Source: Bacillus sp. HMF5848 (GTDB lineage Bacteria > Bacillota > Bacilli > Bacillales > HMF5848). Taken from it: a DNA stretch of 64,000 nucleotides. The stretch's first letter is position 1, and the number at the start of each line of letters is the position of its first letter. Location: the NCBI RefSeq assembly GCF_003944835.1, contig NZ_RWIV01000001.1:1093501-1157500 (forward strand). The letters run 5' to 3'. The position numbers and the translations under genes were made by a program. Under the pieces are notes generated by a model. That model searched no databases, was not told the origin of the DNA, and saw only the letters and a list, made by a program, of their open reading frames with translations. This document shows positions 1 to 64,000 of the stretch, piece after piece.

Positions 1-2
1 AA

Positions 3-320
3 TATTATCATACTCTTTTACTACAATATATTGGTCCAGACAAGGCTCCCTTTTATTACTATGTGATGGAATGTCGTTTATCTCAGCAAGAGGTAGAGGA
101 TTTCCTGCAAAATTGTGAAAGGCTGAACAATGAGTACAAAAAACAAAAAGCGGAAGGCTTTGTTATATTCACCCCGCTTCTTGAAGATTTTAGGCAGCTA
201 ATACCAAATGTGCTTGATCTCGAGAAGACAATTGACACATTACTCGCACAGCATATGTTTAAACCAATAATGGAGGAATTTAAACAATTGTTCTATAAAG
301 ATCGTAGAAGGAAGAATTGA
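3..320 (+). CDS. yhaI: YhaI, DUF1878 family protein (5' end cut off by the window)
   Basis: The frame is open from base 3, so only the last ~105 residues are visible. A GTG at 63 is internal to the frame and is not a convincing start. The residues (FYYYVMECRLSQQEV, later a run of acidic and leucine residues ending in KDRRRKN) resemble the DUF1878/YhaI family, a small soluble protein of unknown role. The next gene, convergent and only 5 bp away, is hpr, the same neighbour as yhaI has in B. subtilis. Recognition is from memory of the family plus synteny. Confidence 0.7.
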   Translation, partial: YYHTLLLQYIGPDKAPFYYYVMECRLSQQEVEDFLQNCERLNNEYKKQKAEGFVIFTPLLEDFRQLIPNVLDLEKTIDTLLAQHMFKPIMEEFKQLFYKDRRRKN

Positions 321-325
321 GCACC

Positions 326-907
326 TTACTCTTGTGGTAGAGAGTTAGCTTCCTGCTTTTTTCTCAACCTGCCATCCTCTTCTACAAATTCCTCTTTAAT
401 ATTTGTGAATGATGTTTCAAATATTTGCATGAAGTCATCCCCGTAAATATTCCTGATAATACCCATAACTTCTAATATTTCTGGGAACTTTCCGTACATC
501 TCTTTTAGTGGGAGGGAACCTACGAAAGCAGAATTTTTATTAGGTTCATAGCTTTCAATTAAGTCCAGTAAAATTTTTTCTCCGTCTTCTGTTAATTCAA
601 TATACGTATTCCGTTTGTCAGTTTCTTTTTTTGAAAAATGAAGAAGACCACGTTCTTCCAGCTTTTTTGAAAAGTTAAATGCTGTAGATACGTGCATAAC
701 ACCAAACTTTGCAATTTCTGAAATAGATGCCCCTTTCAGATGGTAAGCAATCCAAAGTATGTGGTGTTCGTTAATATTGAGATCATATGGCTTAATCCAT
801 TGCTGCCAATCTTTTTCTACCGACTTCCACAACGCCTTACTTAATTGTGCAATACGCTGACTAAATATTAGTGCTTCTTTAGCCGAATAGTTCTCGTTTC
901 CTTTCAT
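326..907 (-). CDS. hpr: Transition-state regulator Hpr (ScoC), MarR family
   Basis: 193 residues, close to the ~200 of B. subtilis Hpr/ScoC. The N-terminal half carries the MarR-type winged helix (roughly residues 45-110, with [20 protein letters not shown] and [16 protein letters not shown]). The C-terminal part is the Hpr-specific extension. In B. subtilis this protein represses extracellular protease, sporulation and peptide-transport genes during the transition state. The ATG at 907 is preceded by GCAGGTGA. It is convergent with yhaI and lies beside trpP and serC, as in B. subtilis. Nothing is unusual apart from a polar, divergent tail. Confidence 0.93.
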
Positions 908-1221
908 AACGTCACCTGCTTTACATTGACTTCTTTTCTCTATTATGCCAGTAAAATAAAAAATGTTAAAGATAAAATTTAAAAAAATCTGAAAAATTAA
1001 CCAATATTCTTTAACTTTTTTTCTTTTGTTGCACTCAGAACAATTCGTTATATCATATCATAGTGAATAATTGAAAAAATCAATGTAAGCATTAAACCTC
1101 CCAATTATGTCAATTTTTATAATAAACTATTCTACAAAACAAACAAAAATCCTCTTTTATTTGTTAGTACATACAGCGATTTTTTTTGCATATAATAGCA
1201 TCATAGAAAGGAGGCGTGGTT

Positions 1222-1413
1222 GTGAGGCAAATAGCAATAGTGTTTTTAGTAGTTGGATTTCTGTGCTTAGCAGTATTTGTTCACTTTTTGCTAGCTTTTT
1301 TACGACCTGGTATGTACCCTCCTAAACGTGTATTACAGGAGCGCCTTAAGCTCTTTGCTACTGTAGCCAGTGGTGCTTTGCTGATTGGGTTTCTCATATA
1401 TTTAATATCTTAA
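1222..1413 (+). CDS. Small two-helix membrane protein, unknown
   Basis: 63 residues read from GTG 1222, which lies 7 nt after a strong AAAGGAGG at 1207-1214. An upstream in-frame GTG at 1216 is too close to that site. There are two hydrophobic segments (about residues 4-26 and 44-62) separated by a short basic loop (RPGMYPPKRVLQERLK). I do not recognise the family. B. subtilis has yhaH at this position, but that is a larger YtxH-type protein, so this is not an obvious equivalent. It ends just before a terminator shared with the convergent trpP. Confidence 0.6.
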   Translation: MRQIAIVFLVVGFLCLAVFVHFLLAFLRPGMYPPKRVLQERLKLFATVASGALLIGFLIYLIS

Positions 1414-1429
1414 TAACTTAAAAGAAATA

Positions 1430-1450
1430 AGGCTGCCTAATAGGCAGCCT
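1430..1450. terminator. Bidirectional terminator between the small membrane gene and trpP
   Basis: A 9-bp GC-rich stem (AGGCTGCCT / AGGCAGCCT) with a 3-nt loop. A T-rich tail follows on the minus strand (TTATTTCTTTT) and a shorter one on the plus strand. It sits between two convergent genes. Confidence 0.85.
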
Positions 1451-1468
1451 TTCATGTGTGTATTTTCT

Positions 1469-1993
1469 TTACATTTGTGGAACTAGTGTTGTGCGCCTTA
1501 ATATTTGTTGAACAATTGGGTGTAATACAACCATAGCAATTGTATTTAAGACTGTTGCTGGAAGAACAACTGCAACAAATAAAACCATAAAACCAGCAGG
1601 TAAGCCGACAATGGCAAGTGCCGCCGTTAAGAAAATAATACCTGAAACAATGGTTCCAACTGCTGTTATAATAGCTGCAAACACAACATTTTGACTGTAT
1701 TTCTTTAGAGCGATAATGACTAATACGATTACAAGCGACGTAATTATCTTATCGACCATATTGGGTAGGAATCCACCAGGAAATGTTGTTGTAAGTCCAG
1801 AAATCAAACCGGTTACAATACCTAACACAACAGCATAATTTGCTTGCGGAAATAGTAGCAACCCTAGGAACATCATAATAAGAAGCATATCTGGCTTCAT
1901 ACCTGATCCATATCCAGGAATAACTGCGTGTAAAACTGCTCCAATCCCAATAAACAGTGACAATAAGACTAGTACTCTCGTATTCATTTTCAT
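1469..1993 (-). CDS. trpP: Tryptophan transporter TrpP
   Basis: 174 residues from ATG 1993, which has SD GAGGAG at 2002-2007 with 8-nt spacing. A second ATG at 1999 is only 2 nt from that SD. About five or six hydrophobic segments, with the family-like GYGSGMKPDMLL stretch near residue 30 and an FPGGFLPNMVDK stretch in the middle, match the TrpP/YhaG tryptophan permease family. Its neighbours hpr and serC are the same as in B. subtilis. Translation is probably controlled by TRAP, because the ribosome binding site is embedded in a TRAP-type triplet array (separate entry). Confidence 0.9.
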   Translation of the reverse strand: MKMNTRVLVLLSLFIGIGAVLHAVIPGYGSGMKPDMLLIMMFLGLLLFPQANYAVVLGIVTGLISGLTTTFPGGFLPNMVDKIITSLVIVLVIIALKKYSQNVVFAAIITAVGTIVSGIIFLTAALAIVGLPAGFMVLFVAVVLPATVLNTIAMVVLHPIVQQILRRTTLVPQM

Positions 1994-1994
1994 G

Positions 1995-2022
1995 CTCATC
2001 TCTCCTCATCTAATCTAGACTA
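1995..2022 (-). promoter_or_regulatory. TRAP-binding-type (G/U)AG repeat array over the trpP ribosome binding site
   Basis: Read 5' to 3' on the minus strand there are six triplets, TAG, TAG, TAG, GAG, GAG and GAG, each separated by exactly 2 nt (period 5). They begin at 2022, 2017, 2012, 2007, 2002 and 1997. The array covers the Shine-Dalgarno sequence and ends one base before ATG 1993. In B. subtilis, TRAP binds such repeats in the trpP leader and blocks translation when tryptophan is plentiful. The TRAP gene itself is not in the window. Confidence 0.8.
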
Positions 2023-2109
2023 ATTTTTTTAGCTTCCCCCACTAGTGCGCTAATGCCTAGTGCAAAAAAGCTTATCACAAGTATAGCAGTAATTTGTCAG
2101 AATTTAAAG

Positions 2110-3201
2110 TTATAAATATGAATTCTTAAAATCTTGCATATATGTTGCTAGTGCCTCACATGCTTCTAAGCTAACAGCGTTATAAATGGAAGCACGACAA
2201 CCTCCAACAGAACGATGTCCTGCGAGACCAATAAATCCTTTTTCTTTAGCGGACGAAAGGAACTTTTTAGTTGCTTCCTCGGTAGGTAAAGTAAATGTTA
2301 CATTCATATTTGACCGACTATCTATAGCAGCATGTGGTGTGTAGAAGCCATTACTGTCATCAATACTGTTATAAAGCAGAGCAGCTTTTTGTTCGTTACG
2401 TTGTTCTACTTTTTCAATTCCACCTTGCTCCTCAACCCATTGTAATACAAGACTTAACAAGTAAATCGCAAAGGTTGGTGGTGTATTATATAAAGAATTG
2501 GCTTTTGTGTGAGTAGTATAATTTAGCATCGTTGGTAAATTACTGTGTGACCTTTCCAGCAGCGATTTTTTTACAATGGCAACCGTTACACCAGAAGGGC
2601 CTAAGTTCTTTTGCGCTCCTGCATATATTAATGAAAATTTGTTCACGTCAAGCTTACGACTTAATATGTCGCTTGACATATCGGCCACTAAATCAGCATC
2701 TGGTAAGCCGGAAAAATCATGCCACTGAGTACCAAAAATAGTGTTATTTGTTGTTATATGGACGTAAGCTGGGTTCTCCAATGTAAGAGAACAATCCACA
2801 GCAGGGATGTAGCTGTAGTTTTGCTCCTTACTAGAAGCTATTACTTTAGTATGACCTAATTTTTCAGCTTCTTTTAATGCCTTCTCCGACCATGCTCCTG
2901 TTAATACATAATATGCCACTTGCTTCTCATGTAGAAAGTTCAAAGGAATCATTGAAAATTGTAAACTTGCCCCACCTTGTAAGAACAGCACCTCATATTC
3001 ATCAGAAATATTCATGATAGAACGTAATCTTGCTAATGCGCCTTCGTGAACCGCATCATACTCCTTGCTGCGATGACTTAATTCCATTACTGACATGCCA
3101 GTACCTTTGAAGTTAAGCAGTTCTTGTTGAGCTTTATGTAATACTTCTGTTGGTAAGGCTGATGGTCCCGCATTAAAATTGAATGCACGAGTTTCTGTCA
3201 T
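2110..3201 (-). CDS. serC: Phosphoserine aminotransferase SerC
   Basis: 363 residues, normal length for class-V aminotransferase SerC. It catalyses the PLP- and glutamate-dependent conversion of 3-phosphohydroxypyruvate to phosphoserine in serine synthesis. The N-terminus reads FNAGPSALP, the family signature. The PLP-binding lysine lies in YAGAQKNLGPSGV near residue 197, and the C-terminal GHRSVGGCRASIYNA phosphate-binding segment is intact. A GAGGAGG SD precedes ATG 3201. It is isolated from hit by a terminator, so it probably has its own promoter. Confidence 0.96.
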   Translation of the reverse strand: MTETRAFNFNAGPSALPTEVLHKAQQELLNFKGTGMSVMELSHRSKEYDAVHEGALARLRSIMNISDEYEVLFLQGGASLQFSMIPLNFLHEKQVAYYVLTGAWSEKALKEAEKLGHTKVIASSKEQNYSYIPAVDCSLTLENPAYVHITTNNTIFGTQWHDFSGLPDADLVADMSSDILSRKLDVNKFSLIYAGAQKNLGPSGVTVAIVKKSLLERSHSNLPTMLNYTTHTKANSLYNTPPTFAIYLLSLVLQWVEEQGGIEKVEQRNEQKAALLYNSIDDSNGFYTPHAAIDSRSNMNVTFTLPTEEATKKFLSSAKEKGFIGLAGHRSVGGCRASIYNAVSLEACEALATYMQDFKNSYL

Positions 3202-3424
3202 GTTGAATCCTCCTCGCTCAAATAAGATTACATATATCCTATCATGTTTAATAGAAAATAAAAGTTTAAATTTTGAATTTTTTTAAAATTAAGTAGATAA
3301 TAGTTTGAGTATCGACAAAATTTTGAAAAGTAAATACGATGACTAGAGTTTTGTATGTGCTGTATTGGAAGATAACTTACAAAAACGCAGGTGATTTGGT
3401 TAATATTTGATAATAAAAAAAGCC

Positions 3425-3462
3425 GTCCTAAAAAGATCATTTTTTCTTGATCTTTTTAGGAC
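3425..3462 (-). terminator. Terminator downstream of hit
   Basis: A perfect 15-bp stem (GTCCTAAAAAGATCA with its complement) and an 8-nt loop. On the minus strand GGC and a run of seven T follow. It ends the hit transcript before serC. Confidence 0.9.
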
Positions 3463-3540
3463 AGCCTTTAAAATTTTGTTATTTGAAGATTCTGGTAGCT
3501 ATGGCTTTCTGCACCAACGGGTTGTGTAATTCAAACTTTA

Positions 3541-3960
3541 CTAAAGTGAACTTGAAATTTTCTGAGCAATATCTTGGAGATCTTCGGATGTGTATTGACT
3601 ATTATTTGTTTTCCAAACAGCGCCAAAGCCGTCTCCTTTACCATAGCGAGGAATTAAGTGCATATGAAAGTGAAACACAGATTGTCCAGCATCTTCGCCG
3701 TTATTATTTAACACATTTAATCCGACTGGTTGGAATTGCTCGTGAATGGCATTTGCTATATGTGGTACAACTTTAAAAATACTTTCAGCTTCTTTTTCAG
3801 ATAACTCATATACGTTCTCTTTATGTACCTTCGGGATAACAAGTGTATGTCCTTTAGTGACTTGACTAATGTCCAGAAATGCGACAACATCTTCATTTTC
3901 AAACACTTTTGCACAAGGGATGTCCCCGTTAACTATTTTACAAAAAATACACTCACTCAT
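3541..3960 (-). CDS. hit: HIT-family nucleotide-binding protein Hit
   Basis: 139 residues from ATG 3960. The longer frame adds 13 residues that do not fit the family, whereas AAAGGGTG lies just upstream of 3960. The histidine triad HFHMH is at residues 97-101, with the conserved N-terminal Cys4/Cys7 pair and an NNNGEDAGQSV loop. HIT proteins hydrolyse or bind purine nucleotides and are dimeric and cytoplasmic. It lies opposite ecsA as in B. subtilis, with an unusual structured RNA in the gap between them. Confidence 0.95.
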   Translation of the reverse strand: MSECIFCKIVNGDIPCAKVFENEDVVAFLDISQVTKGHTLVIPKVHKENVYELSEKEAESIFKVVPHIANAIHEQFQPVGLNVLNNNGEDAGQSVFHFHMHLIPRYGKGDGFGAVWKTNNSQYTSEDLQDIAQKISSSL

Positions 3961-4046
3961 GTTAAACACCCTTTCTTTTCTTAAAGTATCTGTTATCAAA
4001 ACTATATCAGAGTAGATAGGTAATTGGAATTTTTTGATTAAAATTA

Positions 4047-4090
4047 TAAGAAAAAAAACAACGGAACAGGGTAGTGGTACCCTGCTCCGT
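4047..4090 (-). terminator. Intrinsic terminator of the hit-ecsA RNA
   Basis: A 13-bp stem (ACGGAGCAGGGTA pairing with TACCCTGTTCCGT, one G-U) with loop CCAC, followed on the minus strand by TTG and eight T. It is one of the strongest terminators in the window. Confidence 0.9.
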
Positions 4091-4320
4091 CTATGAAGAG
4101 GCAGATTTGCGTCTAATACAGTAAAGTCTCTTTACGAAACACCTCATTTGTCATGGAAGTTGTTTGGTTACTTCACAAATGTGTCTTTCGTCAACACCTC
4201 ATTTGGTTGATATCGAGTACTATTTGCTAGAGCTTAAAGTAAAATGTCGTTCACCGACACCTCATTTCAATGTTTGATGATTCTGTGTTCATCTTCATTG
4301 TTTAACCTCTGCCCCTTCGC
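4047..4320 (-). ncRNA. Structured RNA with three AAAUGAGGUG repeats, hit-ecsA intergenic
   Basis: Read on the minus strand from about 4320 to 4047. A closing helix joins GAAGGGGCAG (4318-4309) to CUGCCUCUUC (4104-4095). A local hairpin follows (CAAUG..CAUUG around 4300-4266). Then come three copies of AAAUGAGGUG, at 4267-4258, 4204-4195 and 4149-4140. The RNA ends in a strong terminator hairpin with a U tract. Two helices contain pairs that are G-U on the minus strand but A-C mismatches on the plus strand, which fixes the strand. Copies 1 and 2 can be drawn as hairpin loops presenting AAAUGAGG, or as a helix with AGG bulged. No open frame or SD fits it. It may be a free small RNA, or a leader attenuating hit 87 nt downstream. 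I cannot name the family, and the 5' end is approximate. Confidence 0.7.
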
Positions 4321-4473
4321 TAATTATTATGGACCAACGATGCCGAAATTATTACAAAGAATTTAATTATTTTATTTTATTATCATTTATTGTGGCTATA
4401 GAAGTTAAACCTGACGAAATCATCTCGTGAAATATAGGGTGAAAACAATTAATGAAACCTTGAAGGGAAAAAA

Positions 4474-4502
4474 TGCAAAAACAGTGAGCATCATGCTACA
4501 AT
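4474..4502 (+). promoter_or_regulatory. Candidate extended -10 promoter for ecsABC
   Basis: TGC-TACAAT at 4494-4502 forms an extended -10. The sequence 17 bp upstream (TGCAAA, 4474-4479) is a poor -35. It lies 35 bp before ecsA. The only support is the motif match. Confidence 0.35.
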
Positions 4503-4536
4503 ATTAATCAAATATTTCTTTGAGAGGATTTGTAAA

Positions 4537-5274
4537 ATGAGCTTATTACAAGTAAAAGATTTATCCGGTGGTTATACGAAAAATAATGTATTACAGGATG
4601 TGTCTTTTGAAGTAAAACCTAAAGAGATCGTTGGTCTTATAGGTCTAAATGGCGCAGGAAAAAGTACAACGATTAAACATATTATTGGATTGATGGAGCC
4701 TCGAAAAGGAGAGGTGCAAATTAATGGTGTAAAGACGCAAGACAATATAGAGAAATATCGCTCGCAATTTAGCTTTATTCCTGAAACACCTATACTATAT
4801 GAAAACTTAACATTAAAAGAGCATATCGAGCTAACAGCAATGGCTTATGGGTTAACGAAAGAACAGCTTGAAGAGCGTACACCAATATTGCTGAAAAAAT
4901 TTAGAATGGAAAAACGGTTGTCTTGGTTTCCTTCACACTTTTCTAAGGGCATGAAGCAAAAGGTTATGATTATGTGTGCTTTTTTAGTACAACCTTCTTT
5001 ATATATTATTGATGAACCGTTTGTTGGTTTAGATCCTCTTGGGATTCACGCTTTGCTTGAGCTTATGCAAGAGATGAAGGAAAGTGGAGCAGGAATACTC
5101 ATGTCAACACATATATTAGCAACAGCTGAAAAATATTGTGATTCATTTATTATTCTTCATGATGGAAAAATTCGCGCAAAAGGTACATTATCTGACTTGC
5201 AAAATAGCTTTAAAATGCCAGGTGCGTCGTTAGATGATATTTATATTGAGCTAACAAAGGAAGAAGAGCAATGA
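4537..5274 (+). CDS. ecsA: ABC transporter ATP-binding protein EcsA
   Basis: 245 residues, the usual EcsA length. Walker A is GLNGAGKST (about 36-44), the signature is the degenerate FSKGMKQK typical of EcsA-like exporters, and Walker B is LYIIDEPFVGLDP. With EcsB it forms an ABC exporter needed in B. subtilis for protein secretion, competence, and processing of RasP substrates. The last codon overlaps the start of ecsB by 4 bp (ATGA), which indicates translational coupling. Confidence 0.95.
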   Translation: MSLLQVKDLSGGYTKNNVLQDVSFEVKPKEIVGLIGLNGAGKSTTIKHIIGLMEPRKGEVQINGVKTQDNIEKYRSQFSFIPETPILYENLTLKEHIELTAMAYGLTKEQLEERTPILLKKFRMEKRLSWFPSHFSKGMKQKVMIMCAFLVQPSLYIIDEPFVGLDPLGIHALLELMQEMKESGAGILMSTHILATAEKYCDSFIILHDGKIRAKGTLSDLQNSFKMPGASLDDIYIELTKEEEQ

Positions 5275-6476
5275 TGAACATTCAAGATATTTGGAATAAG
5301 CGATTTCAACAATATTTACAAGAAACATCACGATATTTACGATACATTTTTAACCAGCATTTAATGCTAGTTCTTCTTTTTTTAATAGGAGGAGGAGCTT
5401 ATGCATACCAACAATGGCTAACTGTGGTTTCACCAACATTTCCTGCTAATTTTATTATGGCTTTAATTATAGCCGCAGCTTTAACACCTAGTGCTGTGCA
5501 AACTTTTCTAAAGGAACCCGACATTGTTTTCTTACTTCCTGCAGAGACGAAGCTTGCTCCATACTTTAAAAAGTGTATATCTGTAAGCATAATTAGCAAA
5601 GGGTACATGTTAGTAGTTGCTATAGCAGTGTTGAGTCCTTTGTATGTTAGATTTCACTCTCCAACAAAGTGGCAGGTGCTTGCGTTACTAACCATTATTG
5701 TAATCTTGAAAGCATGGAATATGTTTATGAAGTGGAAGATGATGTATATCGCTGACAGCTCTTTAGATATCCTTGATATTGTTGTTAGATACTTAGTGAA
5801 CTTTGCCTTTATTTATATTGCGTTACAACGTGCTAATCCTTTATATATTGCTGTAATAATTATCATTGCTGCAGCACTCATGTTTTTTTACATGAAGCTC
5901 ACAAACGGAAAAACTCTAAAATGGGAAAAGCTTATACATCTTGAGGAAAAACGAATGTTGTCATTTTATAAAATAGCCAATCTTTTTACGGACGTTCCTC
6001 ATTTAAAACAAACTGTGAAGCGTCGTAAATGGTTAGATCCTTTACTTAAAGTTCCATTTTCGAAAGAGCAAAGCTATCCATATTTGTATTGGCGAACTTT
6101 CGCACGTTCTGGAGATTATTTCTCGCTATATATTCGCTTAACTATAATAGCAGTAATTTTTCTGCTCGGATTTCCTACAAACAATTGGAAGATCTTTATT
6201 ATTCCATTGTTTTTATATGTAACAGGCTTTCAACTTAAAGTTCTATTTCATCATTTTAAATTCACAATATGGTTACGCCTTTATCCTATAAATGCTAATC
6301 ATCAGCTTACTTCGTTTAAAAAGATGCTATTCTTGCTTTTAACAACTCAGACAGTATTCTTAAGTGCTGCTATGTTTTTTATTGACTCATGGCAAATGGC
6401 TTTGTATGGGTTGTTAGCCGGACTTCTTTCGAGTGGAGCGTTAACCAGCTTTTTTATGAAAAAAATAAATAATTAA
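5271..6476 (+). CDS. ecsB: ABC transporter permease EcsB
   Basis: 401 residues with about ten hydrophobic segments in two groups (roughly 30-200 and 275-395) split by a charged cytoplasmic stretch. This is the EcsB architecture. The start overlaps the ecsA stop. A second ATG follows at once (5274), so the exact start could be one codon later. It is the membrane partner of EcsA. Its short motif content makes the assignment rest mainly on length, topology and position. Confidence 0.93.
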   Translation: MMNIQDIWNKRFQQYLQETSRYLRYIFNQHLMLVLLFLIGGGAYAYQQWLTVVSPTFPANFIMALIIAAALTPSAVQTFLKEPDIVFLLPAETKLAPYFKKCISVSIISKGYMLVVAIAVLSPLYVRFHSPTKWQVLALLTIIVILKAWNMFMKWKMMYIADSSLDILDIVVRYLVNFAFIYIALQRANPLYIAVIIIIAAALMFFYMKLTNGKTLKWEKLIHLEEKRMLSFYKIANLFTDVPHLKQTVKRRKWLDPLLKVPFSKEQSYPYLYWRTFARSGDYFSLYIRLTIIAVIFLLGFPTNNWKIFIIPLFLYVTGFQLKVLFHHFKFTIWLRLYPINANHQLTSFKKMLFLLLTTQTVFLSAAMFFIDSWQMALYGLLAGLLSSGALTSFFMKKINN

Positions 6477-6494
6477 CGAGAAAGGACGAGATGG

Positions 6495-7229
6495 GTGGAG
6501 AATTACGAACAAGCTATTCACAAAGAGCTTTTTTACTGGAAACATTCTATTTTGCAAAAGCCAAGCTTATTCACTCGTTCTTCAAAGCAACTGCAAACAA
6601 AAATAAACAGTCTGGTTCCTGATAAAGTTCACACTGCACTAACAGACGCTATTAAGAAAATGGTAGAAGTGGTGCTATCAGGATCGGGCTTTGCTGGCAC
6701 TTCACCACTGCAGCAATTGACTTTACAAGAACGTGATGAACGTGCTTTAGCAAAAATTGCATCCTATAAAAGAGCGGGTATGTTGGGTGGCGCCGGAACA
6801 GGCGCCGGTGGAGTTGTTCTTGGCTTGACAGACTTTCCGTTACTGTTATCAATTAAGATGCGCATGCTTTTTGAATTAAGTGCCATATATGGATTTAACA
6901 CGAAGCAGGAAAACGAACGCTACTTTTTACTGTATATATTTCAGTTAGCCTTTTCGAGTCATGCTCATCGCCAGCAAGTATTGAACATAATTGAAGAATG
7001 GCATATGACAGAATCTGAGGCGAAGTTATTGGATTGGCGGGCATTTCAACAAGAATATCGAGATTACATTGACTTGGCGAAGCTATTACAGCTTATGCCT
7101 GGGATCGGAGCCGTTGTAGGCGCTGTTGCGAATTATAGTTTAGTGGAACATTTAGGGAAAACCACGATGAATTGCTTTAGATTAAGATTGCTACAAGATA
7201 TAACAAATGGGGGAAAAGAAACGGTATGA
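6495..7229 (+). CDS. ecsC: EcsC family protein
   Basis: 244 residues from GTG 6495, with AAAGGA upstream. The glycine-rich stretch GMLGGAGTGAGGVVLGLTDFP (about residues 96-116) and the later PGIGAVVGAVANY are typical of the EcsC domain, a peripheral or membrane-associated protein of unknown biochemical role encoded with EcsAB. It starts 18 bp after ecsB. Its stop overlaps the next start (ATGA), so the operon continues into the PAP2 gene. Confidence 0.92.
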   Translation: MENYEQAIHKELFYWKHSILQKPSLFTRSSKQLQTKINSLVPDKVHTALTDAIKKMVEVVLSGSGFAGTSPLQQLTLQERDERALAKIASYKRAGMLGGAGTGAGGVVLGLTDFPLLLSIKMRMLFELSAIYGFNTKQENERYFLLYIFQLAFSSHAHRQQVLNIIEEWHMTESEAKLLDWRAFQQEYRDYIDLAKLLQLMPGIGAVVGAVANYSLVEHLGKTTMNCFRLRLLQDITNGGKETV

Positions 7230-7897
7230 GTGTACAATTAAGAGAGAATTCAGAACTTGTTACTAGCCGGGGGAGGCACATATGGTCGGTGTTGTATGCT
7301 TTTGTGCCAGTTGCGGTGTTAATACTTACTGTTCTGACATTTTTAGTGTTACGTGGTGAAGAGCTTCTTATTGATACGGTAGGCTCATCCATTTTTACAG
7401 CGCTTAATAGTGCAACACCATTTTTTGTTGCTGTTGCAGTATTTGGCTCAACGTATGCTGTTTTGACTGTATTGTTACTCATGATAGTATTTTTAATAGT
7501 GAAAAAAGATTATATAGGAGCTTTTATCTTTTTTGTTGGAGGGCTAACAGCTTATTTTTCCAATAGCATTTTTAAAGACTGGATTGGTAGACCTCGACCT
7601 AGTTTACAGGCCGTTGTAGAATCAGAGGGATACAGCTTTCCGAGTGGGCATATGATGGTTGGATTTGTATTGTATAGCTTAGTTGCCTATTATGTGATCA
7701 AACATGTGACATTTAAATTTACTGCAACAGTAACAGTAACTTGTGTAGCTTTGCTGTTGTTTTTAATGGGAATCAGCAGAGTAGCACTAGGTGTGCATTA
7801 TTTATCTGATGTTGTAGCAGGTATTTGTGCGGGATATATCGTATTTATAACATTTGTTTACATCAATCAGCGTATTAGTAAACGAAAATATGCTTAA
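7226..7897 (+). CDS. PAP2-superfamily membrane phosphatase
   Basis: 223 residues with about six membrane segments. All three acid-phosphatase motifs are present: KDWIGRPRP, SFPSGHM, and SRVALGVHYLSDVVAG. Family members dephosphorylate undecaprenyl pyrophosphate, phosphatidylglycerophosphate or related lipids on the outer face of the membrane. It is coupled to ecsC by a 4-bp overlap, so it is probably cotranscribed with ecsABC. The substrate cannot be read from sequence. A dedicated UppP of the other family is encoded at 10.9 kb. Confidence 0.93.
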   Translation: MSVQLRENSELVTSRGRHIWSVLYAFVPVAVLILTVLTFLVLRGEELLIDTVGSSIFTALNSATPFFVAVAVFGSTYAVLTVLLLMIVFLIVKKDYIGAFIFFVGGLTAYFSNSIFKDWIGRPRPSLQAVVESEGYSFPSGHMMVGFVLYSLVAYYVIKHVTFKFTATVTVTCVALLLFLMGISRVALGVHYLSDVVAGICAGYIVFITFVYINQRISKRKYA

Positions 7898-7953
7898 TAA
7901 CCTGACATATTGGATACATTACGTTTGTAGCTAATATTTCAGGAGGAATGCGT

Positions 7954-8109
7954 ATGAGTAAACAAGGTAAATTAAATCAAGAGCAATCGGCTCAGCAGTT
8001 AAAAAAACAACAAGGCCGAAATGATGTAGAATTCGGCAGTGACTATCAAGTAGGTAACAGCCAAAATCAAAGCCAAAAGAAAAGTGGCAGACAAATAAAC
8101 AAGAAATAA
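7954..8109 (+). CDS. Gamma-type small acid-soluble spore protein (SspE-like)
   Basis: 51 residues, Lys/Gln/Asn/Ser-rich, with no Trp or Cys. It reads MSKQGKLNQEQSAQQLKKQ, then a VEFGSDY segment and a basic QSQKKSGR tail. The AQQ(L/V)KKQ plus EFG(S/T) pattern is that of gamma-type SASPs, amino-acid stores degraded during germination. This copy has a single repeat unit where SspE has two. A perfect AGGAGG lies 7 nt before ATG and a strong terminator follows. Expression is expected in the forespore, although I did not identify a sigma-G promoter. Confidence 0.75.
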   Translation: MSKQGKLNQEQSAQQLKKQQGRNDVEFGSDYQVGNSQNQSQKKSGRQINKK

Positions 8110-8119
8110 TGTTGAAAAA

Positions 8120-8145
8120 GCATCAGGCAGCCCTGGTGCTTTTTT
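8120..8145 (+). terminator. Terminator after the spore protein gene
   Basis: An 8-bp stem GCATCAGG / CCTGGTGC with loop CAGC, followed by six T. Confidence 0.88.
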
Positions 8146-8398
8146 CATGTTCTAGTAAGTAGAATAAGAAGGGATTTCTAAGTAATGTATAGAAATCTTT
8201 TTATATACAGTTATTTGGAAAAAAAGGGTATACAGGTAGTGATATATTTTACAATAATCTATCAATAAATTCTTTAAGTATGAATAAAATTAATGTTGGC
8301 TTGCTGTTTCATAAGTTTTGAGTTATTGGTAACAGTCTTACAGCGGATGCAAGTAACATTTTAGTTCATATTCTTACAAACGATAAGGAGGTATGATT
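8146..8398. other. Intergenic stretch before the GH3 gene
   Basis: About 250 bp of AT-rich sequence. A weak hairpin (GATTTCTA near 8173 pairing with TAGAAATC near 8190, followed by five T) could be a second terminator. I see no frame with an SD and no convincing promoter. Confidence 0.4.
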
Positions 8399-10684
8399 GT
8401 GAAAGATGTAACAGCTTTAATCTCACAAATGACATTAGAGGAAAAAGCAAGCTTGTGTTCTGGGTTAGATTTCTGGCATTTAAAAGGTATTGAACGATTA
8501 GGAATTCCATCCGTTATGGTTACAGATGGACCTCATGGGTTACGAAAGCAAGCAAATGATGCCGATCATTTAGGTATTTATGATAGCGTACCAGCAACAT
8601 GCTTTCCCTCAGCTGTTGGATTAGCAAGTACATGGAATCGAGAGTTAGTAGAGCGTGTTGGTAAGGCATTAGGAAATGAAGCTCAAGCAGAAAAGGTGGC
8701 AGCACTACTCGGGCCTGGTGTTAACATAAAGCGCTCCCCGCTTTGTGGTAGAAACTTCGAATATTTTTCTGAAGACCCATATTTATCATCTGAAATGGCG
8801 ATTGCTCATATCAACGGTGTACAAAGCCAAGGTGTAGGAACTTCGTTAAAGCACTTCGCGGTAAACAATCAAGAGTATAGAAGAATGACAGTGGATGCAG
8901 TCGTTGATGAAAGAACACTTCGAGAAATATATTTAGCGAGCTTTGAAAATACGGTGAAAAAGGCACAGCCATGGACGGTGATGTGCTCATATAACAAGGT
9001 TAATGGCGAGTTTGCTTCACAACATAAAAGACTACTGACTGATATTTTAAGGGATGAATGGGGATTTGATGGATTGGTAGTTTCAGATTGGGGTGCTGTT
9101 GATGAGCGAGTAAAGGGTCTGCAAGCGGGTTTGGATCTTGAAATGCCCTCAAGCTATGGCAATGGAGATAATAAAATAGTGGAAGCAGTTAAAAATGGTA
9201 GTCTCTCAGAAGATGTGTTGAATCATGCTGTGGAGAGAATAGTAACATTTATTCTGAAATATATAAATAATGCTAACATAGATGCAACATACGATAAAGA
9301 AGAGCACCATACCCTTGCAAGGGAAGTAGCCGCAGAAAGTGTAGTTTTGTTGAAAAATGAAAATCAAATTTTGCCTCTATTGAGGAAAGGGACCATTTCT
9401 ATTATAGGTGCGCTAGCGAAAACTCCAAGATATCAAGGTGGAGGAAGCTCCCATGTCAATCCAACAAAAATAGATGACATTATCGGTGAAATACGTAAGT
9501 CTGCTAGTAACAATGTCAACGTGTTATTTGCGCTAGGATATGAGTTAGACAGTGATGCTATTAATGAGGACTTAGTAAAACAGGCTAGAGATGTAGCTGA
9601 ACAATCTGATGCTGTTGTGTTATTTGTTGGTCTACCTGATCGATATGAATCTGAGGGGTATGACCGAGAACATCTGCGTATCCCAGAGAATCAAAAAAAT
9701 CTCATTGAACAATTAGCTGAAATGCATGACAACTTAGTTGTTGTACTTAACAATGGTGCCCCGATTGAAATGCCGTGGCTTAAACAAGTAAAGGCTGTGC
9801 TCGAGGGCTACTTAGGTGGGCAAGCCTTTGGAGGAGCGATAGCTAAAATATTATTTGGCGATGTGAATCCAAGCGGAAAGCTAGCCGAGAGTTTTCCTGT
9901 CAAACTTTCTGATAATCCTTCGCACCTCAATTTTCCTGGTGATCGGGATACGGTAGAGTATAGAGAAGGAATATTTGTAGGGTATAGATACTACGACACG
10001 AAGGAAATAGACCCACTCTTCCCATTCGGCTATGGCTTGAGTTATACAAACTTTGAATACAGTGACTTACGGATTAGTTCCGACACAATAACAGATGTGG
10101 AAGCAGTGTATGTGTCACTAAAGGTAAAGAACGTTGGGAATATAAGAGGTAAAGATGTTGTTCAATTGTATGTAAGGGATGTGGAAAGTAACGTGACACG
10201 TCCTTTGAAGGAATTAGTAGGCTTTGATAAAGTTAGTTTAGAGCCAGGTGAGGAGAAGACCGTTACTTTTCATTTAGATAAGCGAGCATTTGCATATTAT
10301 AGTGTCGAGTTAAATGACTGGCATGTAGAGACAGGAGAGTTCCGAGTTTTAATTGGTCAATCCTCAAGAGATATTAAATTAGAGGGGTCAATATTTGTCG
10401 AGTCAACGGTACCTATTGTGAACAAGATTCATAGAAATACAACAGTGGGAGATATAATGGCAAATCCTATTCTTGCTCCTGTTGCTATGCAATTTTTAAA
10501 GAGTATGATGGAGGACAGTCCTCTTTCTGCAACTCAAAAAGAGGGGAATGCAAACGAAATGTTTGATGCTATGCTGAAACACATGCCATTACGTGCTATT
10601 GTTAATTTTAGTATGGGAGCTTTTACAGAAAAAATGCTAGAAAACATCATTGATACGCTTAATAGCATGCTAGATACAGAGTGA
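8399..10684 (+). CDS. Glycoside hydrolase family 3 (beta-glucosidase type)
   Basis: 761 residues from GTG 8399, 7 nt after AAGGAGG. The ATG at 8393 is only 1 nt away from that SD. The domains are an N-terminal GH3 barrel (nucleophile Asp about 230 in [17 protein letters not shown] substrate loop), a C-terminal GH3 domain with GGGSSHVNP, and a fibronectin-III-like domain (GKDVVQLYV...[10 protein letters not shown]). An ~85-residue extension follows. There is no signal peptide, so it is cytoplasmic and likely cleaves imported beta-linked or aryl glycosides to sugar. It is flanked by its own terminator and no sugar transporter is adjacent. Exact sugar specificity is unknown. Confidence 0.93.
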
Positions 10685-10690
10685 GTTGAA

Positions 10691-10722
10691 ACCGCTCGGG
10701 AATAAATCCTGAGTGGTTTTTG
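10691..10722 (+). terminator. Terminator after the GH3 gene
   Basis: A 10-bp stem ACCGCTCGGG / CCTGAGTGGT with two G-T pairs and a 7-nt loop, followed by a T run. Confidence 0.8.
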
Positions 10723-10924
10723 TTATGAAATTTGGATAAAAAAAAGAATATATTTTTGAGAATGAATGCTATAAAATCAGTATATCTTGCTGTTGAAATT
10801 GTTAATTTCGTAAAAGTAGGAACTATTCCATATCCGATTGAATTAACTCGTAATGGTTAAAAATACTACTACTATGCTTAGCATGAAAGCAGTAATGAAA
10901 ATGAGTTTAGGGAGTTAATTAACA

Positions 10925-11764
10925 ATGGATGTACTTTCTATTTTAAAGGCAATTATTTTAGGGATAGTGGAAGGCTTAACCGAATTTGCGCCTGTATCAT
11001 CAACCGGTCACATGATAATTGTGGATGATATGTGGTTGCAATCTGAAGAAATTCTAACGAAGTATGTAGCCAATACGTTCAAAATAGTGATTCAATTAGG
11101 GTCTATCCTCGCTGTCGTTGTTGTTTTTTGGAATAGATTTATTGATTTATTAGGATTGAATAAATTTTTAACAAAGGGTGAGGGGAATCAACGTACTACA
11201 CAGCGACTTACACTCTCTCAAGTTATCGTAGGCTTACTTCCTGCCGGTATTCTGGGAGTATTGTTTGAAGATTACATTGACGAATATTTATTTTCTATTC
11301 ATACCGTGTTGATAGGGTTAGTTATTGGAGCATTTCTTATGATTCTAGCTGACCGCTTAAGTTCAAAAAATCCTATCACTCAAACGGTCGATCAAATAAC
11401 CTATAAACAGGCATTAATTGTAGGTTGCATTCAATGCTTATCACTATGGCCGGGCTTCTCAAGGTCAGGTTCTACAATATCTGGTGGGGTAATTTTAGGT
11501 ATGAGTCACCGGGCGGCAGCTGATTTCACATTTATCATGGCTGTTCCTATAATGGTTGGTGCAAGTGGTTTATCTTTATTGAAAAACTGGCAATATTTCA
11601 CCCTTGACGCAATGCCTTTCTTCATAGCGGGTTTTATAAGTGCATTTGTATTTGCACTCATATCAATTCGTTTTTTCCTAAAGCTAATTAATAAAATAAA
11701 GCTTGTTCCATTCGCTATATATAGGATTGTATTAGCACTTGTTATTTTTGTAGTTTATTTCTAA
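10925..11764 (+). CDS. uppP: Undecaprenyl-diphosphatase UppP (BacA)
   Basis: 279 residues with about eight membrane segments. The two family signatures are present: EGLTEFAPVSSTGH (residues 16-29) and WPGFSRSGSTISGG (about 177-190). It dephosphorylates undecaprenyl pyrophosphate to recycle the carrier lipid for peptidoglycan and teichoic acid synthesis, and confers bacitracin tolerance. AGGGAG precedes ATG 10925. The gene is monocistronic and ends at a terminator shared with the convergent permease. Confidence 0.96.
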   Translation: MDVLSILKAIILGIVEGLTEFAPVSSTGHMIIVDDMWLQSEEILTKYVANTFKIVIQLGSILAVVVVFWNRFIDLLGLNKFLTKGEGNQRTTQRLTLSQVIVGLLPAGILGVLFEDYIDEYLFSIHTVLIGLVIGAFLMILADRLSSKNPITQTVDQITYKQALIVGCIQCLSLWPGFSRSGSTISGGVILGMSHRAAADFTFIMAVPIMVGASGLSLLKNWQYFTLDAMPFFIAGFISAFVFALISIRFFLKLINKIKLVPFAIYRIVLALVIFVVYF

Positions 11765-11778
11765 TATTGAACGAAAAA

Positions 11779-11802
11779 AGAGATTGTCGATTGACAATCT
11801 CT
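11779..11802. terminator. Bidirectional terminator between uppP and the permease
   Basis: A perfect 10-bp stem (AGAGATTGTC / GACAATCTCT) with loop GATT. A TTTTTT run on the minus strand and CTTTCTT-type sequence on the plus strand serve the two convergent genes. Confidence 0.9.
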
Positions 11803-11858
11803 TTCTTACTATGGGATCGGAAGGCTAGAAAAAAAGGTAAATATTTTAATGAAAATAC

Positions 11859-13283
11859 CTATAGGAGGAACATTGCAAATATTGTTGTTACTATTAGCCC
11901 TATCGTGACTGGCAAGAGGTTTTTGCGAGCTAATTCAAACGGATCCACACCACAAATAGCAGCAGCAGGAATTAAAGCCCATGGTACAAGTGTACCGCCA
12001 CCAACCCAAATCGCTGCGATTTGTCCAAGTGCTGTTAGCGTAGCGGCACTTGTGTCAATGGCTACTGCGAATAATTGAGCAATTGAGCCAGCAAGTGAAA
12101 TGCCAGAAAAGCCTGAACCATCTAACCCTGTAATAGCTCCAACTGTAGTTAACGTAATAGCTCCAACTGTTGCGTTTAAAGGAACATTATTCGCTAATGC
12201 CACACCAAGGTCATTAACAATTCCGTTTGAACCAGCAGGTAAAAACTCTCCGATAATCTTTGTAAAACCAGAGTCGCCCAGATAGAAAAAAGCAGCTATC
12301 GGAATGACAGGTCCAAATACTTTAAATCCAAATTGAAAGCCCTCGATTAAATATTGAGTTGTTTCTTCTAATCCTTTATTCTTATGAGCACTTAAAGCAA
12401 TGATTAACAAAATAAAGATCGACGTTCCTCCAATTAGTGCCGTTGCATCTCCACCTTGTAAGTTAAACGCAAACATAGCCAAAATATTTAATGCAAATAA
12501 AACAGGAATTAGGAGTGCTATTAAACGTTTTGAGTTGGTAGATAATAATTGTTTTAGCTCTTTTTTCTCCTGGTGACTGAGGTCTTCGGTTAGTGGATTT
12601 GTGTGAGGAGAACTATCACCATTTCCTGAAGATAAACGTCCCTTTTTCATATCTCTCCGAAGAAAAATAAATGCCACAACAGTTGTTACAACACCCATCA
12701 CAATAACTAACGGAACACTTGCCGCCACAACATCTTGTACAGGAAGTCCTGCAGCATCTGCTGTTAATTTCGGAGCAGCTTGAATGACGAAATCCCCTGA
12801 TAAGGCTATTCCATGACCAAATAAGTTCATTGCCATAGCCACCCCTAGTGCTGGCAAGCCAACACGAACAGCAACTGGTAGTAAAACAGCACCAAGTAAG
12901 GCAACAGCAGGGGATGGCCAGAAAAACCAAGAGATAACCATCATTAAAATACCAATGACCCAATATGCTAACGCAGGTGTACGGATTAGCTTTGTAAATG
13001 GTGATATCATAACATCATTGACACCTGTTACCGTTAATGCCCTACTCATAGCAACAATAATCGAGATTACAAGAATTGTAGATAGAAGCTCTGTAATAGC
13101 AAAAGCAAAACTATTAAAAATACCACTAACAGAAGAGGTTAAGCTTCCTGTCGCTACAAACGCTAGTAAAAATATTCCGGCTATACATATTAATGTTGTG
13201 TCACGACGGAAAATCATAAAGCCAATGATTAACCCTATAAATATGACGTAAATCCAATGAAGTGCAGTTAATGTCACTAACAC
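11859..13283 (-). CDS. Polytopic permease, ion-transporter (ArsB/NhaD- or DcuC-like) type, substrate unknown
   Basis: 474 residues with about twelve hydrophobic segments in two halves, separated by a charged loop (about residues 205-245, rich in Ser, Glu and Lys). A GTG start at 13283 follows AGGAGG by 9 nt. The two-halves layout and the small-residue re-entrant stretches (FGHGIALSGDFVIQAAP; SGISLAGSIAQLFAVAIDTSAAT) suggest the ion-transporter superfamily. No substrate is evident and no enzyme genes are linked. I recognise the type but not a characterised member. It could be an uptake or an efflux carrier. Confidence 0.65.
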   Translation of the reverse strand: MLVTLTALHWIYVIFIGLIIGFMIFRRDTTLICIAGIFLLAFVATGSLTSSVSGIFNSFAFAITELLSTILVISIIVAMSRALTVTGVNDVMISPFTKLIRTPALAYWVIGILMMVISWFFWPSPAVALLGAVLLPVAVRVGLPALGVAMAMNLFGHGIALSGDFVIQAAPKLTADAAGLPVQDVVAASVPLVIVMGVVTTVVAFIFLRRDMKKGRLSSGNGDSSPHTNPLTEDLSHQEKKELKQLLSTNSKRLIALLIPVLFALNILAMFAFNLQGGDATALIGGTSIFILLIIALSAHKNKGLEETTQYLIEGFQFGFKVFGPVIPIAAFFYLGDSGFTKIIGEFLPAGSNGIVNDLGVALANNVPLNATVGAITLTTVGAITGLDGSGFSGISLAGSIAQLFAVAIDTSAATLTALGQIAAIWVGGGTLVPWALIPAAAICGVDPFELARKNLLPVTIGLIVTTIFAMFLL

Positions 13284-13299
13284 CTAGATCATCCTCCTA

Positions 13300-13732
13300 A
13301 ACTCTTTCTTATTGAGATTTTGTAGCTAAATTAATGTCTAGCTACAGGTGCCCAAACACTAGTGATGCTTCGCCCTCCTTCTTACGAGTAGTCAACATCG
13401 AATCTATGCTTCGTCTGGTTATCTCATACGAAGCGCTCTGGCCGCTTGAATAGCGTAGTAATGATGACGTGAAAGGACTGTCGATCAGCCTTATAAGCCG
13501 GTAGACAAGCACTTCGCTATACCCTATGCGGTGAGTAGTAATATAGAGTATGGGGATGAACGCCTATGTGTGAAAGTGAATATAAACATAAGTAAAAATT
13601 ATCAGTCTTAAGACTGAGATAAGAGCGGACTAAGGATTGTACTAGGTCTTACAAAAAAGCTTTACAATGAAAGCAGGTAAATTGATAATCTTTGTCAAAG
13701 TAAATAATGAGACAAAGCTGGGGGCGAAAAGA
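13300..13732. other. Intergenic region with a degenerate Bacillus repeat
   Basis: About 13335-13560 contains a TGTCTAGCTAC-type start, CTTCGCCCTCCTTCTTACGA and further CTTCG-rich palindromic fragments. It resembles a decayed copy of a common intergenic repeat of Bacillus genomes, judged from memory. No gene is seen. An in-frame ATG at 13667 extends liaF upstream but has no SD. Confidence 0.4.
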
Positions 13733-14509
13733 ATGAATGATAAATCTAAATCTTTAGTTGTTGCAACAATCCTTGTTGGCCTAGGTGTTTTGTTGATATT
13801 TGTCAACATTGGCGTTATTTCCTTTGGGATTTGGGAGCTTTTTGTTAATTTTTATCCGGTTTTGTTTTTGATAATCGGTTCAAGTGGCATCGCAAAAGCT
13901 ATCCGATCTAGAGGTCATGATGGCTTGTTTTCCGCACTGTTTTTCACAACAGCGGGATTATTACTAATATTAGATCGATTAGGAGTCATATTTTTCGAGT
14001 TGCGGATGGTATGGCAGCTGTGGCCTGTTATTCTTGTGTATTTAGGAATTAAAGCTTTATTAGGAGACATGCTTACCGTCACGGTTGATACTGATGATAA
14101 AGATGTAGCTTGGATAGACGACGAGGACTATAACACTGTTAAAAAGGGAGGTCGCTTCTCTATTGGTGATATAAAATTCTCGAAACCAGATTGGCAGCTA
14201 GAGCCGTTACATTTAAAAAATGGAATTGGTGATTATTACTTCGACCTTACAAAAGCATATATACCAGATATGGAAACTCCTATTTATATCGAAGGAACGA
14301 TTGGGGATGTCAAAATGTTAATCCCTGACGATTTGCCAGTGAAGGTGCACGCTTATGTGAAAATTGGGGATGTGCGAGTTATGCAATTAAAAGAAGATGG
14401 TACAAATCGACAAGTAACATATGTGTCAGATGAGTACGACCAAGCCATCAGAAAGGTTAATATACACATTCGTTTGAAAATTGGTTCTGTCAAAATAGAT
14501 TCTATATAA
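13733..14509 (+). CDS. liaF: LiaF, negative regulator of the LiaRS system
   Basis: 258 residues from ATG 13733, preceded by a purine-rich GGGGGCGAAAAG. The longer frame from 13667 adds residues without an SD. Four hydrophobic segments occupy about residues 8-110. A C-terminal beta-rich domain follows (GDIKFSKPDW, IEGTIGDVKMLIPDDLPVKVHAYVKIGDVRV), which is the LiaF/DUF2154 domain. In B. subtilis LiaF holds LiaS inactive until cell-wall antibiotics act. It starts a tight three-gene operon. The liaIHG effectors that precede liaF in B. subtilis are absent here. Confidence 0.9.
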   Translation: MNDKSKSLVVATILVGLGVLLIFVNIGVISFGIWELFVNFYPVLFLIIGSSGIAKAIRSRGHDGLFSALFFTTAGLLLILDRLGVIFFELRMVWQLWPVILVYLGIKALLGDMLTVTVDTDDKDVAWIDDEDYNTVKKGGRFSIGDIKFSKPDWQLEPLHLKNGIGDYYFDLTKAYIPDMETPIYIEGTIGDVKMLIPDDLPVKVHAYVKIGDVRVMQLKEDGTNRQVTYVSDEYDQAIRKVNIHIRLKIGSVKIDSI

Positions 14510-14522
14510 AGGATGTGATGGC

Positions 14523-15584
14523 TTGTTTCAAAAGATTCGAAGTATCCGTTATTTGTTTGTTAAATCACACATATATGCAACAGCTGTAACGGCCATCATT
14601 TTATATGCCGTTGTGCACATAGCTTCAACTGTCAATGACATAGATGTACCACTTACAGCTAGCTTGCTTTTCTTAATAGTGGCAATTCTTCTTTCTATTA
14701 TGTTAGGAGCTTTCATAGGCTTTCGGAATAGCTATCACATAAAAACAAAGCTAGAGGATGTTTCAACATATATTGCAACATTATCTAGAGGAACGCTGTC
14801 CAAACGAATGGATATACAGGATAGCGATGAGATTGGTAGAATTGCTGCTGAACTAAATATGTTAGCCGCTCAAATTGAAGGCCAAGTATGGTCGTTACAA
14901 AAGCTTGCTAATGAGAAGGCGGACCTTGCTCAAAAAGCACATGCTGCTGCCATCATCGAAGAAAGACAACGTCTTGCTAGAGATCTCCATGATGCGGTTA
15001 GTCAGCAGCTTTTTGCTCTTAGTATGATGAGTTCAGCCGTGATTCGCTTACAGGATAGAAACCCTGAGATGGCTAAGAAGCAAATGGCTGAAATTGCAGA
15101 GATTGCATCGAAAGCTCAAGGGGAAATGAGGGCGTTACTACTTCACCTCCGACCAGTTCACCTTTCTAACGATACGTTAGACGAGGGAGTTCGTAAGCTT
15201 GTAGAAGAGTTGCAAGTGAAAACGAATATTTTGTTCCGCTTACAGGTTGAGAAGGTAAACCTTCCGCATGGAACGGAGGATCATTTGTTTCGTATTATTC
15301 AAGAAGCGCTATCAAATATTTTAAGACATTCTGATGCCACAACTGTTACTGTACAGATCACGAATAAACCTAAAAGCATTCATGTGTTTATAGGTGACAA
15401 TGGAAAAGGATTCGATATTACGGAAACAAAAGTAGCTTCGTATGGATTAAGAACAATGAAGGAACGTTGCTATGAGTTAGGTGGCACTATTTCTGTTCGA
15501 AGTCGTTTGCAAGAGGGAACGTACATAACGATAACAATACCTCATGAGGAAGGGGGCTTAATTCAAGATGACAAAGCCAATTAA
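14523..15584 (+). CDS. liaS: Sensor histidine kinase LiaS
   Basis: 353 residues from TTG 14523, preceded by AAGGATGTGATGG, close to a full anti-SD complement. Two membrane segments (about 17-37 and 46-68) with a very short external loop make it an intramembrane-sensing kinase. A HAMP-like stretch lies at 70-122, the phospho-acceptor is His156 in RLARDLHDAVSQQLF (HisKA_3), and the ATPase has the DNGKGFD box. It phosphorylates LiaR and is restrained by LiaF. It overlaps liaR by 17 bp. Confidence 0.93.
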   Translation: MFQKIRSIRYLFVKSHIYATAVTAIILYAVVHIASTVNDIDVPLTASLLFLIVAILLSIMLGAFIGFRNSYHIKTKLEDVSTYIATLSRGTLSKRMDIQDSDEIGRIAAELNMLAAQIEGQVWSLQKLANEKADLAQKAHAAAIIEERQRLARDLHDAVSQQLFALSMMSSAVIRLQDRNPEMAKKQMAEIAEIASKAQGEMRALLLHLRPVHLSNDTLDEGVRKLVEELQVKTNILFRLQVEKVNLPHGTEDHLFRIIQEALSNILRHSDATTVTVQITNKPKSIHVFIGDNGKGFDITETKVASYGLRTMKERCYELGGTISVRSRLQEGTYITITIPHEEGGLIQDDKAN

Positions 15585-16203
15585 AGTGGTAGTGGTAGAT
15601 GATCATGAGATGGTCCGAAAAGGATTGCTAATGTATTTAAGTACGGAGCCTTTAATAGAAATTGTTGGAGAAGCATCAAGTGGTAAACAAGCAGTTGACA
15701 TTGTGCGAAAAGAAATGCCGGATGTTGTTCTTATGGATCTACTGATGGAAAATGGAAATGGGATTGATGCAACGAAGGCTATTATGGAATTTCACTCAAC
15801 ATGCAAAATTATTATAATTACAAGCTACTATGATGATGAACAAGTTTTTCCAGCTATTGAAGCTGGGGCATTTAGCTATATGTTGAAAACTTCAAATGGA
15901 GAGGAAATATTAGATGCCATTTTTAAGGCCCAGCAAGGGGAGCCTAAAATAGAGCCGAAGGTAGCAAGCAAGATGATGAATCGTTTCCGAAGAGAAGAGC
16001 GAAAGCTTCATGATGACTTAACGGAACGCGAAATAGAGGTTTTGCGTTGTATTGGCAACGGGTTAACGAATCAAGAAATAGCGGACAAACTATTTATTAG
16101 CATTAAGACGGTAAAGACTCATGTTAGTAATATTTTATTAAAATTAGAAGTAGCAGACCGTACACAAGCAGCTATATATGCAAATAGAAATAATATTATT
16201 TAA
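15568..16203 (+). CDS. liaR: Response regulator LiaR
   Basis: 211 residues, NarL/LuxR family. The receiver domain has DD at 11-12, the phospho-acceptor Asp57 (VVLMDLLM) and Lys107-type KTS. The LuxR helix-turn-helix (LTEREIEVLRCIGNGLTNQEIADKL..KTVKTHVSNIL) lies at about 149-195. It is the partner of LiaS in cell-envelope stress. Its target promoters are not evident in the window. Confidence 0.93.
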   Translation: MTKPIKVVVVDDHEMVRKGLLMYLSTEPLIEIVGEASSGKQAVDIVRKEMPDVVLMDLLMENGNGIDATKAIMEFHSTCKIIIITSYYDDEQVFPAIEAGAFSYMLKTSNGEEILDAIFKAQQGEPKIEPKVASKMMNRFRREERKLHDDLTEREIEVLRCIGNGLTNQEIADKLFISIKTVKTHVSNILLKLEVADRTQAAIYANRNNII

Positions 16204-16246
16204 GTGTAGGGGCTCTATAGATTAGAGAGCCCCTACACTTTTTCTT
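16202..16246 (+). terminator. Terminator after liaFSR
   Basis: A perfect 15-bp stem (AAGTGTAGGGGCTCT and its complement) with a 9-nt loop, followed by TTTCTT. Confidence 0.9.
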
Positions 16247-16337
16247 ACGCTGTATAAACACTCATAATGTAGTGAGCTCGATGTTTTGAATTAAATCAAC
16301 AATGCTGTCAATTTGTCTGTATGTGTACGTGCACTAC

Positions 16338-16844
16338 TTATTCAGATAATTTTGGCGGAACAAATGTCTTCACATAAGATGGGCGAGGAAAGATAGATTT
16401 TTGTTGATCAATTCCTGCAGATGTACCACGTTTTGTATGTGCTTTTTCATAGGCTTTCGATTCCTGCCATTTGTTAAAGCTTTCCTGCTTGTCCCATAGG
16501 GTCATAATAATGTACGTATCTGTATCTAGTGGACGTAACACACGTATTGCAACAAAGCCAGGCTCTGATTCAATGAGACGTGCGCGGTTCATAAAACGAT
16601 TTTCAAATACAGAGCGCCCTTCATCTATCACAGGTATGTTATTAAACACTGCAAAACCAGCCTCATCAAAAGAACCAGTTGAATCTAACACCTCGTAATT
16701 ACGAGAAGATTCAAACAAACCTTCTCCTTCTGTTTCATGGATTAAAATTCCTTCATTATCATCTTCCATTAATAACAGCATGTTATCTTCACTGATCCTC
16801 TGTAAATAGTCATGTGTGCCGCTTGTTATGTAAAGTTTTTTCAT
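16338..16844 (-). CDS. hmoB: Haem-degrading monooxygenase HmoB
   Basis: 168 residues from ATG 16844, 6 nt after GAGGTG. The longer frame starts inside that SD. The N-terminal half is a divergent domain. The C-terminal ABM/IsdG-like domain (about residues 65-145) shows the Asn of FNNIPV, the Trp of MTLWDKQESF and the His of YEKAHTKRG, consistent with the Asn-Trp-His triad of haem monooxygenases. It opens haem to release iron. It lies beside and divergent from hemEHY, as in B. subtilis, so haem synthesis and breakdown are neighbours. Confidence 0.9.
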   Translation of the reverse strand: MKKLYITSGTHDYLQRISEDNMLLLMEDDNEGILIHETEGEGLFESSRNYEVLDSTGSFDEAGFAVFNNIPVIDEGRSVFENRFMNRARLIESEPGFVAIRVLRPLDTDTYIIMTLWDKQESFNKWQESKAYEKAHTKRGTSAGIDQQKSIFPRPSYVKTFVPPKLSE

Positions 16845-17266
16845 TTTTTTCACCTCAATGTGTAATAATGAATCATATAATCAGTATAGCCTTGTTGTGA
16901 AAAATGTTCCAATATAGTGCACGCTCTATGTGTGGCATACAAAATGCATTCATAAGTAAAAGTTCCAACAAGGGGCACGCATATTATTTACATTAATTCG
17001 AGTCTCCTTCCTAAAAAATATGAAGTGAACCCCAACACAGTTTAATAAATTCTAGTCGAATTTTTGACATTTAAGAGTGTTACCTATACAACAATAGTAG
17101 AAACAGTTATATTGGTAGAGTATCTAAAAATTTAATTAATTAAAATCACTAAAAAGTGAACATATTACAGACTATTGATGAGTCTTGCAGGTGATGTTTG
17201 TTTGCGAGAGTTGTACATAAGATAGTATTATTTGTATTGAACTAAAAGATGGGGTGAAACTATATC
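16845..17266. other. hmoB-hemE divergent intergenic region
   Basis: It holds an imperfect 19-bp direct repeat (GTTCCAAtatagtGCACGC at 16906-16924 and a 15/19 match at 16962-16980) and a candidate hemE promoter (separate entry). No gene and no Fur-type palindrome was recognised. Confidence 0.45.
17064..17092 (+). promoter_or_regulatory. Candidate hemEHY promoter
   Basis: A consensus TTGACA at 17064-17069 with TACAAC 17 bp downstream (17087-17092). A TATACA at 15-bp spacing is an alternative. The leader to hemE would be about 170 nt. Confidence 0.4.
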
Positions 17267-18310
17267 ATGGTAACAAACCGTGCATTTAATGACACGTTTT
17301 TAAAAGCGTGTTTAGGGGAAAAAACAGATTATGTACCAGTGTGGTATATGCGTCAAGCAGGACGTTCACAGCCAGAGTATCGCGCTTTAAAAGAAAAGTA
17401 CTCTCTATTTGAGATTACACATCAACCAGAACTATGTGCGTATGTGACGCGCCTACCTGTTGAACAATATGATGTTGATGCGGCAATACTTTATAAAGAC
17501 ATTATGTCTCCACTGCCTGCTATTGGAGTAGATGTTGATATTAAAACAGGGATTGGTCCGGTCATTGATAACCCGATTCGCTCTTTAGCAGATGTTGAAG
17601 CATTAGGTGAGATTCATCCAGAGGAAGACGTTCCATACGTGTTAGAAACAATTCGTCTGTTAACAACAGAACAGTTGTCTGTTCCTTTAATAGGCTTTGC
17701 AGGCGCTCCTTTTACACTAGCTAGCTACATGATCGAGGGCGGTCCATCAAAAAATTATAATAAAACAAAAGCATTTATGTATACAGAGCCTAAAGCTTGG
17801 TTTGCGTTAATGGATAAGCTAGCTGATATGACTATTACATATGTTAAATCACAAATAAAAGCAGGGGCGAGGGCGATTCAAATTTTCGACTCATGGGTTG
17901 GTGCATTAAATGTTGCTGACTATCGCCAATTCATCAAGCCTGTTATGCATAGAATTTTTACTGCTTTACGTGAAGAAAATGTTCCACTCATTATGTTTGG
18001 AGTAGGAGCAAGTCATTTAGCGATGGAATGGCATGACTTGCCGGTGGATGTTGTAGGACTTGATTGGCGTTTGCAAATAGCTGAAGCACGTTCGCTTGGC
18101 ATTACGAAAACTGTCCAAGGAAACCTTGATCCCGCTATCTTGCTCGCACCTTGGCCAGTTATAGAAGAAAGAGTTAAAGCTATACTTGATCAAGGTCTTA
18201 TTACACCAGGTTATATTTTTAACCTTGGTCACGGTGTATTTCCGGAAGTACAGCCTGAAACATTAAAACAGCTAACTAAGTTTGTTCATACGTATACAGC
18301 TACAAAATAA
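17267..18310 (+). CDS. hemE: Uroporphyrinogen decarboxylase HemE
   Basis: 347 residues, normal length. The N-terminal motif [14 protein letters not shown] (about 25-38) supplies the arginines that hold the acetate side chains. The central [17 protein letters not shown] and the late [11 protein letters not shown] and [10 protein letters not shown] segments are conserved. It decarboxylates uroporphyrinogen III to coproporphyrinogen III. It is the first gene of hemE-hemH-hemY, with an 84-bp gap to hemH. Confidence 0.97.
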
Positions 18311-18394
18311 TACAAAATCCTGCACTTATTTTTTGCAAAGCACGTGATAGTATTGCAAAATAGTGCCTAGAACAATAAAAAATGAGGTGTAAGG

Positions 18395-19330
18395 ATGACA
18401 AAGAAAAAACTTGGACTTTTAGTTATGGCATATGGCACACCATATAAAGAAGAAGATCTTGAACGTTATTATACGCATATCCGTCGCGGCCGTAAGCCAT
18501 CAGAAGAAATGCTAGCAGAGCTTGCTGAAAGATATGAAGCAATCGGTGGTATATCACCACTCGCTAAGATTACGCAAGAGCAAGCAGAAAGTCTAACGGA
18601 AAAGTTAAATGCTTCACAAGATGAGTATGAGTTTACTATGTATTTAGGCTTAAAGCATATTGAACCGTTTGTGGAAGATGCTGTAGAGCAAATGCATAAG
18701 GATGGGATTGAAGAAGCAGTTAGTATTGTTTTAGCACCGCACTTTTCAACATATAGTGTGAAATCATATAACGGCCGTGCTAAGGAAGCTGCTGAAAAAC
18801 TAGGTGGTCCTACTATAACAAGTATTGAAAGCTGGTACGATGAACCGAAATTTATAGAGTACTGGGCTAATGAAATAGAAAAGATTTATCAAGGTATGAC
18901 AGCTGATGAGCAAGAAAAAGCAGTATTAATTGTGTCGGCTCATAGTTTACCTGAAAAGATTATTGCCGCAGGGGATCCATACCCGCAACAGCTGCAAGAA
19001 ACGGCAGATTTAATTGCTAAGAAAGCACATATTAATAATTATGTAATTGGTTGGCAAAGTGCTGGAAACACACCAGACCCTTGGATTGGTCCAGATGTTC
19101 AAGATTTAACACGTGACTTATACGAGGAAAATGGATTCCGATCGTTCGTCTATGCACCTGTTGGCTTTGTGTCGGATCATTTAGAGGTGCTGTACGACAA
19201 TGATTATGAATGTAAAATAGTGACTGATGAGCTTGGTGCGACGTACTACCGACCACCTATGCCTAATACTGATCCTCGATTCATTGATGCGATGGCAACG
19301 GTAGTTTTGAACAAACTAAGTAAAGCATAG
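18395..19330 (+). CDS. hemH: Coproporphyrin ferrochelatase HemH (CpfC)
   Basis: 311 residues that align in numbering with the B. subtilis enzyme: Tyr13 (MAYGTPY), catalytic His183 (VSAHSLPEK) and Glu264 (SDHLEVLYD) are all in place. It inserts ferrous iron into coproporphyrin III in the Gram-positive haem pathway. AATGAGGTGTAAGG precedes the ATG. It lies in the hemEHY operon, where the oxidase HemY acts before it and HemE earlier. Confidence 0.97.
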
Positions 19331-19396
19331 ATGAGGTATTGATATTCTTCTCTTTGGCTCTAATACTAATATTTTTCAAAAAAGAAGGCGATGTAT

Positions 19397-20845
19397 ATGA
19401 GTGACGAAAGACGACACGTAGTGATAATTGGCGGCGGTATAACGGGAATGGCAGCGGCATTTTATATGCAAAAGGCTGCCGAAAAGGAAAATACTCCGCT
19501 TTCAATAACTCTCGTTGAAGCAAGCCACCGATTAGGTGGAAAAATTCAAACGTTGGTGAAAGACGGATTTGTCATTGAAAGAGGCCCAGATTCCTTTTTA
19601 GCCCGTAAACGGAGTGCTGCTCAATTAGCAGAAGCTGTCGGTTTAAAGGATTCACTTGTACACAATGCTACTGGTAAATCTTATGTGTTAGCAAAGGACC
19701 GTTTATATGCGATGCCTGGTGGCGCTATAATGGGGATTCCAACACAAATTGCCCCATTTGTTACAACAGGCCTTTTCTCTCCGTTTGGAAAAGCGAGAGC
19801 TGCCTTTGATTTTATACTTCCGAGATCTGGTCAAACAGGTGACCAGTCGTTAGGTGAGTTTTTTAGACGTCGCCTAGGCGATGAAGTGGTTGATAACCTT
19901 ATAGAGCCACTACTCTCTGGTATTTATGCTGGTGATATAAATCAAATGAGTTTAATGTCTACATTTCCGCAGTTCTATCAAGTAGAACAAAAGTATCGCA
20001 GCTTAATATTAGGGATGAAAAAGGCTATGCCGGCTCCTCCCCCTACTAAAGGCAACGGAGAAGCAAAAAAGGGAATGTTTCAAACATTAAATACAGGCTT
20101 ACAATCGTATGTAGATGCTATTGAAGCTGAACTTACAAAAACTTTAATTTTGAAAAGTACAAGAGTTAAGCACGTGTCAAAAATGACAGACAATATGTAT
20201 GACGTATATTTGAACAACGGTGAGCATCTTCGGGCTGATGCCATTATTGTAACGACTCCACATCAAATTACAGAATCAATTTTTCCTGATTATGAATTCT
20301 TTGCGCCGTTCCGCAATGTACCATCCACATCTGTAGCGACTGTCGCATTGGCATTTAATGAAGGAGATGTAGAGAACACACATGAGGGTACTGGTTTTGT
20401 CGTATCTCGAAACAGTGACTATACGATCACGGCGTGTACTTGGACGAATAAAAAATGGCCACACTCCGCCCCTGAGGGAAAAGTGCTCCTTCGTTGTTAC
20501 GTAGGGCGTGCTGGTGATGAAATGATTGTAGATTTATCAGATGATGAAATCGTAAAAATTGTACTCGATGATTTAAGTAAAATAATGAATGTTAACGCTC
20601 AACCTTTGTTTAGTGTAGTGTCACGTTGGAAAGAATCAATGCCACAGTACACAATTGGCCACAAAGACCGCATAAAGGAAATTAAGGAAAACATGCAAAC
20701 TGAGTTACCAGGTGTGTATCTTGCAGGCAGCTCATATGAAGGACTCGGTCTTCCAGATTGTATAGACCAAGGCATTGCAGCCGTTGAGAAGGTAGAACAA
20801 TTTCTAAAAAACACTCCGAAAAAAGAATTAGCACATACTCGTTGA
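19397..20845 (+). CDS. hemY: Coproporphyrinogen III oxidase HemY (CgoX)
   Basis: 482 residues from ATG 19397, 8 nt after GAAGG; the ATG at 19391 is too close. The N-terminal FAD dinucleotide fold is VVIIGGGITGMAAA, followed by the ERGPDSFLARK segment typical of protoporphyrinogen-oxidase-like enzymes. The C-terminal FAD-contact is VYLAGSSYEGLGLPDCIDQG. In Firmicutes it oxidises coproporphyrinogen III to coproporphyrin III. It is the last gene of hemEHY and a terminator follows 90 bp later. Confidence 0.96.
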   Translation: MSDERRHVVIIGGGITGMAAAFYMQKAAEKENTPLSITLVEASHRLGGKIQTLVKDGFVIERGPDSFLARKRSAAQLAEAVGLKDSLVHNATGKSYVLAKDRLYAMPGGAIMGIPTQIAPFVTTGLFSPFGKARAAFDFILPRSGQTGDQSLGEFFRRRLGDEVVDNLIEPLLSGIYAGDINQMSLMSTFPQFYQVEQKYRSLILGMKKAMPAPPPTKGNGEAKKGMFQTLNTGLQSYVDAIEAELTKTLILKSTRVKHVSKMTDNMYDVYLNNGEHLRADAIIVTTPHQITESIFPDYEFFAPFRNVPSTSVATVALAFNEGDVENTHEGTGFVVSRNSDYTITACTWTNKKWPHSAPEGKVLLRCYVGRAGDEMIVDLSDDEIVKIVLDDLSKIMNVNAQPLFSVVSRWKESMPQYTIGHKDRIKEIKENMQTELPGVYLAGSSYEGLGLPDCIDQGIAAVEKVEQFLKNTPKKELAHTR

Positions 20846-20932
20846 AAGTAGATGTGTAAAACAGATTCGAGCTATGAGTGACGATCTGAATGTAGCTATG
20901 TGAATCTGTGTTCAAATCCTTAACATAGAGAG

Positions 20933-20967
20933 AAGCAGGCGCCGTATTTTTATGGCCCTGCTTTTTT
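20933..20967 (+). terminator. Terminator after hemEHY
   Basis: The stem AAGCAGG-c-GCC pairs with GGC-CCTGCTT (one bulge), then six T. Confidence 0.8.
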
Positions 20968-21366
20968 GAATTACTGGTTTGAAAGGGAAAACAGTGTGCT
21001 TAACTAGGGGAAGTAGTTCGTGATTCCCTATGTGTTTGTGTCGAAATATGCTGGTACAATGTACCGACACATCTCGACACACTCAGAAAGCTTGATACAG
21101 CAAGGTTTTGAAGTGCCTCGAAAAACATGGTACCACGTACCGACATAATTCTGCATCACATCAGTAATTTCGACAAAGGTTATTGTGCGCCAAGTGAAGA
21201 AATCGCAATCCCGACTACACACTACTATCAAAGAAAATACCGCCCTTGACTAAACACTACTCTAAAAGAAAATACCGCCCTTGATCAAGCAGTTGCTGCC
21301 AATAAATCCCCCACTATTAAGTATCAAACAGTTCACACAATCTCAAAAGAATCCTCCAACGACCAA
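20968..21366. other. Gene-free region with short repeats
   Basis: It contains two copies of a GGTAC..GTACCGACA inverted motif (near 21052-21070 and 21129-21145). A 35-bp tandem duplication lies at 21220-21289 (the shared core AGAAAATACCGCCCTTGA starts at 21232 and 21267). No frame with an SD is visible. Confidence 0.5.
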
Positions 21367-21397
21367 CAAAAAAGCCACTGATAGCTATCTCAGTGGC
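21367..21397 (-). terminator. Terminator downstream of yhfH
   Basis: An 8-bp stem GCCACTGA / TCAGTGGC, with a run of at least six T on the minus strand. Confidence 0.88.
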
Positions 21398-21455
21398 GTC
21401 ATAGTTTTAGTTCTATAACAAATATTTTTTCGACAATGTTTTGCAGGATGTCGTG

Positions 21456-21593
21456 TTACGATGCTTGATACACTTCTATACATGAGTTGCAGGTATTACC
21501 GTAACATTCATGCTGTTCCTCAATTTCTTTTCCACATTCTACACATGTTTTAGGCGGTAAACTTTGAAAAAATTCACTGTTTGACATTAACAT
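21456..21593 (-). CDS. yhfH: YhfH-family small zinc-finger-like protein
   Basis: 45 residues. It opens with MLMSNSEFFQSLPPKTC and has two Cys-x2-Cys pairs (CVEC and CNSC, about residues 17-20 and 35-38) around an EEQHECYGN core. This is the YhfH family pattern. Four cysteines suggest a bound zinc ion; the function is unknown. GGAGGGGATC precedes the start and a terminator follows. It lies divergent from yhfI, as in B. subtilis. Confidence 0.85.
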   Translation of the reverse strand: MLMSNSEFFQSLPPKTCVECGKEIEEQHECYGNTCNSCIEVYQAS

Positions 21594-21761
21594 AGTTTGG
21601 ATCCCCTCCAATGTTGTGGTGGTTTTATTGTATTATAACAGTTATTATAAGTCAATGGGTTGTTTTATAACAATATTTACATTCTAAGTATATGTATAAT
21701 CTACCGAGTTAGTGCTTATAAAGTATTTTAGAGTATAGTATACATAGGGAGGTGATTGACG

Positions 21762-22505
21762 ATGAAAGTGACTGTTATAGGTTTTTGGGGTGGTTTCCCG
21801 GCTGCTGAAGGAGCAACAACCGGATATTTGTTTGAGCACGATGGTTTCAAACTTCTTGTGGATTGTGGCAGTGCCGTTGTATCAAAGCTACAAAATTTTG
21901 TGAAATTAGAAGAGCTTGATGCGGTTATTGTTTCACATTATCACCATGATCATATCGCAGATATCGGACCTTTACAGTATGGTCGGTTAATTACAAAAAT
22001 GTTAGGCAAGGATCTGCCTGAGTTACCGATTTATGGTCATATCGAAGACCAGGAAGGGTTTACACGATTAACTCATGCAAACATCACAAGAGCTATTGCG
22101 TATAATCCGAATGAAGCATTACATATTGGTCCATTTTCTATAACTTTTATGAAGACGAAGCACCCCGTTACTTGCTATGCTATGAGGTTTGAAGCGGGAG
22201 GAAATAGTGTTGTGTTTACCGCAGACACAAGCTATCTTGCTGAATTCATTTCTTTTTCACAAAACGCGGATTTGTTAATTTGTGAATGTAATTTGTATGC
22301 AAACCAAGATGGTTCACAAGCTGGGCATATGACTAGTAGAGAAGCGGGGACGCTGGCAGAAAAAGCTCATGTGAAAAAGTTAATGTTAACACATTTACCT
22401 CACTTCGGAGATCATGCACAGCTTTTTGATGAAGCGAAAGCAGAATTTAGTGGAGATGTTGAATTGGCAAGTACAGGCTTAACATGGAGTAGTGAAACTC
22501 GTTAA
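21762..22505 (+). CDS. yhfI: YhfI, metallo-beta-lactamase-fold hydrolase
   Basis: 247 residues from ATG 21762, 6 nt after GGGAGGTGA. The upstream TTG at 21756 abuts the SD. The zinc motif HYHHDH covers residues 59-64, the distal ligand Asp lies in FTADTSY, and the final His in LTHLPHFGD. The layout resembles RNase Z-like or phosphodiesterase-like MBL proteins, possibly acting on cyclic nucleotides or RNA. The substrate is not known. It ends at a strong terminator before lcfB. Confidence 0.88.
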   Translation: MKVTVIGFWGGFPAAEGATTGYLFEHDGFKLLVDCGSAVVSKLQNFVKLEELDAVIVSHYHHDHIADIGPLQYGRLITKMLGKDLPELPIYGHIEDQEGFTRLTHANITRAIAYNPNEALHIGPFSITFMKTKHPVTCYAMRFEAGGNSVVFTADTSYLAEFISFSQNADLLICECNLYANQDGSQAGHMTSREAGTLAEKAHVKKLMLTHLPHFGDHAQLFDEAKAEFSGDVELASTGLTWSSETR

Positions 22506-22513
22506 ATGAAACA

Positions 22514-22548
22514 ATAAACAGCGGTTCTGATAGTGAACCGCTGTTTAT
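22514..22548. terminator. Terminator after yhfI
   Basis: A perfect 14-bp stem (ATAAACAGCGGTTC and its complement) with a 7-nt loop. The T-rich side arm serves as the tail. Confidence 0.85.
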
Positions 22549-22611
22549 CACTTGTAGTTTATAGTTTTCTAAAATATAATATATTTTAGAATATTATATA
22601 AATGGGTATTA

Positions 22612-22629
22612 TGAATGATTATTCATTCA
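22612..22629 (+). promoter_or_regulatory. FadR operator upstream of lcfB
   Basis: TGAATGATTATTCATTCA is an 18-bp near-palindrome matching the Bacillus FadR box (TGAATGA..TCATTCA). It lies 68 bp before the lcfB start in an AT-rich promoter zone. In B. subtilis, FadR represses fatty-acid degradation genes including lcfB until long-chain acyl-CoA is present. fadR itself is not in the window. Confidence 0.85.
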
Positions 22630-22697
22630 TTAAAAATACTATGACAACAAAGGTACCTACATGAAGCTAATCTAATTCATTCAAAGGGGGAGAAATT

Positions 22698-24242
22698 TTG
22701 AATTTACTTGAACGTTTGCAAGAGACATCTCAACAATTTGCCGGCAAACCAGCGTACGTTTTTCAGGGGAAGGAAACATCTTATAGGGAGTTATTTGGTA
22801 CTGTAACAAAGTTTGCAAGTGCATTAGAGCAGCTTGGGATAAAAAAAGGGGATCATGTTGCTTTATTGCTAGGTAATTCACCACACTTTGTTATATCACT
22901 TTACGGTGCTATGAATGCTGGGGCATCTGTGATACCAATCAATCCGATTTATACAGCGGATGAGATTAGCTATATTTTAAAAAATGGTGACGTGAAGGCT
23001 GTTGTCGTACTAGACTTATTAGTTCCGATGATGGAAAAACTAGCTCCTATGTTACCAGAGGTTGAGTATTTTATTGTTTGTGAAACAGGGCAACAGGTTG
23101 ATTATGCAAACAGTCCTATTTCAAGTAAGTTGAAACCGTTTACACATATTGTTGCTAGTGGAGATGTATCGTCGTATACACGTCCAAGCTTAGAAGACGA
23201 TGATACAGCAGTTATTTTATACACATCAGGAACAACGGGTCGTCCTAAAGGGGCAATGCTTACTCATAAAAATATTTATAGCAATGCAAAAGATAGTGCG
23301 GATTACTTAAAAATAAGCGAGAATGATAAAGTAGTAGCTACTTTACCAATGTTCCATGTATTTTGCTTAACAGTCGCTTTGAATGCCCCACTTGTCAATG
23401 GCGGGACAGTTCTTATTGTGCCTAAATTTAGTCCAGGAGATATTTTTAGCTTAGTAAAGGAAACTGAAGCAACCGTATTTGCAGGTGTTCCTACCATGTA
23501 TAACTTCCTTCTTCAATACCCAGAAGGACAGCCAGATGACATGAAGAGCTTACGTCTTTGTATTTCTGGTGGTGCCTCTATGCCTGTTGCTCTTCTTAAA
23601 TCTTTTGAGAAAAAATTTCAGGTAGCTATATCGGAAGGGTACGGTTTATCTGAGGCATCGCCTGTTACTTGCTTTAACCCGCTTGACCGACCAAGAAAAC
23701 CTGGATCAATTGGGACTAGTATTCTCAATGTAGAAAACAAAGTAGTCAATGAGTTAGGTGAAGACGTACCAGTAGGTGAAGTCGGTGAATTAATTGTTAA
23801 AGGGCCAAATGTAATGAAGGGCTACTACAAAATGCCTGAGGAAACAGCAGCAACCATTAAGGAAGGTTGGCTTTATACGGGAGATTTAGCTCGTATGGAT
23901 GAAGAAGGCTATTTTTATATTGTTGATAGAAAGAAAGATTTAGTAATAGTGGGAGGATATAATGTGTATCCTCGTGAGGTAGAGGAAGTATTGTATACAC
24001 ATGAAACTGTTGTAGAGGCAGCTGTTGTCGGTGTACCGGATCCGGAATTCGGAGAAGCTGTAAAAGCATTTGTTGTTCCAAAGGATAAGATGATAACAGA
24101 AGAAGAATTACTTGCATTTTGTGCAGAGCATTTAGCAAAATATAAGATTCCTAAGTCGATAGAGTTTTTAGAAGAGCTTCCTAAAAATACAACAGGAAAA
24201 ATTCTTCGTCGTTCTCTACGTGATCAACTTGTAAATAAATAA
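22698..24242 (+). CDS. lcfB: Long-chain fatty-acid-CoA ligase LcfB
   Basis: 514 residues from TTG 22698 after AAGGGGGAG. The AMP-binding signature is [16 protein letters not shown] (about 175-190). [25 protein letters not shown] and the C-terminal [10 protein letters not shown] lysine motif are all present. It activates long-chain fatty acids to acyl-CoA for beta-oxidation. The FadR box upstream and its position after yhfI match yhfL/lcfB of B. subtilis. Confidence 0.94.
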
Positions 24243-24248
24243 TCGCAC

Positions 24249-24291
24249 AACCCGTAGATATTTAATAAAATGTCTGCGGGTTATTTTTTTG
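24249..24291 (+). terminator. Terminator after lcfB
   Basis: The stem AACCCGTAGA.. pairs with TCTGCGGGTT and is followed by A and seven T. Confidence 0.85.
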
Positions 24292-24319
24292 TTGATATTT
24301 TTTAAAAATTCAGTATAAT
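24292..24319 (+). promoter_or_regulatory. Sigma-A promoter of the ABC importer operon
   Basis: TTGATA (24292-24297), a 16-bp spacer and a perfect TATAAT (24314-24319), 53 bp before the lipoprotein start. Confidence 0.65.
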
Positions 24320-24372
24320 TTAATGAATAAAAGCGTTTAAGTGTGAAAGTATTTTTAAAAGGGGGAAGTACT

Positions 24373-25344
24373 ATGAAGAAGTTGAGAGGGGTATTGGCAC
24401 TTAGTATCATCGCATCAATGTTTTTGATAACCGGATGTGGTTCACAAACAACGGGAGATGGTACATATAAGGTTGGTGTCACACAAATTGTAGAGCATCC
24501 ATCGTTAAATGCAGCGCTTGATGGATTTAAAAAAGCACTAGAGGATGCGGGCCTCGAAGTGGAGTATGATGAACAAATTGCTCAAGGCGATGCCAACAAC
24601 AACGCGCAAATTGCTAAAAACTTTGTAGGGGACAAAGTTGATTTAATTTTTGCAAACTCAACTCCATCGGCATTAAGTGCGCTAAATGAAACGAATGAGA
24701 TTCCGATTATTTTCACATCCGTAACGGATCCTGTTGGTGCTGAACTCGTTGAAGCGTTTGATAAACCAGGGGTGAATATTACTGGTACAACAGATACACA
24801 TCCAGATGCCATTCCAAATATAGTATCTTTTATAGAGAAATATTATCCAAATGCCACCATTGGGATGATTTACAATGCTGGTGAACAAAACTCTATTGCC
24901 CAAATCGAGATGGTAAAAGATGCCGTTGAAGGCACGAGCTTACAAGTTGCTGAAGCGTCTGTGTCTACTTCCGCTGATGTTAAGCAAGCGACAGAATCGT
25001 TATTAGGTCAAGCAGACGTATTCTATATTATTACTGATAATACTGTTGTGTCCGCGCTAGAGTCAGTTATTTCTGTTGCCCAGGAACAAGATATACCTTT
25101 ATTTGTTGGTGAGCTAGATTCTGTTAAACGTGGTGGATTTGCTGCGTATGGCTTTGACTACTATGATATTGGCTATGAAGCGGGACAAATGGCAGCGCAA
25201 ATTCTTAAAGGTGAAAAACAACCTAGTGAGTTACCTGTTCAGTATCCACAAAATTTAAAGCTGCAAATTAACAAAACAGCTGCTAAGGAAATGGGTGTTG
25301 AACTGAATGGTGAATGGCAGGATATAGCTGAATATATTGAATAA
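24373..25344 (+). CDS. ABC transporter substrate-binding lipoprotein (ABC_sub_bind type)
   Basis: 323 residues from ATG 24373, 8 nt after GGGGGAAG. A lipoprotein signal ends in LITGCGS (about residues 17-23), so the mature protein is tethered to the outer membrane face. The type-I binding fold (YKVGVTQIVEHPSLNAALDGFKKAL, FANSTPSAL, TSVTDPVGA, YNAGEQNS) is that of the PF04392 family. Some members, such as streptococcal TrpX, import aromatic amino acids, but specificity varies. It is first in a three-gene operon with the permease and ATPase. Confidence 0.88.
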   Translation: MKKLRGVLALSIIASMFLITGCGSQTTGDGTYKVGVTQIVEHPSLNAALDGFKKALEDAGLEVEYDEQIAQGDANNNAQIAKNFVGDKVDLIFANSTPSALSALNETNEIPIIFTSVTDPVGAELVEAFDKPGVNITGTTDTHPDAIPNIVSFIEKYYPNATIGMIYNAGEQNSIAQIEMVKDAVEGTSLQVAEASVSTSADVKQATESLLGQADVFYIITDNTVVSALESVISVAQEQDIPLFVGELDSVKRGGFAAYGFDYYDIGYEAGQMAAQILKGEKQPSELPVQYPQNLKLQINKTAAKEMGVELNGEWQDIAEYIE

Positions 25345-25368
25345 AACGTAACGAAAGGATGAGGAGAC

Positions 25369-26397
25369 ATGTTTACAGCACTATTTGGATCAGTTGAATT
25401 GGGTATTTTATATGCAATTATGGCTCTCGGTGTATACTTATCCTTTCGTGTTCTCGATTTTCCTGATCTAACAGTAGATGGTAGCTTTGTAACAGGAGCT
25501 GCTGTTGCTGCTATTTTAATAGTAAACGGGCAATCACCCTTTGTTGCGACGATTGTTGCGATATTAGCTGGTTTTGTAGCAGGCTGCATTACAGGAATAT
25601 TGCATACAAAGGGTGGGATTAACCCACTGCTATCAGGTATTTTGATGATGATAGCATTGTACTCTATTAATCTTCGTATAATGGGTATGCGTTCCAATGT
25701 GCCACTACTACAGGAACAAACAGTCGTGACTTGGCTTGAAAACGGATGGGCATTAACACGTATTGATAGCTTTGTAGAGCAATTATTTGTCACCATCGGA
25801 TTGGCTGATTTCGTACCAAAGACTTGGGCTGTAGTCGTTTGTATGGCAATTGTGACAATACTAATTAAGTTTGTAATAGATTGGTTTCTTAAAACAGAAG
25901 TCGGCCTTGCTTTACGAGCAGTTGGCGATAATAAAAATATGATTCGTAGTTTTTCAGCAAACACAGATGGGCTAACAATTATGGGGCTTGGTATATCGAA
26001 TGCACTTGTTGCACTATCAGGCGCTTTAATTGCTCAATATGGTGGCTTTGCTGACATTGGTATGGGGATCGGAATGATTATCATCGGTTTAGCTTCGGTT
26101 ATCATTGGTGAAGCGATATTTGGCACGAAAACAATAGTGCGTACAACCTTTGCGGTTATTGGTGGTGCCATATTGTATCGAATTGTAGTGGCAGTAGCTC
26201 TTCGTATCAAGTTTTTAGAAACAGGAGATATGAAGTTAATTACGGCTGTTATTGTTATTATGGCGCTCATTCTCCCAAAGATTATTGATGATTGGCGGGC
26301 AAAAAGAAGAAAAAAGCAGCGAGTACAACAAGCGATTCAAACGAAAAATCTTGCGAAGCGAGGTGAGTCTTTTGCTCCGTCTAAATCAGATTTATAA
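25369..26397 (+). CDS. ABC transporter permease (branched-chain/sugar permease fold)
   Basis: 342 residues with about nine hydrophobic segments. The early YLSFRVLDFPDLTVDGSF and central TEVGLALRAVGDN stretches mark it as the LivH-like permease paired with PF04392 binding proteins. It is preceded by AAAGGATGAGGAG, 24 bp after the lipoprotein gene. The C-terminal basic tail (RAKRRKKQR) faces the cytoplasm. It overlaps the ATPase start by about 26 bp. Confidence 0.88.
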   Translation: MFTALFGSVELGILYAIMALGVYLSFRVLDFPDLTVDGSFVTGAAVAAILIVNGQSPFVATIVAILAGFVAGCITGILHTKGGINPLLSGILMMIALYSINLRIMGMRSNVPLLQEQTVVTWLENGWALTRIDSFVEQLFVTIGLADFVPKTWAVVVCMAIVTILIKFVIDWFLKTEVGLALRAVGDNKNMIRSFSANTDGLTIMGLGISNALVALSGALIAQYGGFADIGMGIGMIIIGLASVIIGEAIFGTKTIVRTTFAVIGGAILYRIVVAVALRIKFLETGDMKLITAVIVIMALILPKIIDDWRAKRRKKQRVQQAIQTKNLAKRGESFAPSKSDL

Positions 26398-27166
26398 AGT
26401 TTTTAATGAAGGTACTCTTGATGAGAAGGTAGCTATAGACCACATTCAACTAACGTTAAATCCTGGTGACTTTGTCACGGTTATCGGAAGTAATGGAGCG
26501 GGAAAATCAACACTATTGAACATTATTTCAGGTAGATTGCAAGCAGATTACGGAGAGATTGAATTAGAAGAAGAGCAAATTTTTCAATTGTCTGAGCATA
26601 AACGAGCTAAATGGATTGGCCGAGTCTTCCAAGACCCGATGGCAGGTACAGCACCATCGATGACTATCGAGGAAAATTTAGCTATTGCGTACGGACGAGT
26701 TCAAGGTCGATCACTTCGAAAAGGCGTATCTTCCAGACGGCGTGAATTTTTTAAGAAAGAGTTAACACGACTACATCTTGGACTAGAGGATCGATTACAA
26801 GCAAAGGTCGGGTTACTGTCTGGTGGGGAGCGTCAAGCTTTGTCACTCCTTATGGCAACTTTTACAGAGCCAAAGCTACTTTTGTTAGATGAACATACGG
26901 CAGCACTAGACCCATCGCGTGCGCAATTAATAACGAATTTAACGAAAGAAATCGTAGCTGATTTGAAGCTTACAACGTTAATGGTTACTCATAACATGCA
27001 ACAGGCTTTAGAGCTTGGCAATCGTCTTATTATGATGGACAAAGGGCAAATTATTTTTGAAGCAGAAGGAGAAGAAAAAGAAAACTTAACAATTGAACAA
27101 CTATTAGCTGAATTCCAGCGAATTCGCGGAACAAGCCTCGCATCAGACCGTGCCTTATTAGGATAA
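26372..27166 (+). CDS. ABC transporter ATP-binding protein
   Basis: 264 residues from TTG 26372, which has GAGGTGA 5 nt upstream. GTG 26363 is the alternative start, and an upstream ATG at 26252 lies deep inside the permease. Walker A is GSNGAGKST, the signature LLSGGERQAL, Walker B LLLLDEHTAALDP and the switch His is in MVTHNMQQA. It energises the importer encoded just upstream. The stop codon lies inside the terminator hairpin that follows. Confidence 0.9.
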   Translation: MLRLNQIYKVFNEGTLDEKVAIDHIQLTLNPGDFVTVIGSNGAGKSTLLNIISGRLQADYGEIELEEEQIFQLSEHKRAKWIGRVFQDPMAGTAPSMTIEENLAIAYGRVQGRSLRKGVSSRRREFFKKELTRLHLGLEDRLQAKVGLLSGGERQALSLLMATFTEPKLLLLDEHTAALDPSRAQLITNLTKEIVADLKLTTLMVTHNMQQALELGNRLIMMDKGQIIFEAEGEEKENLTIEQLLAEFQRIRGTSLASDRALLG

Positions 27167-27187
27167 GGCACGGTTTAATATTTTTTT
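27147..27187 (+). terminator. Terminator overlapping the ABC ATPase stop codon
   Basis: An 11-bp stem ACCGTGCCTTA / TAAGGCACGGT with a 6-nt loop, followed by TTAATATTTTTTT. The TAA stop is the first triplet of the right arm. Confidence 0.85.
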
Positions 27188-27420
27188 GGGGAGTACACGC
27201 TACGTGCTAATAAGCTTGATATAAAGCTGATAGCGATATAGATAAATACCCATACAAGGAAGGTACTGTTAAATGTTGTGAACATTAAAATGAAATAAAC
27301 TATTGCCGAGATGAGAGGGGCTGTATATACTTTTTTAGTAAGTATATAAATGCCTATGCTTCCCACAAATGTAATAATCGGCAAGATGAACATAACTAAT
27401 AAAAACGGATTAATATACAT
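27175..27420 (-). CDS. Small membrane protein, DUF2651 (YbeF) type
   Basis: 81 residues from ATG 27420, with AAGGAGA upstream. The longer frame from 27465 lacks an SD. Three hydrophobic segments, the start MYINPFLLVMFILP and an NSTFLVWVFIYI stretch, resemble the DUF2651 family of short Bacillus membrane proteins of unknown role. It is divergent from azlC and its start region lies within 50 bp of the azlC start. Confidence 0.65.
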   Translation of the reverse strand: MYINPFLLVMFILPIITFVGSIGIYILTKKVYTAPLISAIVYFILMFTTFNSTFLVWVFIYIAISFISSLLARSVYSPKKY

Positions 27421-27466
27421 ATAACAAACAGTCTCCTTTTTTAATAGGATATAAGGGTGATACATA

Positions 27467-28192
27467 TTGAGTACAGAAGCTATTACAGTAAAACATTCAA
27501 ACTTTCGACAAGGCTTACAGGCTGGTTTGAGTATTGCTATTGGCTATATGCCTATTGCCTTAACATTCGGACTGCTAGCAAAAGCAACAGGATTAACAGT
27601 ATATGAAACAGTATTTATGAGTTTAGCAGTTTTTGCTGGAGCCGCACAATACATAGCATTAAGTTTATTAACACTTGGTACATCTGGTTTTGAAATTGTG
27701 TTAACGACTTTTATAGTAAACATACGTCATTTTTTAATGAGTGCGTCGTTAAGTGAAAAAGTTGATGATGATCCAATAGAGCAAAAGGCGTTGTATGCAT
27801 TTGGGATTACGGATGAAACTTTTACCGTTGCAGCGACAAAGCCGGATACTGTTTCTGCAGGATACATGTTTGGCCTAACTCTTATATCATACACTAGTTG
27901 GGTTATAAATTCAGGTATTGGTCATCTTGTTGGTTCAAGCCTACCTGAAACAATTCAAGCTAGTATGGCAGTTGCGCTATATGCCATGTTTATCGGTTTG
28001 TTAATGCCATCATTAAAGAAAAGTAGAAAAGTGGTTGTTTTAGCTAGCTTAGCAGCGATGTTTAATTCTATGTTAACCTTACTAACCCCTTTATCGCCTG
28101 GTTGGTGTATCGTACTGGCTACACTAACTTCTGCGATAGCAGTTGAATGGCTTATGAGTAAATATGTTAGAAAGGGGTATCAATATGAATAG
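27467..28192 (+). CDS. azlC: Branched-chain amino acid exporter, large subunit AzlC
   Basis: 241 residues from TTG 27467 after AAGGGTGA. It has about seven hydrophobic segments. The family stretches MPIALTFGLLA, SLAVFAGAAQYIA and NIRHFLMSASL are intact. With AzlD it exports branched-chain amino acids and their toxic analogues. It overlaps azlD by 8 bp. Confidence 0.92.
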   Translation: MSTEAITVKHSNFRQGLQAGLSIAIGYMPIALTFGLLAKATGLTVYETVFMSLAVFAGAAQYIALSLLTLGTSGFEIVLTTFIVNIRHFLMSASLSEKVDDDPIEQKALYAFGITDETFTVAATKPDTVSAGYMFGLTLISYTSWVINSGIGHLVGSSLPETIQASMAVALYAMFIGLLMPSLKKSRKVVVLASLAAMFNSMLTLLTPLSPGWCIVLATLTSAIAVEWLMSKYVRKGYQYE

Positions 28193-28496
28193 TAACATTG
28201 TATTAATTATCATTGGAATGGCTGTCGTTACATATTTACCCCGCGTCCTTCCACTCATTGCATTGAGTGGAAAAGACATGCCGGAATTTTGGCAAAATGT
28301 TTTACGAAACGTTCCGTATGCTACGCTTGGGGCACTAATTTTTCCGGGTATACTGCTAATTCAAGAAGGAGATATATGGTTTGGAATTATTGGTGCTGTC
28401 GCAGCCTTTGCGGTCGCCTTTTTAGGCGCGAATGTTATTATCGTAGTGTTAAGCTCAATTGTTGTTTTAAGTATATATTCTTATTTTATTTTATGA
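28185..28496 (+). CDS. azlD: Branched-chain amino acid exporter, small subunit AzlD
   Basis: 103 residues from ATG 28185, behind AAAGGGG. There are four hydrophobic segments with the AzlD family motif TYLPRVLPL near residue 15 and VPYATLGALIFPG. It is the partner of AzlC. A dispersed 180-bp repeat begins 4 bp after its stop codon. Confidence 0.92.
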   Translation: MNSNIVLIIIGMAVVTYLPRVLPLIALSGKDMPEFWQNVLRNVPYATLGALIFPGILLIQEGDIWFGIIGAVAAFAVAFLGANVIIVVLSSIVVLSIYSYFIL

Positions 28497-28500
28497 AAAA

Positions 28501-28680
28501 GCTCTGTTAAACTTTGTTGTTGATTTTCGCTACATTGCGCTCGCTTTCCGCGGGGTGGCCGTGAGCCTCCTCTGCGCTTTGCGCATGCGGGGTCTCACGA
28601 CTGCCACTACATCCCGCAGGAGTCTCACGCATTTCGCTACTATCAACAATATTCAAAATCAACACTCATCTTTAACAGCG
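28501..28680 (+). repeat. Dispersed ~180-bp Bacillus repeat, copy A
   Basis: The ends form an imperfect terminal inverted repeat (CTGTTAAAC..GTTGATTTT against AAAATCAACA..TTTAACAG). The core carries CGCTTTCCGCGGGG, GAGCCTCCTC, GGTCTCACGACTGCCACTA and CCCGCAGGAGTCT. Copy B lies at 60055-60241 in the opposite orientation. It is non-coding and resembles a repeat scattered through many Bacillus genomes. There is no transposase. Confidence 0.85.
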
Positions 28681-28713
28681 TACATGCAAATTTAATGAGC
28701 ACACAAATGTATT

Positions 28714-28741
28714 AAATAAAAGTTATCCACAGTTATTTCAG
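28714..28741. repeat. 28-bp intergenic repeat with a consensus DnaA box, copy 1
   Basis: It matches 48313-48340 at 26 of 28 positions. This copy contains TTATCCACA, the consensus DnaA box, at 28723-28731. The other copy has TTATCGACC instead. Confidence 0.6.
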
Positions 28742-28791
28742 AGTAGAGCCTATGAAAAAGTACAGCAGCAAAGTTAGAGAAGTCTGTAATA

Positions 28792-28819
28792 AAAACCCCT
28801 TACGAACATAAGGGGTTTT
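28792..28819 (-). terminator. Terminator downstream of the FixH-like gene
   Basis: The stem AAAACCCCTTA / TAAGGGGTTTT with loop CGAACA; a T run follows on the minus strand. Confidence 0.85.
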
Positions 28820-28829
28820 AAGAATTATA

Positions 28830-29225
28830 TTATTCAGTTACAGTAAATGAATATTTATTCATAAAATGTAGGCTTTCTGCATTAGCGTGGTAGTAAATAT
28901 AATATGTACCAGGCTTATCAAATGACTTTGTTAATTCATATACCCCTTTTTCTTTGTTTTCAAGGGGGATTGTATCATGATTGCCTTCTTCATTTTCTTC
29001 ATGCCAAATTTCGTATTCAAAGTCGTCGGCATTTATTCTTTTGCCTGATAGTGTAATTGTTGTAGTAAAGGTAATATCCTCACCAGCTTTTACAGTATCA
29101 GCTGACATTGAAAATTCAACTTCAGGAAAAGCTATGTCTGTTAATGATTCATCCGTGTTAGATGAGCATCCAGTCATAAGCATTACAATGAAAATAAAAG
29201 ATAGCATAAATAATTTTCTTCCCAT
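28830..29225 (-). CDS. FixH/YtkA-like lipoprotein
   Basis: 131 residues. A lipoprotein signal ends in LMTGCSS (about residues 16-22). A single beta-sandwich domain follows (VKAGEDITFTTTITLSGKRI, ENKEKGVYELTKSFDKPGTYYIYYHANAE), typical of YtkA/FixH-type domains that accompany cytochrome-oxidase or copper-handling genes. It lies 27 bp downstream of the Sco gene on the same strand. A role in metal delivery or oxidase maturation is an inference from this pairing. Confidence 0.72.
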   Translation of the reverse strand: MGRKLFMLSFIFIVMLMTGCSSNTDESLTDIAFPEVEFSMSADTVKAGEDITFTTTITLSGKRINADDFEYEIWHEENEEGNHDTIPLENKEKGVYELTKSFDKPGTYYIYYHANAESLHFMNKYSFTVTE

Positions 29226-29252
29226 CCATGTACCCCCATTTAATGTGTGACT

Positions 29253-29840
29253 CTAGTCCACTATGCGCATAATACGTTTATACACACGCTCTCTATCAAA
29301 GCCGTTTTCACCCATACCGAATTTCTCTATCACGTTGTTTTTTTCATCCATTAAATACGTAAATGTCGAATGAACGTACATACCGTTTCCTGGATCACGG
29401 AAAAGAAATTCAAAGCTGTCGGCTACTTTTTTTGTGTCTTCATAAGAGCCGCGTAATAAATACCAGCCTTCATCCTTGTTAATTTTAAATGCTTTTGCAT
29501 ATTCTTGCAATTTCTCTTTTGTATCACGCTTAGGATCTATCGTGATTGTTATAAATTCGACTTTATCACCAAATATACCTTGTGCTTTTAAATCATCACG
29601 AATTTTTTGCATTTCCCATGTTGTAACGGGACAAACATCTGGGCAATTGCCATACATAAATTCTATTAGCCGAACTTTTGGTTCTATCGTGTCAAAGCTA
29701 TAGGGTTGTCCCCATGCGGTTTCCATTGTTACGTTTTCAGGGAATTGATACTGAGATTGTTTGAAATAACTAAAATAAAAAATACCTGAACTAATTCCAA
29801 GAACTAATAAACTAAAAAAGATAATATACAGTTTTTTCAC
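29253..29840 (-). CDS. Sco1/SenC-family copper chaperone
   Basis: 195 residues from GTG 29840, 5 nt after TGAGGTG. The longer frame has no SD. An N-terminal membrane anchor (about 4-25) precedes a thioredoxin-fold domain with Cys66-x3-Cys70 (GNCPDVCP) and His157 (YVHSTF), the copper ligands of Sco. It matures the CuA centre of cytochrome c oxidase on the outer membrane face. It is paired with the FixH-like lipoprotein; no oxidase genes are in the window. Confidence 0.93.
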   Translation of the reverse strand: MKKLYIIFFSLLVLGISSGIFYFSYFKQSQYQFPENVTMETAWGQPYSFDTIEPKVRLIEFMYGNCPDVCPVTTWEMQKIRDDLKAQGIFGDKVEFITITIDPKRDTKEKLQEYAKAFKINKDEGWYLLRGSYEDTKKVADSFEFLFRDPGNGMYVHSTFTYLMDEKNNVIEKFGMGENGFDRERVYKRIMRIVD

Positions 29841-29999
29841 AATAAACACCTCACGGGATAATTTCCGATGCGTTAATATTATAGCATATTTCAAATTTTC
29901 GACATTTAAAAAACGTTGAAGATTATATGAACAATGTGTTCTAAATCATAAAAAATCATCTACAATTAGAATAACATGTAGGACAAGGGAGTGAGTGTT

Positions 30000-31253
30000 T
30001 TGAAGAAAATTTTTATAACCGCATTTGTCGCATACATCATATATGCCATCCTTATTAGTGCATACTTATTTATGTGGGCTGATACATCTTTACCTGAAAA
30101 TTATATTGGCTCAGCAGCAGACCCGCAAACATTTATGACAGAGCGTGAGCTTTTTATAAGTGAACAATATTCTAAGATTAGGGATGTTTTATTCTTTATA
30201 ACGATACCTTTTGAATGGCTCATGTATTTTGCAATTCTTGTATTTGGCTTATCAGATCGATTCCAAAAGTGGGCAGGAGCGATTACAAGAAGCTTTATCC
30301 CGCAGGGAGTGATTTATTTTTTCTGGCTATCACTAGCTGTCACGCTTGTCACATTTCCACTTAGCTATTTGAGGTATTGGCTATCCAAGTCATATGACAT
30401 CACCGTACAATCTTTTTCTAGCTGGATGCGTGATTATATTATTGATTTTTGGGTGAACTATGCCATTATGGCTGCTGTGGTTGTTGTGCTGTACTGGCTT
30501 ATTAAAAAAAGTCGTAAGCGCTGGTGGCTGTATGGCTGGTTGCTATCCATTCCGTTTACCTTGTTTATGACATTTATTAATCCAGTGGTGATTGATCCTT
30601 TATACAACGATTTTTATCCTTTAAAAGATAAAGAGCTCGAGGCAAAAATCTTAGCAATAGCTGACACAGCTAATATTCCTGCCGAGCATGTTTTTGAGGT
30701 CAATATGTCTACAAAAACAAACGCGATGAATGCCTATGTTACGGGAATAGGTTCAAATGCACGGATCGTTTTATGGGATACAACGCTAAATAAACTGTCC
30801 GAAGATGAAGTGTTATTTATCATGGCCCACGAAATGGCACATTGGGTGATGAAGCATGTCTTGTATGGCACAATTGGCTATATGTTTGTTACATTATTGG
30901 GCTTATTTACAATTCATCTATTGTTTGCTCGTGTGTGTAGAGTCTTTTCTATTGAAGATGTGGTAGAATGGCGCTCATTACCTGTATTTCTGTTGCTCAT
31001 ATCCATCCTATCCTTTAGCTTTAGTCCGATTTCTAATGCTGTATCACGTCATGAGGAATTGGCTGCTGACCGCTATGCCATTGAAATAACCGGAAATCAA
31101 AGCGCAGCTGTTACATCTTTTCAAGCACTTGCGAAAACAAGCTTAAGACAAGTAAATCCACCTTATATCGTTAAACTATTTCGCTATGCACATCCAACGA
31201 TGATGGAACGACTATACTTTTTAGAAAATTATAAAAGAGAAACGACAGAATAG
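30000..31253 (+). CDS. yhfN: YhfN, M48-family membrane metalloprotease
   Basis: 417 residues from TTG 30000, preceded by AAGGGAGTGAG. It has several N-terminal membrane segments and an HEMAHWVMKH zinc motif (about residues 277-286). A further membrane pair and the third-ligand region SRHEELAADRYAIE follow. This is the STE24/CAAX-prenyl-protease-like architecture of YhfN. It probably degrades membrane or secreted proteins. It is monocistronic. Confidence 0.9.
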   Translation: MKKIFITAFVAYIIYAILISAYLFMWADTSLPENYIGSAADPQTFMTERELFISEQYSKIRDVLFFITIPFEWLMYFAILVFGLSDRFQKWAGAITRSFIPQGVIYFFWLSLAVTLVTFPLSYLRYWLSKSYDITVQSFSSWMRDYIIDFWVNYAIMAAVVVVLYWLIKKSRKRWWLYGWLLSIPFTLFMTFINPVVIDPLYNDFYPLKDKELEAKILAIADTANIPAEHVFEVNMSTKTNAMNAYVTGIGSNARIVLWDTTLNKLSEDEVLFIMAHEMAHWVMKHVLYGTIGYMFVTLLGLFTIHLLFARVCRVFSIEDVVEWRSLPVFLLLISILSFSFSPISNAVSRHEELAADRYAIEITGNQSAAVTSFQALAKTSLRQVNPPYIVKLFRYAHPTMMERLYFLENYKRETTE

Positions 31254-31363
31254 TGAACAGTCTTGTTGGACGGTATGATTTGTGATACAAAATAAGGGAG
31301 ACTTTAAATAAATGAACGGATAGCTGTTCTTATGTCTACACTTGGGACCAGGAGTTGAATAAG

Positions 31364-32308
31364 TTGAAGGGAATAATATGTTTAGGTGAAGCACTTATAG
31401 ATTTTGTACCTCTAGATATGGATAACATCTCATATCAAAAAAGCCCCGGTGGCGCACCAGCAAATGTAGCAGTAGGTGCTGCTAAGTTAGGGGCTAATTC
31501 TGCTTTTGTTGGAACAGTAGGTGCTGATGTGATGGGGGAGTTTTTATACGACACACTAGCACAGTACAATGTTAATGTTGAAAAAATGAATAAGGTGACA
31601 ACTCATCAAACAAATTTAGTGTTTGTTAAAAACGATACAAATGGTGAAAGAAGCTTTAGCTTTTATATTCCAAACAGTGCTGATCAACAACTTTCAGAAA
31701 ATGATATTAATGAAGACTTCTTTAAGAAGTATAAAATAGTACATTACGGGTCTATAAGTCTAATTCATGAACCGATACATAACGCACACCTTAAAGCTAT
31801 ACAAGTCGCAAAGCAACATGGTTTAATTTGTTCCTATGATCCTAATTTACGTATGAGCCTTTGGAAAGACGAAGGACATGCTAAAGAAACAATTTTATCT
31901 ATTATGCCAGAAGCTGACGTTCTAAAAGTTTCTGAAGAAGAGTTAGCATTTTTAACCGGTGAAACGGATATACCACGTGGCATTGAGGCGTTGAGTCAAT
32001 ATAATATATCAGTAATTTTAGTCACTCTTGGTAGTGAAGGAAGTTATGTCAGTACAAAGGGTGAGATTCGTCATGTGCCTGCCCGCAAGGTGAAAGCCGT
32101 TGATACAACAGGAGCGGGAGACGCCTTTATGTCTGGTATACTCTACAATATTAATGAATACAACAAGCCAATTGAACAAATTACAATTGATGAGTTAGTT
32201 GAGTTTGCTAAGTTTGCAAGTGTGTCAGGTGCATTAGCTGCTTCAACTAAAGGAGCTATGACAGCACTACCGTCAATAAATGAAGTGCAAAATCAATTAA
32301 ATATGTAA
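31364..32308 (+). CDS. PfkB-family sugar kinase, fructokinase-like
   Basis: 314 residues from TTG 31364, 9 nt after GGAG; TTG 31355 is the alternative but abuts the SD. The N-terminal GEALIDFVP and SPGGAPANVAVGAAKLG and the catalytic DTTGAGDAF (about 245-253) define the ribokinase/PfkB fold. The overall pattern is closest to bacterial fructokinases. It phosphorylates a sugar with ATP. No sugar transporter is adjacent, so the substrate remains a guess. Confidence 0.85.
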   Translation: MKGIICLGEALIDFVPLDMDNISYQKSPGGAPANVAVGAAKLGANSAFVGTVGADVMGEFLYDTLAQYNVNVEKMNKVTTHQTNLVFVKNDTNGERSFSFYIPNSADQQLSENDINEDFFKKYKIVHYGSISLIHEPIHNAHLKAIQVAKQHGLICSYDPNLRMSLWKDEGHAKETILSIMPEADVLKVSEEELAFLTGETDIPRGIEALSQYNISVILVTLGSEGSYVSTKGEIRHVPARKVKAVDTTGAGDAFMSGILYNINEYNKPIEQITIDELVEFAKFASVSGALAASTKGAMTALPSINEVQNQLNM

Positions 32309-32311
32309 TTT

Positions 32312-32350
32312 AAAACAGAGGTATTCCATATGGAACACCTCTGTTTTTTC
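32312..32350 (+). terminator. Terminator after the sugar kinase
   Basis: A 16-bp stem with one mismatch (AAAACAGAGGTATTCC and its partner), loop ATAT and a T run. Confidence 0.88.
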
Positions 32351-32617
32351 TCAGCTAGAAATAATAATATTAAACTTTAATCACTGTCTAGATTCATCAT
32401 CCAAGGAGTAAAGTTGTTTCGTTCATCTTATCAATTTCATGCTTAGAGCTTTTTGGAGAGCTTCAGTTATACCTCGTGTTCCATAACTCAAATGTATTCA
32501 AGCTTACTAATGTTTGGTGAAAAATGATTTCTAGAATATTAAAGGAATGCTTGGACTTGTAAAAAAATAGTATGTAGTCCTATGAATAAGTAAAAGGTAG
32601 CTTAATTAAATCCAGTA
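32351..32617. other. Intergenic stretch before aceA
   Basis: AT-rich, with no frame with an SD. An AGAGCTTTTTGGAGAGCTT hairpin near 32445-32463 is the only local symmetry seen. Confidence 0.35.
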
Positions 32618-32631
32618 ATGAAAGCGCTTTA
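32618..32631 (+). promoter_or_regulatory. Catabolite-responsive element (cre) upstream of aceA
   Basis: ATGAAAGCGCTTTA matches the CcpA consensus (WTGNAANCGNWNNCW) and is nearly palindromic. It lies 44 bp upstream of the -35, a position from which CcpA could activate or repress. Confidence 0.7.
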
Positions 32632-32674
32632 TAAAAGTTAATACAAATCGACAAAAAATTATGAAAATATACTG

Positions 32675-32702
32675 TTGTAATTTTTTGGGTCTGTTATATA
32701 AT
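32675..32702 (+). promoter_or_regulatory. Sigma-A promoter of aceA
   Basis: TTGTAA (32675-32680), a 16-bp spacer and a perfect TATAAT (32697-32702). Confidence 0.65.
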
Positions 32703-32756
32703 AAAAGAAGAAATTTAGTTAGTTGTTGTATAACAATAAAGGGGAGAGGTAATAAT

Positions 32757-34043
32757 ATGACGTTAAAAGAGAGAGCACAAAAGCTACAAGAAAGCTGGGA
32801 AATGGATAAGCGCTGGAACGGAGTTACACGTCCATATAGTGCAGAGGACGTTATTCGTTTACGTGGCTCTATCGATATGGAACATACGTTAGCTAGACGT
32901 GGAGCTGAAAAGCTTTGGAACTTGTTACACGAAGAAGATTATGTAAATGCATTAGGTGCATTAACAGGAAATCAAGCTGTTCAACAAGTAAAAGCAGGCT
33001 TAAAAGCGATTTACTTAAGTGGGTGGCAGGTTGCAGCAGATGCGAACCTTTCAGGTCATATGTATCCGGACCAAAGCTTATATCCTGCAAACAGTGTGCC
33101 ACAAGTTGTAAAAAGAATTAACCAAGCACTACAGCGCGCGGATCAAATACATTATTTAGAAGACAACAATGATACCGACTGGTTTGCTCCTATTGTTGCG
33201 GATGCGGAAGCAGGGTTTGGTGGACAGTTAAATGTGTTCGAATTAATGAAAGGTATGATTGAAGCAGGTGCTGCTGGAGTACACTTTGAAGATCAATTAT
33301 CATCTGAGAAAAAGTGTGGACACCTTGGAGGAAAGGTTTTATTACCAACACAGACAGCAGTACGCAACTTGATTGCTGCCCGGTTAGCAGCGGATGTAAT
33401 GGGAGTACCAACATTAATTGTCGCTCGCACAGATGCAGACGCAGCTGATATGATTACGAGTGACATTGATGATAATGATAAAGCATTCTTAACTGGCGAA
33501 CGCACACCGGAAGGCTTCTTCCGTACAAAGCCTGGTTTAGAACAAGCGATTTCAAGAGGATTGGCTTACGCTCCATATGCGGATCTCGTATGGTGTGAAA
33601 CTTCAACCCCTGATTTAGAGCAGGCACAAGCCTTTGCAGATGCGATTCATGCTAAATATCCAGGCAAGCTTTTGGCATACAACTGTTCACCTTCTTTCAA
33701 CTGGAAAGCGAAGTTGGATGATGAAACAATTGCGAAATTCCAAGCTGAAATCGGTAAGATGGGTTACAAATTCCAATTCGTTACATTAGCTGGCTTCCAT
33801 GCCCTAAACCACAGTATGTTTGAGCTTTCTCGTGGCTATAAAGAAAGAGGTATGGCCGCATACTCTGAGCTGCAACAGGCAGAATTTGCAAGTGAAAAAT
33901 ATGGCTATACAGCAACTAAGCATCAACGTGAAGTTGGTACTGGTTATTTTGATGAAGTTTCACAAGTTATCTCTGGAGGAACCTCATCGACAACAGCGCT
34001 AAAAGGATCAACTGAAGAAGAACAGTTTACAAGCACACATTAA
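32757..34043 (+). CDS. aceA: Isocitrate lyase AceA
   Basis: 428 residues from ATG 32757 behind AAAGGGGAGAGG; the upstream part of the frame overlaps the promoter. The catalytic loop [16 protein letters not shown] and the YNCSPSFNW and [15 protein letters not shown] stretches identify it. It splits isocitrate to glyoxylate and succinate, allowing growth on acetate and fatty acids. Malate synthase is not in the window. The cre site suggests carbon control, which fits with lcfB under FadR. B. subtilis 168 lacks this pathway. Confidence 0.95.
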
Positions 34044-34066
34044 TATATAGATAAACATGGGGGGAG

Positions 34067-34102
34067 AAACAGACACTCGAGCGAATGGGTGTCTGTTTTA
34101 CT
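34067..34102 (+). terminator. Terminator after aceA
   Basis: A 10-bp stem AAACAGACAC / GTGTCTGTTT, then a T-rich tail. Confidence 0.82.
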
Positions 34103-34452
34103 TTTCTAAATATCCTCTTCAACCGCGCATAAGAGTGTCTACAACACATATGAGAGTGTCTACAACATACACAAGACCGTCATCATCATCACACATAAGC
34201 CCCCCATCATCGCAGTGATAAGTTGGTGCCACGTGCGTACACAGACTAAGTCTATCCCTCATATTTTACTGCGAAAAAAAAGAAACCAAAACTTAAATGA
34301 TTTTCAAACGATATAGTCACAAATAAACTTAAAATCAGAAACTGTATAACAAAGCAAAAACCGTATGCGTAAAATGCATCCGGTTCTGCTGACATAATAA
34401 TGTGTTGGGATTTAAAAGCGTGTAGATAGTGTTATGGGTTGATTTGAAGAAT
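34103..34452. other. Gene-free region with a short tandem repeat and a terminator
   Basis: A ~20-bp unit (GAGTGTCTACAACA preceded by CATA) is repeated at 34128-34168 with a decayed third copy. A hairpin at 34354-34385 (AACCG..GCAT against ATGC..CGGTT) has five T on the minus strand and likely terminates the IDEAL gene. Confidence 0.5.
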
Positions 34453-34683
34453 TTAGGCGGTTGCAACAAGCTTGCGGTAGCTTTCAGAGTGTTTCATAAA
34501 TGCTTCGTAATCACGTTTGTCTAGACTATCGTTAATTTTCTCCTCTAATACCTGTTTCTTTCGATTAAACAACGCTTCATCAATTATCATCTGAAGAAGA
34601 GTGTCTAGTAACATGGCTTCTTTTGATTTTAAGTTGTTGTGCTGTGCAGTTATTAATTCTGAATAAGATTTCTTTCTATTCAA
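34453..34683 (-). CDS. IDEAL-domain small protein
   Basis: 76 residues from TTG 34683, 5 nt after AGGGGTGA; an upstream TTG at 34710 has no SD. The C-terminal half is an IDEAL domain (IDEALFNRKKQVLEEKINDSLDKRDYEAF), a short helical module found in several Bacillus proteins such as YpiB. Residues 20-40 are helical and charged. The function is unknown. It lies just upstream of comK, where B. subtilis also has a small gene. Confidence 0.75.
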   Translation of the reverse strand: MNRKKSYSELITAQHNNLKSKEAMLLDTLLQMIIDEALFNRKKQVLEEKINDSLDKRDYEAFMKHSESYRKLVATA

Positions 34684-34832
34684 ACTAATCACCCCTATGG
34701 CTTTTTTCAATTATATATAGGATTGTGAGAATAGTCAATGAGTTTTTTAAAAATTAAGTTAATTATAATTATTATTAGCTTGTATTATTGAATAATAATT
34801 TGTATATGCTAAGTAAAAGGAGGTCTTATTAT

Positions 34833-35009
34833 ATGAAAGAAGAAAAAGATCGTACTTTACATGCTGTAACGACTGCCTTAGACTCGAATAATCCTCTTAA
34901 AGAAGCAAGTCAATATGCTGGAGAATCTATAGATGAGCATACTACTTTAGAGCAAGCTAATGAGTTTATCGCCAACAAAGAGATCAAACAAGTGTTCAAT
35001 AATCAATAA
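34833..35009 (+). CDS. Small acidic protein, unknown
   Basis: 58 residues from ATG 34833 with a perfect AAAGGAGGT 9 nt upstream; the longer frame from 34788 is AT-rich leader. It is soluble, with high Glu, Asn and Lys and no Cys or Trp. It reads MKEEKDRTLHAVTTALDSNNPLKEASQYAGES, then a predicted helix. I do not recognise the family. A terminator follows at once, so it is a single-gene transcript. The codon pattern and SD make it a real gene. Confidence 0.6.
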   Translation: MKEEKDRTLHAVTTALDSNNPLKEASQYAGESIDEHTTLEQANEFIANKEIKQVFNNQ

Positions 35010-35017
35010 CGTAAGGC

Positions 35018-35048
35018 AAGTGCCCACGAGGCACTTATTTTTTTGGCT
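35018..35048 (+). terminator. Terminator after the small acidic protein
   Basis: A 7-bp stem AAGTGCC / GGCACTT with loop CACGA, then ATTTTTTTT. Confidence 0.85.
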
Positions 35049-35189
35049 AAATAGGAAAGCATTAAATTTTTATTCGCAAATTTTGTTTTCCTAACGCATA
35101 AGTGTAGCTAGTCTCTGTCTTCGCCTCAAGGCACGCCAATCTGCGATTTTTCTTTAGTATATGTTTTTTTACATTTTTTTGAAAAATTT

Positions 35190-35219
35190 GTGACATCAAC
35201 CATAAGAGAAATGTATAGT
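35190..35219 (+). promoter_or_regulatory. Candidate comK promoter
   Basis: GTGACA (35190-35195), an 18-bp spacer and TATAGT (35214-35219), each one base from consensus. The region upstream is full of T and A tracts. I could not place a clean pair of AAAA-N5-TTTT ComK half-sites. Confidence 0.45.
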
Positions 35220-35264
35220 GATAAAATTTATAATTGAGAAAATTTAATATGGGAGGGAGTAGGA

Positions 35265-35816
35265 ATGAAACATATGACAATGAAAATGCTTGAGGAATAT
35301 GAAGTCAATCGATATACGATGGCGATAATTCCAGAAAGGTTTGATAAGCAAAAGTTTTCACGAGTAATAGAGCTAGAAGGAGAATTTGTTGTTACGATGA
35401 GTCCACAAGATATTGTGGAAAGAAGCTGTAATTATTTTGGAAGTAGCTTGCGTGGAAGAATAGCTGGTACGAAAGCCATCATGGGAATCACACATAAATC
35501 TCCTATCGTTGTAGACTACACAAATGGCATTTACTTGTTCCCAACGACCTCTCCAAGACAGGAAAAGTGTGCTTGGATCTCTCATGCATATGTTGAAGAG
35601 CATAGATCAAATGGTTCCCACAATACAACTGTCATTTTTAAAAATAATCGCTCATTTCATTTTCCGGTATCATTCGGGTCCTTTGAGAACCAACTGTACC
35701 GCACAGCACAATTACGGACCAAGTTAACAAGTCGTATAGAAGGAGAGGACATTCGCCACTCTAGGAGAAAGAGCTTTATTATAGATTACGGAAAAAAGAG
35801 AGAATTTTCAAAGTAA
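35265..35816 (+). CDS. comK: Competence transcription factor ComK
   Basis: 183 residues (B. subtilis 192) from ATG 35265, 6 nt after GGGAGGGA. The ComK core is intact: a basic ERSCNYFGSSLRGRIAGTKAIMG segment (about residues 47-70), then SPIVVDYTNGIYLFPTTSPRQEKCAWISHAYV. The C-terminal tail, which binds MecA in B. subtilis, is shorter and ends in basic residues. It activates DNA-uptake and recombination genes, including addAB in B. subtilis, which lies 5 kb downstream here. Whether the strain is transformable cannot be judged from one gene. Confidence 0.95.
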   Translation: MKHMTMKMLEEYEVNRYTMAIIPERFDKQKFSRVIELEGEFVVTMSPQDIVERSCNYFGSSLRGRIAGTKAIMGITHKSPIVVDYTNGIYLFPTTSPRQEKCAWISHAYVEEHRSNGSHNTTVIFKNNRSFHFPVSFGSFENQLYRTAQLRTKLTSRIEGEDIRHSRRKSFIIDYGKKREFSK

Positions 35817-35892
35817 ATGATATGATGAAAAAGAAAGACTATTTTCAGCTACTCAAATAATTTCAGTAAAGAATTTGTAAGGGGATGGTTTT

Positions 35893-37893
35893 GTGGCAGA
35901 ACAACTAAAAAAGATGAGTGCAGAGGATATTTACAGCTTAAAATCTGTTGTAGATCCACAGCTTTCTCCTGATGGAGAAAAGATTGCGTTCATACAAACA
36001 CATATTGATAAAGATAGTGATGAATACATAAAGCATATATTTATGAAAGACCTTATAAACGGTAAGACAAAACAATGGACGTTTGGTAACACTTCTAACA
36101 CCTCACCGAGATGGTCCCCAGACGGAACGAAGTTAGCTTTCCTTTCGAAACGAACAGGCAAAAATCAACTGTATGTTTTTGACATGGCTGGTGGAGAAGC
36201 GGAGCAAATTACTGCTTCTATTAACGGAGTATCTCAACCTGTTTGGTCTCCAGATGGTAATGCTATTTTATTCGCTATCACACTTGGAGAAGGACAAACT
36301 TTACAAGATACTGAAAGCAATAGTAAAAAAGAGGATAAAAGACTAAAGCCGATGATTGTTGACCGCTTACGCTATAAATCAGATGCTGTTGGTTATCCAG
36401 AGGACAAACGCCAGCAGCTTGCTATTGTCGATGTACATACTAAGAGTATTGTTTCTTTAACAGAAGGGGATTTCGACTATACACCGGGGTGTTGGTCGCC
36501 AGATGGCAAATATATAACATTTACGGCTGATCTTGATGAAAAAGCTGATTATCGTCTTGTAACAGATGTATATATCATGGACGTTTCTACAAGAGAAACT
36601 AAAAAAATAACAGCTAGTGATGGGTATTACAGTGGCTTTACATCAACGTGGTCCCCAGACAGCCGCTATATCGCTTTTGGTGGTAGTCCACGCACTCATG
36701 ATTCTGCTACCTTAACAAAGCTTTGGATTTATAACACACAAAATGACGAGTTAACTTGTATGACAGAGGGATTAGATCTACAAATAACAGATTCAGCTAT
36801 TGGTGATTTTCACCATGGTACAATAAATCCTGGTGCAATCTGGACAGCAGATAGTCAAGGGTATTATGTTTTAGTAAGTGATCAAGGAAATACAGTTGTG
36901 TATTATGGTTCAGTAGAAGGCGAATTTTTCCCAGTCATATTTGACGATAGTCATGTATATGGGCTAACTGTTGATGGCTCAACACACAAGGCTGTTGTAG
37001 CTATTAGCACGCCGACCATGCCAGGTGAATTATTTGCCATAGACTTTAAAACAGGTGAGCGCGAGCAGTTAACAGATGTTAACAAAGATTTTTTAAACAC
37101 AGTATCTGTTGCTGAAGTTGAGGAATTACGTTTTAAAGCGCATGATGGTTTAGATTTACATGGATGGTTAATGCACCCAGTAGATTATAATGAAAATAGT
37201 AAATATCCACTCATTCTCGAAATTCACGGTGGACCGCATGCGATGTATGCAAACACATATTTTCATGAGTTTCAAATGTTAGCGGCACAAGGATATGTTG
37301 TGTTATATATAAATCCACGTGGTAGTCATGGCTATGGTCAAGCATTTGCAGATGCATGTCGGGGTGATTACGGGGGGAACGATTACAAAGATGTCATGTC
37401 TGCCGTCGACTATGTGTTAGCGGAATATGGAGATATAATCGATGAATCGCGTCTAGGAGTGACAGGTGGAAGCTATGGTGGCTTTATGACAAACTGGATT
37501 GTTGGTCATACAAATCGGTTTAAAGCTGCTGTTACACAGCGTTCCATTTCTAATTGGCTTAGCTTTTATGGCGTAAGCGATATAGGTTACTATTTTACGG
37601 ATTGGGAGCTTAAAGGAGATATACTAGACGATACAGAAAAATTATGGGAGCATTCACCTTTAAAATATGCAGCTAATGTGGAAACGCCGTTACTTATTTT
37701 ACATGGAGAGCGAGACTATCGTTGTCCAATCGAGCAAGCAGAGCAATTGTTTGTAGTGCTTAAGAAACGAAATAAGGTAACGAGATTTGTTCGTTTCCCT
37801 GAATCTAATCATGAGCTTTCACGAAGTGGAAGGCCGCAGCTGAGAGTTGAAAGACTTAATCATATAAAAGATTGGTTTAACGCATATTTGTAA
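35893..37893 (+). CDS. S9-family peptidase (prolyl oligopeptidase / acylaminoacyl-peptidase type)
   Basis: 666 residues from GTG 35893 after AAGGGGA. The N-terminal beta-propeller has PD40-type repeats (SPDGEKIAF, SPDGTKLAF, SPDGKYITF, SPDSRYIAF). The C-terminal alpha/beta hydrolase has Ser527 (GGSYGG), Asp608 (GERDYR) and His640 (NHELSR). The layout matches YuxL-like serine peptidases that clip short peptides in the cytoplasm. There is no signal peptide. It is monocistronic and ends at a strong terminator. Confidence 0.93.
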   Translation: MAEQLKKMSAEDIYSLKSVVDPQLSPDGEKIAFIQTHIDKDSDEYIKHIFMKDLINGKTKQWTFGNTSNTSPRWSPDGTKLAFLSKRTGKNQLYVFDMAGGEAEQITASINGVSQPVWSPDGNAILFAITLGEGQTLQDTESNSKKEDKRLKPMIVDRLRYKSDAVGYPEDKRQQLAIVDVHTKSIVSLTEGDFDYTPGCWSPDGKYITFTADLDEKADYRLVTDVYIMDVSTRETKKITASDGYYSGFTSTWSPDSRYIAFGGSPRTHDSATLTKLWIYNTQNDELTCMTEGLDLQITDSAIGDFHHGTINPGAIWTADSQGYYVLVSDQGNTVVYYGSVEGEFFPVIFDDSHVYGLTVDGSTHKAVVAISTPTMPGELFAIDFKTGEREQLTDVNKDFLNTVSVAEVEELRFKAHDGLDLHGWLMHPVDYNENSKYPLILEIHGGPHAMYANTYFHEFQMLAAQGYVVLYINPRGSHGYGQAFADACRGDYGGNDYKDVMSAVDYVLAEYGDIIDESRLGVTGGSYGGFMTNWIVGHTNRFKAAVTQRSISNWLSFYGVSDIGYYFTDWELKGDILDDTEKLWEHSPLKYAANVETPLLILHGERDYRCPIEQAEQLFVVLKKRNKVTRFVRFPESNHELSRSGRPQLRVERLNHIKDWFNAYL

Positions 37894-37943
37894 AACTTCA
37901 TAACACGTGTTGTGATTATAAAGTACTGATTAAAATAAAACAC

Positions 37944-37975
37944 AAGACACTAGTGTAAACTACTAGTGTCTTTTT
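37944..37975 (+). terminator. Terminator after the S9 peptidase
   Basis: An 11-bp stem AAGACACTAGT / ACTAGTGTCTT and a T run. Confidence 0.88.
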
Positions 37976-38094
37976 AGCGTAGGAGAAAGTATAAAAACAA
38001 CGAAAAAAAGAGTCAATCCTACAGCATTTTAATTTATGAGTTTTAAAATTAGGTGTAAAATTAATATATATTAGATTATGGGGAGTTTTTTATA

Positions 38095-38751
38095 ATGGAA
38101 TCCGCTTTCCTCGTAGAAATATACATGGCATATTTAGGGCGATTATGGGAGTCTTATAACCATTACTTCACACTAGAGCATGTAATGGAGCTTTTAGAGC
38201 AATATCGTGGCTTTGGTCCGTTACCAGGAATATTATTGCCCATGGCAGAAGCTTTTTTGCCAATATTACCGTTATTTATCTTTGTCATTGCAAACACAAA
38301 TGCGTTCGGACTTTGGCTCGGATTTTTGTATTCATGGGTAGGTGCTTGTGTGGGAGCACTGTTGGTGTTCTTTCTAGTGAGAAAGTTTGTAAGAGGACGA
38401 CTGGCTAATTTTATTGGCAGGCATGAAAAGGTCAAAAAAATGATGATTTGGATTGAAAAGCATGGTTTCGGCCCAATGTTTTTGATTTTATGTTTTCCTT
38501 TTACCCCCTCTGCAGCAGTGAATCTTGTGGCTGCGTTATCAAAGGTCAGTACAAATCAATTTATTCTAGCTGTATTAGCTGGGAAAATGGTTATGATCTT
38601 TACAATGAGTTTTATTGGATATGATTTACGTGCCCTTGTGGAACAACCTTTGCGTTCTGTCATAGTTGGTGTAGTTATATTTTTATTATGGATAGTAGGA
38701 AAACGAATAGAAGTTAGACTACAAACAAATGTCAAGCAAAGAGACCATTAA
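38095..38751 (+). CDS. TVP38/TMEM64 (VTT-domain) membrane protein, YhjE-like
   Basis: 218 residues with about five hydrophobic segments. The re-entrant core FGPLPGILLPMAEAFLPILP (about 41-60) and FPFTPSAAVNLVAALS (about 140-155) are typical of VTT/DedA-like proteins, candidate lipid scramblases or half-transporters. It lies directly upstream of a type I signal peptidase, matching yhjE-sipV in B. subtilis. The role is not established. Confidence 0.82.
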   Translation: MESAFLVEIYMAYLGRLWESYNHYFTLEHVMELLEQYRGFGPLPGILLPMAEAFLPILPLFIFVIANTNAFGLWLGFLYSWVGACVGALLVFFLVRKFVRGRLANFIGRHEKVKKMMIWIEKHGFGPMFLILCFPFTPSAAVNLVAALSKVSTNQFILAVLAGKMVMIFTMSFIGYDLRALVEQPLRSVIVGVVIFLLWIVGKRIEVRLQTNVKQRDH

Positions 38752-38863
38752 TAGTTTGGACAGGATCATTTCATCACCGATCTTTATGTGAGTTTGCTTG
38801 TCATACATGCGCAACGTTGTTACAATATTTGTAAAATAGATAACTAGGGTGGGAGAGAAAGAT

Positions 38864-39427
38864 ATGAACAAACACGTGAAAAAAGAAGGCTGGGAATGGT
38901 TAAAATCCATTGGTATTGGCGTCATTTTATTTGTTTTTATTCGTACCTTTTTATTTTCAAATTACATTGTTGAAGGAGAATCGATGAATCCCACTTTGGA
39001 GGATGGAAATTTACTAGTTGTCAATAAAATTGGGATGAAAATTAGTGATTTACATCGATTTGATGTTGTAGTATTCCACGCAAATGAAGATGAAGACTTT
39101 GTAAAAAGAGTAATTGGACTACCAGGTGATGCAATTGAATATAAAAACGATACCCTGTATGTTAACGGAACACCTTATGATGAACCTTATCTAAAAAACA
39201 ATAAACAAACAATTATTGATGGCAAACTAACAGCTGACTTTACAACGAAAGAATATATACAAGAAGGTATTATTCCGGATGGGTATATATTTGTAATGGG
39301 TGATAACAGACTCGGAAGCTGGGATAGCAGACATTTTGGATTGGTTAGCATGGATAAGGTAGTAGGGATTGTGAATTTAAGGTACTGGCCTTTTAGCCAA
39401 ATTGATACAGATTTTTTTAAAAGCTAA
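38864..39427 (+). CDS. sipV: Type I signal peptidase SipV
   Basis: 187 residues from ATG 38864, 6 nt after GGGAGAG. A single N-terminal membrane anchor (about 15-32) precedes the catalytic domain with Ser40 (GESMNPTL) and Lys81 (VKRVIGLPGD), then the GDNRLGSWDSRHFG box. It removes signal peptides from secreted proteins on the outer face. The neighbour upstream matches yhjE, which favours SipV over other paralogues. Confidence 0.92.
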   Translation: MNKHVKKEGWEWLKSIGIGVILFVFIRTFLFSNYIVEGESMNPTLEDGNLLVVNKIGMKISDLHRFDVVVFHANEDEDFVKRVIGLPGDAIEYKNDTLYVNGTPYDEPYLKNNKQTIIDGKLTADFTTKEYIQEGIIPDGYIFVMGDNRLGSWDSRHFGLVSMDKVVGIVNLRYWPFSQIDTDFFKS

Positions 39428-39435
39428 TTACACTT

Positions 39436-39466
39436 AAAGCTAGGTGCTAATAAGCCCTAGCTTTTA
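39436..39466. terminator. Terminator after sipV
   Basis: A 9-bp stem AAAGCTAGG / CCTAGCTTT with a T-rich end, between two convergent genes. Confidence 0.75.
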
Positions 39467-39510
39467 GATTTGTTGAAATAGGAACGTATGTGCTATAATA
39501 GATTGCGAAA

Positions 39511-40641
39511 TCACAGCTGATTTTTCAACCTTGAGGGCAACCAGAGCAATAAACAATACATGATTATTAACATAACAATTGTTATTTTAAAAGTGAACAA
39601 GGTAGCCCATAGAGGACCTAAGCTAGCCCCGCTTAATAGAACAAATGAATATATTGATACAGCAGTGGCTCGAGCATGCTCTCCTAGTTGTCCGACTATG
39701 ACAACAATAGTTGGAATTAAGATAGAGATAGCGGCAATAAAGAAAATTGATAGCAGTGCCAAATGTAATTTGTTTGTAGTGAACATCATAGGTGAAAAAC
39801 TAATTAAGCCAAAAATAGCTCCTATTTGTAATACACGCACCACACCGAATCTTTCAATTAAGGCGCCCATCCCAAACGATAAAACAGCACCAGTTAAGCC
39901 TACAATGCGAATCATATTAACAGAAGACGAGTCCCAATCTAAGTGCAACCCTAACCTGTTCAGTGACTCGTAAAAAATTATAACACTCTGAAGTAAACAA
40001 AAACTGATTAAATAAGCTAGTATAAGTGGGCGCTTATTATATATTATTTTTACATTTTGTATAAGCGACGTGTTGGTTTGTGACGAGGTGTCTTTAGGTA
40101 ATAGTACAGATAGCAAAATAAATAAGATTAAATACAACACCGCATAAAATGTAAACACACCACTCCAGCTTGTAGCTTCTTCAATCCAGACGCTTATAAT
40201 TTGTCCAAGTATACCAGCAACAAGGAAGCCAGTGTTAATTAGCGCTATAACAAAGGTGCGAAATGTTCCAGTTAAAATATCGAATGTTAGTGCAAACGCA
40301 TTTGGTGCAAAGCTACCTAACATAAAGCCTTGTAGCGCTCTTGCAGCAATAAGCGTTATTGGCTCCGTCGTAAATGAAACTAAAATGCTTGTAACACTTG
40401 CGGCCAACATTCCAAATACAATTATTTTTTTCTTACCAATTTTTCCTCCGAGTGAACCAAAGCATAATAGCCCAACTGCATAACTAAACGTAAATGAACT
40501 ACTTCCTGGTACGATAGAATCAATATTGCTTGAAAAATCTGAGCCAATTTGTAGATAAATGGGAATCAATGAATATATGTTACAGGCTACAAAGGTGCCT
40601 GTTATAATTAGTAGTAAACTAGCCGTTTTCACATGAGTCAT
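39511..40641 (-). CDS. MFS transporter (drug-efflux-like)
   Basis: 376 residues with about twelve hydrophobic segments. An MFS motif-A-like stretch (GSLGGKIGKKKIIVFG) follows the second segment, and a motif-C-like ITLIAARALQGFMLG lies in the fourth. It is at the short end for the superfamily. It resembles small multidrug or arabinose-efflux-type exporters. No regulator or linked enzyme indicates the substrate. Confidence 0.8.
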   Translation of the reverse strand: MTHVKTASLLLIITGTFVACNIYSLIPIYLQIGSDFSSNIDSIVPGSSSFTFSYAVGLLCFGSLGGKIGKKKIIVFGMLAASVTSILVSFTTEPITLIAARALQGFMLGSFAPNAFALTFDILTGTFRTFVIALINTGFLVAGILGQIISVWIEEATSWSGVFTFYAVLYLILFILLSVLLPKDTSSQTNTSLIQNVKIIYNKRPLILAYLISFCLLQSVIIFYESLNRLGLHLDWDSSSVNMIRIVGLTGAVLSFGMGALIERFGVVRVLQIGAIFGLISFSPMMFTTNKLHLALLSIFFIAAISILIPTIVVIVGQLGEHARATAVSIYSFVLLSGASLGPLWATLFTFKITIVMLIIMYCLLLWLPSRLKNQL

Positions 40642-40911
40642 GACAATCGCCCGCTTTCAGTCATTAATCATATAGTATGAAGGTACTTAGAAATTGTTAA
40701 TATAAACAACATTTTCACTAAGATTATCATCAATTCACGACTCTAGAGCTCGAAGGAACACTTCATAAACGTAAAGAATCTTAACATATTGCTGTATGCA
40801 GTCGATGAGTTTGAATAACGACTTTACCATGTAGTTTTCCAATGGTCAGGAAGGCGTAGTGCTGTCAACACGAAAGGACGTCGCATTTGTTGTCGGCCAG
40901 CCCATACGTAT

Positions 40912-40926
40912 TTCACAAATTGTGAA
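40912..40926. repeat. 15-bp perfect palindrome upstream of addB
   Basis: TTCACAA-A-TTGTGAA. It could be an operator or the tip of an RNA hairpin in the addB leader; I know no regulator for it. Confidence 0.45.
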
Positions 40927-40930
40927 GGTT

Positions 40931-40990
40931 TGAGGTGATGGTGCCAGGAAGCGCCATCTATAGCCTCACATGCGGCGCCTTCCGTTTTTC
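40931..40990 (+). promoter_or_regulatory. Possible attenuator in the addB leader
   Basis: Two hairpins share the same arm. ATGGTGC (40938-40944) can pair with GCGCCAT (40951-40957). Alternatively GGAAGCGCC (40947-40955) can pair with GGCGCCTTCC (40974-40983), followed by GTTTTTC, a terminator shape. The addB start is 28 nt later. It could equally be the terminator of an unseen upstream transcript. This is visible symmetry only. Confidence 0.4.
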
Positions 40991-41017
40991 TTAATAAACG
41001 AAAGCGAGGGATTATCC

Positions 41018-44000
41018 TTGGCAATACAATTTTTAATTGGCAAATCAGGAAGTGGCAAAACAAAATATATATTAGATGAAATAAGACGTAAAACATTAGA
41101 AAATCCAAAAGGCCCCCCGATTATATTGTTAGTTCCTGATCAGATGACGTTCCAATTAGAATATGCACTAATTCGAACGCCTGGATTACATGCGATGATG
41201 AGACCACAAGTCTTAAGCATCACGCGTCTAGCTTGGCGTATTTTACAAGAAACCGGTGGGATGAGTCGCTATCATTTATCTAACATTGGTATTAATATGC
41301 TTTTGCGTAAAATTGTTTTAAACCATAAGCAGCAATTAAAGGTTTATAATCGAGCTTCTGAAAAAGGTGGATTTATTAAACAATTAGAGGAAATGATTGC
41401 TGAATTTAAACGCTATCAACTTTCACCTGAGGATTTAGCTTCATATAGTGAGGATTTTTTGCGATCACAGGATGGACAAGCTGCCGATAAGCTACACGAT
41501 CTACAGTTGATTTATAAACAATTAGAATATGCTTTATTAAATAAATACGTTGATACAGAAGACTATGTAAGACTTTTAAATGAGCATATTCCTCTCTCAG
41601 ATTATTTAAAGGAAGCTACAATTTATGTAGACGGCTTTCATGATGTAGCTGCACAGGAGTTAGCTGTTCTTATAAACCTGATGAAAGTATCTCAATCTTT
41701 TAAAATGGCATTAACGCTAGATAAGCCAGTAAGTGTGTATGAGGAAACAGACTTGTTTGCTACAACACAGAAAACATATTTGAAGTTGAAAAAACTAGCA
41801 GACCAAGAAGGTCTATCGTTCGAAGACCCTCTTGTTTTTAACGATACTCATCGTTTTGAAGAGTCTCCATCTTTGAGGCACTTAGAAACACAGTTTATGA
41901 GCCGACCAGCTCAACCTTTTAAAGGGCAAACGGATATTACGATTGCTCAAGCAGCCAATCGTCGTGCAGAAATTGAGGGGATTGCACGAGAGATTCATGA
42001 TTTAGTTAGAGATAAGCAGTATCGTTATACAGATATTGCCGTTTTAGTACGAAATGCTAATAACTATGAGGATGTTTTAAAGCCTGTTTTCGAAAGCTAT
42101 GACATTCCTTATTTTATCGATCAAAAACGCTCCATGTTACATCATCCATTAATCGAATTTATTCGATCTAGTCTTGATATCGTTTCTAGTCATTGGCGCT
42201 ATGAATCTATATTCCGTTGCGTAAAAACGGAGCTGTTGTTCCCGCTTAATCAGTCAACAACCATGTGGCGTGAAAAAATGGACATTTTAGAGAATTATGT
42301 TTTGTCATACGGTATACAAGGTGCAAATTGGTATAAGGGTGAACGGTGGACATATGAAAAATATCGAGGACTTGATTCGGTTCATTATGCTAAAACGGAT
42401 CAAGATAAAGAGCTTGAAGACACGCTCCATGAATGTCGACAACTCATAGTCCCTTCGTTAAAGCAGCTACAAGATCGCTTGAAAAGAGCGAAATCTGGAC
42501 GAGCTATATGTGAAGCTGTTTTTCTTTATATAGAACAATGTGATGTTGCTTCAAAACTAGAGCAATTACGAGTGCAGGCTGAGCTTCGTGGAGACTTATC
42601 GACAGCACGTGAACATGCTCAAGTTTGGAAAGCTGTATTAGAATTGCTTGATCAATATGTTGAAATTTTAGGCGATGAACCAATTCAGTTAAAATCCTTT
42701 ATTGAAATACTTGAAACAGGGATGGATAGCTTAAAATTTGCACTCGTTCCTCCTGCAATCGACCAAGTATTAATTGCCGACATGGAGCGCTCACGACTGA
42801 CAGATATTTCGTGCACGTTTATTGTCGGAGCCAACGAAGGAGTCATACCAGCAAAAGCTAATGAAACAGGCTTGTTAAGTGATGATGATCGAGAGTTATT
42901 TTCAAATATCGGGATGGAGCTAGGACCAACTTCCCGCGAACAGTTATTTAGAGAGGACTTTTTAATTTATCAAGCGCTCGTGAGTCCGGCGAAACGTCTT
43001 TATGTTTCGTATCCGCTAGCAAATGAGGAGGGCAAGGCGTTATTGCCATCGCCTATCATTAAAAGGTTAGAGGAAATGTTTCCGAATATTATGCACGACT
43101 ATTACGAGGTTGACCCGTCAACTAGTAGTATAGAAGACCAATGGAAATACATCACATCCCCACTAGCAGTATTACCATATGCCACGTCACAGCTACAGCA
43201 ATTCAAACGGGGATATCCGGTAGAGGATGTATGGTGGCAAGTATACAATTATTTAATTGAGCACGATTTATATAGCTATAAAGCTAAAAAAGTATTTTCT
43301 AGCCTCTTTTATTCAAATACACCTACTATGCTGAAAAAAGAAACTAGCAAAGAGTTATATGGAGATGAAATAACGGCAAGTGTATCACGAATGGAAGCTT
43401 TCTATCGCTGCCCATTTTCACACTTTTCTTCTCATGGACTCAAATTAGAGCAAAGACAAATGTACAAGCTTGATGCTCCTGATATTGGTCAGTTCTTCCA
43501 TGCCGCATTAACATGGATGACCGAAGAGTTGAAAAGACGAGGACTAGACTGGAAACACGTGACTCAAGAGCAATGTCTAGAATTAGCGTTACAAGCTGCT
43601 AATGTGTTTGCACCGAGACTGCAGAAGGAAATACTGTTGAGCTCGAGCAGGCTTCAATATGTAAAACGTAAATTAGAACAAGTAATAAGTCGTACCGCTC
43701 TTATTTTGCGAGAACATGCAAAAGTAAGTGGGTTTTCCCCTGTGGGTTTAGAGTTAGCTTTCGGTCCAAATGGCCAGTTGCCTCCACTTACGTTTGAGCT
43801 TGAAAATGGGGCACGTATGCAAGTTGTTGGACGTATTGACCGTGTTGACAAAGCTGACTCGGACAATGGTGTGTATTTACGTGTAGTCGACTATAAATCT
43901 AGTGCGAAAAAGATAGACTTAAACGATGTAATGTATGGCCTCACACTACAAATGCTAACATATTTAGATGTTGTTGTGACCCATGCATCAGATTGGATTG

Positions 44001-44512
44001 GGACAGATGCATCCCCAGCAGGTGTGCTATATTTCCATGTGCACAATCCGTTTATTAAAGCAAAGTCTGCTAGTGAAATAGATACTTTGGAAGAGGATAT
44101 ATTACAGCAATTCAGAATGAAGGGATTATTACTAGGGGATGAAAATGTCGCCCGACTAATGGATACATCGCTTAGTGAAGGTGTAAAGTCTAAGATTGTT
44201 CAATTAGGTTTAACAAAAAAGGGAGGGTTCTCGCAAAGAGACTCAAAAATTGCTAGTAACCAAGAATTAAATGAGCTCCGTCAATACGCGCGAAAGCTAT
44301 TTATTCAAGCGGGTAATGATATCGTTAGCGGTGATGTAAGTTTAGCTCCATTTAAAATGAAAAACCGCACACCATGTACGTATTGCTCGTATAAAACTGT
44401 TTGTCAATTTGATGAATCCTTCCATGATAATCAATACCGTCAGTTGAAGACGGAAAAACGTGATGATATTATGATGAAAATTCGCAAGGAGGTGCAGGAT
44501 TTCAATGAATAA
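41018..44512 (+). CDS. addB: AddAB helicase-nuclease subunit AddB
   Basis: 1164 residues (B. subtilis 1166) from TTG 41018, 6 nt after GAGGGA. The N-terminal Walker A is GKSGSGKTKYI. The C-terminal RecB-like nuclease has RVVDYKSSAKK. The iron-sulfur cysteines are present: one in FYRCPFSHF and a C-x2-C-x5-C group (CTYCSYKTVC) near the end. With AddA it resects double-strand breaks to Chi for RecA loading. It overlaps addA by 8 bp. Confidence 0.97.
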   Translation: MAIQFLIGKSGSGKTKYILDEIRRKTLENPKGPPIILLVPDQMTFQLEYALIRTPGLHAMMRPQVLSITRLAWRILQETGGMSRYHLSNIGINMLLRKIVLNHKQQLKVYNRASEKGGFIKQLEEMIAEFKRYQLSPEDLASYSEDFLRSQDGQAADKLHDLQLIYKQLEYALLNKYVDTEDYVRLLNEHIPLSDYLKEATIYVDGFHDVAAQELAVLINLMKVSQSFKMALTLDKPVSVYEETDLFATTQKTYLKLKKLADQEGLSFEDPLVFNDTHRFEESPSLRHLETQFMSRPAQPFKGQTDITIAQAANRRAEIEGIAREIHDLVRDKQYRYTDIAVLVRNANNYEDVLKPVFESYDIPYFIDQKRSMLHHPLIEFIRSSLDIVSSHWRYESIFRCVKTELLFPLNQSTTMWREKMDILENYVLSYGIQGANWYKGERWTYEKYRGLDSVHYAKTDQDKELEDTLHECRQLIVPSLKQLQDRLKRAKSGRAICEAVFLYIEQCDVASKLEQLRVQAELRGDLSTAREHAQVWKAVLELLDQYVEILGDEPIQLKSFIEILETGMDSLKFALVPPAIDQVLIADMERSRLTDISCTFIVGANEGVIPAKANETGLLSDDDRELFSNIGMELGPTSREQLFREDFLIYQALVSPAKRLYVSYPLANEEGKALLPSPIIKRLEEMFPNIMHDYYEVDPSTSSIEDQWKYITSPLAVLPYATSQLQQFKRGYPVEDVWWQVYNYLIEHDLYSYKAKKVFSSLFYSNTPTMLKKETSKELYGDEITASVSRMEAFYRCPFSHFSSHGLKLEQRQMYKLDAPDIGQFFHAALTWMTEELKRRGLDWKHVTQEQCLELALQAANVFAPRLQKEILLSSSRLQYVKRKLEQVISRTALILREHAKVSGFSPVGLELAFGPNGQLPPLTFELENGARMQVVGRIDRVDKADSDNGVYLRVVDYKSSAKKIDLNDVMYGLTLQMLTYLDVVVTHASDWIGTDASPAGVLYFHVHNPFIKAKSASEIDTLEEDILQQFRMKGLLLGDENVARLMDTSLSEGVKSKIVQLGLTKKGGFSQRDSKIASNQELNELRQYARKLFIQAGNDIVSGDVSLAPFKMKNRTPCTYCSYKTVCQFDESFHDNQYRQLKTEKRDDIMMKIRKEVQDFNE

Positions 44513-47500
44513 ACTTCCTCCTAAACCAACTGGTAGTCAGTGGACAGATGAGCAATGGCAGGCAGCTGTTGCGGATGGGTCTGATATGTTAGTAGCTGCA
44601 GCAGCGGGATCAGGGAAGACGGCTGTACTTGTAGAAAGAATTATTCAAAAGCTAACGAGAGATATCAACCCGATTGATATAGATAGATTACTTGTTGTTA
44701 CATTTACAAATGCATCTGCAGCAGAGATGCGTAATAGAATTGGAGAGGCTTTAGAAAGAGAGCTTCAATCACTTCCCCAATCGTTACATTTACGCCGACA
44801 GCTTAATTTACTTGGTAAAGCGCATATTTCTACTCTCCATTCCTTTTGTCTAGATGTTGTGCGCAAATACTATTACAAAGTAGATATAGATCCTGGGTTT
44901 CGTATCGTTGACGACACAGAAGGTCAGCTGCTAAGAGACGAAGTTATTGATGAGATGTTCGAGCAGTATTACCAAAATGGAAACGAAGAGTTTTATGATT
45001 TGGCAGATCGGTATAGTGGAGATAAAGGAGATAGTGAGCTACAGGAACTTATTTTAAAGGTGTACGATTACTCTCGCTCTTTGCCTTTTCCGAACATTTG
45101 GTTAAACTCACTTACAAATTCATATCGTGTTGATGAGAACTTAAGGATTGACGATTTGCCGTATATAAGCGATGTGAAAAAGCAAATCTTAATGCAGCTT
45201 AAAGGTGCAAAAGAGATGCTACTTGCCGCCTATAATATGTGTCTGCTTCCAGCAGGACCAGCACCACGAGCAGAGCAAATTCTTATCGAACAGCCAATCA
45301 TTGAATCTGCCATTACCGCGCTTGAGCAAGAAGATTGGGAAGCCGTTTATACTAAAATGCAAGCAAGCTTTCCTACTACAAAGCCGATACGTGGAGACTT
45401 TGATAAATCGCTAAAAGATTCTGTTGATGATTTGCGAAAGCGTGCAAAAGGAATTTTCGATGATATACAGAACAACTATTTTGGTCGTCGACCGGATCTA
45501 CTTTTAACTGATTTGCAATCTATGGAACAGCCAGTTCATATGCTTGTCACTTGTGTAAAAGATTTTTCAGAGCGATATTCGGCTTTGAAAGCTGAGAAAG
45601 CGATTGTTGACTTTTCCGATTTAGAACATTATACATTGTCTATTTTCAATGAAAATACAACGGAAGATTCTACCGCATTAATACCAAGTGATATTGCTCA
45701 AACTTACCGAACAAAATTTACGGAAGTACTTGTAGATGAATATCAAGATACGAATCAAGTACAAGAGTCCATTTTACAGCTTGTCACAAAGGATGAAGAA
45801 GCAACAGGAAATATGTTTATGGTGGGAGATGTTAAACAAGCGATTTACCGATTTCGTTTAGCAGAACCTATGCTGTTTTTGCGGAAATATAAGCGTTTTT
45901 CGCATCAAGGTAGCTCTTCAACTGGTCTGAAAATTGATTTGAACAAAAACTTCCGTAGTCGTGAACAAGTTTTGAGTAGTACAAACTTTATTTTTAAACA
46001 AATTATGAACGAAACAGTGGCTGAGATAGATTATAATAGTGACGCAGAGTTAAAGCTCGGATTTATCGATTACCCTACCAATGAAGACATGAAAAGTGAA
46101 CTACTGCTAATTGATAAGAATGGTAGTGATGGGTCGGCAGATGACTCAACTGTTGAAGACCTGATGGATGTTGAAACGGCCCAGTTGGAAGCAAGAGTAA
46201 TGGCTCAAAAAATAAAGCATCTCATAGATAGTAAGTTTCCTATCTATGACCGTAAATCAAAAGCAACAAGACCGATACAGTATAGAGACATTGTGATTTT
46301 GCTTCGTTCGATGCCTTGGGCTTCACAAATTATGGAAGAGTTTAAAGAGTTTCACATTCCCATTTATGCACAACTTTCAACGGGATATTTTGATGCTGTT
46401 GAAGTGGGAGTTATGTTAGAGCTTTTACGAGTCATTGATAATCCGCAGCAAGACATTCCTCTTGCAGCGGTGTTACGATCCCCTATTGTTGGCTTGAGTG
46501 AAGAAGACCTTGCTTATATGCGGATTCATAATAAACGCGGCAATTTATATGAAGCGATGGCGCAATTTGTAGAAGCACATGGCTATGAAAGAGCGGAGTT
46601 AGCTGAATCGATTAGTTACTTTTACGAGCGTCTACAAACGTGGCGTAGTCTTGCTAGAGAAGGTTCTTTAACTGATCTAATATGGAAACTATATGAAGAC
46701 ACTGGATACTACGATTTCGTAGGTGGTTTAATTAATGGAAAGCAACGCCAAGCAAATTTGCGAGCGTTGTATGACCGAGCACATCAATATGAGCAGACAT
46801 CGTTCCGTGGACTGTTTCGTTTTTTAAGATTCATAGAAAAAATGCGAGAGCGTGGAAATGATTTAGGTACTGCGAAATCGTTAGGTGAACAAGAAGATGT
46901 TGTACGCCTTATGACAATTCACAGTAGTAAAGGGCTTGAATTTCCGGTCGTATTTGTAGCTGGACTGAATCGTAAATTTAATACACAGGATTTAGGTAAC
47001 ACGTACTTGCTTGATAAGGAACTAGGTTTTGGTACTAAGGTTATTAACCCAACTTTAAGAATTATGTACCCTTCGCTTATACAATTGGCCATTAAACACA
47101 GAATGAAGCAAGAGCTCATTGCTGAAGAGATGCGTGTTTTATATGTCGCTCTAACACGTGCTAAAGAAAAATTATATTTAGTAGGTACGATTGATAAGCT
47201 TGATAAAACAGTTTCTCGTTGGCAGTCCATAAGCTCTCATAATAAATGGGCGTTGCCAAGTCATGAATTATCGAATGCATCTTCATACCTTGATTGGGTT
47301 GGACCTGCTGTAACACGTCATCAAACAGCACGGTCACTTCATGCCGAGGTCATGAATGTAAATAGCGACATATATGAATATCCATGCTCATGGCAAGTTT
47401 CAACGATTTCCAAAGAGCAGTTACAAAAAGCAGATCAATTGGAACTCGACTTAGAGCAAAATAGATTAGAGTTTATTAAGCAGCAAAAGACTGTTCCTAT

Positions 47501-48245
47501 TAACGAGTCTTTATTAGATGAAGTGAAGGCTCGACTAGATTGGCGCTACGAATATCCGATGGCAGTACAGCACAGATCTAAACAAACAGTTTCTGAAATT
47601 AAGAGAGCTCATGAAAGCATGGACGAATATAGTGCATCATCACTTTTGCAAGCGACAAGTGCACCAGTGCTTGCGGATCGTCCGCGGTTTATGCAAGAAA
47701 AAACTTTAACAGCTGCCGAGCGTGGAACAGCTATGCATACTGTTATGCAGCACATTGACTTACTTCAGTGTGTAACAAAGTCATCTATTGAAAAACAAGT
47801 TTTTCTAATGGTAGAACGTGAACTACTAACTAGTGAACAGGCAGAGGTTATTGATATAGACAAAATTGTTAGTTTTTTTGAAACGTCGATTGGGCAACGT
47901 TTGTTACGGGCGCCTCTTGTAAAAAGAGAAGTACCGTTTAGTATGTCCGTTCCTGCGAAAATGGCATATCCAGATTGGCAAGGCGAAGAGACTGAACTTG
48001 TCCTTGTTCAAGGTGTCATGGATTGTGTATTTGAAGATGATGAGGGTCTAGTGCTACTCGATTACAAGACGGATGCTATTTACGGTCGTTTTAAAGATTG
48101 GGATGAGGCAAAAGCGGTCATGCTTGATAGATATAAGCTACAAATACAGTTGTATAGGCAAGCACTATCCCATGTGTGGGGTAACGCACCAACACATTGT
48201 TACTTGTACTTCTTTGATGGCGATAGTCATCTGTTAGAGTTATAA
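44505..48245 (+). CDS. addA: AddAB helicase-nuclease subunit AddA
   Basis: 1246 residues. Superfamily-1 helicase motifs are intact: Walker A AAAGSGKTAVLVERI (about 33-47), motif II VDEYQDTNQVQ, QAIYRFR, motif V/VI TIHSSKGLEFPVV and LYVALTRAKEKL. The C-terminal nuclease motif is LVLLDYKTDAI. It unwinds and cuts DNA ends together with AddB. GGAGGTGC precedes the ATG inside the end of addB. A weak hairpin near 48263-48289 may reduce read-through to sbcDC. Confidence 0.97.
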   Translation: MNKLPPKPTGSQWTDEQWQAAVADGSDMLVAAAAGSGKTAVLVERIIQKLTRDINPIDIDRLLVVTFTNASAAEMRNRIGEALERELQSLPQSLHLRRQLNLLGKAHISTLHSFCLDVVRKYYYKVDIDPGFRIVDDTEGQLLRDEVIDEMFEQYYQNGNEEFYDLADRYSGDKGDSELQELILKVYDYSRSLPFPNIWLNSLTNSYRVDENLRIDDLPYISDVKKQILMQLKGAKEMLLAAYNMCLLPAGPAPRAEQILIEQPIIESAITALEQEDWEAVYTKMQASFPTTKPIRGDFDKSLKDSVDDLRKRAKGIFDDIQNNYFGRRPDLLLTDLQSMEQPVHMLVTCVKDFSERYSALKAEKAIVDFSDLEHYTLSIFNENTTEDSTALIPSDIAQTYRTKFTEVLVDEYQDTNQVQESILQLVTKDEEATGNMFMVGDVKQAIYRFRLAEPMLFLRKYKRFSHQGSSSTGLKIDLNKNFRSREQVLSSTNFIFKQIMNETVAEIDYNSDAELKLGFIDYPTNEDMKSELLLIDKNGSDGSADDSTVEDLMDVETAQLEARVMAQKIKHLIDSKFPIYDRKSKATRPIQYRDIVILLRSMPWASQIMEEFKEFHIPIYAQLSTGYFDAVEVGVMLELLRVIDNPQQDIPLAAVLRSPIVGLSEEDLAYMRIHNKRGNLYEAMAQFVEAHGYERAELAESISYFYERLQTWRSLAREGSLTDLIWKLYEDTGYYDFVGGLINGKQRQANLRALYDRAHQYEQTSFRGLFRFLRFIEKMRERGNDLGTAKSLGEQEDVVRLMTIHSSKGLEFPVVFVAGLNRKFNTQDLGNTYLLDKELGFGTKVINPTLRIMYPSLIQLAIKHRMKQELIAEEMRVLYVALTRAKEKLYLVGTIDKLDKTVSRWQSISSHNKWALPSHELSNASSYLDWVGPAVTRHQTARSLHAEVMNVNSDIYEYPCSWQVSTISKEQLQKADQLELDLEQNRLEFIKQQKTVPINESLLDEVKARLDWRYEYPMAVQHRSKQTVSEIKRAHESMDEYSASSLLQATSAPVLADRPRFMQEKTLTAAERGTAMHTVMQHIDLLQCVTKSSIEKQVFLMVERELLTSEQAEVIDIDKIVSFFETSIGQRLLRAPLVKREVPFSMSVPAKMAYPDWQGEETELVLVQGVMDCVFEDDEGLVLLDYKTDAIYGRFKDWDEAKAVMLDRYKLQIQLYRQALSHVWGNAPTHCYLYFFDGDSHLLEL

Positions 48246-48312
48246 AAACATGTATGCATAGTAACTGTTTGAGGACTTCTCAGACAGTTATTATGTTTTC
48301 AGAACTGTTTTG

Positions 48313-48340
48313 AAATAAAAGTTATCGACCGTTATTTCAG
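48313..48340. repeat. 28-bp intergenic repeat, copy 2
   Basis: 26 of 28 bases match copy 1 at 28714-28741. The ends form TGAAATAA / TTATTTCA here. The DnaA-box-like centre is altered to TTATCGACC. Confidence 0.6.
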
Positions 48341-48490
48341 GGGAGATCAATCTTATAAAGGCGCATTGACAGATACCTAATCGTGTTAGCAATGTTTTAA
48401 AGTCTCAAAAATAGAATTTGATAGTTTTTAAAAATTATAGATACACTGTATAGCATGATGTGTAGTGAAAAGATTATGGAGGTGACGTTG

Positions 48491-49675
48491 ATGAGAGTGT
48501 TGCATACAGCAGATTGGCATTTAGGCAGAACGCTTGAAGGGCGAAGTCGTTTACAGGAGCAGGCTCAGTTTCTTGACGAATTAGTGGATATCGTGCGAGA
48601 TCAGCAAATCGATGTAGTATTGATGGCTGGGGATGTGTTCGACACCTTTAATCCTCCTGCCGCAGCCGAGGAGATGTTTTATGAAACTATGGCAAGAATT
48701 GCTGACTATGGAAAGCGGTCCGTCGCGGTTATAAGTGGGAATCACGATAGTCCGGACCGTATACAAGCCGCAAGCTCGCTCGCTAATAAGCATGGTATCA
48801 CACTAATTGGAAGACCAGAGCTTGCAGTCCATACGATCCACGTACCTAGGACAACAGAAGTAATGAAGCTTGCTGCTTTACCATATCCTTCAGAGTCGAG
48901 ACTTAAAGAAGTGCTGTCTGAATCAAATGATGAATTAATGCTCCGCAACAAATATGATGAAAAGATTCAAGCTATTTTCTCGACTATGTCAGAATCATTC
49001 GCAACGGACACTGTTAACATTGCCATGAGTCATATATTTGTCGCAGGGGGAAGCTCTACCGATTCTGAACGACCGATTGAAGTAGGGGGCGCGTATACGG
49101 TGTTAGCAACAAGCTTACCTGAACAGGCGCAATATGTAGCTCTTGGACATTTACATCGTCCACAAAATATTAAGCGTGCAAGAACTGCTGCGCGTTATTC
49201 AGGTTCGCCACTTGCTTATAGCTTTTCCGAAGCTAATTATGCTAAATCGGTAACTGTGCTTGATGTAGCACCAGGAGAAACGGTGAAACCAGATGAGGTG
49301 TACTTATCATCAGGAAAACCGTTAGTGACATGGAAGGCGAAAGAAGGGTTGCTTGAAGTGTATCGCTGGTTAGATGAGGGGCGGGACAAGCACGCATGGA
49401 TTGATTTAGAAATTCATCTACAGGATGCATTAACAACCGAAGAGATTCAAAAGCTTCGTAAACTTCACCCCGGTTTTATTAACATTCGCCCAGTATTTAA
49501 GCAGGAGTTCGAGGAAGCAGTGCATACAAGCCGCAGTAACATGCCGATTGATGAATTGTTTACTCGCTTTTACAGCAAGCAATCAGGTGGAGCCACTCCA
49601 GACCGTGAGTTAGTTGAATTGTTCTTAAAACTTGTCACTGAAGACGAAAAAGAAGACGAGGTGGAGAGATCATGA
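48491..49675 (+). CDS. sbcD: SbcD, nuclease subunit of the SbcCD (Mre11-Rad50) complex
   Basis: 394 residues from ATG 48491, 5 nt after GGAGGTGA; the ATG at 48455 has no SD. Calcineurin-type metal motifs run in order: HTADWHLGR, AGDVFD, SGNHDSP and LGHLHRPQ. It trims hairpins and blocked DNA ends. The stop overlaps sbcC by 4 bp (ATGA). Confidence 0.96.
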   Translation: MRVLHTADWHLGRTLEGRSRLQEQAQFLDELVDIVRDQQIDVVLMAGDVFDTFNPPAAAEEMFYETMARIADYGKRSVAVISGNHDSPDRIQAASSLANKHGITLIGRPELAVHTIHVPRTTEVMKLAALPYPSESRLKEVLSESNDELMLRNKYDEKIQAIFSTMSESFATDTVNIAMSHIFVAGGSSTDSERPIEVGGAYTVLATSLPEQAQYVALGHLHRPQNIKRARTAARYSGSPLAYSFSEANYAKSVTVLDVAPGETVKPDEVYLSSGKPLVTWKAKEGLLEVYRWLDEGRDKHAWIDLEIHLQDALTTEEIQKLRKLHPGFINIRPVFKQEFEEAVHTSRSNMPIDELFTRFYSKQSGGATPDRELVELFLKLVTEDEKEDEVERS

Positions 49676-52600
49676 AACCACTAAAGCTTGCTGTTGCCGG
49701 TTTACACAGCTTCCGTGAAAAGCAAATTATTGATTTTGAAACGCTTTGTGAAGGTGGCGTGTTTGGAATTTTCGGGCCAACTGGGAGTGGTAAGTCATCC
49801 ATTCTTGATGCTATGACATTAGCCCTCTACGGTAAGGTCGAAAGAGCTAGTAACAATACACAGGGAATTCTTAATCATGCAGAAAACGAATTATCCGTTT
49901 CGTTCTTATTTGCGTTAGAAAACGGAGAAAGCCAAAAGAAGTACCAAGTAGAACGAAGCTTTAAACGTAGTGATGAGTGGCGTGTGCGATCGGCAACAAG
50001 TAGATTAATAGATATGTCGGAGGAGCCTACTGTTCTTGCAGATAAAACAAGTGACGTTAATCAAGCTATTCAAAACCTATTAGGCTTGACGATAGAGGAC
50101 TTTACTAAAGCAGTTGTATTGCCTCAAGGAAAGTTCGCGGAATTTCTTGCTTTAAAAGGCACAGACAGACGGCAAATGCTGCAACGACTGTTTAACCTTG
50201 AACAATATGGTGATGAACTAACTAAGAAGATTAAAGAAGGTCTTGCTAAAATAAAAGCAGAGATTTCAAATGTAGATCATGAGCTCATAGGGTTAGGCGA
50301 TGCATCTGATGAAGCTGTCAAAGCTGCTATGAAAAAAGTAGAAGAGTGTAATGTGCTGCTGCAAAAACGAAAAAAAGAACTTGAACAGCTTGAAAAGCAA
50401 TTTACCGAACATAAACAATTATGGGAATGGCAGCAGGAGCAAACTACCGTAGGAGAAAGATTGTCAAGCCTAAAGCAGGAGGAGCCAGCACATAAGGCGC
50501 TTGAAGAAAAGCTTAGACGTGCAGAAAAGGCAGAGAGATTGCTACCATATTTGCATGAATATCAAGAAGCTAGAAAGCTATTACTAAAAGTAACAGAACA
50601 GCGTGAAGAACTTGAAAAACAATTAAGTCATAAGCAAGTTATATATGAAAAGGCAGAAAGCAAGTATGAACAAGCGAAGAAAGAGCATGACAATACCCAG
50701 CCGATTTTATTAGCAAAACGAGAAAACTTGCAGTATGCACTTGATTTGAAAAAAGAGTTACAAGAGAAAGAGTATAAAATTAAATCTGTTGAATCAAATA
50801 AAAGTACGCTAGAGCAACAGTATAATAAGCAGCAAACAGACTTACAACAGGCGGAGTCTGATTTAGCTAAAGGGAATGACTTACAGCAAAAGTTAAAGCT
50901 ACAAACCGAGCAGTATATCATAACTCCTGAATATCGAGCGAAGGTTTTAAAAGCAAACGATGACTTTCAACAAATTTTAGGGATAAGACGTCAAGTGAAC
51001 GAATGGCAGCTACGTGTGGATGGTAATCGTAACAAGCTACAAGATGTAGAAAGTAAACTGAAAACAATACACGGCACATATGCTCAAGTAAAGCAAGTTC
51101 TTCATAACGCTTTTGAGAAGGCTAATAATATCTATGAAAATTGTAGTAAGGCGGCCTATCAATGTGAAGCATTTGTAGCATTCTTGGACCGCAAGCAAAA
51201 AGCTCTAGTTGCAGCAGAACGCGAACAACTTGCCTATCATTTAGCTCGTCAACTACAAGCGGGGGAACAATGTCCAGTATGTGGATCATGTGAGCATCCT
51301 CACCCTGCCGCACATAATGATGCTCACGTTACAGCGGACGAGCTACACAAATGGCAGGAGTTATATGAGGAGGCTAGACAAGAACTGTCTCTTTACCCTC
51401 AACTTAAATGGCGATTAGAGCAGCTTGCTGAGAAATTAGTCCCTAAACTAGAGGTGGCTGCTGGATTATCTCGATATGAAGCGGATGAGGATTACTTTTC
51501 GACTGACATGATAATAAATGAGGCACATGATGTGTTCAAGGCGATAGCAACAACACGTAAAGGCAATCAACAAGATGTGCTGGAATTAACACAAGTTGTT
51601 CAAGTTAATGTTGAGAAAGCTCAGGTAATGCATGAACAAAAGCAAGATTTAGAAAAAACACATTCGTTATATTCGGAGAGCTTAGAAGTAGAAGAGAAGA
51701 AGTGGGAAGCATTAAGACAAGAATTAGCTGAAAAAGAAAACGCATGGAAAAACACATACCAGTTTGAAAAAGATATTGAGCAAATTAAAAGAGATATTGC
51801 TTATAAAGATGAACAGACTGATGTTCTTACTAAACGTATTCAAAAAGGCACTACTTTTATCGAGACTTGTCAAAAGTCTATTCATGAACTGCAAGAGAAA
51901 ACAAGACAAACTCACTCTAAGCTAGTTGAAGTGAATACGACGTATCAGCATATGCTTGAAACGGTTGAACAAACTAGAGCAAAGCTATACAGTATTATTG
52001 GTAATAGCGATGCCGAGGAATTGTATAAGAATATTAATAATCAATTATCCGCTCTCTCAGCGCAAGTGAAAGAAGCTTATGAAGTATGGCGCAGTGAGGA
52101 AGCAGCACTTCAAGAGTTAAAATCATCACTGCATGCTGCTACTAAGTCTTTGGAACAATCTACACATCGTTTTACGCAAGCGGAAAGTAAATGGAACAGT
52201 CTTATACGAGAAACTATTTTTGATTCGATTGAGGATGTTCTTGTTTCAACTCTAGATGAAGCTAATCAACAGAAGCTGCAGGAAACAATTCAATTGTTTT
52301 GGGATAAACTAAAACAGCTTGAAAGAGACTGGCAAGCTCTGCAGAATAAGCTTGCAGGCCGAGAAATTACAGAAGAAGCGTGGAAAAACACACAACAACA
52401 TGTAACTGAGATGAAGGAATCGTTCAATACGATAATGGAGGAGCGAGGAGCTTTAATCAAGGAACATGAGAGTCTGTTAGAGAGAAAAGCAAGATATGAT
52501 GCGTTGATGATGGCCCGTACTGAGCTTGAAACAGAAGAAGCACGTTACAGCAAGCTACAAGCTGTGTTCCGCGGGAATAGCTTTATTGAGTTTATTGCCG

Positions 52601-53046
52601 AAGAACAGCTCATGCATGTAACGCGCGCTGCTTCACAACGTTTAGCTGCTCTTACGAGAGGTCGTTATGCCATTGAAGTGGATTCAGAGGGTGGCTTTAT
52701 CATGCGAGATGATGCGAATGGGGGCGTGCGACGTCCGGTTACCACACTATCGGGCGGTGAAACCTTCTTAACATCATTAGCACTCGCATTGGCGTTATCA
52801 GCACAAATCCAACTTAAAGGCGTGTATCCATTACAATTTTTCTTCTTGGATGAAGGGTTCGGTACACTTGATGCAGAACTGTTGGATACAGTAGTGTCGG
52901 CACTTGAGAAACTACAAACAAGCTCACTTAGCGTAGGAGTCATTAGTCATGTTCAAGAGCTTCGCGCTCGCTTACCGCGAAAGCTCATTGTAGAACGAGC
53001 AGAGCCATCTGGTCGAGGAACGCGAGTAAGTTTAGAGGAGTTGTAA
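49672..53046 (+). CDS. sbcC: SbcC, SMC-like ATPase of the SbcCD complex
   Basis: 1124 residues. Walker A is GPTGSGKSSILDAM (about residues 35-48), then two long coiled-coil arms joined at a CPVCGSCEHPHP zinc hook (near 51270). The C-terminal lobe has signature TTLSGGETFLTSLALALALS and Walker B FFLDEGFGTLD. It gates SbcD at DNA ends. It is translationally coupled to sbcD and followed by yisB, as in B. subtilis. Confidence 0.97.
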   Translation: MKPLKLAVAGLHSFREKQIIDFETLCEGGVFGIFGPTGSGKSSILDAMTLALYGKVERASNNTQGILNHAENELSVSFLFALENGESQKKYQVERSFKRSDEWRVRSATSRLIDMSEEPTVLADKTSDVNQAIQNLLGLTIEDFTKAVVLPQGKFAEFLALKGTDRRQMLQRLFNLEQYGDELTKKIKEGLAKIKAEISNVDHELIGLGDASDEAVKAAMKKVEECNVLLQKRKKELEQLEKQFTEHKQLWEWQQEQTTVGERLSSLKQEEPAHKALEEKLRRAEKAERLLPYLHEYQEARKLLLKVTEQREELEKQLSHKQVIYEKAESKYEQAKKEHDNTQPILLAKRENLQYALDLKKELQEKEYKIKSVESNKSTLEQQYNKQQTDLQQAESDLAKGNDLQQKLKLQTEQYIITPEYRAKVLKANDDFQQILGIRRQVNEWQLRVDGNRNKLQDVESKLKTIHGTYAQVKQVLHNAFEKANNIYENCSKAAYQCEAFVAFLDRKQKALVAAEREQLAYHLARQLQAGEQCPVCGSCEHPHPAAHNDAHVTADELHKWQELYEEARQELSLYPQLKWRLEQLAEKLVPKLEVAAGLSRYEADEDYFSTDMIINEAHDVFKAIATTRKGNQQDVLELTQVVQVNVEKAQVMHEQKQDLEKTHSLYSESLEVEEKKWEALRQELAEKENAWKNTYQFEKDIEQIKRDIAYKDEQTDVLTKRIQKGTTFIETCQKSIHELQEKTRQTHSKLVEVNTTYQHMLETVEQTRAKLYSIIGNSDAEELYKNINNQLSALSAQVKEAYEVWRSEEAALQELKSSLHAATKSLEQSTHRFTQAESKWNSLIRETIFDSIEDVLVSTLDEANQQKLQETIQLFWDKLKQLERDWQALQNKLAGREITEEAWKNTQQHVTEMKESFNTIMEERGALIKEHESLLERKARYDALMMARTELETEEARYSKLQAVFRGNSFIEFIAEEQLMHVTRAASQRLAALTRGRYAIEVDSEGGFIMRDDANGGVRRPVTTLSGGETFLTSLALALALSAQIQLKGVYPLQFFFLDEGFGTLDAELLDTVVSALEKLQTSSLSVGVISHVQELRARLPRKLIVERAEPSGRGTRVSLEEL

Positions 53047-53073
53047 AATAGAGTTTTGATATGAGGTGATGGT

Positions 53074-53385
53074 ATGGCTAAGAAAAAGATTACAGTAGGC
53101 ACATGTGAGTTATGTGGACGTGACGATGTTGAAATTACGATCCATCATTTAACTCCGAAAGAGATGGGAGGTACCTTTCTTCCAACCGCCATGCTCTGTA
53201 TTCCTTGTCATAAACAAATACATGCATTGTATACAAATGATGAATTAGCCATACGTCTTCATACCATTGAAGCATTAAAAGCTGATGAGCAAATTGCTAA
53301 ATTTATTAACTGGATTCAAAAGCAACCCTCAAGTCGTCTGCCGCTTACCCGTAAGTCTAATAATAGACGCCAAAAAGGAAGATAA
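53074..53385 (+). CDS. yisB: YisB, HNH-type nuclease-like protein
   Basis: 103 residues. Two CxxC pairs (CELCGRDD near residue 11 and CIPCHKQIH near 48) flank an ITIHHLTPKEMGG stretch, the HNH zinc-finger nuclease pattern. It sits 27 bp after sbcC and shares its strand, so it is probably part of the repair operon. In B. subtilis yisB has the same neighbours. The activity and target are unknown. Confidence 0.85.
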   Translation: MAKKKITVGTCELCGRDDVEITIHHLTPKEMGGTFLPTAMLCIPCHKQIHALYTNDELAIRLHTIEALKADEQIAKFINWIQKQPSSRLPLTRKSNNRRQKGR

Positions 53386-53408
53386 AGAAAACTTAAATTC
53401 AACATAAA

Positions 53409-53442
53409 AAATAGCTGGCTGTCGATAAGCAGCCAGCTATTT
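53409..53442. terminator. Bidirectional terminator between yisB and gerPF
   Basis: A 13-bp perfect stem (AAATAGCTGGCTG and complement), an 8-nt loop and A/T tails on both sides of the two convergent transcripts. Confidence 0.88.
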
Positions 53443-53446
53443 ATTA

Positions 53447-53665
53447 TTAGGCATTTCCGCTAACATTTTGATCATTCACATCTGGATCCACACCATTTGT
53501 AGAGTTCAACCAGTTATTGGTTGCTAGAAAGTCTCCGGTATTAAATGCCCCTGAGCCTGCCAAGGTTTTTGCAGTTTCCTTTGGTGCGATATAAAATGAA
53601 TCTCCGAAATTCACTACACCGCCACCAACACTAACGATCTTTATCGGTCCTACTATAGCTGGCAT
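53447..53665 (-). CDS. gerPF: Spore germination protein GerPF
   Basis: 72 residues from ATG 53665. It starts MPAIVGPIKIVSVGGGVVNFGD and contains KTLAGSGAFNTGD, the GerPA/GerPF family pattern. It is the last gene of the gerP operon, so gerPF. GerP proteins localise to the spore coat and let germinants reach the inner receptors. The longer frame to 53719 has no SD. Compare gerPA at the other end of the operon, which is clearly its paralogue. Confidence 0.93.
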   Translation of the reverse strand: MPAIVGPIKIVSVGGGVVNFGDSFYIAPKETAKTLAGSGAFNTGDFLATNNWLNSTNGVDPDVNDQNVSGNA

Positions 53666-53733
53666 ATTTATAACACCCTTTGTAAGTGGTAGTTTCTTAA
53701 TTATATATTCATACAACATTTATTTTGTTACAT

Positions 53734-54096
53734 TCATTCTTCTAGAACTTCGCGAATGTGCTTAATTCTAGACTCTGCTCTTATAACTGATGTGTTCCCA
53801 ACATGAAGTAGGGATGAGGTTGAAACAGACTGACCAGAAATACTTTTTACTCTTGTGACAGGATTTTCATTAATAAACGTTGTTTGCACCGGTTCATTTA
53901 TAACAGGCTGTGGAATATCTTCAGAAAATATCCGGTATTTGGGCAAGGGAACTTTTGTATTATATGTTGGGAATACTTTTTGTACTGCTAGGGCTCTCGT
54001 AATAGGTAAAATTTCGACAGAATCACCAATTTGAAGAGTAGATGTAATGGTTATTGTTGTAAAGTAAATCGCATCGACAAAAGACATACGCTTCAT
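53734..54096 (-). CDS. gerPE: Spore germination protein GerPE
   Basis: 120 residues. It opens with MKRMSFVDAIYF and has LQIGDSVEILPITRALAVQK and SLLHVGNTSVIRAESRIKHIRE, beta-rich segments typical of GerPE. It starts 3 bp after gerPD. ATG 54087 (MSFVD) is a possible alternative start. It is a coat-located permeability protein of the gerP operon. Confidence 0.9.
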   Translation of the reverse strand: MKRMSFVDAIYFTTITITSTLQIGDSVEILPITRALAVQKVFPTYNTKVPLPKYRIFSEDIPQPVINEPVQTTFINENPVTRVKSISGQSVSTSSLLHVGNTSVIRAESRIKHIREVLEE

Positions 54097-54099
54097 ATT

Positions 54100-54297
54100 T
54101 TATCCGCCTGTAGGGCTTGGGCTAATCGCTGTTGTTGGAACGAGAGTGGATACAATTAAGGACTCTGCTGGTGTATCAAAAACAGAAGAAAGTGCGATGC
54201 TGTCACAGTCTCCTACTAAAAAAATAGAGGAAGATGCCACTGCCTCAACATAAACATCGCCCACATTTAAACCTTTATTAACAACGGTAAAGTTCAT
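54100..54297 (-). CDS. gerPD: Spore germination protein GerPD
   Basis: 65 residues with the start MNFTVVNKGLNVGDVYVEAVASSSIFLVGD and a Ser/Thr/Pro-rich tail (TTAISPSPTGG), as in GerPD. It lies 2 bp downstream of gerPC, so the operon is tightly packed. Its role is in the spore coat, as for the other GerP proteins. Confidence 0.9.
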   Translation of the reverse strand: MNFTVVNKGLNVGDVYVEAVASSSIFLVGDCDSIALSSVFDTPAESLIVSTLVPTTAISPSPTGG

Positions 54298-54299
54298 TC

Positions 54300-54932
54300 T
54301 TATACCTCCTCGTTGCTACCTTTTTTAGGGTAATTTTGAATGAATGCTTGTAGTGACGTATCTATATCATTCTTGATTTTTGCTATGATAGCTTTTTCAA
54401 GCTGGGATACTTTGTCGGGATTATTTAAGTCCGATGATTGCAGTTGATTTAAATAATAATTTACACGGGTAGGTAGCTGAGCTTTCATATCTTGAATAAT
54501 AAACGCGCGAAATGCACTATCAAATTCGTGTCCGTGTGAGCTTTCGAGCTCCTTCAATTTGTGCACACCATCATTAGCGATATATTGCTCTGCAGCTTGC
54601 ATCACTCTATTCTTTAAATCAGGGTCTATGGCAGCAGGTGCCTTTTTCAGTGAGTTCGTTTGCTGAACCGCAAAATCCTCAATTTTTTCCGTATCATTTG
54701 GATTAAGACCAATGTTTAACGTACCATCTAGCCTTTCAACCTTTAATTGATCAAATTTATACTCAAGTTTTTCAACTTGCATAGAAGGTCTTTGTTTAAT
54801 CTCTTTCATTTGTTCGCGTAATTCCTCAACGAGATCCTCAAGCTGTGCTATTCGCTTATTTTGTTTTTTGGTGTAGGAATGAAGTTGCATTAAATATTGG
54901 TACCATTCAGGCGATATATGCAAAGTAATCAC
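54300..54932 (-). CDS. gerPC: Spore germination protein GerPC
   Basis: 210 residues, the largest GerP protein. An N-terminal coiled coil (about residues 15-55, KKQNKRIAQLEDLVEELREQMKEI) is followed by beta-type VEKLEYKFDQLKVERLDGTLNIG, and then a helical C-terminal half. This is the GerPC layout. It lies 69 bp after gerPB. Confidence 0.92.
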   Translation of the reverse strand: MITLHISPEWYQYLMQLHSYTKKQNKRIAQLEDLVEELREQMKEIKQRPSMQVEKLEYKFDQLKVERLDGTLNIGLNPNDTEKIEDFAVQQTNSLKKAPAAIDPDLKNRVMQAAEQYIANDGVHKLKELESSHGHEFDSAFRAFIIQDMKAQLPTRVNYYLNQLQSSDLNNPDKVSQLEKAIIAKIKNDIDTSLQAFIQNYPKKGSNEEV

Positions 54933-55001
54933 AACCTTTTACTCGGTATATGTTCTTAACCAATTATATGCACTTCAGGAACATTAGGTGAATGCCCATA
55001 G

Positions 55002-55223
55002 TTAAGATAAGGACAGAGGAACTAAAGGTCGAGGTCTAATTGGTCCTTCTGCTACCCCAGGTATATCGGCTTCAGGCGCGCCTCCTGCAAATTGTCCAGT
55101 ATTATAAAGGTTTGAAAGTGGTTTAATAACACCAGCACTCCCAATCTGTAACACAGATGAGTTACTTATACCACCTACCTTAAAGTTGTGGATGGATATA
55201 TTTTGTGAAATATAGTAATTCAT
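55002..55223 (-). CDS. gerPB: Spore germination protein GerPB
   Basis: 73 residues: MNYYISQNISIHNFKVGGISNSSVLQIG, then KPLSNLYNTGQF and a proline-rich end. The YYI.Q.I.I..F..G...SSVLQIG pattern is characteristic of GerPB. It lies 12 bp after gerPA with a GAGGTGAGAAGG SD. Confidence 0.92.
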   Translation of the reverse strand: MNYYISQNISIHNFKVGGISNSSVLQIGSAGVIKPLSNLYNTGQFAGGAPEADIPGVAEGPIRPRPLVPLSLS

Positions 55224-55235
55224 TCCTTCTCACCT

Positions 55236-55457
55236 CTATGCATTTCCAACAATTGGTTGGTCAATAAGATCTGAATCATATACATTTGTCGAGCTAGTTT
55301 CGTTATATACCACCATGCCATTACCAGTATTGAATGACCCTGCCCCTGCAAACGTCTTAACATTACTAATCGGAGCAATTTTATATACATCACCAATATG
55401 AAATACACTACTTGATCCGACGTTATTAAGTTTTATGGCTCCAACAAATCCAGGCAT
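55236..55457 (-). CDS. gerPA: Spore germination protein GerPA
   Basis: 73 residues from ATG 55457, 9 nt after AAAAGG; ATG 55466 overlaps that SD. It starts MPGFVGAIKLNNVGSSSVFHIGD with KTFAGAGSFNTGNG, the GerPA/PF family. It is first in the six-gene operon gerPABCDEF. A sigma-K-like promoter lies 38 bp upstream of the start. Confidence 0.93.
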   Translation of the reverse strand: MPGFVGAIKLNNVGSSSVFHIGDVYKIAPISNVKTFAGAGSFNTGNGMVVYNETSSTNVYDSDLIDQPIVGNA

Positions 55458-55494
55458 AGAAAACATCCTTTTTAATACAGCATTCTTACTTTTA

Positions 55495-55521
55495 TAGCAT
55501 ATGCCTAATTTAGTAAAGTGT
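55495..55521 (-). promoter_or_regulatory. Sigma-K-like promoter of gerPABCDEF
   Basis: On the minus strand, ACA (55521-55519), 15 bp, then CATATGCTA (55503-55495), matching the -10 consensus CATANNNTA. B. subtilis gerP is transcribed late in the mother cell by sigma-K. Confidence 0.65.
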
Positions 55522-55648
55522 TATTTTATATTATGTTATACAACATAAAAGGTAATGTTATATATTAGTATTCAGGTAATTTGAAAAGTATGGTAAAATG
55601 TGAATATATGTAAAATTTTTCTAAATACATACGAATGGGGGATGACGT

Positions 55649-57241
55649 ATGCATGTACCATTGTTGCTTCACCATTTTCTAGACCGTGCCGTTTCATTAT
55701 ATGGGGATAAAACGGCAGTCATTAATGACAATCGCTCTTATACATATGCACAATTAAATGAGCGAGTGAATCAATTATCGTATGGGTTACGTGACATCGG
55801 CGTAGTAAAAGGGGACAGGGTTGCTTATTTAGCACCTAATACAGTTGAAATGCTTGAAGGGTTTTATGGTGTTTTTCAATTAGGAGCCGTTATGGTGCCG
55901 TTAAACATTCGCTTAAGACCTGATGATTATTTGTTTATTTTGAATCATAGTGAAAGTAAGGTTTTAATGGTTGATCAGGAGCTTTATCATTTAATTACAC
56001 CTATAAAAGATCAATTGACAACAATAGAGAAAATTATAGTTCATTATAAAGATGAGGATTGCGATGAAATTGATTATGAAAAGTGGTTAAGTAAATACTC
56101 TGCTACATCATTTGCTCGTGAGGATATCGATGAAAATGATGTATGTAGCTTACTGTATACTAGTGGAACTACTGGAAATCCAAAAGGTGTCATGTTAACG
56201 CATCGTAATAATTATTTACATGCGATGAGTTGCATGCATCATTTAAGGGTATCAGACAAAGATATATATCTTCATATTTTACCGATGTTTCATGTGAATG
56301 GTTGGGGATCTCCGTTTTATTACACAGGAAACGGGGCGACACATATTTGTTTACGAAAAGCTACACCAGAATTAATATTCAAGGCTATTGAGGATTATAA
56401 TGTATCGGTTATGCATATGGCACCAACTGTGTTAAATGGTTTACTTCAGTATTATGAACAAAATATACCCGCTCTTAATCAAGCGATTCGCGTGGTCATA
56501 GCTGGCTCAGCTCCTCCACCAGCCTTTGTAACAAGAGTAGAGAGAGAGCTTGGCTGGGAATTTATACAAGTATATGGTATGACAGAGTCTTCACCATTAA
56601 GCACCATTTCAACAGTGCGTTCACATTTAACACATCTACCGTTAAAAGAACAATATCGTATGAAAGCAAAAGCCGGTTTTCCGATGATTGGCTGTGATGT
56701 GCGTGTGGTAGATGAAAATGGTGACGATATCTCTAAGGATGGTAAGTCAATTGGTGAGGTTGTTACACGCAGTCATGGCGTGATGTTAGGCTATTGGAAA
56801 AATGAAGAGGCGACAATGCAAACAATTCGAAATGGCTATTTACACACAGGTGATATGGCAACTGTTGACGTATATGGAAACATTGATATAGTAGACCGTA
56901 AGAAAGATATTATTATTAGTGGCGGAGAAAATATTTCTTCGATAGAAGTGGAAGGCGTGCTGTATGAACATCCAGCTGTTCTTGAAGCTGCTGTTATTGC
57001 TGTGCCACATGAACGGTGGGGCGAGACCCCTCATGCATTTGTTGTAAAACGTCCAGGTAAAGAGCTAACAGAGGAAGAGATAATCAAATTTTCGCGTGAC
57101 AAGCTAGCTCACTTTAAGGCTGTTACAAGTGTTACATTTGTTGAAGAATTGCCAAAGACAGCGTCAGGGAAGATACAAAAAGTTCATCTGCGAAATGACT
57201 ATTGGGAATCACATGGGAAAACAGGCAGATTTGTAAACTAG
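55649..57241 (+). CDS. Fatty-acyl-CoA ligase (AMP-binding family)
   Basis: 530 residues. The AMP-binding signature is [18 protein letters not shown] (about 167-184). ILPMFHVNGWG, VYGMTESSP, HTGDMATVD and the C-terminal KTASGKIQKVHLR lysine motif are present. It resembles medium/long-chain acyl-CoA synthetases of the YngI/DitJ/AlkK group. It is divergent from gerPA. There is no FadR box upstream, unlike lcfB, so its regulation probably differs. Substrate length is not readable. Confidence 0.9.
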   Translation: MHVPLLLHHFLDRAVSLYGDKTAVINDNRSYTYAQLNERVNQLSYGLRDIGVVKGDRVAYLAPNTVEMLEGFYGVFQLGAVMVPLNIRLRPDDYLFILNHSESKVLMVDQELYHLITPIKDQLTTIEKIIVHYKDEDCDEIDYEKWLSKYSATSFAREDIDENDVCSLLYTSGTTGNPKGVMLTHRNNYLHAMSCMHHLRVSDKDIYLHILPMFHVNGWGSPFYYTGNGATHICLRKATPELIFKAIEDYNVSVMHMAPTVLNGLLQYYEQNIPALNQAIRVVIAGSAPPPAFVTRVERELGWEFIQVYGMTESSPLSTISTVRSHLTHLPLKEQYRMKAKAGFPMIGCDVRVVDENGDDISKDGKSIGEVVTRSHGVMLGYWKNEEATMQTIRNGYLHTGDMATVDVYGNIDIVDRKKDIIISGGENISSIEVEGVLYEHPAVLEAAVIAVPHERWGETPHAFVVKRPGKELTEEEIIKFSRDKLAHFKAVTSVTFVEELPKTASGKIQKVHLRNDYWESHGKTGRFVN

Positions 57242-57443
57242 TAATGAAGAACGTTTAATAGAAAACTGGAGCTAGGTACATCATGTGCCTAGCTATTTTG
57301 TATTTTATTCGATATATTGATTTGTTAGAGGCATACATATACAACTACTATGTCTTCTTATTAACTTCACATGATAATGTAAAAAAAGGTCGTTCATGTT
57401 ATGTTAGTACTACATGTAATGAATGCAGAAGGAGGATGGAATT

Positions 57444-58496
57444 TTGACTTTAGGACCTAGAGTTGTTAAAACAGGCATTGCGGTTACGTTGGCATTATAT
57501 ATTTGTTTATATTTTGATTTAACTCCTGCTGTATTCGCGGGCATTGCAGCAATTTTTACAATTCAGCCTTCCATTTATCGGACATGGCGTCAAGTGTTAG
57601 ATCAATTAAAAACAAATACTTTAGGCGCATTGATTGCATTACTTGCCTTGTTTGCATTTGGCAATGAGCCTATTGCAGTCGGTGTCGTTATGATTCTTGT
57701 TATTCTTGTGAGTCTGCAATTAAAAATGGAAAGTACTATTTCGTTAACACTAGTCACGGTGCTTGCGATTATGAGTGCACCCGCACATGAAGAATGGTTT
57801 TTTGCAGCCAATCGCTTTTTGATTATTTTAATCGGGATGCTGTCAGCATCGTTGGTCAATTTATTTGTTTTACCGCCTAAATATTCAATAACATATTTTC
57901 AACAAACGCAAAGTGCTTTCCAAAATTTATCCTTACTTATGCGAACTGCTATTTCGGATGAACTAACTGAAAAGTCATTTCGTTCATATAAAAAGAAGCT
58001 TGAGAAGGATGTTAATAAACTGGACGAGCTTTTTAATATGTTGAATGAAGAACGTGAGAAGCTTTCTAAAGTAAAACCGTTAAACGCGAGAGAGCTTGTT
58101 ATTTTTAAGCAAATGCTATTATCTACAAAACATGGCATTGAGGTACTAGATGTGATAGAGGACCATTATTTTCAAAGTAACCCACAGGATGGTGAAAAGG
58201 AAAGATATGATCAGCATTTAGAGTATTTAATAAAGTGTCACGAGCATTTGCTGTTAAAATATGAGGGCAAAATTAAGGACCGCGATGAGTATTTAGAAGA
58301 TACGATGGTCGAGAAAAGTGCGCAGTTTCTTGAGCAAATTATGCAACAGTATGATGTGGAAAAAGAGGAAACACTTCGCCTAGTTGTAATAGGCTCGTCG
58401 ATCTTTGAATATGCATTAAAGCTAGAGCGTTTAAACGATTTAATTGAGAAATATTTAAAATCAAAATCTGCTGAAAAAAGTGAACTAGCACAATAA
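57444..58496 (+). CDS. FUSC/ArAE-type membrane protein (DUF939), aromatic acid exporter family
   Basis: 350 residues from TTG 57444, 8 nt after AAGGAGG; the ORF extends to 57423 without an SD. About six N-terminal membrane segments (residues 8-145) end with a VLPPKYS stretch. A long, charged, largely helical cytoplasmic domain follows (about 150-345). This is the layout of the YqjA-like DUF939/aromatic acid exporter proteins. It could export phenolic or other organic acids; no direct evidence. A terminator begins at its stop. Confidence 0.8.
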   Translation: MTLGPRVVKTGIAVTLALYICLYFDLTPAVFAGIAAIFTIQPSIYRTWRQVLDQLKTNTLGALIALLALFAFGNEPIAVGVVMILVILVSLQLKMESTISLTLVTVLAIMSAPAHEEWFFAANRFLIILIGMLSASLVNLFVLPPKYSITYFQQTQSAFQNLSLLMRTAISDELTEKSFRSYKKKLEKDVNKLDELFNMLNEEREKLSKVKPLNARELVIFKQMLLSTKHGIEVLDVIEDHYFQSNPQDGEKERYDQHLEYLIKCHEHLLLKYEGKIKDRDEYLEDTMVEKSAQFLEQIMQQYDVEKEETLRLVVIGSSIFEYALKLERLNDLIEKYLKSKSAEKSELAQ

Positions 58497-58538
58497 AAAG
58501 GTGTAGTAAAAAGCTTAGCCATGCATGCTACACCTTTT
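58496..58538 (+). terminator. Terminator after the FUSC gene
   Basis: The arms AAAAGGTGTAG (58496-58506) and CTACACCTTTT (58528-58538) pair perfectly over a 21-nt loop. Confidence 0.75.
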
Positions 58539-58985
58539 GGGTATCATGTTCAGTTCGTATGTAGCTAATTAATGGGAAGAAACGTTGCACAACTAATGGA
58601 AAAAGCCTAATGTCTTAGGCTTAGGCTGCAACTTTATAGCTACATAGCTCACCTCGATAGAATCGCTTTTGTTAGCTTGTGGCGATTTGTGGGAAAAGAG
58701 TAACGGTATGTCGAATAATCACCCCACAACTGTGACTTATAGTCTGACTATACGGATTTATATCCGGGTAAAACTGTCTAAAAATTAAGATTTTGTCTAA
58801 ATGTAGACGGGATTAGTTCTATCAACCTATGTGGTTAAACTTCGGTAAATTGGCCACAGTGATAAAATAAACAGACCTTTTATCCTTTAGATTGGTAAAA
58901 ATTATTAAGTAGAATAGGAAAATAGGTATACAGCTAGAGCGATAGATTTATAAATTTACCTTTTAAAATGATAACAAAAGACGGA
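58539..58985. other. Gene-free region with a nested hairpin, upstream of the riboswitch
   Basis: 58561-58643 folds as three nested arms: GTAGCTA/TAGCTAC, GTTGCA/TGCAAC and AAGCCTAA/TTAGGCTT. The rest (58644-58985) is AT-rich, with small palindromes and no coding frame with an SD. Confidence 0.5.
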
Positions 58986-59014
58986 TTACTTTTTGTCAAA
59001 ATACATACTATTAT
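58986..59014 (+). promoter_or_regulatory. Candidate promoter for the riboswitch-Tad transcript
   Basis: TTACTT, a 17-bp spacer and TATTAT (59009-59014), ending about 40 bp before the aptamer. The -35 is poor, so other placements are possible. Confidence 0.3.
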
Positions 59015-59055
59015 GTAAGCAAGAGATCAGTCGGACAAACAAATATGCCACTGAA

Positions 59056-59152
59056 TCTCGATAAAGGCAAAGCTGATGAAAATCAGTGACGCAAAGCTAC
59101 AGGGGCTAACGTGCGAATACGCACTATGCCAGCCAGTTACCGAAAGATACAG
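59056..59152 (+). ncRNA. Cyclic di-GMP-I (GEMM-I) riboswitch aptamer
   Basis: The conserved elements occur in order. There is an AAAGGCAAAGC junction. A P2 hairpin GCTGAT-GAAA-ATCAGT carries the GAAA tetraloop. The invariant GACGCAAAGC follows. The P3 tetraloop receptor is GGGGCTAAC..TATGCCAGCC, with a GTGCG-AATA-CGCAC arm. The closing AGCCAGTTACCGA comes last. P1 can pair the ATCT..CG before the aptamer with CGAAAGAT after it. All ligand-contacting positions that I can map from the Vc2 aptamer (junction G, central A, distal C) appear present. A terminator follows 64 nt later and the Tad pilus genes lie downstream. Confidence 0.93.
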
Positions 59153-59157
59153 GGTGG

Positions 59158-59247
59158 ATCGTTTTTACATAGTGAAAATTTTATGGAATTTTCTTTGTGG
59201 AACGATTATTGCAGTAACCCCCTTTCGGTGAAGGCGGGGTTTATTTT
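59158..59247 (+). terminator. Riboswitch expression platform: long hairpin plus intrinsic terminator
   Basis: First, an AT-rich hairpin joins ATCGTT (59158-59163) with AACGAT (59201-59206), with GAAAATT/AATTTTC inside. Then the stem AACCCCCTTTC (59216-59226) pairs with GAAGG-c-GGGGTT (59230-59241), followed by TATTTTC. It lies between the aptamer and the first gene, so termination probably depends on c-di-GMP. The direction of switching cannot be read with certainty. Confidence 0.75.
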
Positions 59248-59273
59248 CGTTGTGGGAAATGGAGGTGGAACGT

Positions 59274-59624
59274 TTGCAGATAATCAACCTGAGTAATGAA
59301 CGGATATTAGCAGAAGAAGTTGAGACAGCGTATAGTTTTTTTAAACGATTAAAAGGCCTTATGTTTACGGATCAGTTAAGCTCGGGTTGTGCAATACACA
59401 TCAAACCCTGTCGGTCGATTCACTCATTTTTTATGAACTATCCTATTGATGTATTGTACGTTAACGATGATGGGATTATTGTCGCGCTGGAGGAAGGCTT
59501 TGAGCCAGGTCAAGTAGGACGAAGATTTGCAGATGCACATTCAGTTGTGGAGCTTCCAGTTGAAACAATTCAAAACACGAACACTCAAGTAGGACATAAA
59601 ATCGAATTAAGGAGAGGGTTATAA
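59274..59624 (+). CDS. DUF192 protein at the head of the Tad operon
   Basis: 116 residues from TTG 59274, behind GGAGGTGG. It reads RLKGLMFTDQLSSGCAIHIKPCRSIHSFFMNYPIDVLYVNDDG, then EPGQ and VVELPVETI, the DUF192 pattern. There is no signal peptide. DUF192 domains are often found near pilus or secretion genes; their function is unknown. The stop overlaps the first pilin start, so the two are translationally coupled, and this is the first gene behind the riboswitch. Confidence 0.85.
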   Translation: MQIINLSNERILAEEVETAYSFFKRLKGLMFTDQLSSGCAIHIKPCRSIHSFFMNYPIDVLYVNDDGIIVALEEGFEPGQVGRRFADAHSVVELPVETIQNTNTQVGHKIELRRGL

Positions 59625-59815
59625 TGATGAACAAATTAAAAGGATTAGTAGTAGAAGAGCAAGGACAAGGTATGACTGAATACGGACTAGTTTTAGGTGT
59701 TATCGCAGTAGGTGTTGTTGCAATCTTAGCTACATTACGTACTCAAATTGAAGCAATGTTCAACAATGTTGTAAATACTATTACAGGTAACGGCAACGGC
59801 GGAACTACTCTGTAA
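59624..59815 (+). CDS. Flp-type (class IVb) major pilin 1
   Basis: 63 residues. A prepilin leader MMNKLKGLVVEEQG is cut after Gly14 to give QGMTEYGLV. Glu at +5 and Tyr at +6 are the Flp signature. A hydrophobic helix (about 21-42) and a short Gly/Asn-rich tail follow. AAGGAGAGGG precedes it. The subunits form the Tad pilus fibre after processing by TadV. ATG 59627 is an alternative start. Confidence 0.93.
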   Translation: MMNKLKGLVVEEQGQGMTEYGLVLGVIAVGVVAILATLRTQIEAMFNNVVNTITGNGNGGTTL

Positions 59816-59822
59816 TAAGCCA

Positions 59823-59993
59823 ATGATTAAAAACCTAATATTACAAGAGAACGGTCAAGGTACAGTTGAGTACGGATTAGTATTAGGTGTGTTAGTTATA
59901 GCTGCAGTAGGTATCATACCGGCATTAGTACCTATTATTGAAAATCTTTTTAGATCCATTGCAGATGCAGTCGAAGCGCAAGTTAACCTATGA
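59823..59993 (+). CDS. Flp-type pilin 2
   Basis: 56 residues: leader MIKNLILQENG, cut after Gly11, then QGTVEYGLVLGVLVIAAVG. Glu +5 and Tyr +6 are kept. It starts 7 bp after the first pilin stop with no recognisable SD, so it is likely translated by coupling, at lower level. It is clearly a paralogue of pilin 1 with the same GLVLGV core but a different C-terminus (FRSIADAVEAQVNL). It could be a minor or adhesive subunit. Confidence 0.9.
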   Translation: MIKNLILQENGQGTVEYGLVLGVLVIAAVGIIPALVPIIENLFRSIADAVEAQVNL

Positions 59994-60018
59994 TGTGTAA
60001 ATAATGTATTTTGGAGAT

Positions 60019-60048
60019 AAGCCCTTGTTATAACGCAAGGGCTTTAAT
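60019..60048 (+). terminator. Terminator after the pilin genes
   Basis: A 9-bp stem AAGCCCTTG / CAAGGGCTT with an 8-nt loop, then TTAATTG. The T run is short, so some read-through to tadV is plausible. Confidence 0.75.
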
Positions 60049-60054
60049 TGTAAG

Positions 60055-60241
60055 GCTGTGTTAAAGGTGAATGTTGATTTTTTGTTTAATTTTGATTGCA
60101 GCGGAATGCACGAGACTCCTGCGGGAAATGGAAATAGTGGCAGTCGTGAGACCCCGCAAGGCAAAGCCTGAGGAGGCTTACGGCCACCCCGCGGAAAGCG
60201 AGTGCAATGGAGTGAAAATCAACACCGAAGTTTAACAGAGC
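60055..60241 (-). repeat. Dispersed ~180-bp Bacillus repeat, copy B
   Basis: It is the reverse-complement partner of 28501-28680, with the same CGCTTTCCGCGGGG, GGTCTCACGACTGCCACTA and CCCGCAGGAGTCT blocks and the GTTGATTTT / TTTAACAG ends. It separates the pilin genes from tadV. Confidence 0.85.
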
Positions 60242-60281
60242 GAATTGTAAAAAATTACCCCGAAAGAGAGGGGCGGTTAAC

Positions 60282-60794
60282 ATGTTTGTAAATGTTTTGT
60301 TGTTTTCGTTGGTCATTATTTGTACGTATACAGACTTGAAATCTAGAAAAATATATAACGTCATTATTTTTCCAACTTTATTAATAGCATTAACAAGTCA
60401 TCTAGTAACAGGTGGTCTTAGCGGATTCTTATCTTCATTAGGAGGATTTGCTGTTGGACTAGCAATCTTATTAATTCCATATTTTCTCGGTGGTATGGGA
60501 GCGGGAGACGTGAAGCTTCTTGCTGTCATAGGTGCGTTAAAAGGGACGGCATTTGTCCTTCATACAGCGATATATATGGGGTTAGTTGGTGGCGTTCTAG
60601 CTATATTTGTTCTCTTATTTCACAAAAATATCGCTATGCGATTGAAGGTTGTCGTGTATAAGTTAGTAGGGGTGAAAATTCCTCTTGCATTAGGAGAAGA
60701 CGCGCGAAAGGCGAAGTATCCGTATGGAGTCGCTATTGCTGCTGGTGCTTGTATGGCTTTCTTTTTCAATCATATTGTATTAATAAACTTTTAA
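60282..60794 (+). CDS. tadV: Prepilin peptidase TadV/CpaA
   Basis: 170 residues with about five membrane segments. The two catalytic aspartates of A24 peptidases are Asp18 (YTDLKSRKI) and Asp76 (GMGAGDVKL). It lacks the N-terminal methylase domain, as is normal for TadV. It cleaves the Flp pilins and probably TadE-like pseudopilins. It is preceded by GAGAGGGGCGG and starts the second segment of the Tad locus. Confidence 0.93.
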   Translation: MFVNVLLFSLVIICTYTDLKSRKIYNVIIFPTLLIALTSHLVTGGLSGFLSSLGGFAVGLAILLIPYFLGGMGAGDVKLLAVIGALKGTAFVLHTAIYMGLVGGVLAIFVLLFHKNIAMRLKVVVYKLVGVKIPLALGEDARKAKYPYGVAIAAGACMAFFFNHIVLINF

Positions 60795-60821
60795 CTATCG
60801 AATCACTTGGAGTGAATGTTC

Positions 60822-61205
60822 ATGATCAAAGATGAAAAAGGTCAATCATTAGTTGAGATGGCACTCATTGTTCCTTTGTTATTATTACTTTTAGTGGGCA
60901 TTATCGATCTTGGGAGAGTGCTATACTCCTATACTCATATACAGTTAGCAACACAAGAAACGGTGCGCCTTGGAGGGTTAGGCGGAAGTGACAGTGAGTT
61001 AGTCACATTCGCGAAGCAGTACGTCCATATCGGAGATCCCGCGAAGCTTCAAGTGACGATTACACCTGATGATGTAACAAGAATGTCTGGGGAGTACATG
61101 ACGGTAACGCTACAGTATCCTATTGAGTTAATGACTCCGTTTCTATCTTCACTATTGCCTTCTCCGATGAACATAATAACAGACTCGACGATACGAGTTG
61201 AGTGA
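60822..61205 (+). CDS. tadE: TadE-like pseudopilin
   Basis: 127 residues from ATG 60822, 6 nt after GGAGTGA; ATG 60816 abuts the SD. The N-terminus DEKGQSLVEMALIVPLLLLLLVG gives a G-QSLVE processing site with Glu at +5 and a following membrane helix, the TadE signature. The rest is a small extracellular domain. It is a minor pilin of the Tad machine. It overlaps the TadG frame slightly upstream of that gene's SD. Confidence 0.9.
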   Translation: MIKDEKGQSLVEMALIVPLLLLLLVGIIDLGRVLYSYTHIQLATQETVRLGGLGGSDSELVTFAKQYVHIGDPAKLQVTITPDDVTRMSGEYMTVTLQYPIELMTPFLSSLLPSPMNIITDSTIRVE

Positions 61206-61216
61206 GGTGTCGTCAT

Positions 61217-62140
61217 ATGTGGATTTCCCGAATTAAATCATGTATCAACGAGCAGCATGGTAACGCACTTGTACTCATGTCGCTAGCTTTATCGGCTTTA
61301 TTATGTATAACTGGCTTGGTTATGGATGGTGGGACGATCTATTACACGAGAGCGCACTTACAGAAGGTAGCCAATGCTTCAGCACTGTCGGGTGCACAAG
61401 AACTTATGAATAGCACGCAAGCAGCGGAAGACGTTGCGAAAGAGGTGTTATTTAGGCACGAAGAGACTAGTAGTTTAAAAAGTATTACCTTTAATGAGCC
61501 AAGTATCTTTGAAGTGAATCTTGAAAAAGATGTAAGTTTAAATTTTGCTAAATTATTTGGCCGCGATACCGTTCCTGTTAATGCTACCGCTCGCGCGCAA
61601 TATGGGAACGCTGGCGTTGTAAAAGGTGTCGCGCCTATAGGTATAGATGAACGTTTTACGTTTCAATATATGCAGGAATATGAATTGAAAACCGATACAG
61701 ACGGTGTCGATACAGGCTGGTTCGGTGTGTTGGCTCTAGGTGGGCCTGGTGCTGCTACATATTACGATAATATGCGTTATGGTTATTCAAGTGCCATACG
61801 TGTAGGCGATGTAATTGAAACGGAAACAGGAAACATCGCCGGGAAAACTCGAACCGCCGTAAAAGAACGTATTGACAATTGCTCCTATTCATTTGAGGAA
61901 GGAGTAAAGAGAAATTGCTCTAGAGTCATATTAGTACCTGTATATGAACCGTATGAATATGATAACCAAGGGCAAATCAAGCAGGTAGAGATTAAAGGAT
62001 TTGCTTACTTTTATATAACAGGATTAATAAGCAGCAATGACACAGCCATTCGTGGTTTGTTTTTAAAAAGAGTTGTGCAAGGCGAGATATTAGAGACAGC
62101 GGTTGATCGTGGGGTTTACGCCTTACGATTAGTAGAATAA
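61217..62140 (+). CDS. TadG-like pilus assembly protein (DUF2134 type)
   Basis: 307 residues from ATG 61217, 6 nt after GAGGTG; the frame extends to 61202 without a site. It starts with INEQHGNALVLMSLALSALLCITGLVMDGG, a TadG-type membrane helix, then the IYYTRAHLQKVANASALSGAQEL helix common to Tad minor pilins. A large extracellular domain has two Cys (NCSYSFEEGVKRNC). It is exported and could sit at the tip or base of the pilus. Confidence 0.87.
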   Translation: MWISRIKSCINEQHGNALVLMSLALSALLCITGLVMDGGTIYYTRAHLQKVANASALSGAQELMNSTQAAEDVAKEVLFRHEETSSLKSITFNEPSIFEVNLEKDVSLNFAKLFGRDTVPVNATARAQYGNAGVVKGVAPIGIDERFTFQYMQEYELKTDTDGVDTGWFGVLALGGPGAATYYDNMRYGYSSAIRVGDVIETETGNIAGKTRTAVKERIDNCSYSFEEGVKRNCSRVILVPVYEPYEYDNQGQIKQVEIKGFAYFYITGLISSNDTAIRGLFLKRVVQGEILETAVDRGVYALRLVE

Positions 62141-62163
62141 GACTGAAGTGAGTAGGTGAAAGT

Positions 62164-62868
62164 ATGAGGTCGAAGGTCATATTATTTTTAGCCTTAGTGA
62201 TGGGACTTGTAACAACCTTTCTATTTTATAACTATATGAAACAATTTGATAGTGAAGCAACTGTAGCAGAAGTATTAACAGAAGTAGTAGTAGCAAAAGT
62301 GGATATACTAGAAAACCAGCGCATCACGTCAGACATGATTGAATTAAAAAGTGTACCTGAGCTTGGTGTGCACCAGAATAGTATTACAGATTTATCTGAG
62401 CTTTCCGATATGTATGCAACTGGCCACATTGCTGCAGGAGAGCCGATATTAACAAATAGAGTGAGTTCAGAGCAACAGGAGTCGTTATTTGTATCTCGAA
62501 AAGTACGGGATGGATACCGTGCTGTATCAGTCGGTGTTAACTTTGTTCAATCGGTATCTAACTTAATAGAACCAGAGGACGAGGTTGATGTTATTTTTAC
62601 CGAAGGGATACCAAAGCCTGATGGCACGCAGGAATTCATATCAAAAACAATCTTAGAAAAAGCACGTGTGTTAGCTATTGGACGTAAAATGCTCCCAACC
62701 GTTGAAGGGGCAGAAGAGGAGTATGTTGAATATTCATCCGTTACGGTTGAATTAGTACCAAACGATGCATTAAAACTAGTAAATGCGTCCGAGCGTGGAT
62801 CTATCCAATTTATTCTACATACGAGATTGATATCGCCGGAAACTGATGCGGCTGCTTCCGGCAAGTAG
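62164..62868 (+). CDS. cpaB: CpaB/RcpC-like Tad assembly protein (SAF domain)
   Basis: 234 residues. An N-terminal membrane helix (about 4-24) precedes a SAF domain: VVVAKVDILENQRITSDMIELKSVP, ATGHIAAGEPILTNRV. A beta-rich region with RKVRDGYRAVSVGV and PEDEVDVIFTEG follows. This matches CpaB/RcpC, the periplasmic or extracellular partner of the Tad apparatus. In Gram-positives without a secretin it probably organises the cell-wall passage. Confidence 0.88.
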   Translation: MRSKVILFLALVMGLVTTFLFYNYMKQFDSEATVAEVLTEVVVAKVDILENQRITSDMIELKSVPELGVHQNSITDLSELSDMYATGHIAAGEPILTNRVSSEQQESLFVSRKVRDGYRAVSVGVNFVQSVSNLIEPEDEVDVIFTEGIPKPDGTQEFISKTILEKARVLAIGRKMLPTVEGAEEEYVEYSSVTVELVPNDALKLVNASERGSIQFILHTRLISPETDAAASGK

Positions 62869-62891
62869 TCCAGGAAGCGGAGGTGATGATA

Positions 62892-63728
62892 ATGACTGAG
62901 GATTCTCAAACAACAAGAAAAAAACGTGGCGAAATGATAGTTGTATGTAGTGCCAAAGGTGGAGCGGGACGCACCATTATGACTGTTAATCTAGCTGTTT
63001 CCTTATTTAAAAAGAATATATCGGTTTGTATTGTAGATGGAGACTTCCAATTTGGTGATATTAGCTTAGCAATGGATTTGCACCCAACGTTTTCCATACA
63101 TGATGTGATTGAAGAGTTCGATAGAATAGACGAATATTCGTTGGCAGGCATGCTTTGTAGTCATGAAAGTGGTGTAAAGGTTTTGCCCGCTCCAGAAAGA
63201 CCGGAGTATGCTGAGCTTGTTACGCAAGACAAGTTATGTAAGATTCTTGATATGCTTTTACTACAGCATGATTATGTGGTAGTTGATACTGGCGTGGGTT
63301 TAGGTGATATGTCGCTACAAATGATTGAGAAGGCCGACCAAGTATTAGTCCTAACAAATCTTGAAATGGCCACCTTGAAAAATTCGAAGCTCATGATTGA
63401 AACGTTAGATGTACTAGGGTTTAAAGATAAAGTTCAAACCATTGTCAATCGTGCCACGATGGAAAGTGTCATCGGAGCTTCCGATGTCCCAGATATTTTA
63501 GGTGTTGACCAACCTATTTATATTCCTAATGATTTTCAAATAGCATCGCAATCACTAAACATAGGCATTCCATTTGTGATCAATCAAGGAAAAACAGAAT
63601 TAGCTAAAGCAGTATTTAAAATGGCAGAACAGCTAACAACGCGACGTGAAATCACCCCGATACATGGGAAAGAAGCTTCAATCATGTCTAAGCTTTTTGG
63701 ACGTAGGAAAGTAAGGGAGGGCACATAA
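62892..63728 (+). CDS. tadZ: TadZ/CpaE-like ParA-family ATPase
   Basis: 278 residues from ATG 62892, 6 nt after GGAGGTGA. The deviant Walker A is KGGAGRT (residues 22-28), where Arg27 replaces the usual second Lys. VDGDFQFGDISLAMDL and DYVVVDTGVGLGDMS follow. TadZ/CpaE places the Tad machine at a cell site. There is no N-terminal receiver domain, unlike many CpaE proteins. It ends 1 bp before the TadA start. Confidence 0.9.
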   Translation: MTEDSQTTRKKRGEMIVVCSAKGGAGRTIMTVNLAVSLFKKNISVCIVDGDFQFGDISLAMDLHPTFSIHDVIEEFDRIDEYSLAGMLCSHESGVKVLPAPERPEYAELVTQDKLCKILDMLLLQHDYVVVDTGVGLGDMSLQMIEKADQVLVLTNLEMATLKNSKLMIETLDVLGFKDKVQTIVNRATMESVIGASDVPDILGVDQPIYIPNDFQIASQSLNIGIPFVINQGKTELAKAVFKMAEQLTTRREITPIHGKEASIMSKLFGRRKVREGT

Positions 63729-63729
63729 A

Positions 63730-64000
63730 ATGAGTTTGTTGTCGCGCATTCAAGAAAAGAAACCTCCTATGGAAGCTGAACTAGAACGTGAGGTTCAATA
63801 TGAGCCACAAGCGCAAATACCGAAAAAAGACTTAATGGCGGCGTTTCGAGATACCCGCCGTAAGGAAGACTCAAGGCAAAAAAGCAAGTATGCCAAAGGT
63901 GATAAGCACCAGGAGTTAAAAAATGAGCTGCACAAGCTTATTTTACAAGAAGTAAAAGATGATAATTTAGAAGATATTCTACCTAAACTCGATAGTATGG
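63730..64000 (+). CDS. tadA: Tad secretion ATPase TadA/CpaF, N-terminus (cut off by window)
   Basis: Only the first 90 residues are visible. ATG 63730 follows GGGAGGG. The piece is charged and low-complexity (MSLLSRIQEKKPPMEAEL, then DTRRKEDSRQK), then begins the helical N-domain seen before the ATPase (ELKNELHKLILQEV). No nucleotide motifs are reached. Assignment rests on position after tadZ in a Tad locus. Confidence 0.75.
   Translation, partial: MSLLSRIQEKKPPMEAELEREVQYEPQAQIPKKDLMAAFRDTRRKEDSRQKSKYAKGDKHQELKNELHKLILQEVKDDNLEDILPKLDSM

Follow-up and report, generated by a model that had tools for sequence, protein, structure and literature searches.

A conserved small RNA gene between hit and ecsA carries a reiterated Shine-Dalgarno-like motif

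The hit–ecsA gap of Bacillus sp. HMF5848 contains a small RNA (sRNA) gene that is real and widely conserved among spore-forming bacilli. The gene is very probably the orthologue of a known sRNA, Bvs196/S357/ncr1670; what is new is the meaning of its repeated motif, which looks like a Shine-Dalgarno (SD) sequence and like a place where ribosomes dock without making a protein. All positions given below are those of the window, i.e. the whole 64,000-nt stretch of DNA that was analysed.

The sRNA gene, its repeats and its predicted fold

The sRNA gene occupies positions 4050–4324 of the minus strand, with a 3′ end set by the terminator and a 5′ end near 4324–4319 that is inferred from the −10 box, which gives a predicted length of ∼275 nt. 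It forms a unit of its own in the gap, on the strand of its downstream neighbor hit (3541–3960, minus strand, Pfam HIT), and ends in its own terminator before hit is reached. The divergent neighbor is ecsA (4537–5274, plus strand, ABC transporter). The first-pass annotation had reported three exact copies of AAATGAGGTG with starts 63 and 55 nt apart, and both the coordinates and the spacings were borne out on the minus strand. These copies of element I are located at 4258–4267 (copy 1), 4195–4204 (copy 2) and 4140–4149 (copy 3), and they score 37.5, 33.8 and 29.4 bits, respectively, with R1, a 33-nt model of the unit. The three-copy array is far beyond chance: the mean number of AAATGAGGTG in 5000 shuffles was 0.0006, and only one of 2000 shuffles contained any 10-mer that occurred three times in the gap. 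The only other AAATGAGGTG in the window, at 18380 on the plus strand, is apparently the ribosome-binding site (RBS) of a ferrochelatase-like ORF. The consensus of the unit is AAAUGAGGUGUYURYNRMAGA, in which the fourth base is an invariant U and conservation runs past the SD core into a downstream part (YURYNRMAGA) that has no role in 16S pairing. Non-exact units are few (6 of 97 in the model-found set). Three of these six, printed in full, read AUGGGGUG, and a fourth has the same change according to the column counts; the changed units listed come from loci L129, L045 and, twice, L132.

The fold of the minus strand reaches −90.4 kcal/mol (z −6.98) and that of the plus strand a z of −3.30, and in neither case was any of 200 shuffles as good. 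The comparison of z values favors the minus strand, in agreement with the earlier assignment of a structured RNA to this strand. In the predicted fold, GAAGGGGCAGA (4318–4308) and TCTGCCTCTTC (4105–4095) form an 11-bp helix with a mean pair probability of 0.98, so the long-range closing helix that had been proposed is present in the window, and it is kept and covaries in relatives. For the helix count, at least two exact copies were required of a locus and redundant 5′ strands were removed, which reduced 90 loci to 57, three of which lacked the GAAG anchor. In the 54 non-redundant 5′ strands the median energy of the locus' own duplex is −18.4 kcal/mol, compared with −13.4 kcal/mol with strands swapped between loci and −10.5 kcal/mol with shuffled partners, a comparison that favors own pairing because the 5′ anchor was picked per locus by best duplex. 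Columns 4 to 8 after GAAG contain G-C and A-U pairs and partly C-G and U-A pairs. The predicted closing helix is thus supported by comparison. The set of 57 non-redundant RNAs used in the counts below contains no duplicates and is restricted to RNAs whose helix reaches −13 kcal/mol or better.

The RNA ends in an intrinsic terminator (4050–4091, minus strand), as do Bvs196, S357 and ncr1670. Its stem is formed by 4091–4078 and 4073–4060 and is followed by eight T at 4058–4051. The eight U of the original description are therefore correct, and the stem has 14 bp in the predicted fold instead of 13. The first-pass annotation had also described the repeats as exposed, which the predicted fold does not support: AUGAGGUG is almost wholly paired in copy 1 and partly paired in copies 2 and 3. 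Averaged over 189 copies of AUGAGGUG in the 57 RNAs, the unpaired probability is 0.25, lower than in the RNA as a whole (0.34) and in other 8-mers with the same G+C (0.31). Unusual exposure of these sites is not supported by the predicted folds.

Conservation, relocation and promoter of the gene

Of 61 genomes searched by blastn with the RNA, 15 gave a match, the host genome among them, and most of the loci fetched in this way have hit and ecsA on either side of the match. Eighty named loci were fetched by Hit, of which 58 have ecsA divergently upstream. Exact copies of ATGAGGTG, between 1 and 6 per gap, are present in 39 of these 58, and the total over all 58 gaps is 120, compared with 0.38 in shuffles. 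The 19 gaps without a copy include those of Psychrobacillus, Sporosarcina, Lysinibacillus yapensis, Alkalibacterium, Fictibacillus and Geomicrobium. Among the loci with the most similar Hit (L019–L059), 40 include the gap and 39 of them carry a copy, the exception being one Bacillus (REN10, L058); L047, which is cut off before the gap, was left out of this count. In the host genome, R1 has three matches with E <0.01, all at this locus, and the next match scores 19.5 bits. At E 0.05, R1 finds the unit in 98 of the 130 order genomes and in none of the remaining 32. The repeats noticed in the window are thus conserved in relatives, both in the gap and by R1, and their number per RNA ranges from 1 to 8, with the maximum in L112.

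At the level of the class, R1 matches 12 of 151 genomes at E 0.003. In one genome outside the order (G404) the hit–ecsA gap is once more the site of the RNA, which is real by locus and anatomy; two others (G494 and G527), with single R1 matches and a σG score below the cut-off, were judged to be chance. Since σG is over its cut-off in 102 of the 151 class genomes, compared with 12 for R1, σG is not sufficient for the presence of the RNA; the corresponding test within the order does not discriminate, as all 11 same-order genomes of that draw have σG. Five loci of one family (L134, L135, L137, L139 and L140) and one of another (L143) have a longer hit–ecsA gap, in which, judged by eye, a seeming cysteine-rich lipoprotein-like frame stands instead of or beside the RNA. 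The gap of L143 contains an element II-like GGAGATGGTTCTCTTGGAC (element II is defined below) with a degenerate TTGAGGTGT, possibly a decaying copy of the RNA.

An RNA with AUGAGGUG is also found at ten loci away from hit–ecsA. Judged by eye and from ORFs only, it lies near small-protein genes of similar look in L155, L156, L157, L159 and L160, with an oxidase-like gene as well in L156 and L157, and after a YtxH-like gene in L164, L168 and L170; L166 and L167 represent further contexts. The genomes G038, G078, G108, G039 and G079 each have one R1 match at E 0.05. A script detected a [CT]ATNNTA box upstream and some 5′/3′ pairing in 8 of the 10 relocated loci (L167 and L168 gave no row). Their 5′/3′ duplexes are weaker than those at hit–ecsA, and in five of the loci a UUG mini-ORF or a similar RBS-like stretch precedes the single copy. 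The persistence of the RNA at such loci argues against a cis role for hit and ecsA and indicates that it acts in trans. When 16 further loci were compared with Rfam, the only match was to BsrG (L159:1040–1309, plus strand, 73.6 bits), which adjoins the relocated RNA and lies outside it.

A −10 box of the form [CT]ATNNTA is located just upstream of the closing helix in 47 of 56 RNAs (2.6 in shuffles). In 26 of the 56 it is preceded, at 14–19 nt and nearly always at 17, by a −35 box G[ACT]AT[AG] (0.1 in shuffles). The window has CATAATA (4325–4331, minus strand) at the same place as the −10 box of the relatives, and a weak −35 candidate, TAATA (4354–4350), at a spacer of 18. Judged by consensus sequences, we take these boxes to be of σF/σG type. 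This assignment agrees with the published control of Bvs196 by SigF/SigG (PMC9147052).

The repeated motif as a probable Shine-Dalgarno sequence

The first-pass annotation had suggested a protein, an mRNA or a ribosome-related partner for the repeats, and a ribosome-related one is the best guess that the sequence allows. The 3′ tail of the host 16S rRNA, GGATCACCTCCTTTCTA, is the usual one and occurs in five copies in the genome. AAAUGAGGUG is one base off a full SD, and the duplex of element I with the tail is modest, at −9.5 kcal/mol compared with −17.0 kcal/mol for a perfect SD. The host genome contains AAATGAGGTGT 12 times and its reversed control three times. Outside the RNA, AAAUGAGGUGU occurs at nine sites, six of which (L214, L218, L219, L220, L221 and L222) precede, by 5–7 nt, the start codon of a frame of at least 96 codons; these frames include a ferrochelatase-like and an ABC-permease-like one (by eye). 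Of the other three, L217, where the only start codon is a GTG 2 nt behind the SD, was left out of the six, and L215 and L216 lie inside longer frames. The six sites at RBS position indicate that the cell uses AAAUGAGGUGU as an SD. Within the sRNA family, none of 120 distinct units has ATG, GTG or TTG 4–9 nt after GAGGUG. This absence is in part a consequence of the conservation of the sequence that follows the motif, and the 120 units are accordingly not independent. Element I was also considered as a coding start and rejected: 20 of the 120 units have a stop within codons 2–5 and the following codons vary; 93 stay open through the first nine codons. The 57 RNAs contain 15.7 anti-SD sites per kb, compared with 6.1 in dinucleotide shuffles, a density that is partly circular because the RNAs were chosen by element I; 189 of the sites are in element I, 82 in element II and 124 elsewhere.

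Element II consists of GGRGAUGRU or a slight variant of it, a spacer of four bases, a start codon and NAY. It is present in 47 of the 57 RNAs (0.2 per set in shuffles; copies in related genomes are not independent), and its start slot, in which any NNG was allowed, holds UUG in 57, AUG in 4 and GUG in 2 of 63 cases. The ORFs that follow have 5 to 31 codons, mostly fewer than 19. Ten of the 57 RNAs, including that of the window, do not contain the strict pattern, and neither does the B. subtilis group. A possible short ORF, MKMNTESSNIEMRCR (4251–4298, minus strand), stands behind AGAGG in the window and is perhaps, though weakly, a degenerate element II. The textbook RBS and the restriction of the start slot to true start codons are what could be expected if the RNA were an mRNA for these tiny ORFs. 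However, the peptides, mostly of 5–18 residues, are alike only in their first two or three codons, strict element II is missing from the RNAs just mentioned, and the window ORF list has no ORF of at least 50 codons on the minus strand within 4047–4320, so a micropeptide carrier is very improbable.

We tentatively propose that the element I array holds 30S subunits non-productively in the forespore. The gene would be read on the hit strand from its forespore (σF/σG-type) promoter and ended by its own terminator, and the resulting RNA would offer several sites for pairing with the 16S rRNA 3′ end, the reiterated AAAUGAGGUGU acting as an SD sequence without a start codon. At element I, 30S subunits would be held without productive initiation, and in most relatives the element II initiation site with its tiny ORF would load ribosomes upstream of an element I. 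In effect, ribosomes may be sequestered or pre-positioned as the forespore turns dormant. Expression in the window organism, 30S binding and the consequence for translation are steps that we infer. A docking or decoy RNA is the simplest reading that brings together the forespore promoter, the loading sites and an SD-like array that lacks start codons. In its fullest version, the RNA would be an array of decoy SD sequences that binds the anti-SD tails of 30S subunits and so quiets, stores or protects ribosomes towards dormancy, with mini-ORFs bringing in additional ribosomes in most species; this version is possible but doubtful.

The sequence evidence for docking is identical to that for self-stabilisation, in which 30S subunits at element I would block a 5′ exonuclease and let the RNA persist in the forespore and the spore, while its function would lie elsewhere. 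SD sequences that are not used for translation do stabilise transcripts in B. subtilis (PMC7509114). One site near the 5′ end should suffice for this, yet up to 8 copies are spread throughout the RNA, and the closing helix already seals the 5′ end, which makes self-stabilisation unlikely.

Several observations count against docking, among them the modest duplex with the 16S tail and the dependence among the 120 units. First, predicted folds pair GAGG above average, with copy 1 paired. Second, the invariant U, where 16S pairing would want G, and the conserved tail of the unit suggest a reader other than 16S rRNA. These features are the best argument for multiple sites of an RNA-binding protein (Hfq, KhpA/B or other) that would read AAAUGAGGUGUYURYNRMAGA within or next to a small hairpin. 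With 79.3% paired cells, the tail is consistent with a hairpin of 5 bp, and ncr1670 was enriched 2.77-fold with Hfq (PMC3574147). However, shuffles likewise give 79.3% paired cells, so covariation of the hairpin, in which changes are moreover one-sided, finds no support in this comparison; the Hfq enrichment is next to the lowest among the table rows covered; and other occurrences of the motif in the genome serve as ordinary RBSs. A protein reader is therefore improbable. Third, by an approximate mapping, the published target sites of Bvs196 fall between element I copies. The RNA could be a conventional antisense sRNA of the forespore, acting in trans by pairing with such mRNAs as sspN-tlp and spo0A, a role that has been proposed for Bvs196; the repeats would then be a structural or secondary feature. 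Bvs196 binds both in vitro, with Kd values of 74 nM for sspN-tlp and 3.6 μM for spo0A by MST, and mRNAs change in its deletion strain (PMC9147052). On the other side, the predicted contacts, 74–131 and 109–124, lie between copies 1 and 2 of the B. subtilis-group RNA L191, whose copies start at about 34, 151 and 210 (approximate mapping). The loops are variable according to the Bvs196 article (PMC9147052), and antisense pairing gives no role to the repeats, the most conserved feature. We consider it rather unlikely.

If the motif docks 30S subunits, forespores would handle ribosomes with an RNA, which would bear on the shut-down of translation before dormancy; a decoy array, if true, would be the RNA counterpart of ribosome hibernation factors. 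S357/ncr1670 passes from an anonymous B. subtilis RNA segment to a defined family that extends across an order, and to at least one genome beyond it, and whose functional motif can be tested; the unit model would allow genome annotation to find the sRNA gene.

Comparison with known RNAs

A scan with Rfam 15 at gathering and relaxed thresholds found no credible family at the locus, tmRNA, RNase P, SRP RNA, 6S, T-box and riboswitches included. The same scan detected a c-di-GMP-I riboswitch at 59056–59144 of the window (plus strand, 82.5 bits). A B. subtilis-group genome, whose Hit is 86% identical to what we take to be the B. subtilis Hit, served as a stand-in for B. velezensis and B. subtilis; its hit–ecsA gap of 499 nt contains three element I copies and an RNA of ∼300 nt. 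The first-pass description of the RNA as unassigned is right for Rfam and wrong for the literature, in which the locus matches those of Bvs196 (PMC9147052) and ncr1670/S357 (PMC3574147, PMC4410918). Bvs196 of B. velezensis PEBA20 is a forespore-specific RNA of 294 nt from a 490-bp hinT–ecsA gap, and its deletion yields spores with reduced heat and UV resistance (PMC9147052). The B. subtilis homologue is called S357 in the introduction of that article and S547 in its discussion; as S547 is CsfG (PMC8216469), S357 is likely the true homologue. ncr1670 (256 nt, hinT–ecsA; PMC3574147) has been equated with S357 (PMC4410918). The words "motif", "GAGGUG", "Shine" and "peptide" are absent from the main text on Bvs196, which accordingly describes neither the repeats nor any resemblance to an SD (PMC9147052). 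No description of the repeats, the SD likeness, element II or the relocated copies was found in the passages and articles covered, which lie mostly outside subscription journals and do not extend to the original S357 and ncr1670 reports.

CsfG (RF00516 ylbH, opposite strand) is likewise a forespore sRNA under σF/σG (PMC8216469). In contrast to the window RNA, which is below the RF00516 gathering threshold, it is C-rich and lies at another locus (host copy at G000:C1:1802619–1802744). A role as a sponge for CsfG was rejected, as in 8 of 8 genomes the duplex between the two RNAs is less stable than with shuffles. With STAB-SD of the cry3A leader, element I shares an SD sequence that is not used for translation (PMC7509114), and none of the 120 distinct units has a start codon. 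However, the STAB-SD site lies in an mRNA 5′ leader, whereas 1 to 8 copies of element I are distributed throughout a free-standing, non-coding RNA with its own terminator before hit. The closest likeness is to Bvs196/S357/ncr1670, with which the window RNA shares the hinT/hit–ecsA gap and the architecture of a free-standing RNA of ∼300 nt with a terminator, in the case of Bvs196 under SigF/SigG; a difference is element II, which is an additional feature of most relatives outside the B. subtilis group.

Follow-up and report, generated by a model that had tools for sequence, protein, structure and literature searches.

A predicted c-di-GMP-I OFF riboswitch precedes the Tad pilus operon of Bacillus sp. 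HMF5848 and its relatives

The leader of the Tad pilus operon in Bacillus sp. HMF5848 is probably a transcription-terminating c-di-GMP-I (GEMM-I) riboswitch, which, according to sequence complementarity and folding models, would turn the operon OFF at high c-di-GMP. The window analysed here is a stretch of 64,000 nt of contig NZ_RWIV01000001.1 (positions 1,093,501 to 1,157,500 of the forward strand), and coordinates given without a locus label are those of the window. The type of riboswitch is canonical, and what sets this leader apart is its target class together with the predicted direction. No description of a GEMM or c-di-GMP riboswitch on Tad/Flp pili was found in the open-access literature and, because our literature search covered open-access papers only, we claim no priority for Tad under GEMM-I.

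A complete GEMM-I aptamer and a terminator precede the Tad genes

The aptamer (59056–59144, + strand) matched Rfam family RF01051 with 82.5 bits against a gathering score of 35 (E 9.8e-15), spanned model positions 1–87 of 87 and was the sole Rfam match in the whole window. The covariance-model search proposed in the original prediction thus placed the GEMM-I element above the family threshold and at full length, as had been claimed from the letters alone. The 5′ strand of P1, UCUCG (59056–59060, +), pairs with CG(AA)AGA on the 3′ side of the aptamer, and the GAAA loop (the GNRA tetraloop of P2) and the conserved junction bases, with GGC and ACCG, were seen in the RF01051 alignment. The aptamer carries a G at the position of Vc2 G20 and a C at that of C92. 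We take the former to predict c-di-GMP rather than cGAMP as the ligand, and through the C92-equivalent residue the CCG strand of P1 is presumably also part of the ligand site. Since the genome holds 10 GEMM-I aptamers and 24 GGDEF matches in total, c-di-GMP is almost certainly made in the cell. A MIR827 match in L009, the locus record in which the operon was followed past the window end, scored under its gathering score and was ignored.

An intrinsic terminator consisting of a hairpin and a U-tract (59216–59247, +; hairpin AACCCCCUUUCGGUGAAGGCGGGGUU) lies between the aptamer and the first gene, as originally proposed, and Pfam matches together with a pilin motif confirmed the predicted gene order on the + strand, with tadB and tadC beyond the window. 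The DUF192 gene (59274–59624; PF02643, 59.7 bits) most likely starts at the TTG at 59274, after the Shine-Dalgarno sequence GGAGGT (59261–59266). It is followed by Flp pilin 1 (59624–59815; PF04964, 27.9 bits, just below the 32.2 cut-off) and Flp pilin 2 (59823–59993; sequence GQGTVEYGLVLGVL), which gave no Pfam match and carries the same GQG-EYGLVLG motif as pilin 1. Next come the prepilin peptidase gene tadV (60282–60794; PF01478, 66.4 bits), tadE (60816–61205; PF07811, 55.1 bits), a tadG-like gene (61202–62140; PF13400, 35.8 bits), cpaB/rcpC (62164–62868; PF16976, 83.1 bits) and the ParA/MinD-type tadZ (62883–63728; AAA_31/ParA), which served as the marker for locus searches. The window end cuts tadA (63730–64000; T2SSE, 229 bits), which encodes 476 aa in L009:7231–8661; tadB (L009:8649–9620) starts just past the window end, and tadC (L009:9610–10551) is the last gene of the operon. 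One gene run therefore holds an Flp pilin, TadV, TadE/G, CpaB, TadZ, TadA, TadB and TadC. No gene for the outer-membrane secretin RcpA/CpaC was found between the aptamer and tadC, which is no argument against membership in the Tad family because the secretin is a diderm-only feature whose absence is expected in a monoderm.

A further hairpin with a weak U-tail (AAGCCCUUG-UUAUAACG-CAAGGGCUU; 60019–60044, +) follows the pilin genes and recurred between flp and tadV in 66 of 85 loci. In a set preselected for pairing, hairpins of this AGCCUUACGU...ACGUAAGGCU type showed two-sided change in 10 of 12 pairs. The element is likely an attenuator or a stabiliser of the mRNA 3′ end, and it probably sets the ratio of pilin to machinery. 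The interval between flp and tadV also contains a structured repeat of about 130 nt (60098–60230), the core of which, GAGACTCCTGCGGGA, occurs in seven copies in the genome, two of them in the window (the second at 28612–28626). About 8 kb downstream of tadC lies a gene for an HD-domain protein (HD_5; L009:18415–19545), likely an HD-GYP c-di-GMP phosphodiesterase.

The aptamer is kept upstream of tad across Bacillales and Paenibacillales

Two samples of relatives were surveyed. For the order sample, 299 genomes were searched with the TadZ of the window and with RF01051, and 60 Tad loci were fetched and scanned with a covariance model of our own building; the eight loci rechecked with Rfam were all positive. 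Among the fetched loci with a close TadZ (at least 46% identity), the aptamer was located upstream on the same strand in 35 of 36, in addition to the window itself. The one locus without it, L043, carries a transposase-like gene a few kilobases ahead of DUF192. The close-TadZ loci of this sample represent 15 GTDB families. Neither of the two loci with a more distant TadZ (43–44% identity) had the aptamer, which was present in 5 of 22 loci of a second TadZ class. One locus of that class (L058) has two aptamers (11936–12030 and 12349–12441, − strand), each directly before its own flp gene and with its own terminator.

The scan of named genomes comprised 75 loci, from which five with too little upstream DNA and two that were not Tad were left out, and detected the aptamer in 60 of the 68 evaluable Tad loci. 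Genera with the aptamer included Salirhabdus, Rossellomorea, Fictibacillus, Halobacillus, Anoxybacillus, Anaerobacillus, Mesobacillus, Neobacillus, Evansella, Alkalibacillus, Paenibacillus and Cohnella. Over the two overlapping samples, about 95 loci from at least 15 GTDB families had both an aptamer and a terminator ahead of the tad genes; the samples share species, and the 102 leaders collapsed to 86 distinct ones. The aptamer begins with UCUCG in 69 of these 86, together with CGAAAGA or CGAAGGA. It was always on the same strand as tadZ, at a distance of 2.7–4.0 kb, with an Flp-type ORF downstream in 86 of 86 loci and a relative of DUF192 in 79 of 86. Because a genome of roughly 4 Mb contained at most about 14 GEMM-I elements (RF01051 search of the order sample), this co-location is beyond chance. 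The over-threshold aptamer and the retention of aptamer and terminator in these loci support the proposal that a c-di-GMP riboswitch gates Tad transcription.

A conserved promoter region (58963–59014, +) is composed of an A-rich element, GACGGATT (58980–58987) and a −10 box TATTAT (59009–59014), and no recognisable −35 was found within it. A −10-like box TAT(G/T)AT with upstream AAAA and GGATT was kept in 66 of the 86 leaders, mostly 37–55 nt upstream of the aptamer. The sequence AGATCAGTCGGA (59024–59035), between promoter and aptamer, was likewise kept in many tad leaders. The original prediction had named a promoter between the terminator and the DUF192 gene as a competing source of Tad transcription; no promoter-like excess was seen there, and 58480–60400 contained four promoter-like sites versus 6.3 expected. 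The idea of a Spo0A-box promoter stayed a weak lead: TGTCRAA, on either strand, occurred in 11 of 86 leaders versus 2.6 expected from mononucleotide shuffles and had no fixed position.

The 3′ strand of the aptamer is complementary to the terminator

The sequence CCGAAAG (59140–59146, +), at the 3′ end of the aptamer and part of the P1 helix that ligand stabilises, is the exact complement of CUUUCGG (59222–59228, +) in the terminator, and a second helix can form between GGGU (59152–59155) and ACCC (59217–59220). The 5′ strands of the putative antiterminator are thus the 3′ strand and tail of the aptamer (59140–59155), and its 3′ strands lie in the terminator, in the 5′ arm and the loop. The CCGAAAG/CUUUCGG core was complete, 7/7, in 75 of the 86 distinct leaders, as against 12% of shuffled regions, and GGG or GGGU, paired with CCC or ACCC, usually came next as a second short helix. 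In most leaders the terminator 5′ arm and loop read CUUUCGGU, and the CGG of the loop was kept in 82 of 86 leaders although it is unpaired within the terminator. The UUUCGG motif is specific to tad leaders: of the 34 terminators detected in them, 33 contained it, versus 6 of 486 other terminator-like hairpins on the same contigs.

Similar complementarity was detected in leaders of unrelated sequence. In L139, AAGGUUUGAG pairs with CUCAUACCUU (p 0.004 versus shuffled arms), and in loci of the second Tad class CCGAAAAUAGU pairs with ACUAUUCUUCGG (p 0.000–0.026); for L059, a locus of that class, the pairing was not significant (p 0.096). Judged by these pairings, two sequence-unrelated solutions keep the same predicted antiterminator logic. 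Fictibacillus-type leaders (L027, L029 and L088) keep the antiterminator complement without a good terminator. When the duplex energy of the aptamer tail was tested without restriction over the 156 nt downstream, the result did not discriminate (median z −1.7). Chance duplexes with purine-rich Shine-Dalgarno regions and within long flanks are the probable cause, and the core-helix and terminator-restricted tests were used in its place. An alternative pairing of the aptamer tail with a conserved 5′ element, AGAUCAGUCGGA, was recognised by eye in some leaders and was absent in others.

Folding models point to ligand-induced termination

When the transcript was folded up to a point just after the terminator loop, the antiterminator was dominant in 75 of 84 leaders; when the full leader was folded with the CCG strand blocked, the terminator was dominant in 79 of 84. 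As a proxy for the ligand we used an assumed stabilising bonus on two P1 pairs, uncalibrated on a switch of known direction, and with this bonus the terminator became more probable in 46 of 81 leaders and less probable in one. For the leader of the window the modelled probability rose from 0.16 to 0.99. A contrast run on a leader of the same genome (L016) was uninformative, with a terminator probability near 0 whether or not the bonus was applied. Several leaders of Cohnella and Paenibacillus (L118, L104, L107) folded poorly into the antiterminator. Even in the absence of ligand, the terminator was the favoured equilibrium fold of about half of the leaders (median P 0.74), so that switching would depend on co-transcriptional kinetics. 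At the level of sequence and folding models, the strand that the ligand would sequester is the antiterminator strand, which is the arrangement of an OFF platform.

Based on these models we propose the following sequence of events. Transcription would start about 35–40 nt ahead of the aptamer. As long as no ligand is bound, the 3′ strand of the aptamer (CCGAAAG, followed by GGGU) would pair with the nascent terminator at its 5′ arm and loop (ACCC and CUUUCGG), and this pairing would block the terminator and allow read-through into DUF192-flp-flp-tadV-tadE-tadG-cpaB-tadZ-tadA-tadB-tadC, for which we infer a single transcript extending to tadC. With ligand bound, the junction would hold CCG in P1 (UCUCG / CG-AA-AGA), which would leave the arm of the terminator free, and transcription would end ahead of DUF192.

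Alternative readings and relation to known c-di-GMP switches

The opposite direction, in which the ligand-bound aptamer favours read-through and c-di-GMP induces Tad pili, appears unlikely, even though it would fit the physiological expectation that c-di-GMP promotes attachment and would have parallels in the class II switches on the type IV pili of C. difficile and in Bc2 on the Cap adhesin of B. thuringiensis, a class I switch that is ON (PMC4933901). The tad terminator, however, is a separate hairpin about 20–110 nt downstream of the aptamer, its 5′ arm complements the strand that ligand sequesters, and stabilisation of P1 made the terminator more probable in 46 of the 81 modelled leaders and less probable in one. 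The original prediction left the direction undecided. Its central point, gating by the leader, is supported, and the implied role of c-di-GMP in promoting pili and attachment is modified, as the conserved antiterminator predicts OFF. We consider it slightly less likely still that the aptamer binds c-di-GMP with little natural effect on expression, the terminator being a fixed attenuator and regulation residing in an upstream promoter. Bc1, another Bacillus class I switch, binds its ligand with expression unchanged (PMC11218506), many tad leaders have strong terminators, and the conserved promoter region includes an unexplained upstream element. Against such a passive role stands the retention across many genera of the aptamer and of its complementarity to the terminator, including loop positions that are idle in the terminator itself.

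The preferred reading, a class I switch that would terminate transcription on ligand binding, resembles Cd1 in the flgB leader of C. difficile, a class I OFF switch of a Gram-positive that terminates transcription on ligand binding but controls flagella rather than pili (PMC6366702). All functional class I c-di-GMP switches of C. difficile are OFF and act by termination, whereas its type IV pili are turned on via a class II switch (PMC6366702). That switch, Cdi-2-4 (pilA1), also is a c-di-GMP riboswitch before a type IV filament operon, but it is class II and ON and serves type IV pili (pilA1) instead of Tad, in contrast to the class I, predicted-OFF tad leader (PMC6366702). Bc2 shares with the tad leader a class I aptamer and a terminator before a surface-adhesion gene in a member of the Bacillaceae, and differs in its ON direction and in its target gene, cap (PMC4933901). 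In Actinobacteria such as Micrococcus luteus and Bifidobacterium, monoderms as well, Tad/Flp (type IVc) pili likewise combine an Flp pilin with two platform paralogues (PMC6916266); the open-access papers searched showed no riboswitch control of these pili.

Across Bacillales and Paenibacillales, we lean towards a view of Tad pili as a low-c-di-GMP organelle. In this view a GEMM-I OFF switch retained in many relatives would shut the pilus operon when c-di-GMP rises, and further GEMM-I switches of the cell (e.g. on sinI) would turn matrix production on. If this is true, Tad would be wired like the flagella of C. difficile and unlike its type IV pili, the c-di-GMP induction of which is opposite to the OFF prediction made here. 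The predicted phenotype, pili off at high c-di-GMP, is clear and unexpected. Tad pili of the Bacillus type have apparently barely been studied, and one leader kept across many genera offers a handle on the timing of their production.

Other GEMM-I aptamers of the genome

A GEMM-I aptamer also precedes, by 24 nt, a SinI gene (PF08671, 36.8 bits) that neighbours a SinR-like gene (L018:5059–5348, − strand; genome C1:1217058–1217347, about 60 kb past the window). In the fold model the sinI Shine-Dalgarno sequence was sequestered without ligand, and its mean unpaired probability changed from 0.05 to 0.51 with the bonus; this leader is predicted to be a translational ON switch. Of 30 SinI-domain loci, 17 had an aptamer, a weak one in two cases. 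Control of sinI by a c-di-GMP riboswitch has already been listed in B. methanolicus (PMC4342826), which rules it out as a new finding. The aptamers of L010, L014, L015 and L017, from the same genome, precede very small ORFs (about 35–60 aa) with good Shine-Dalgarno sites. Another, within the stretch L011:3960–7877 (− strand), is situated between pelF-pelG and a glycoside-hydrolase gene, and the position of its terminator 5′ arm inside the likely P1 3′ strand suggests an ON switch.
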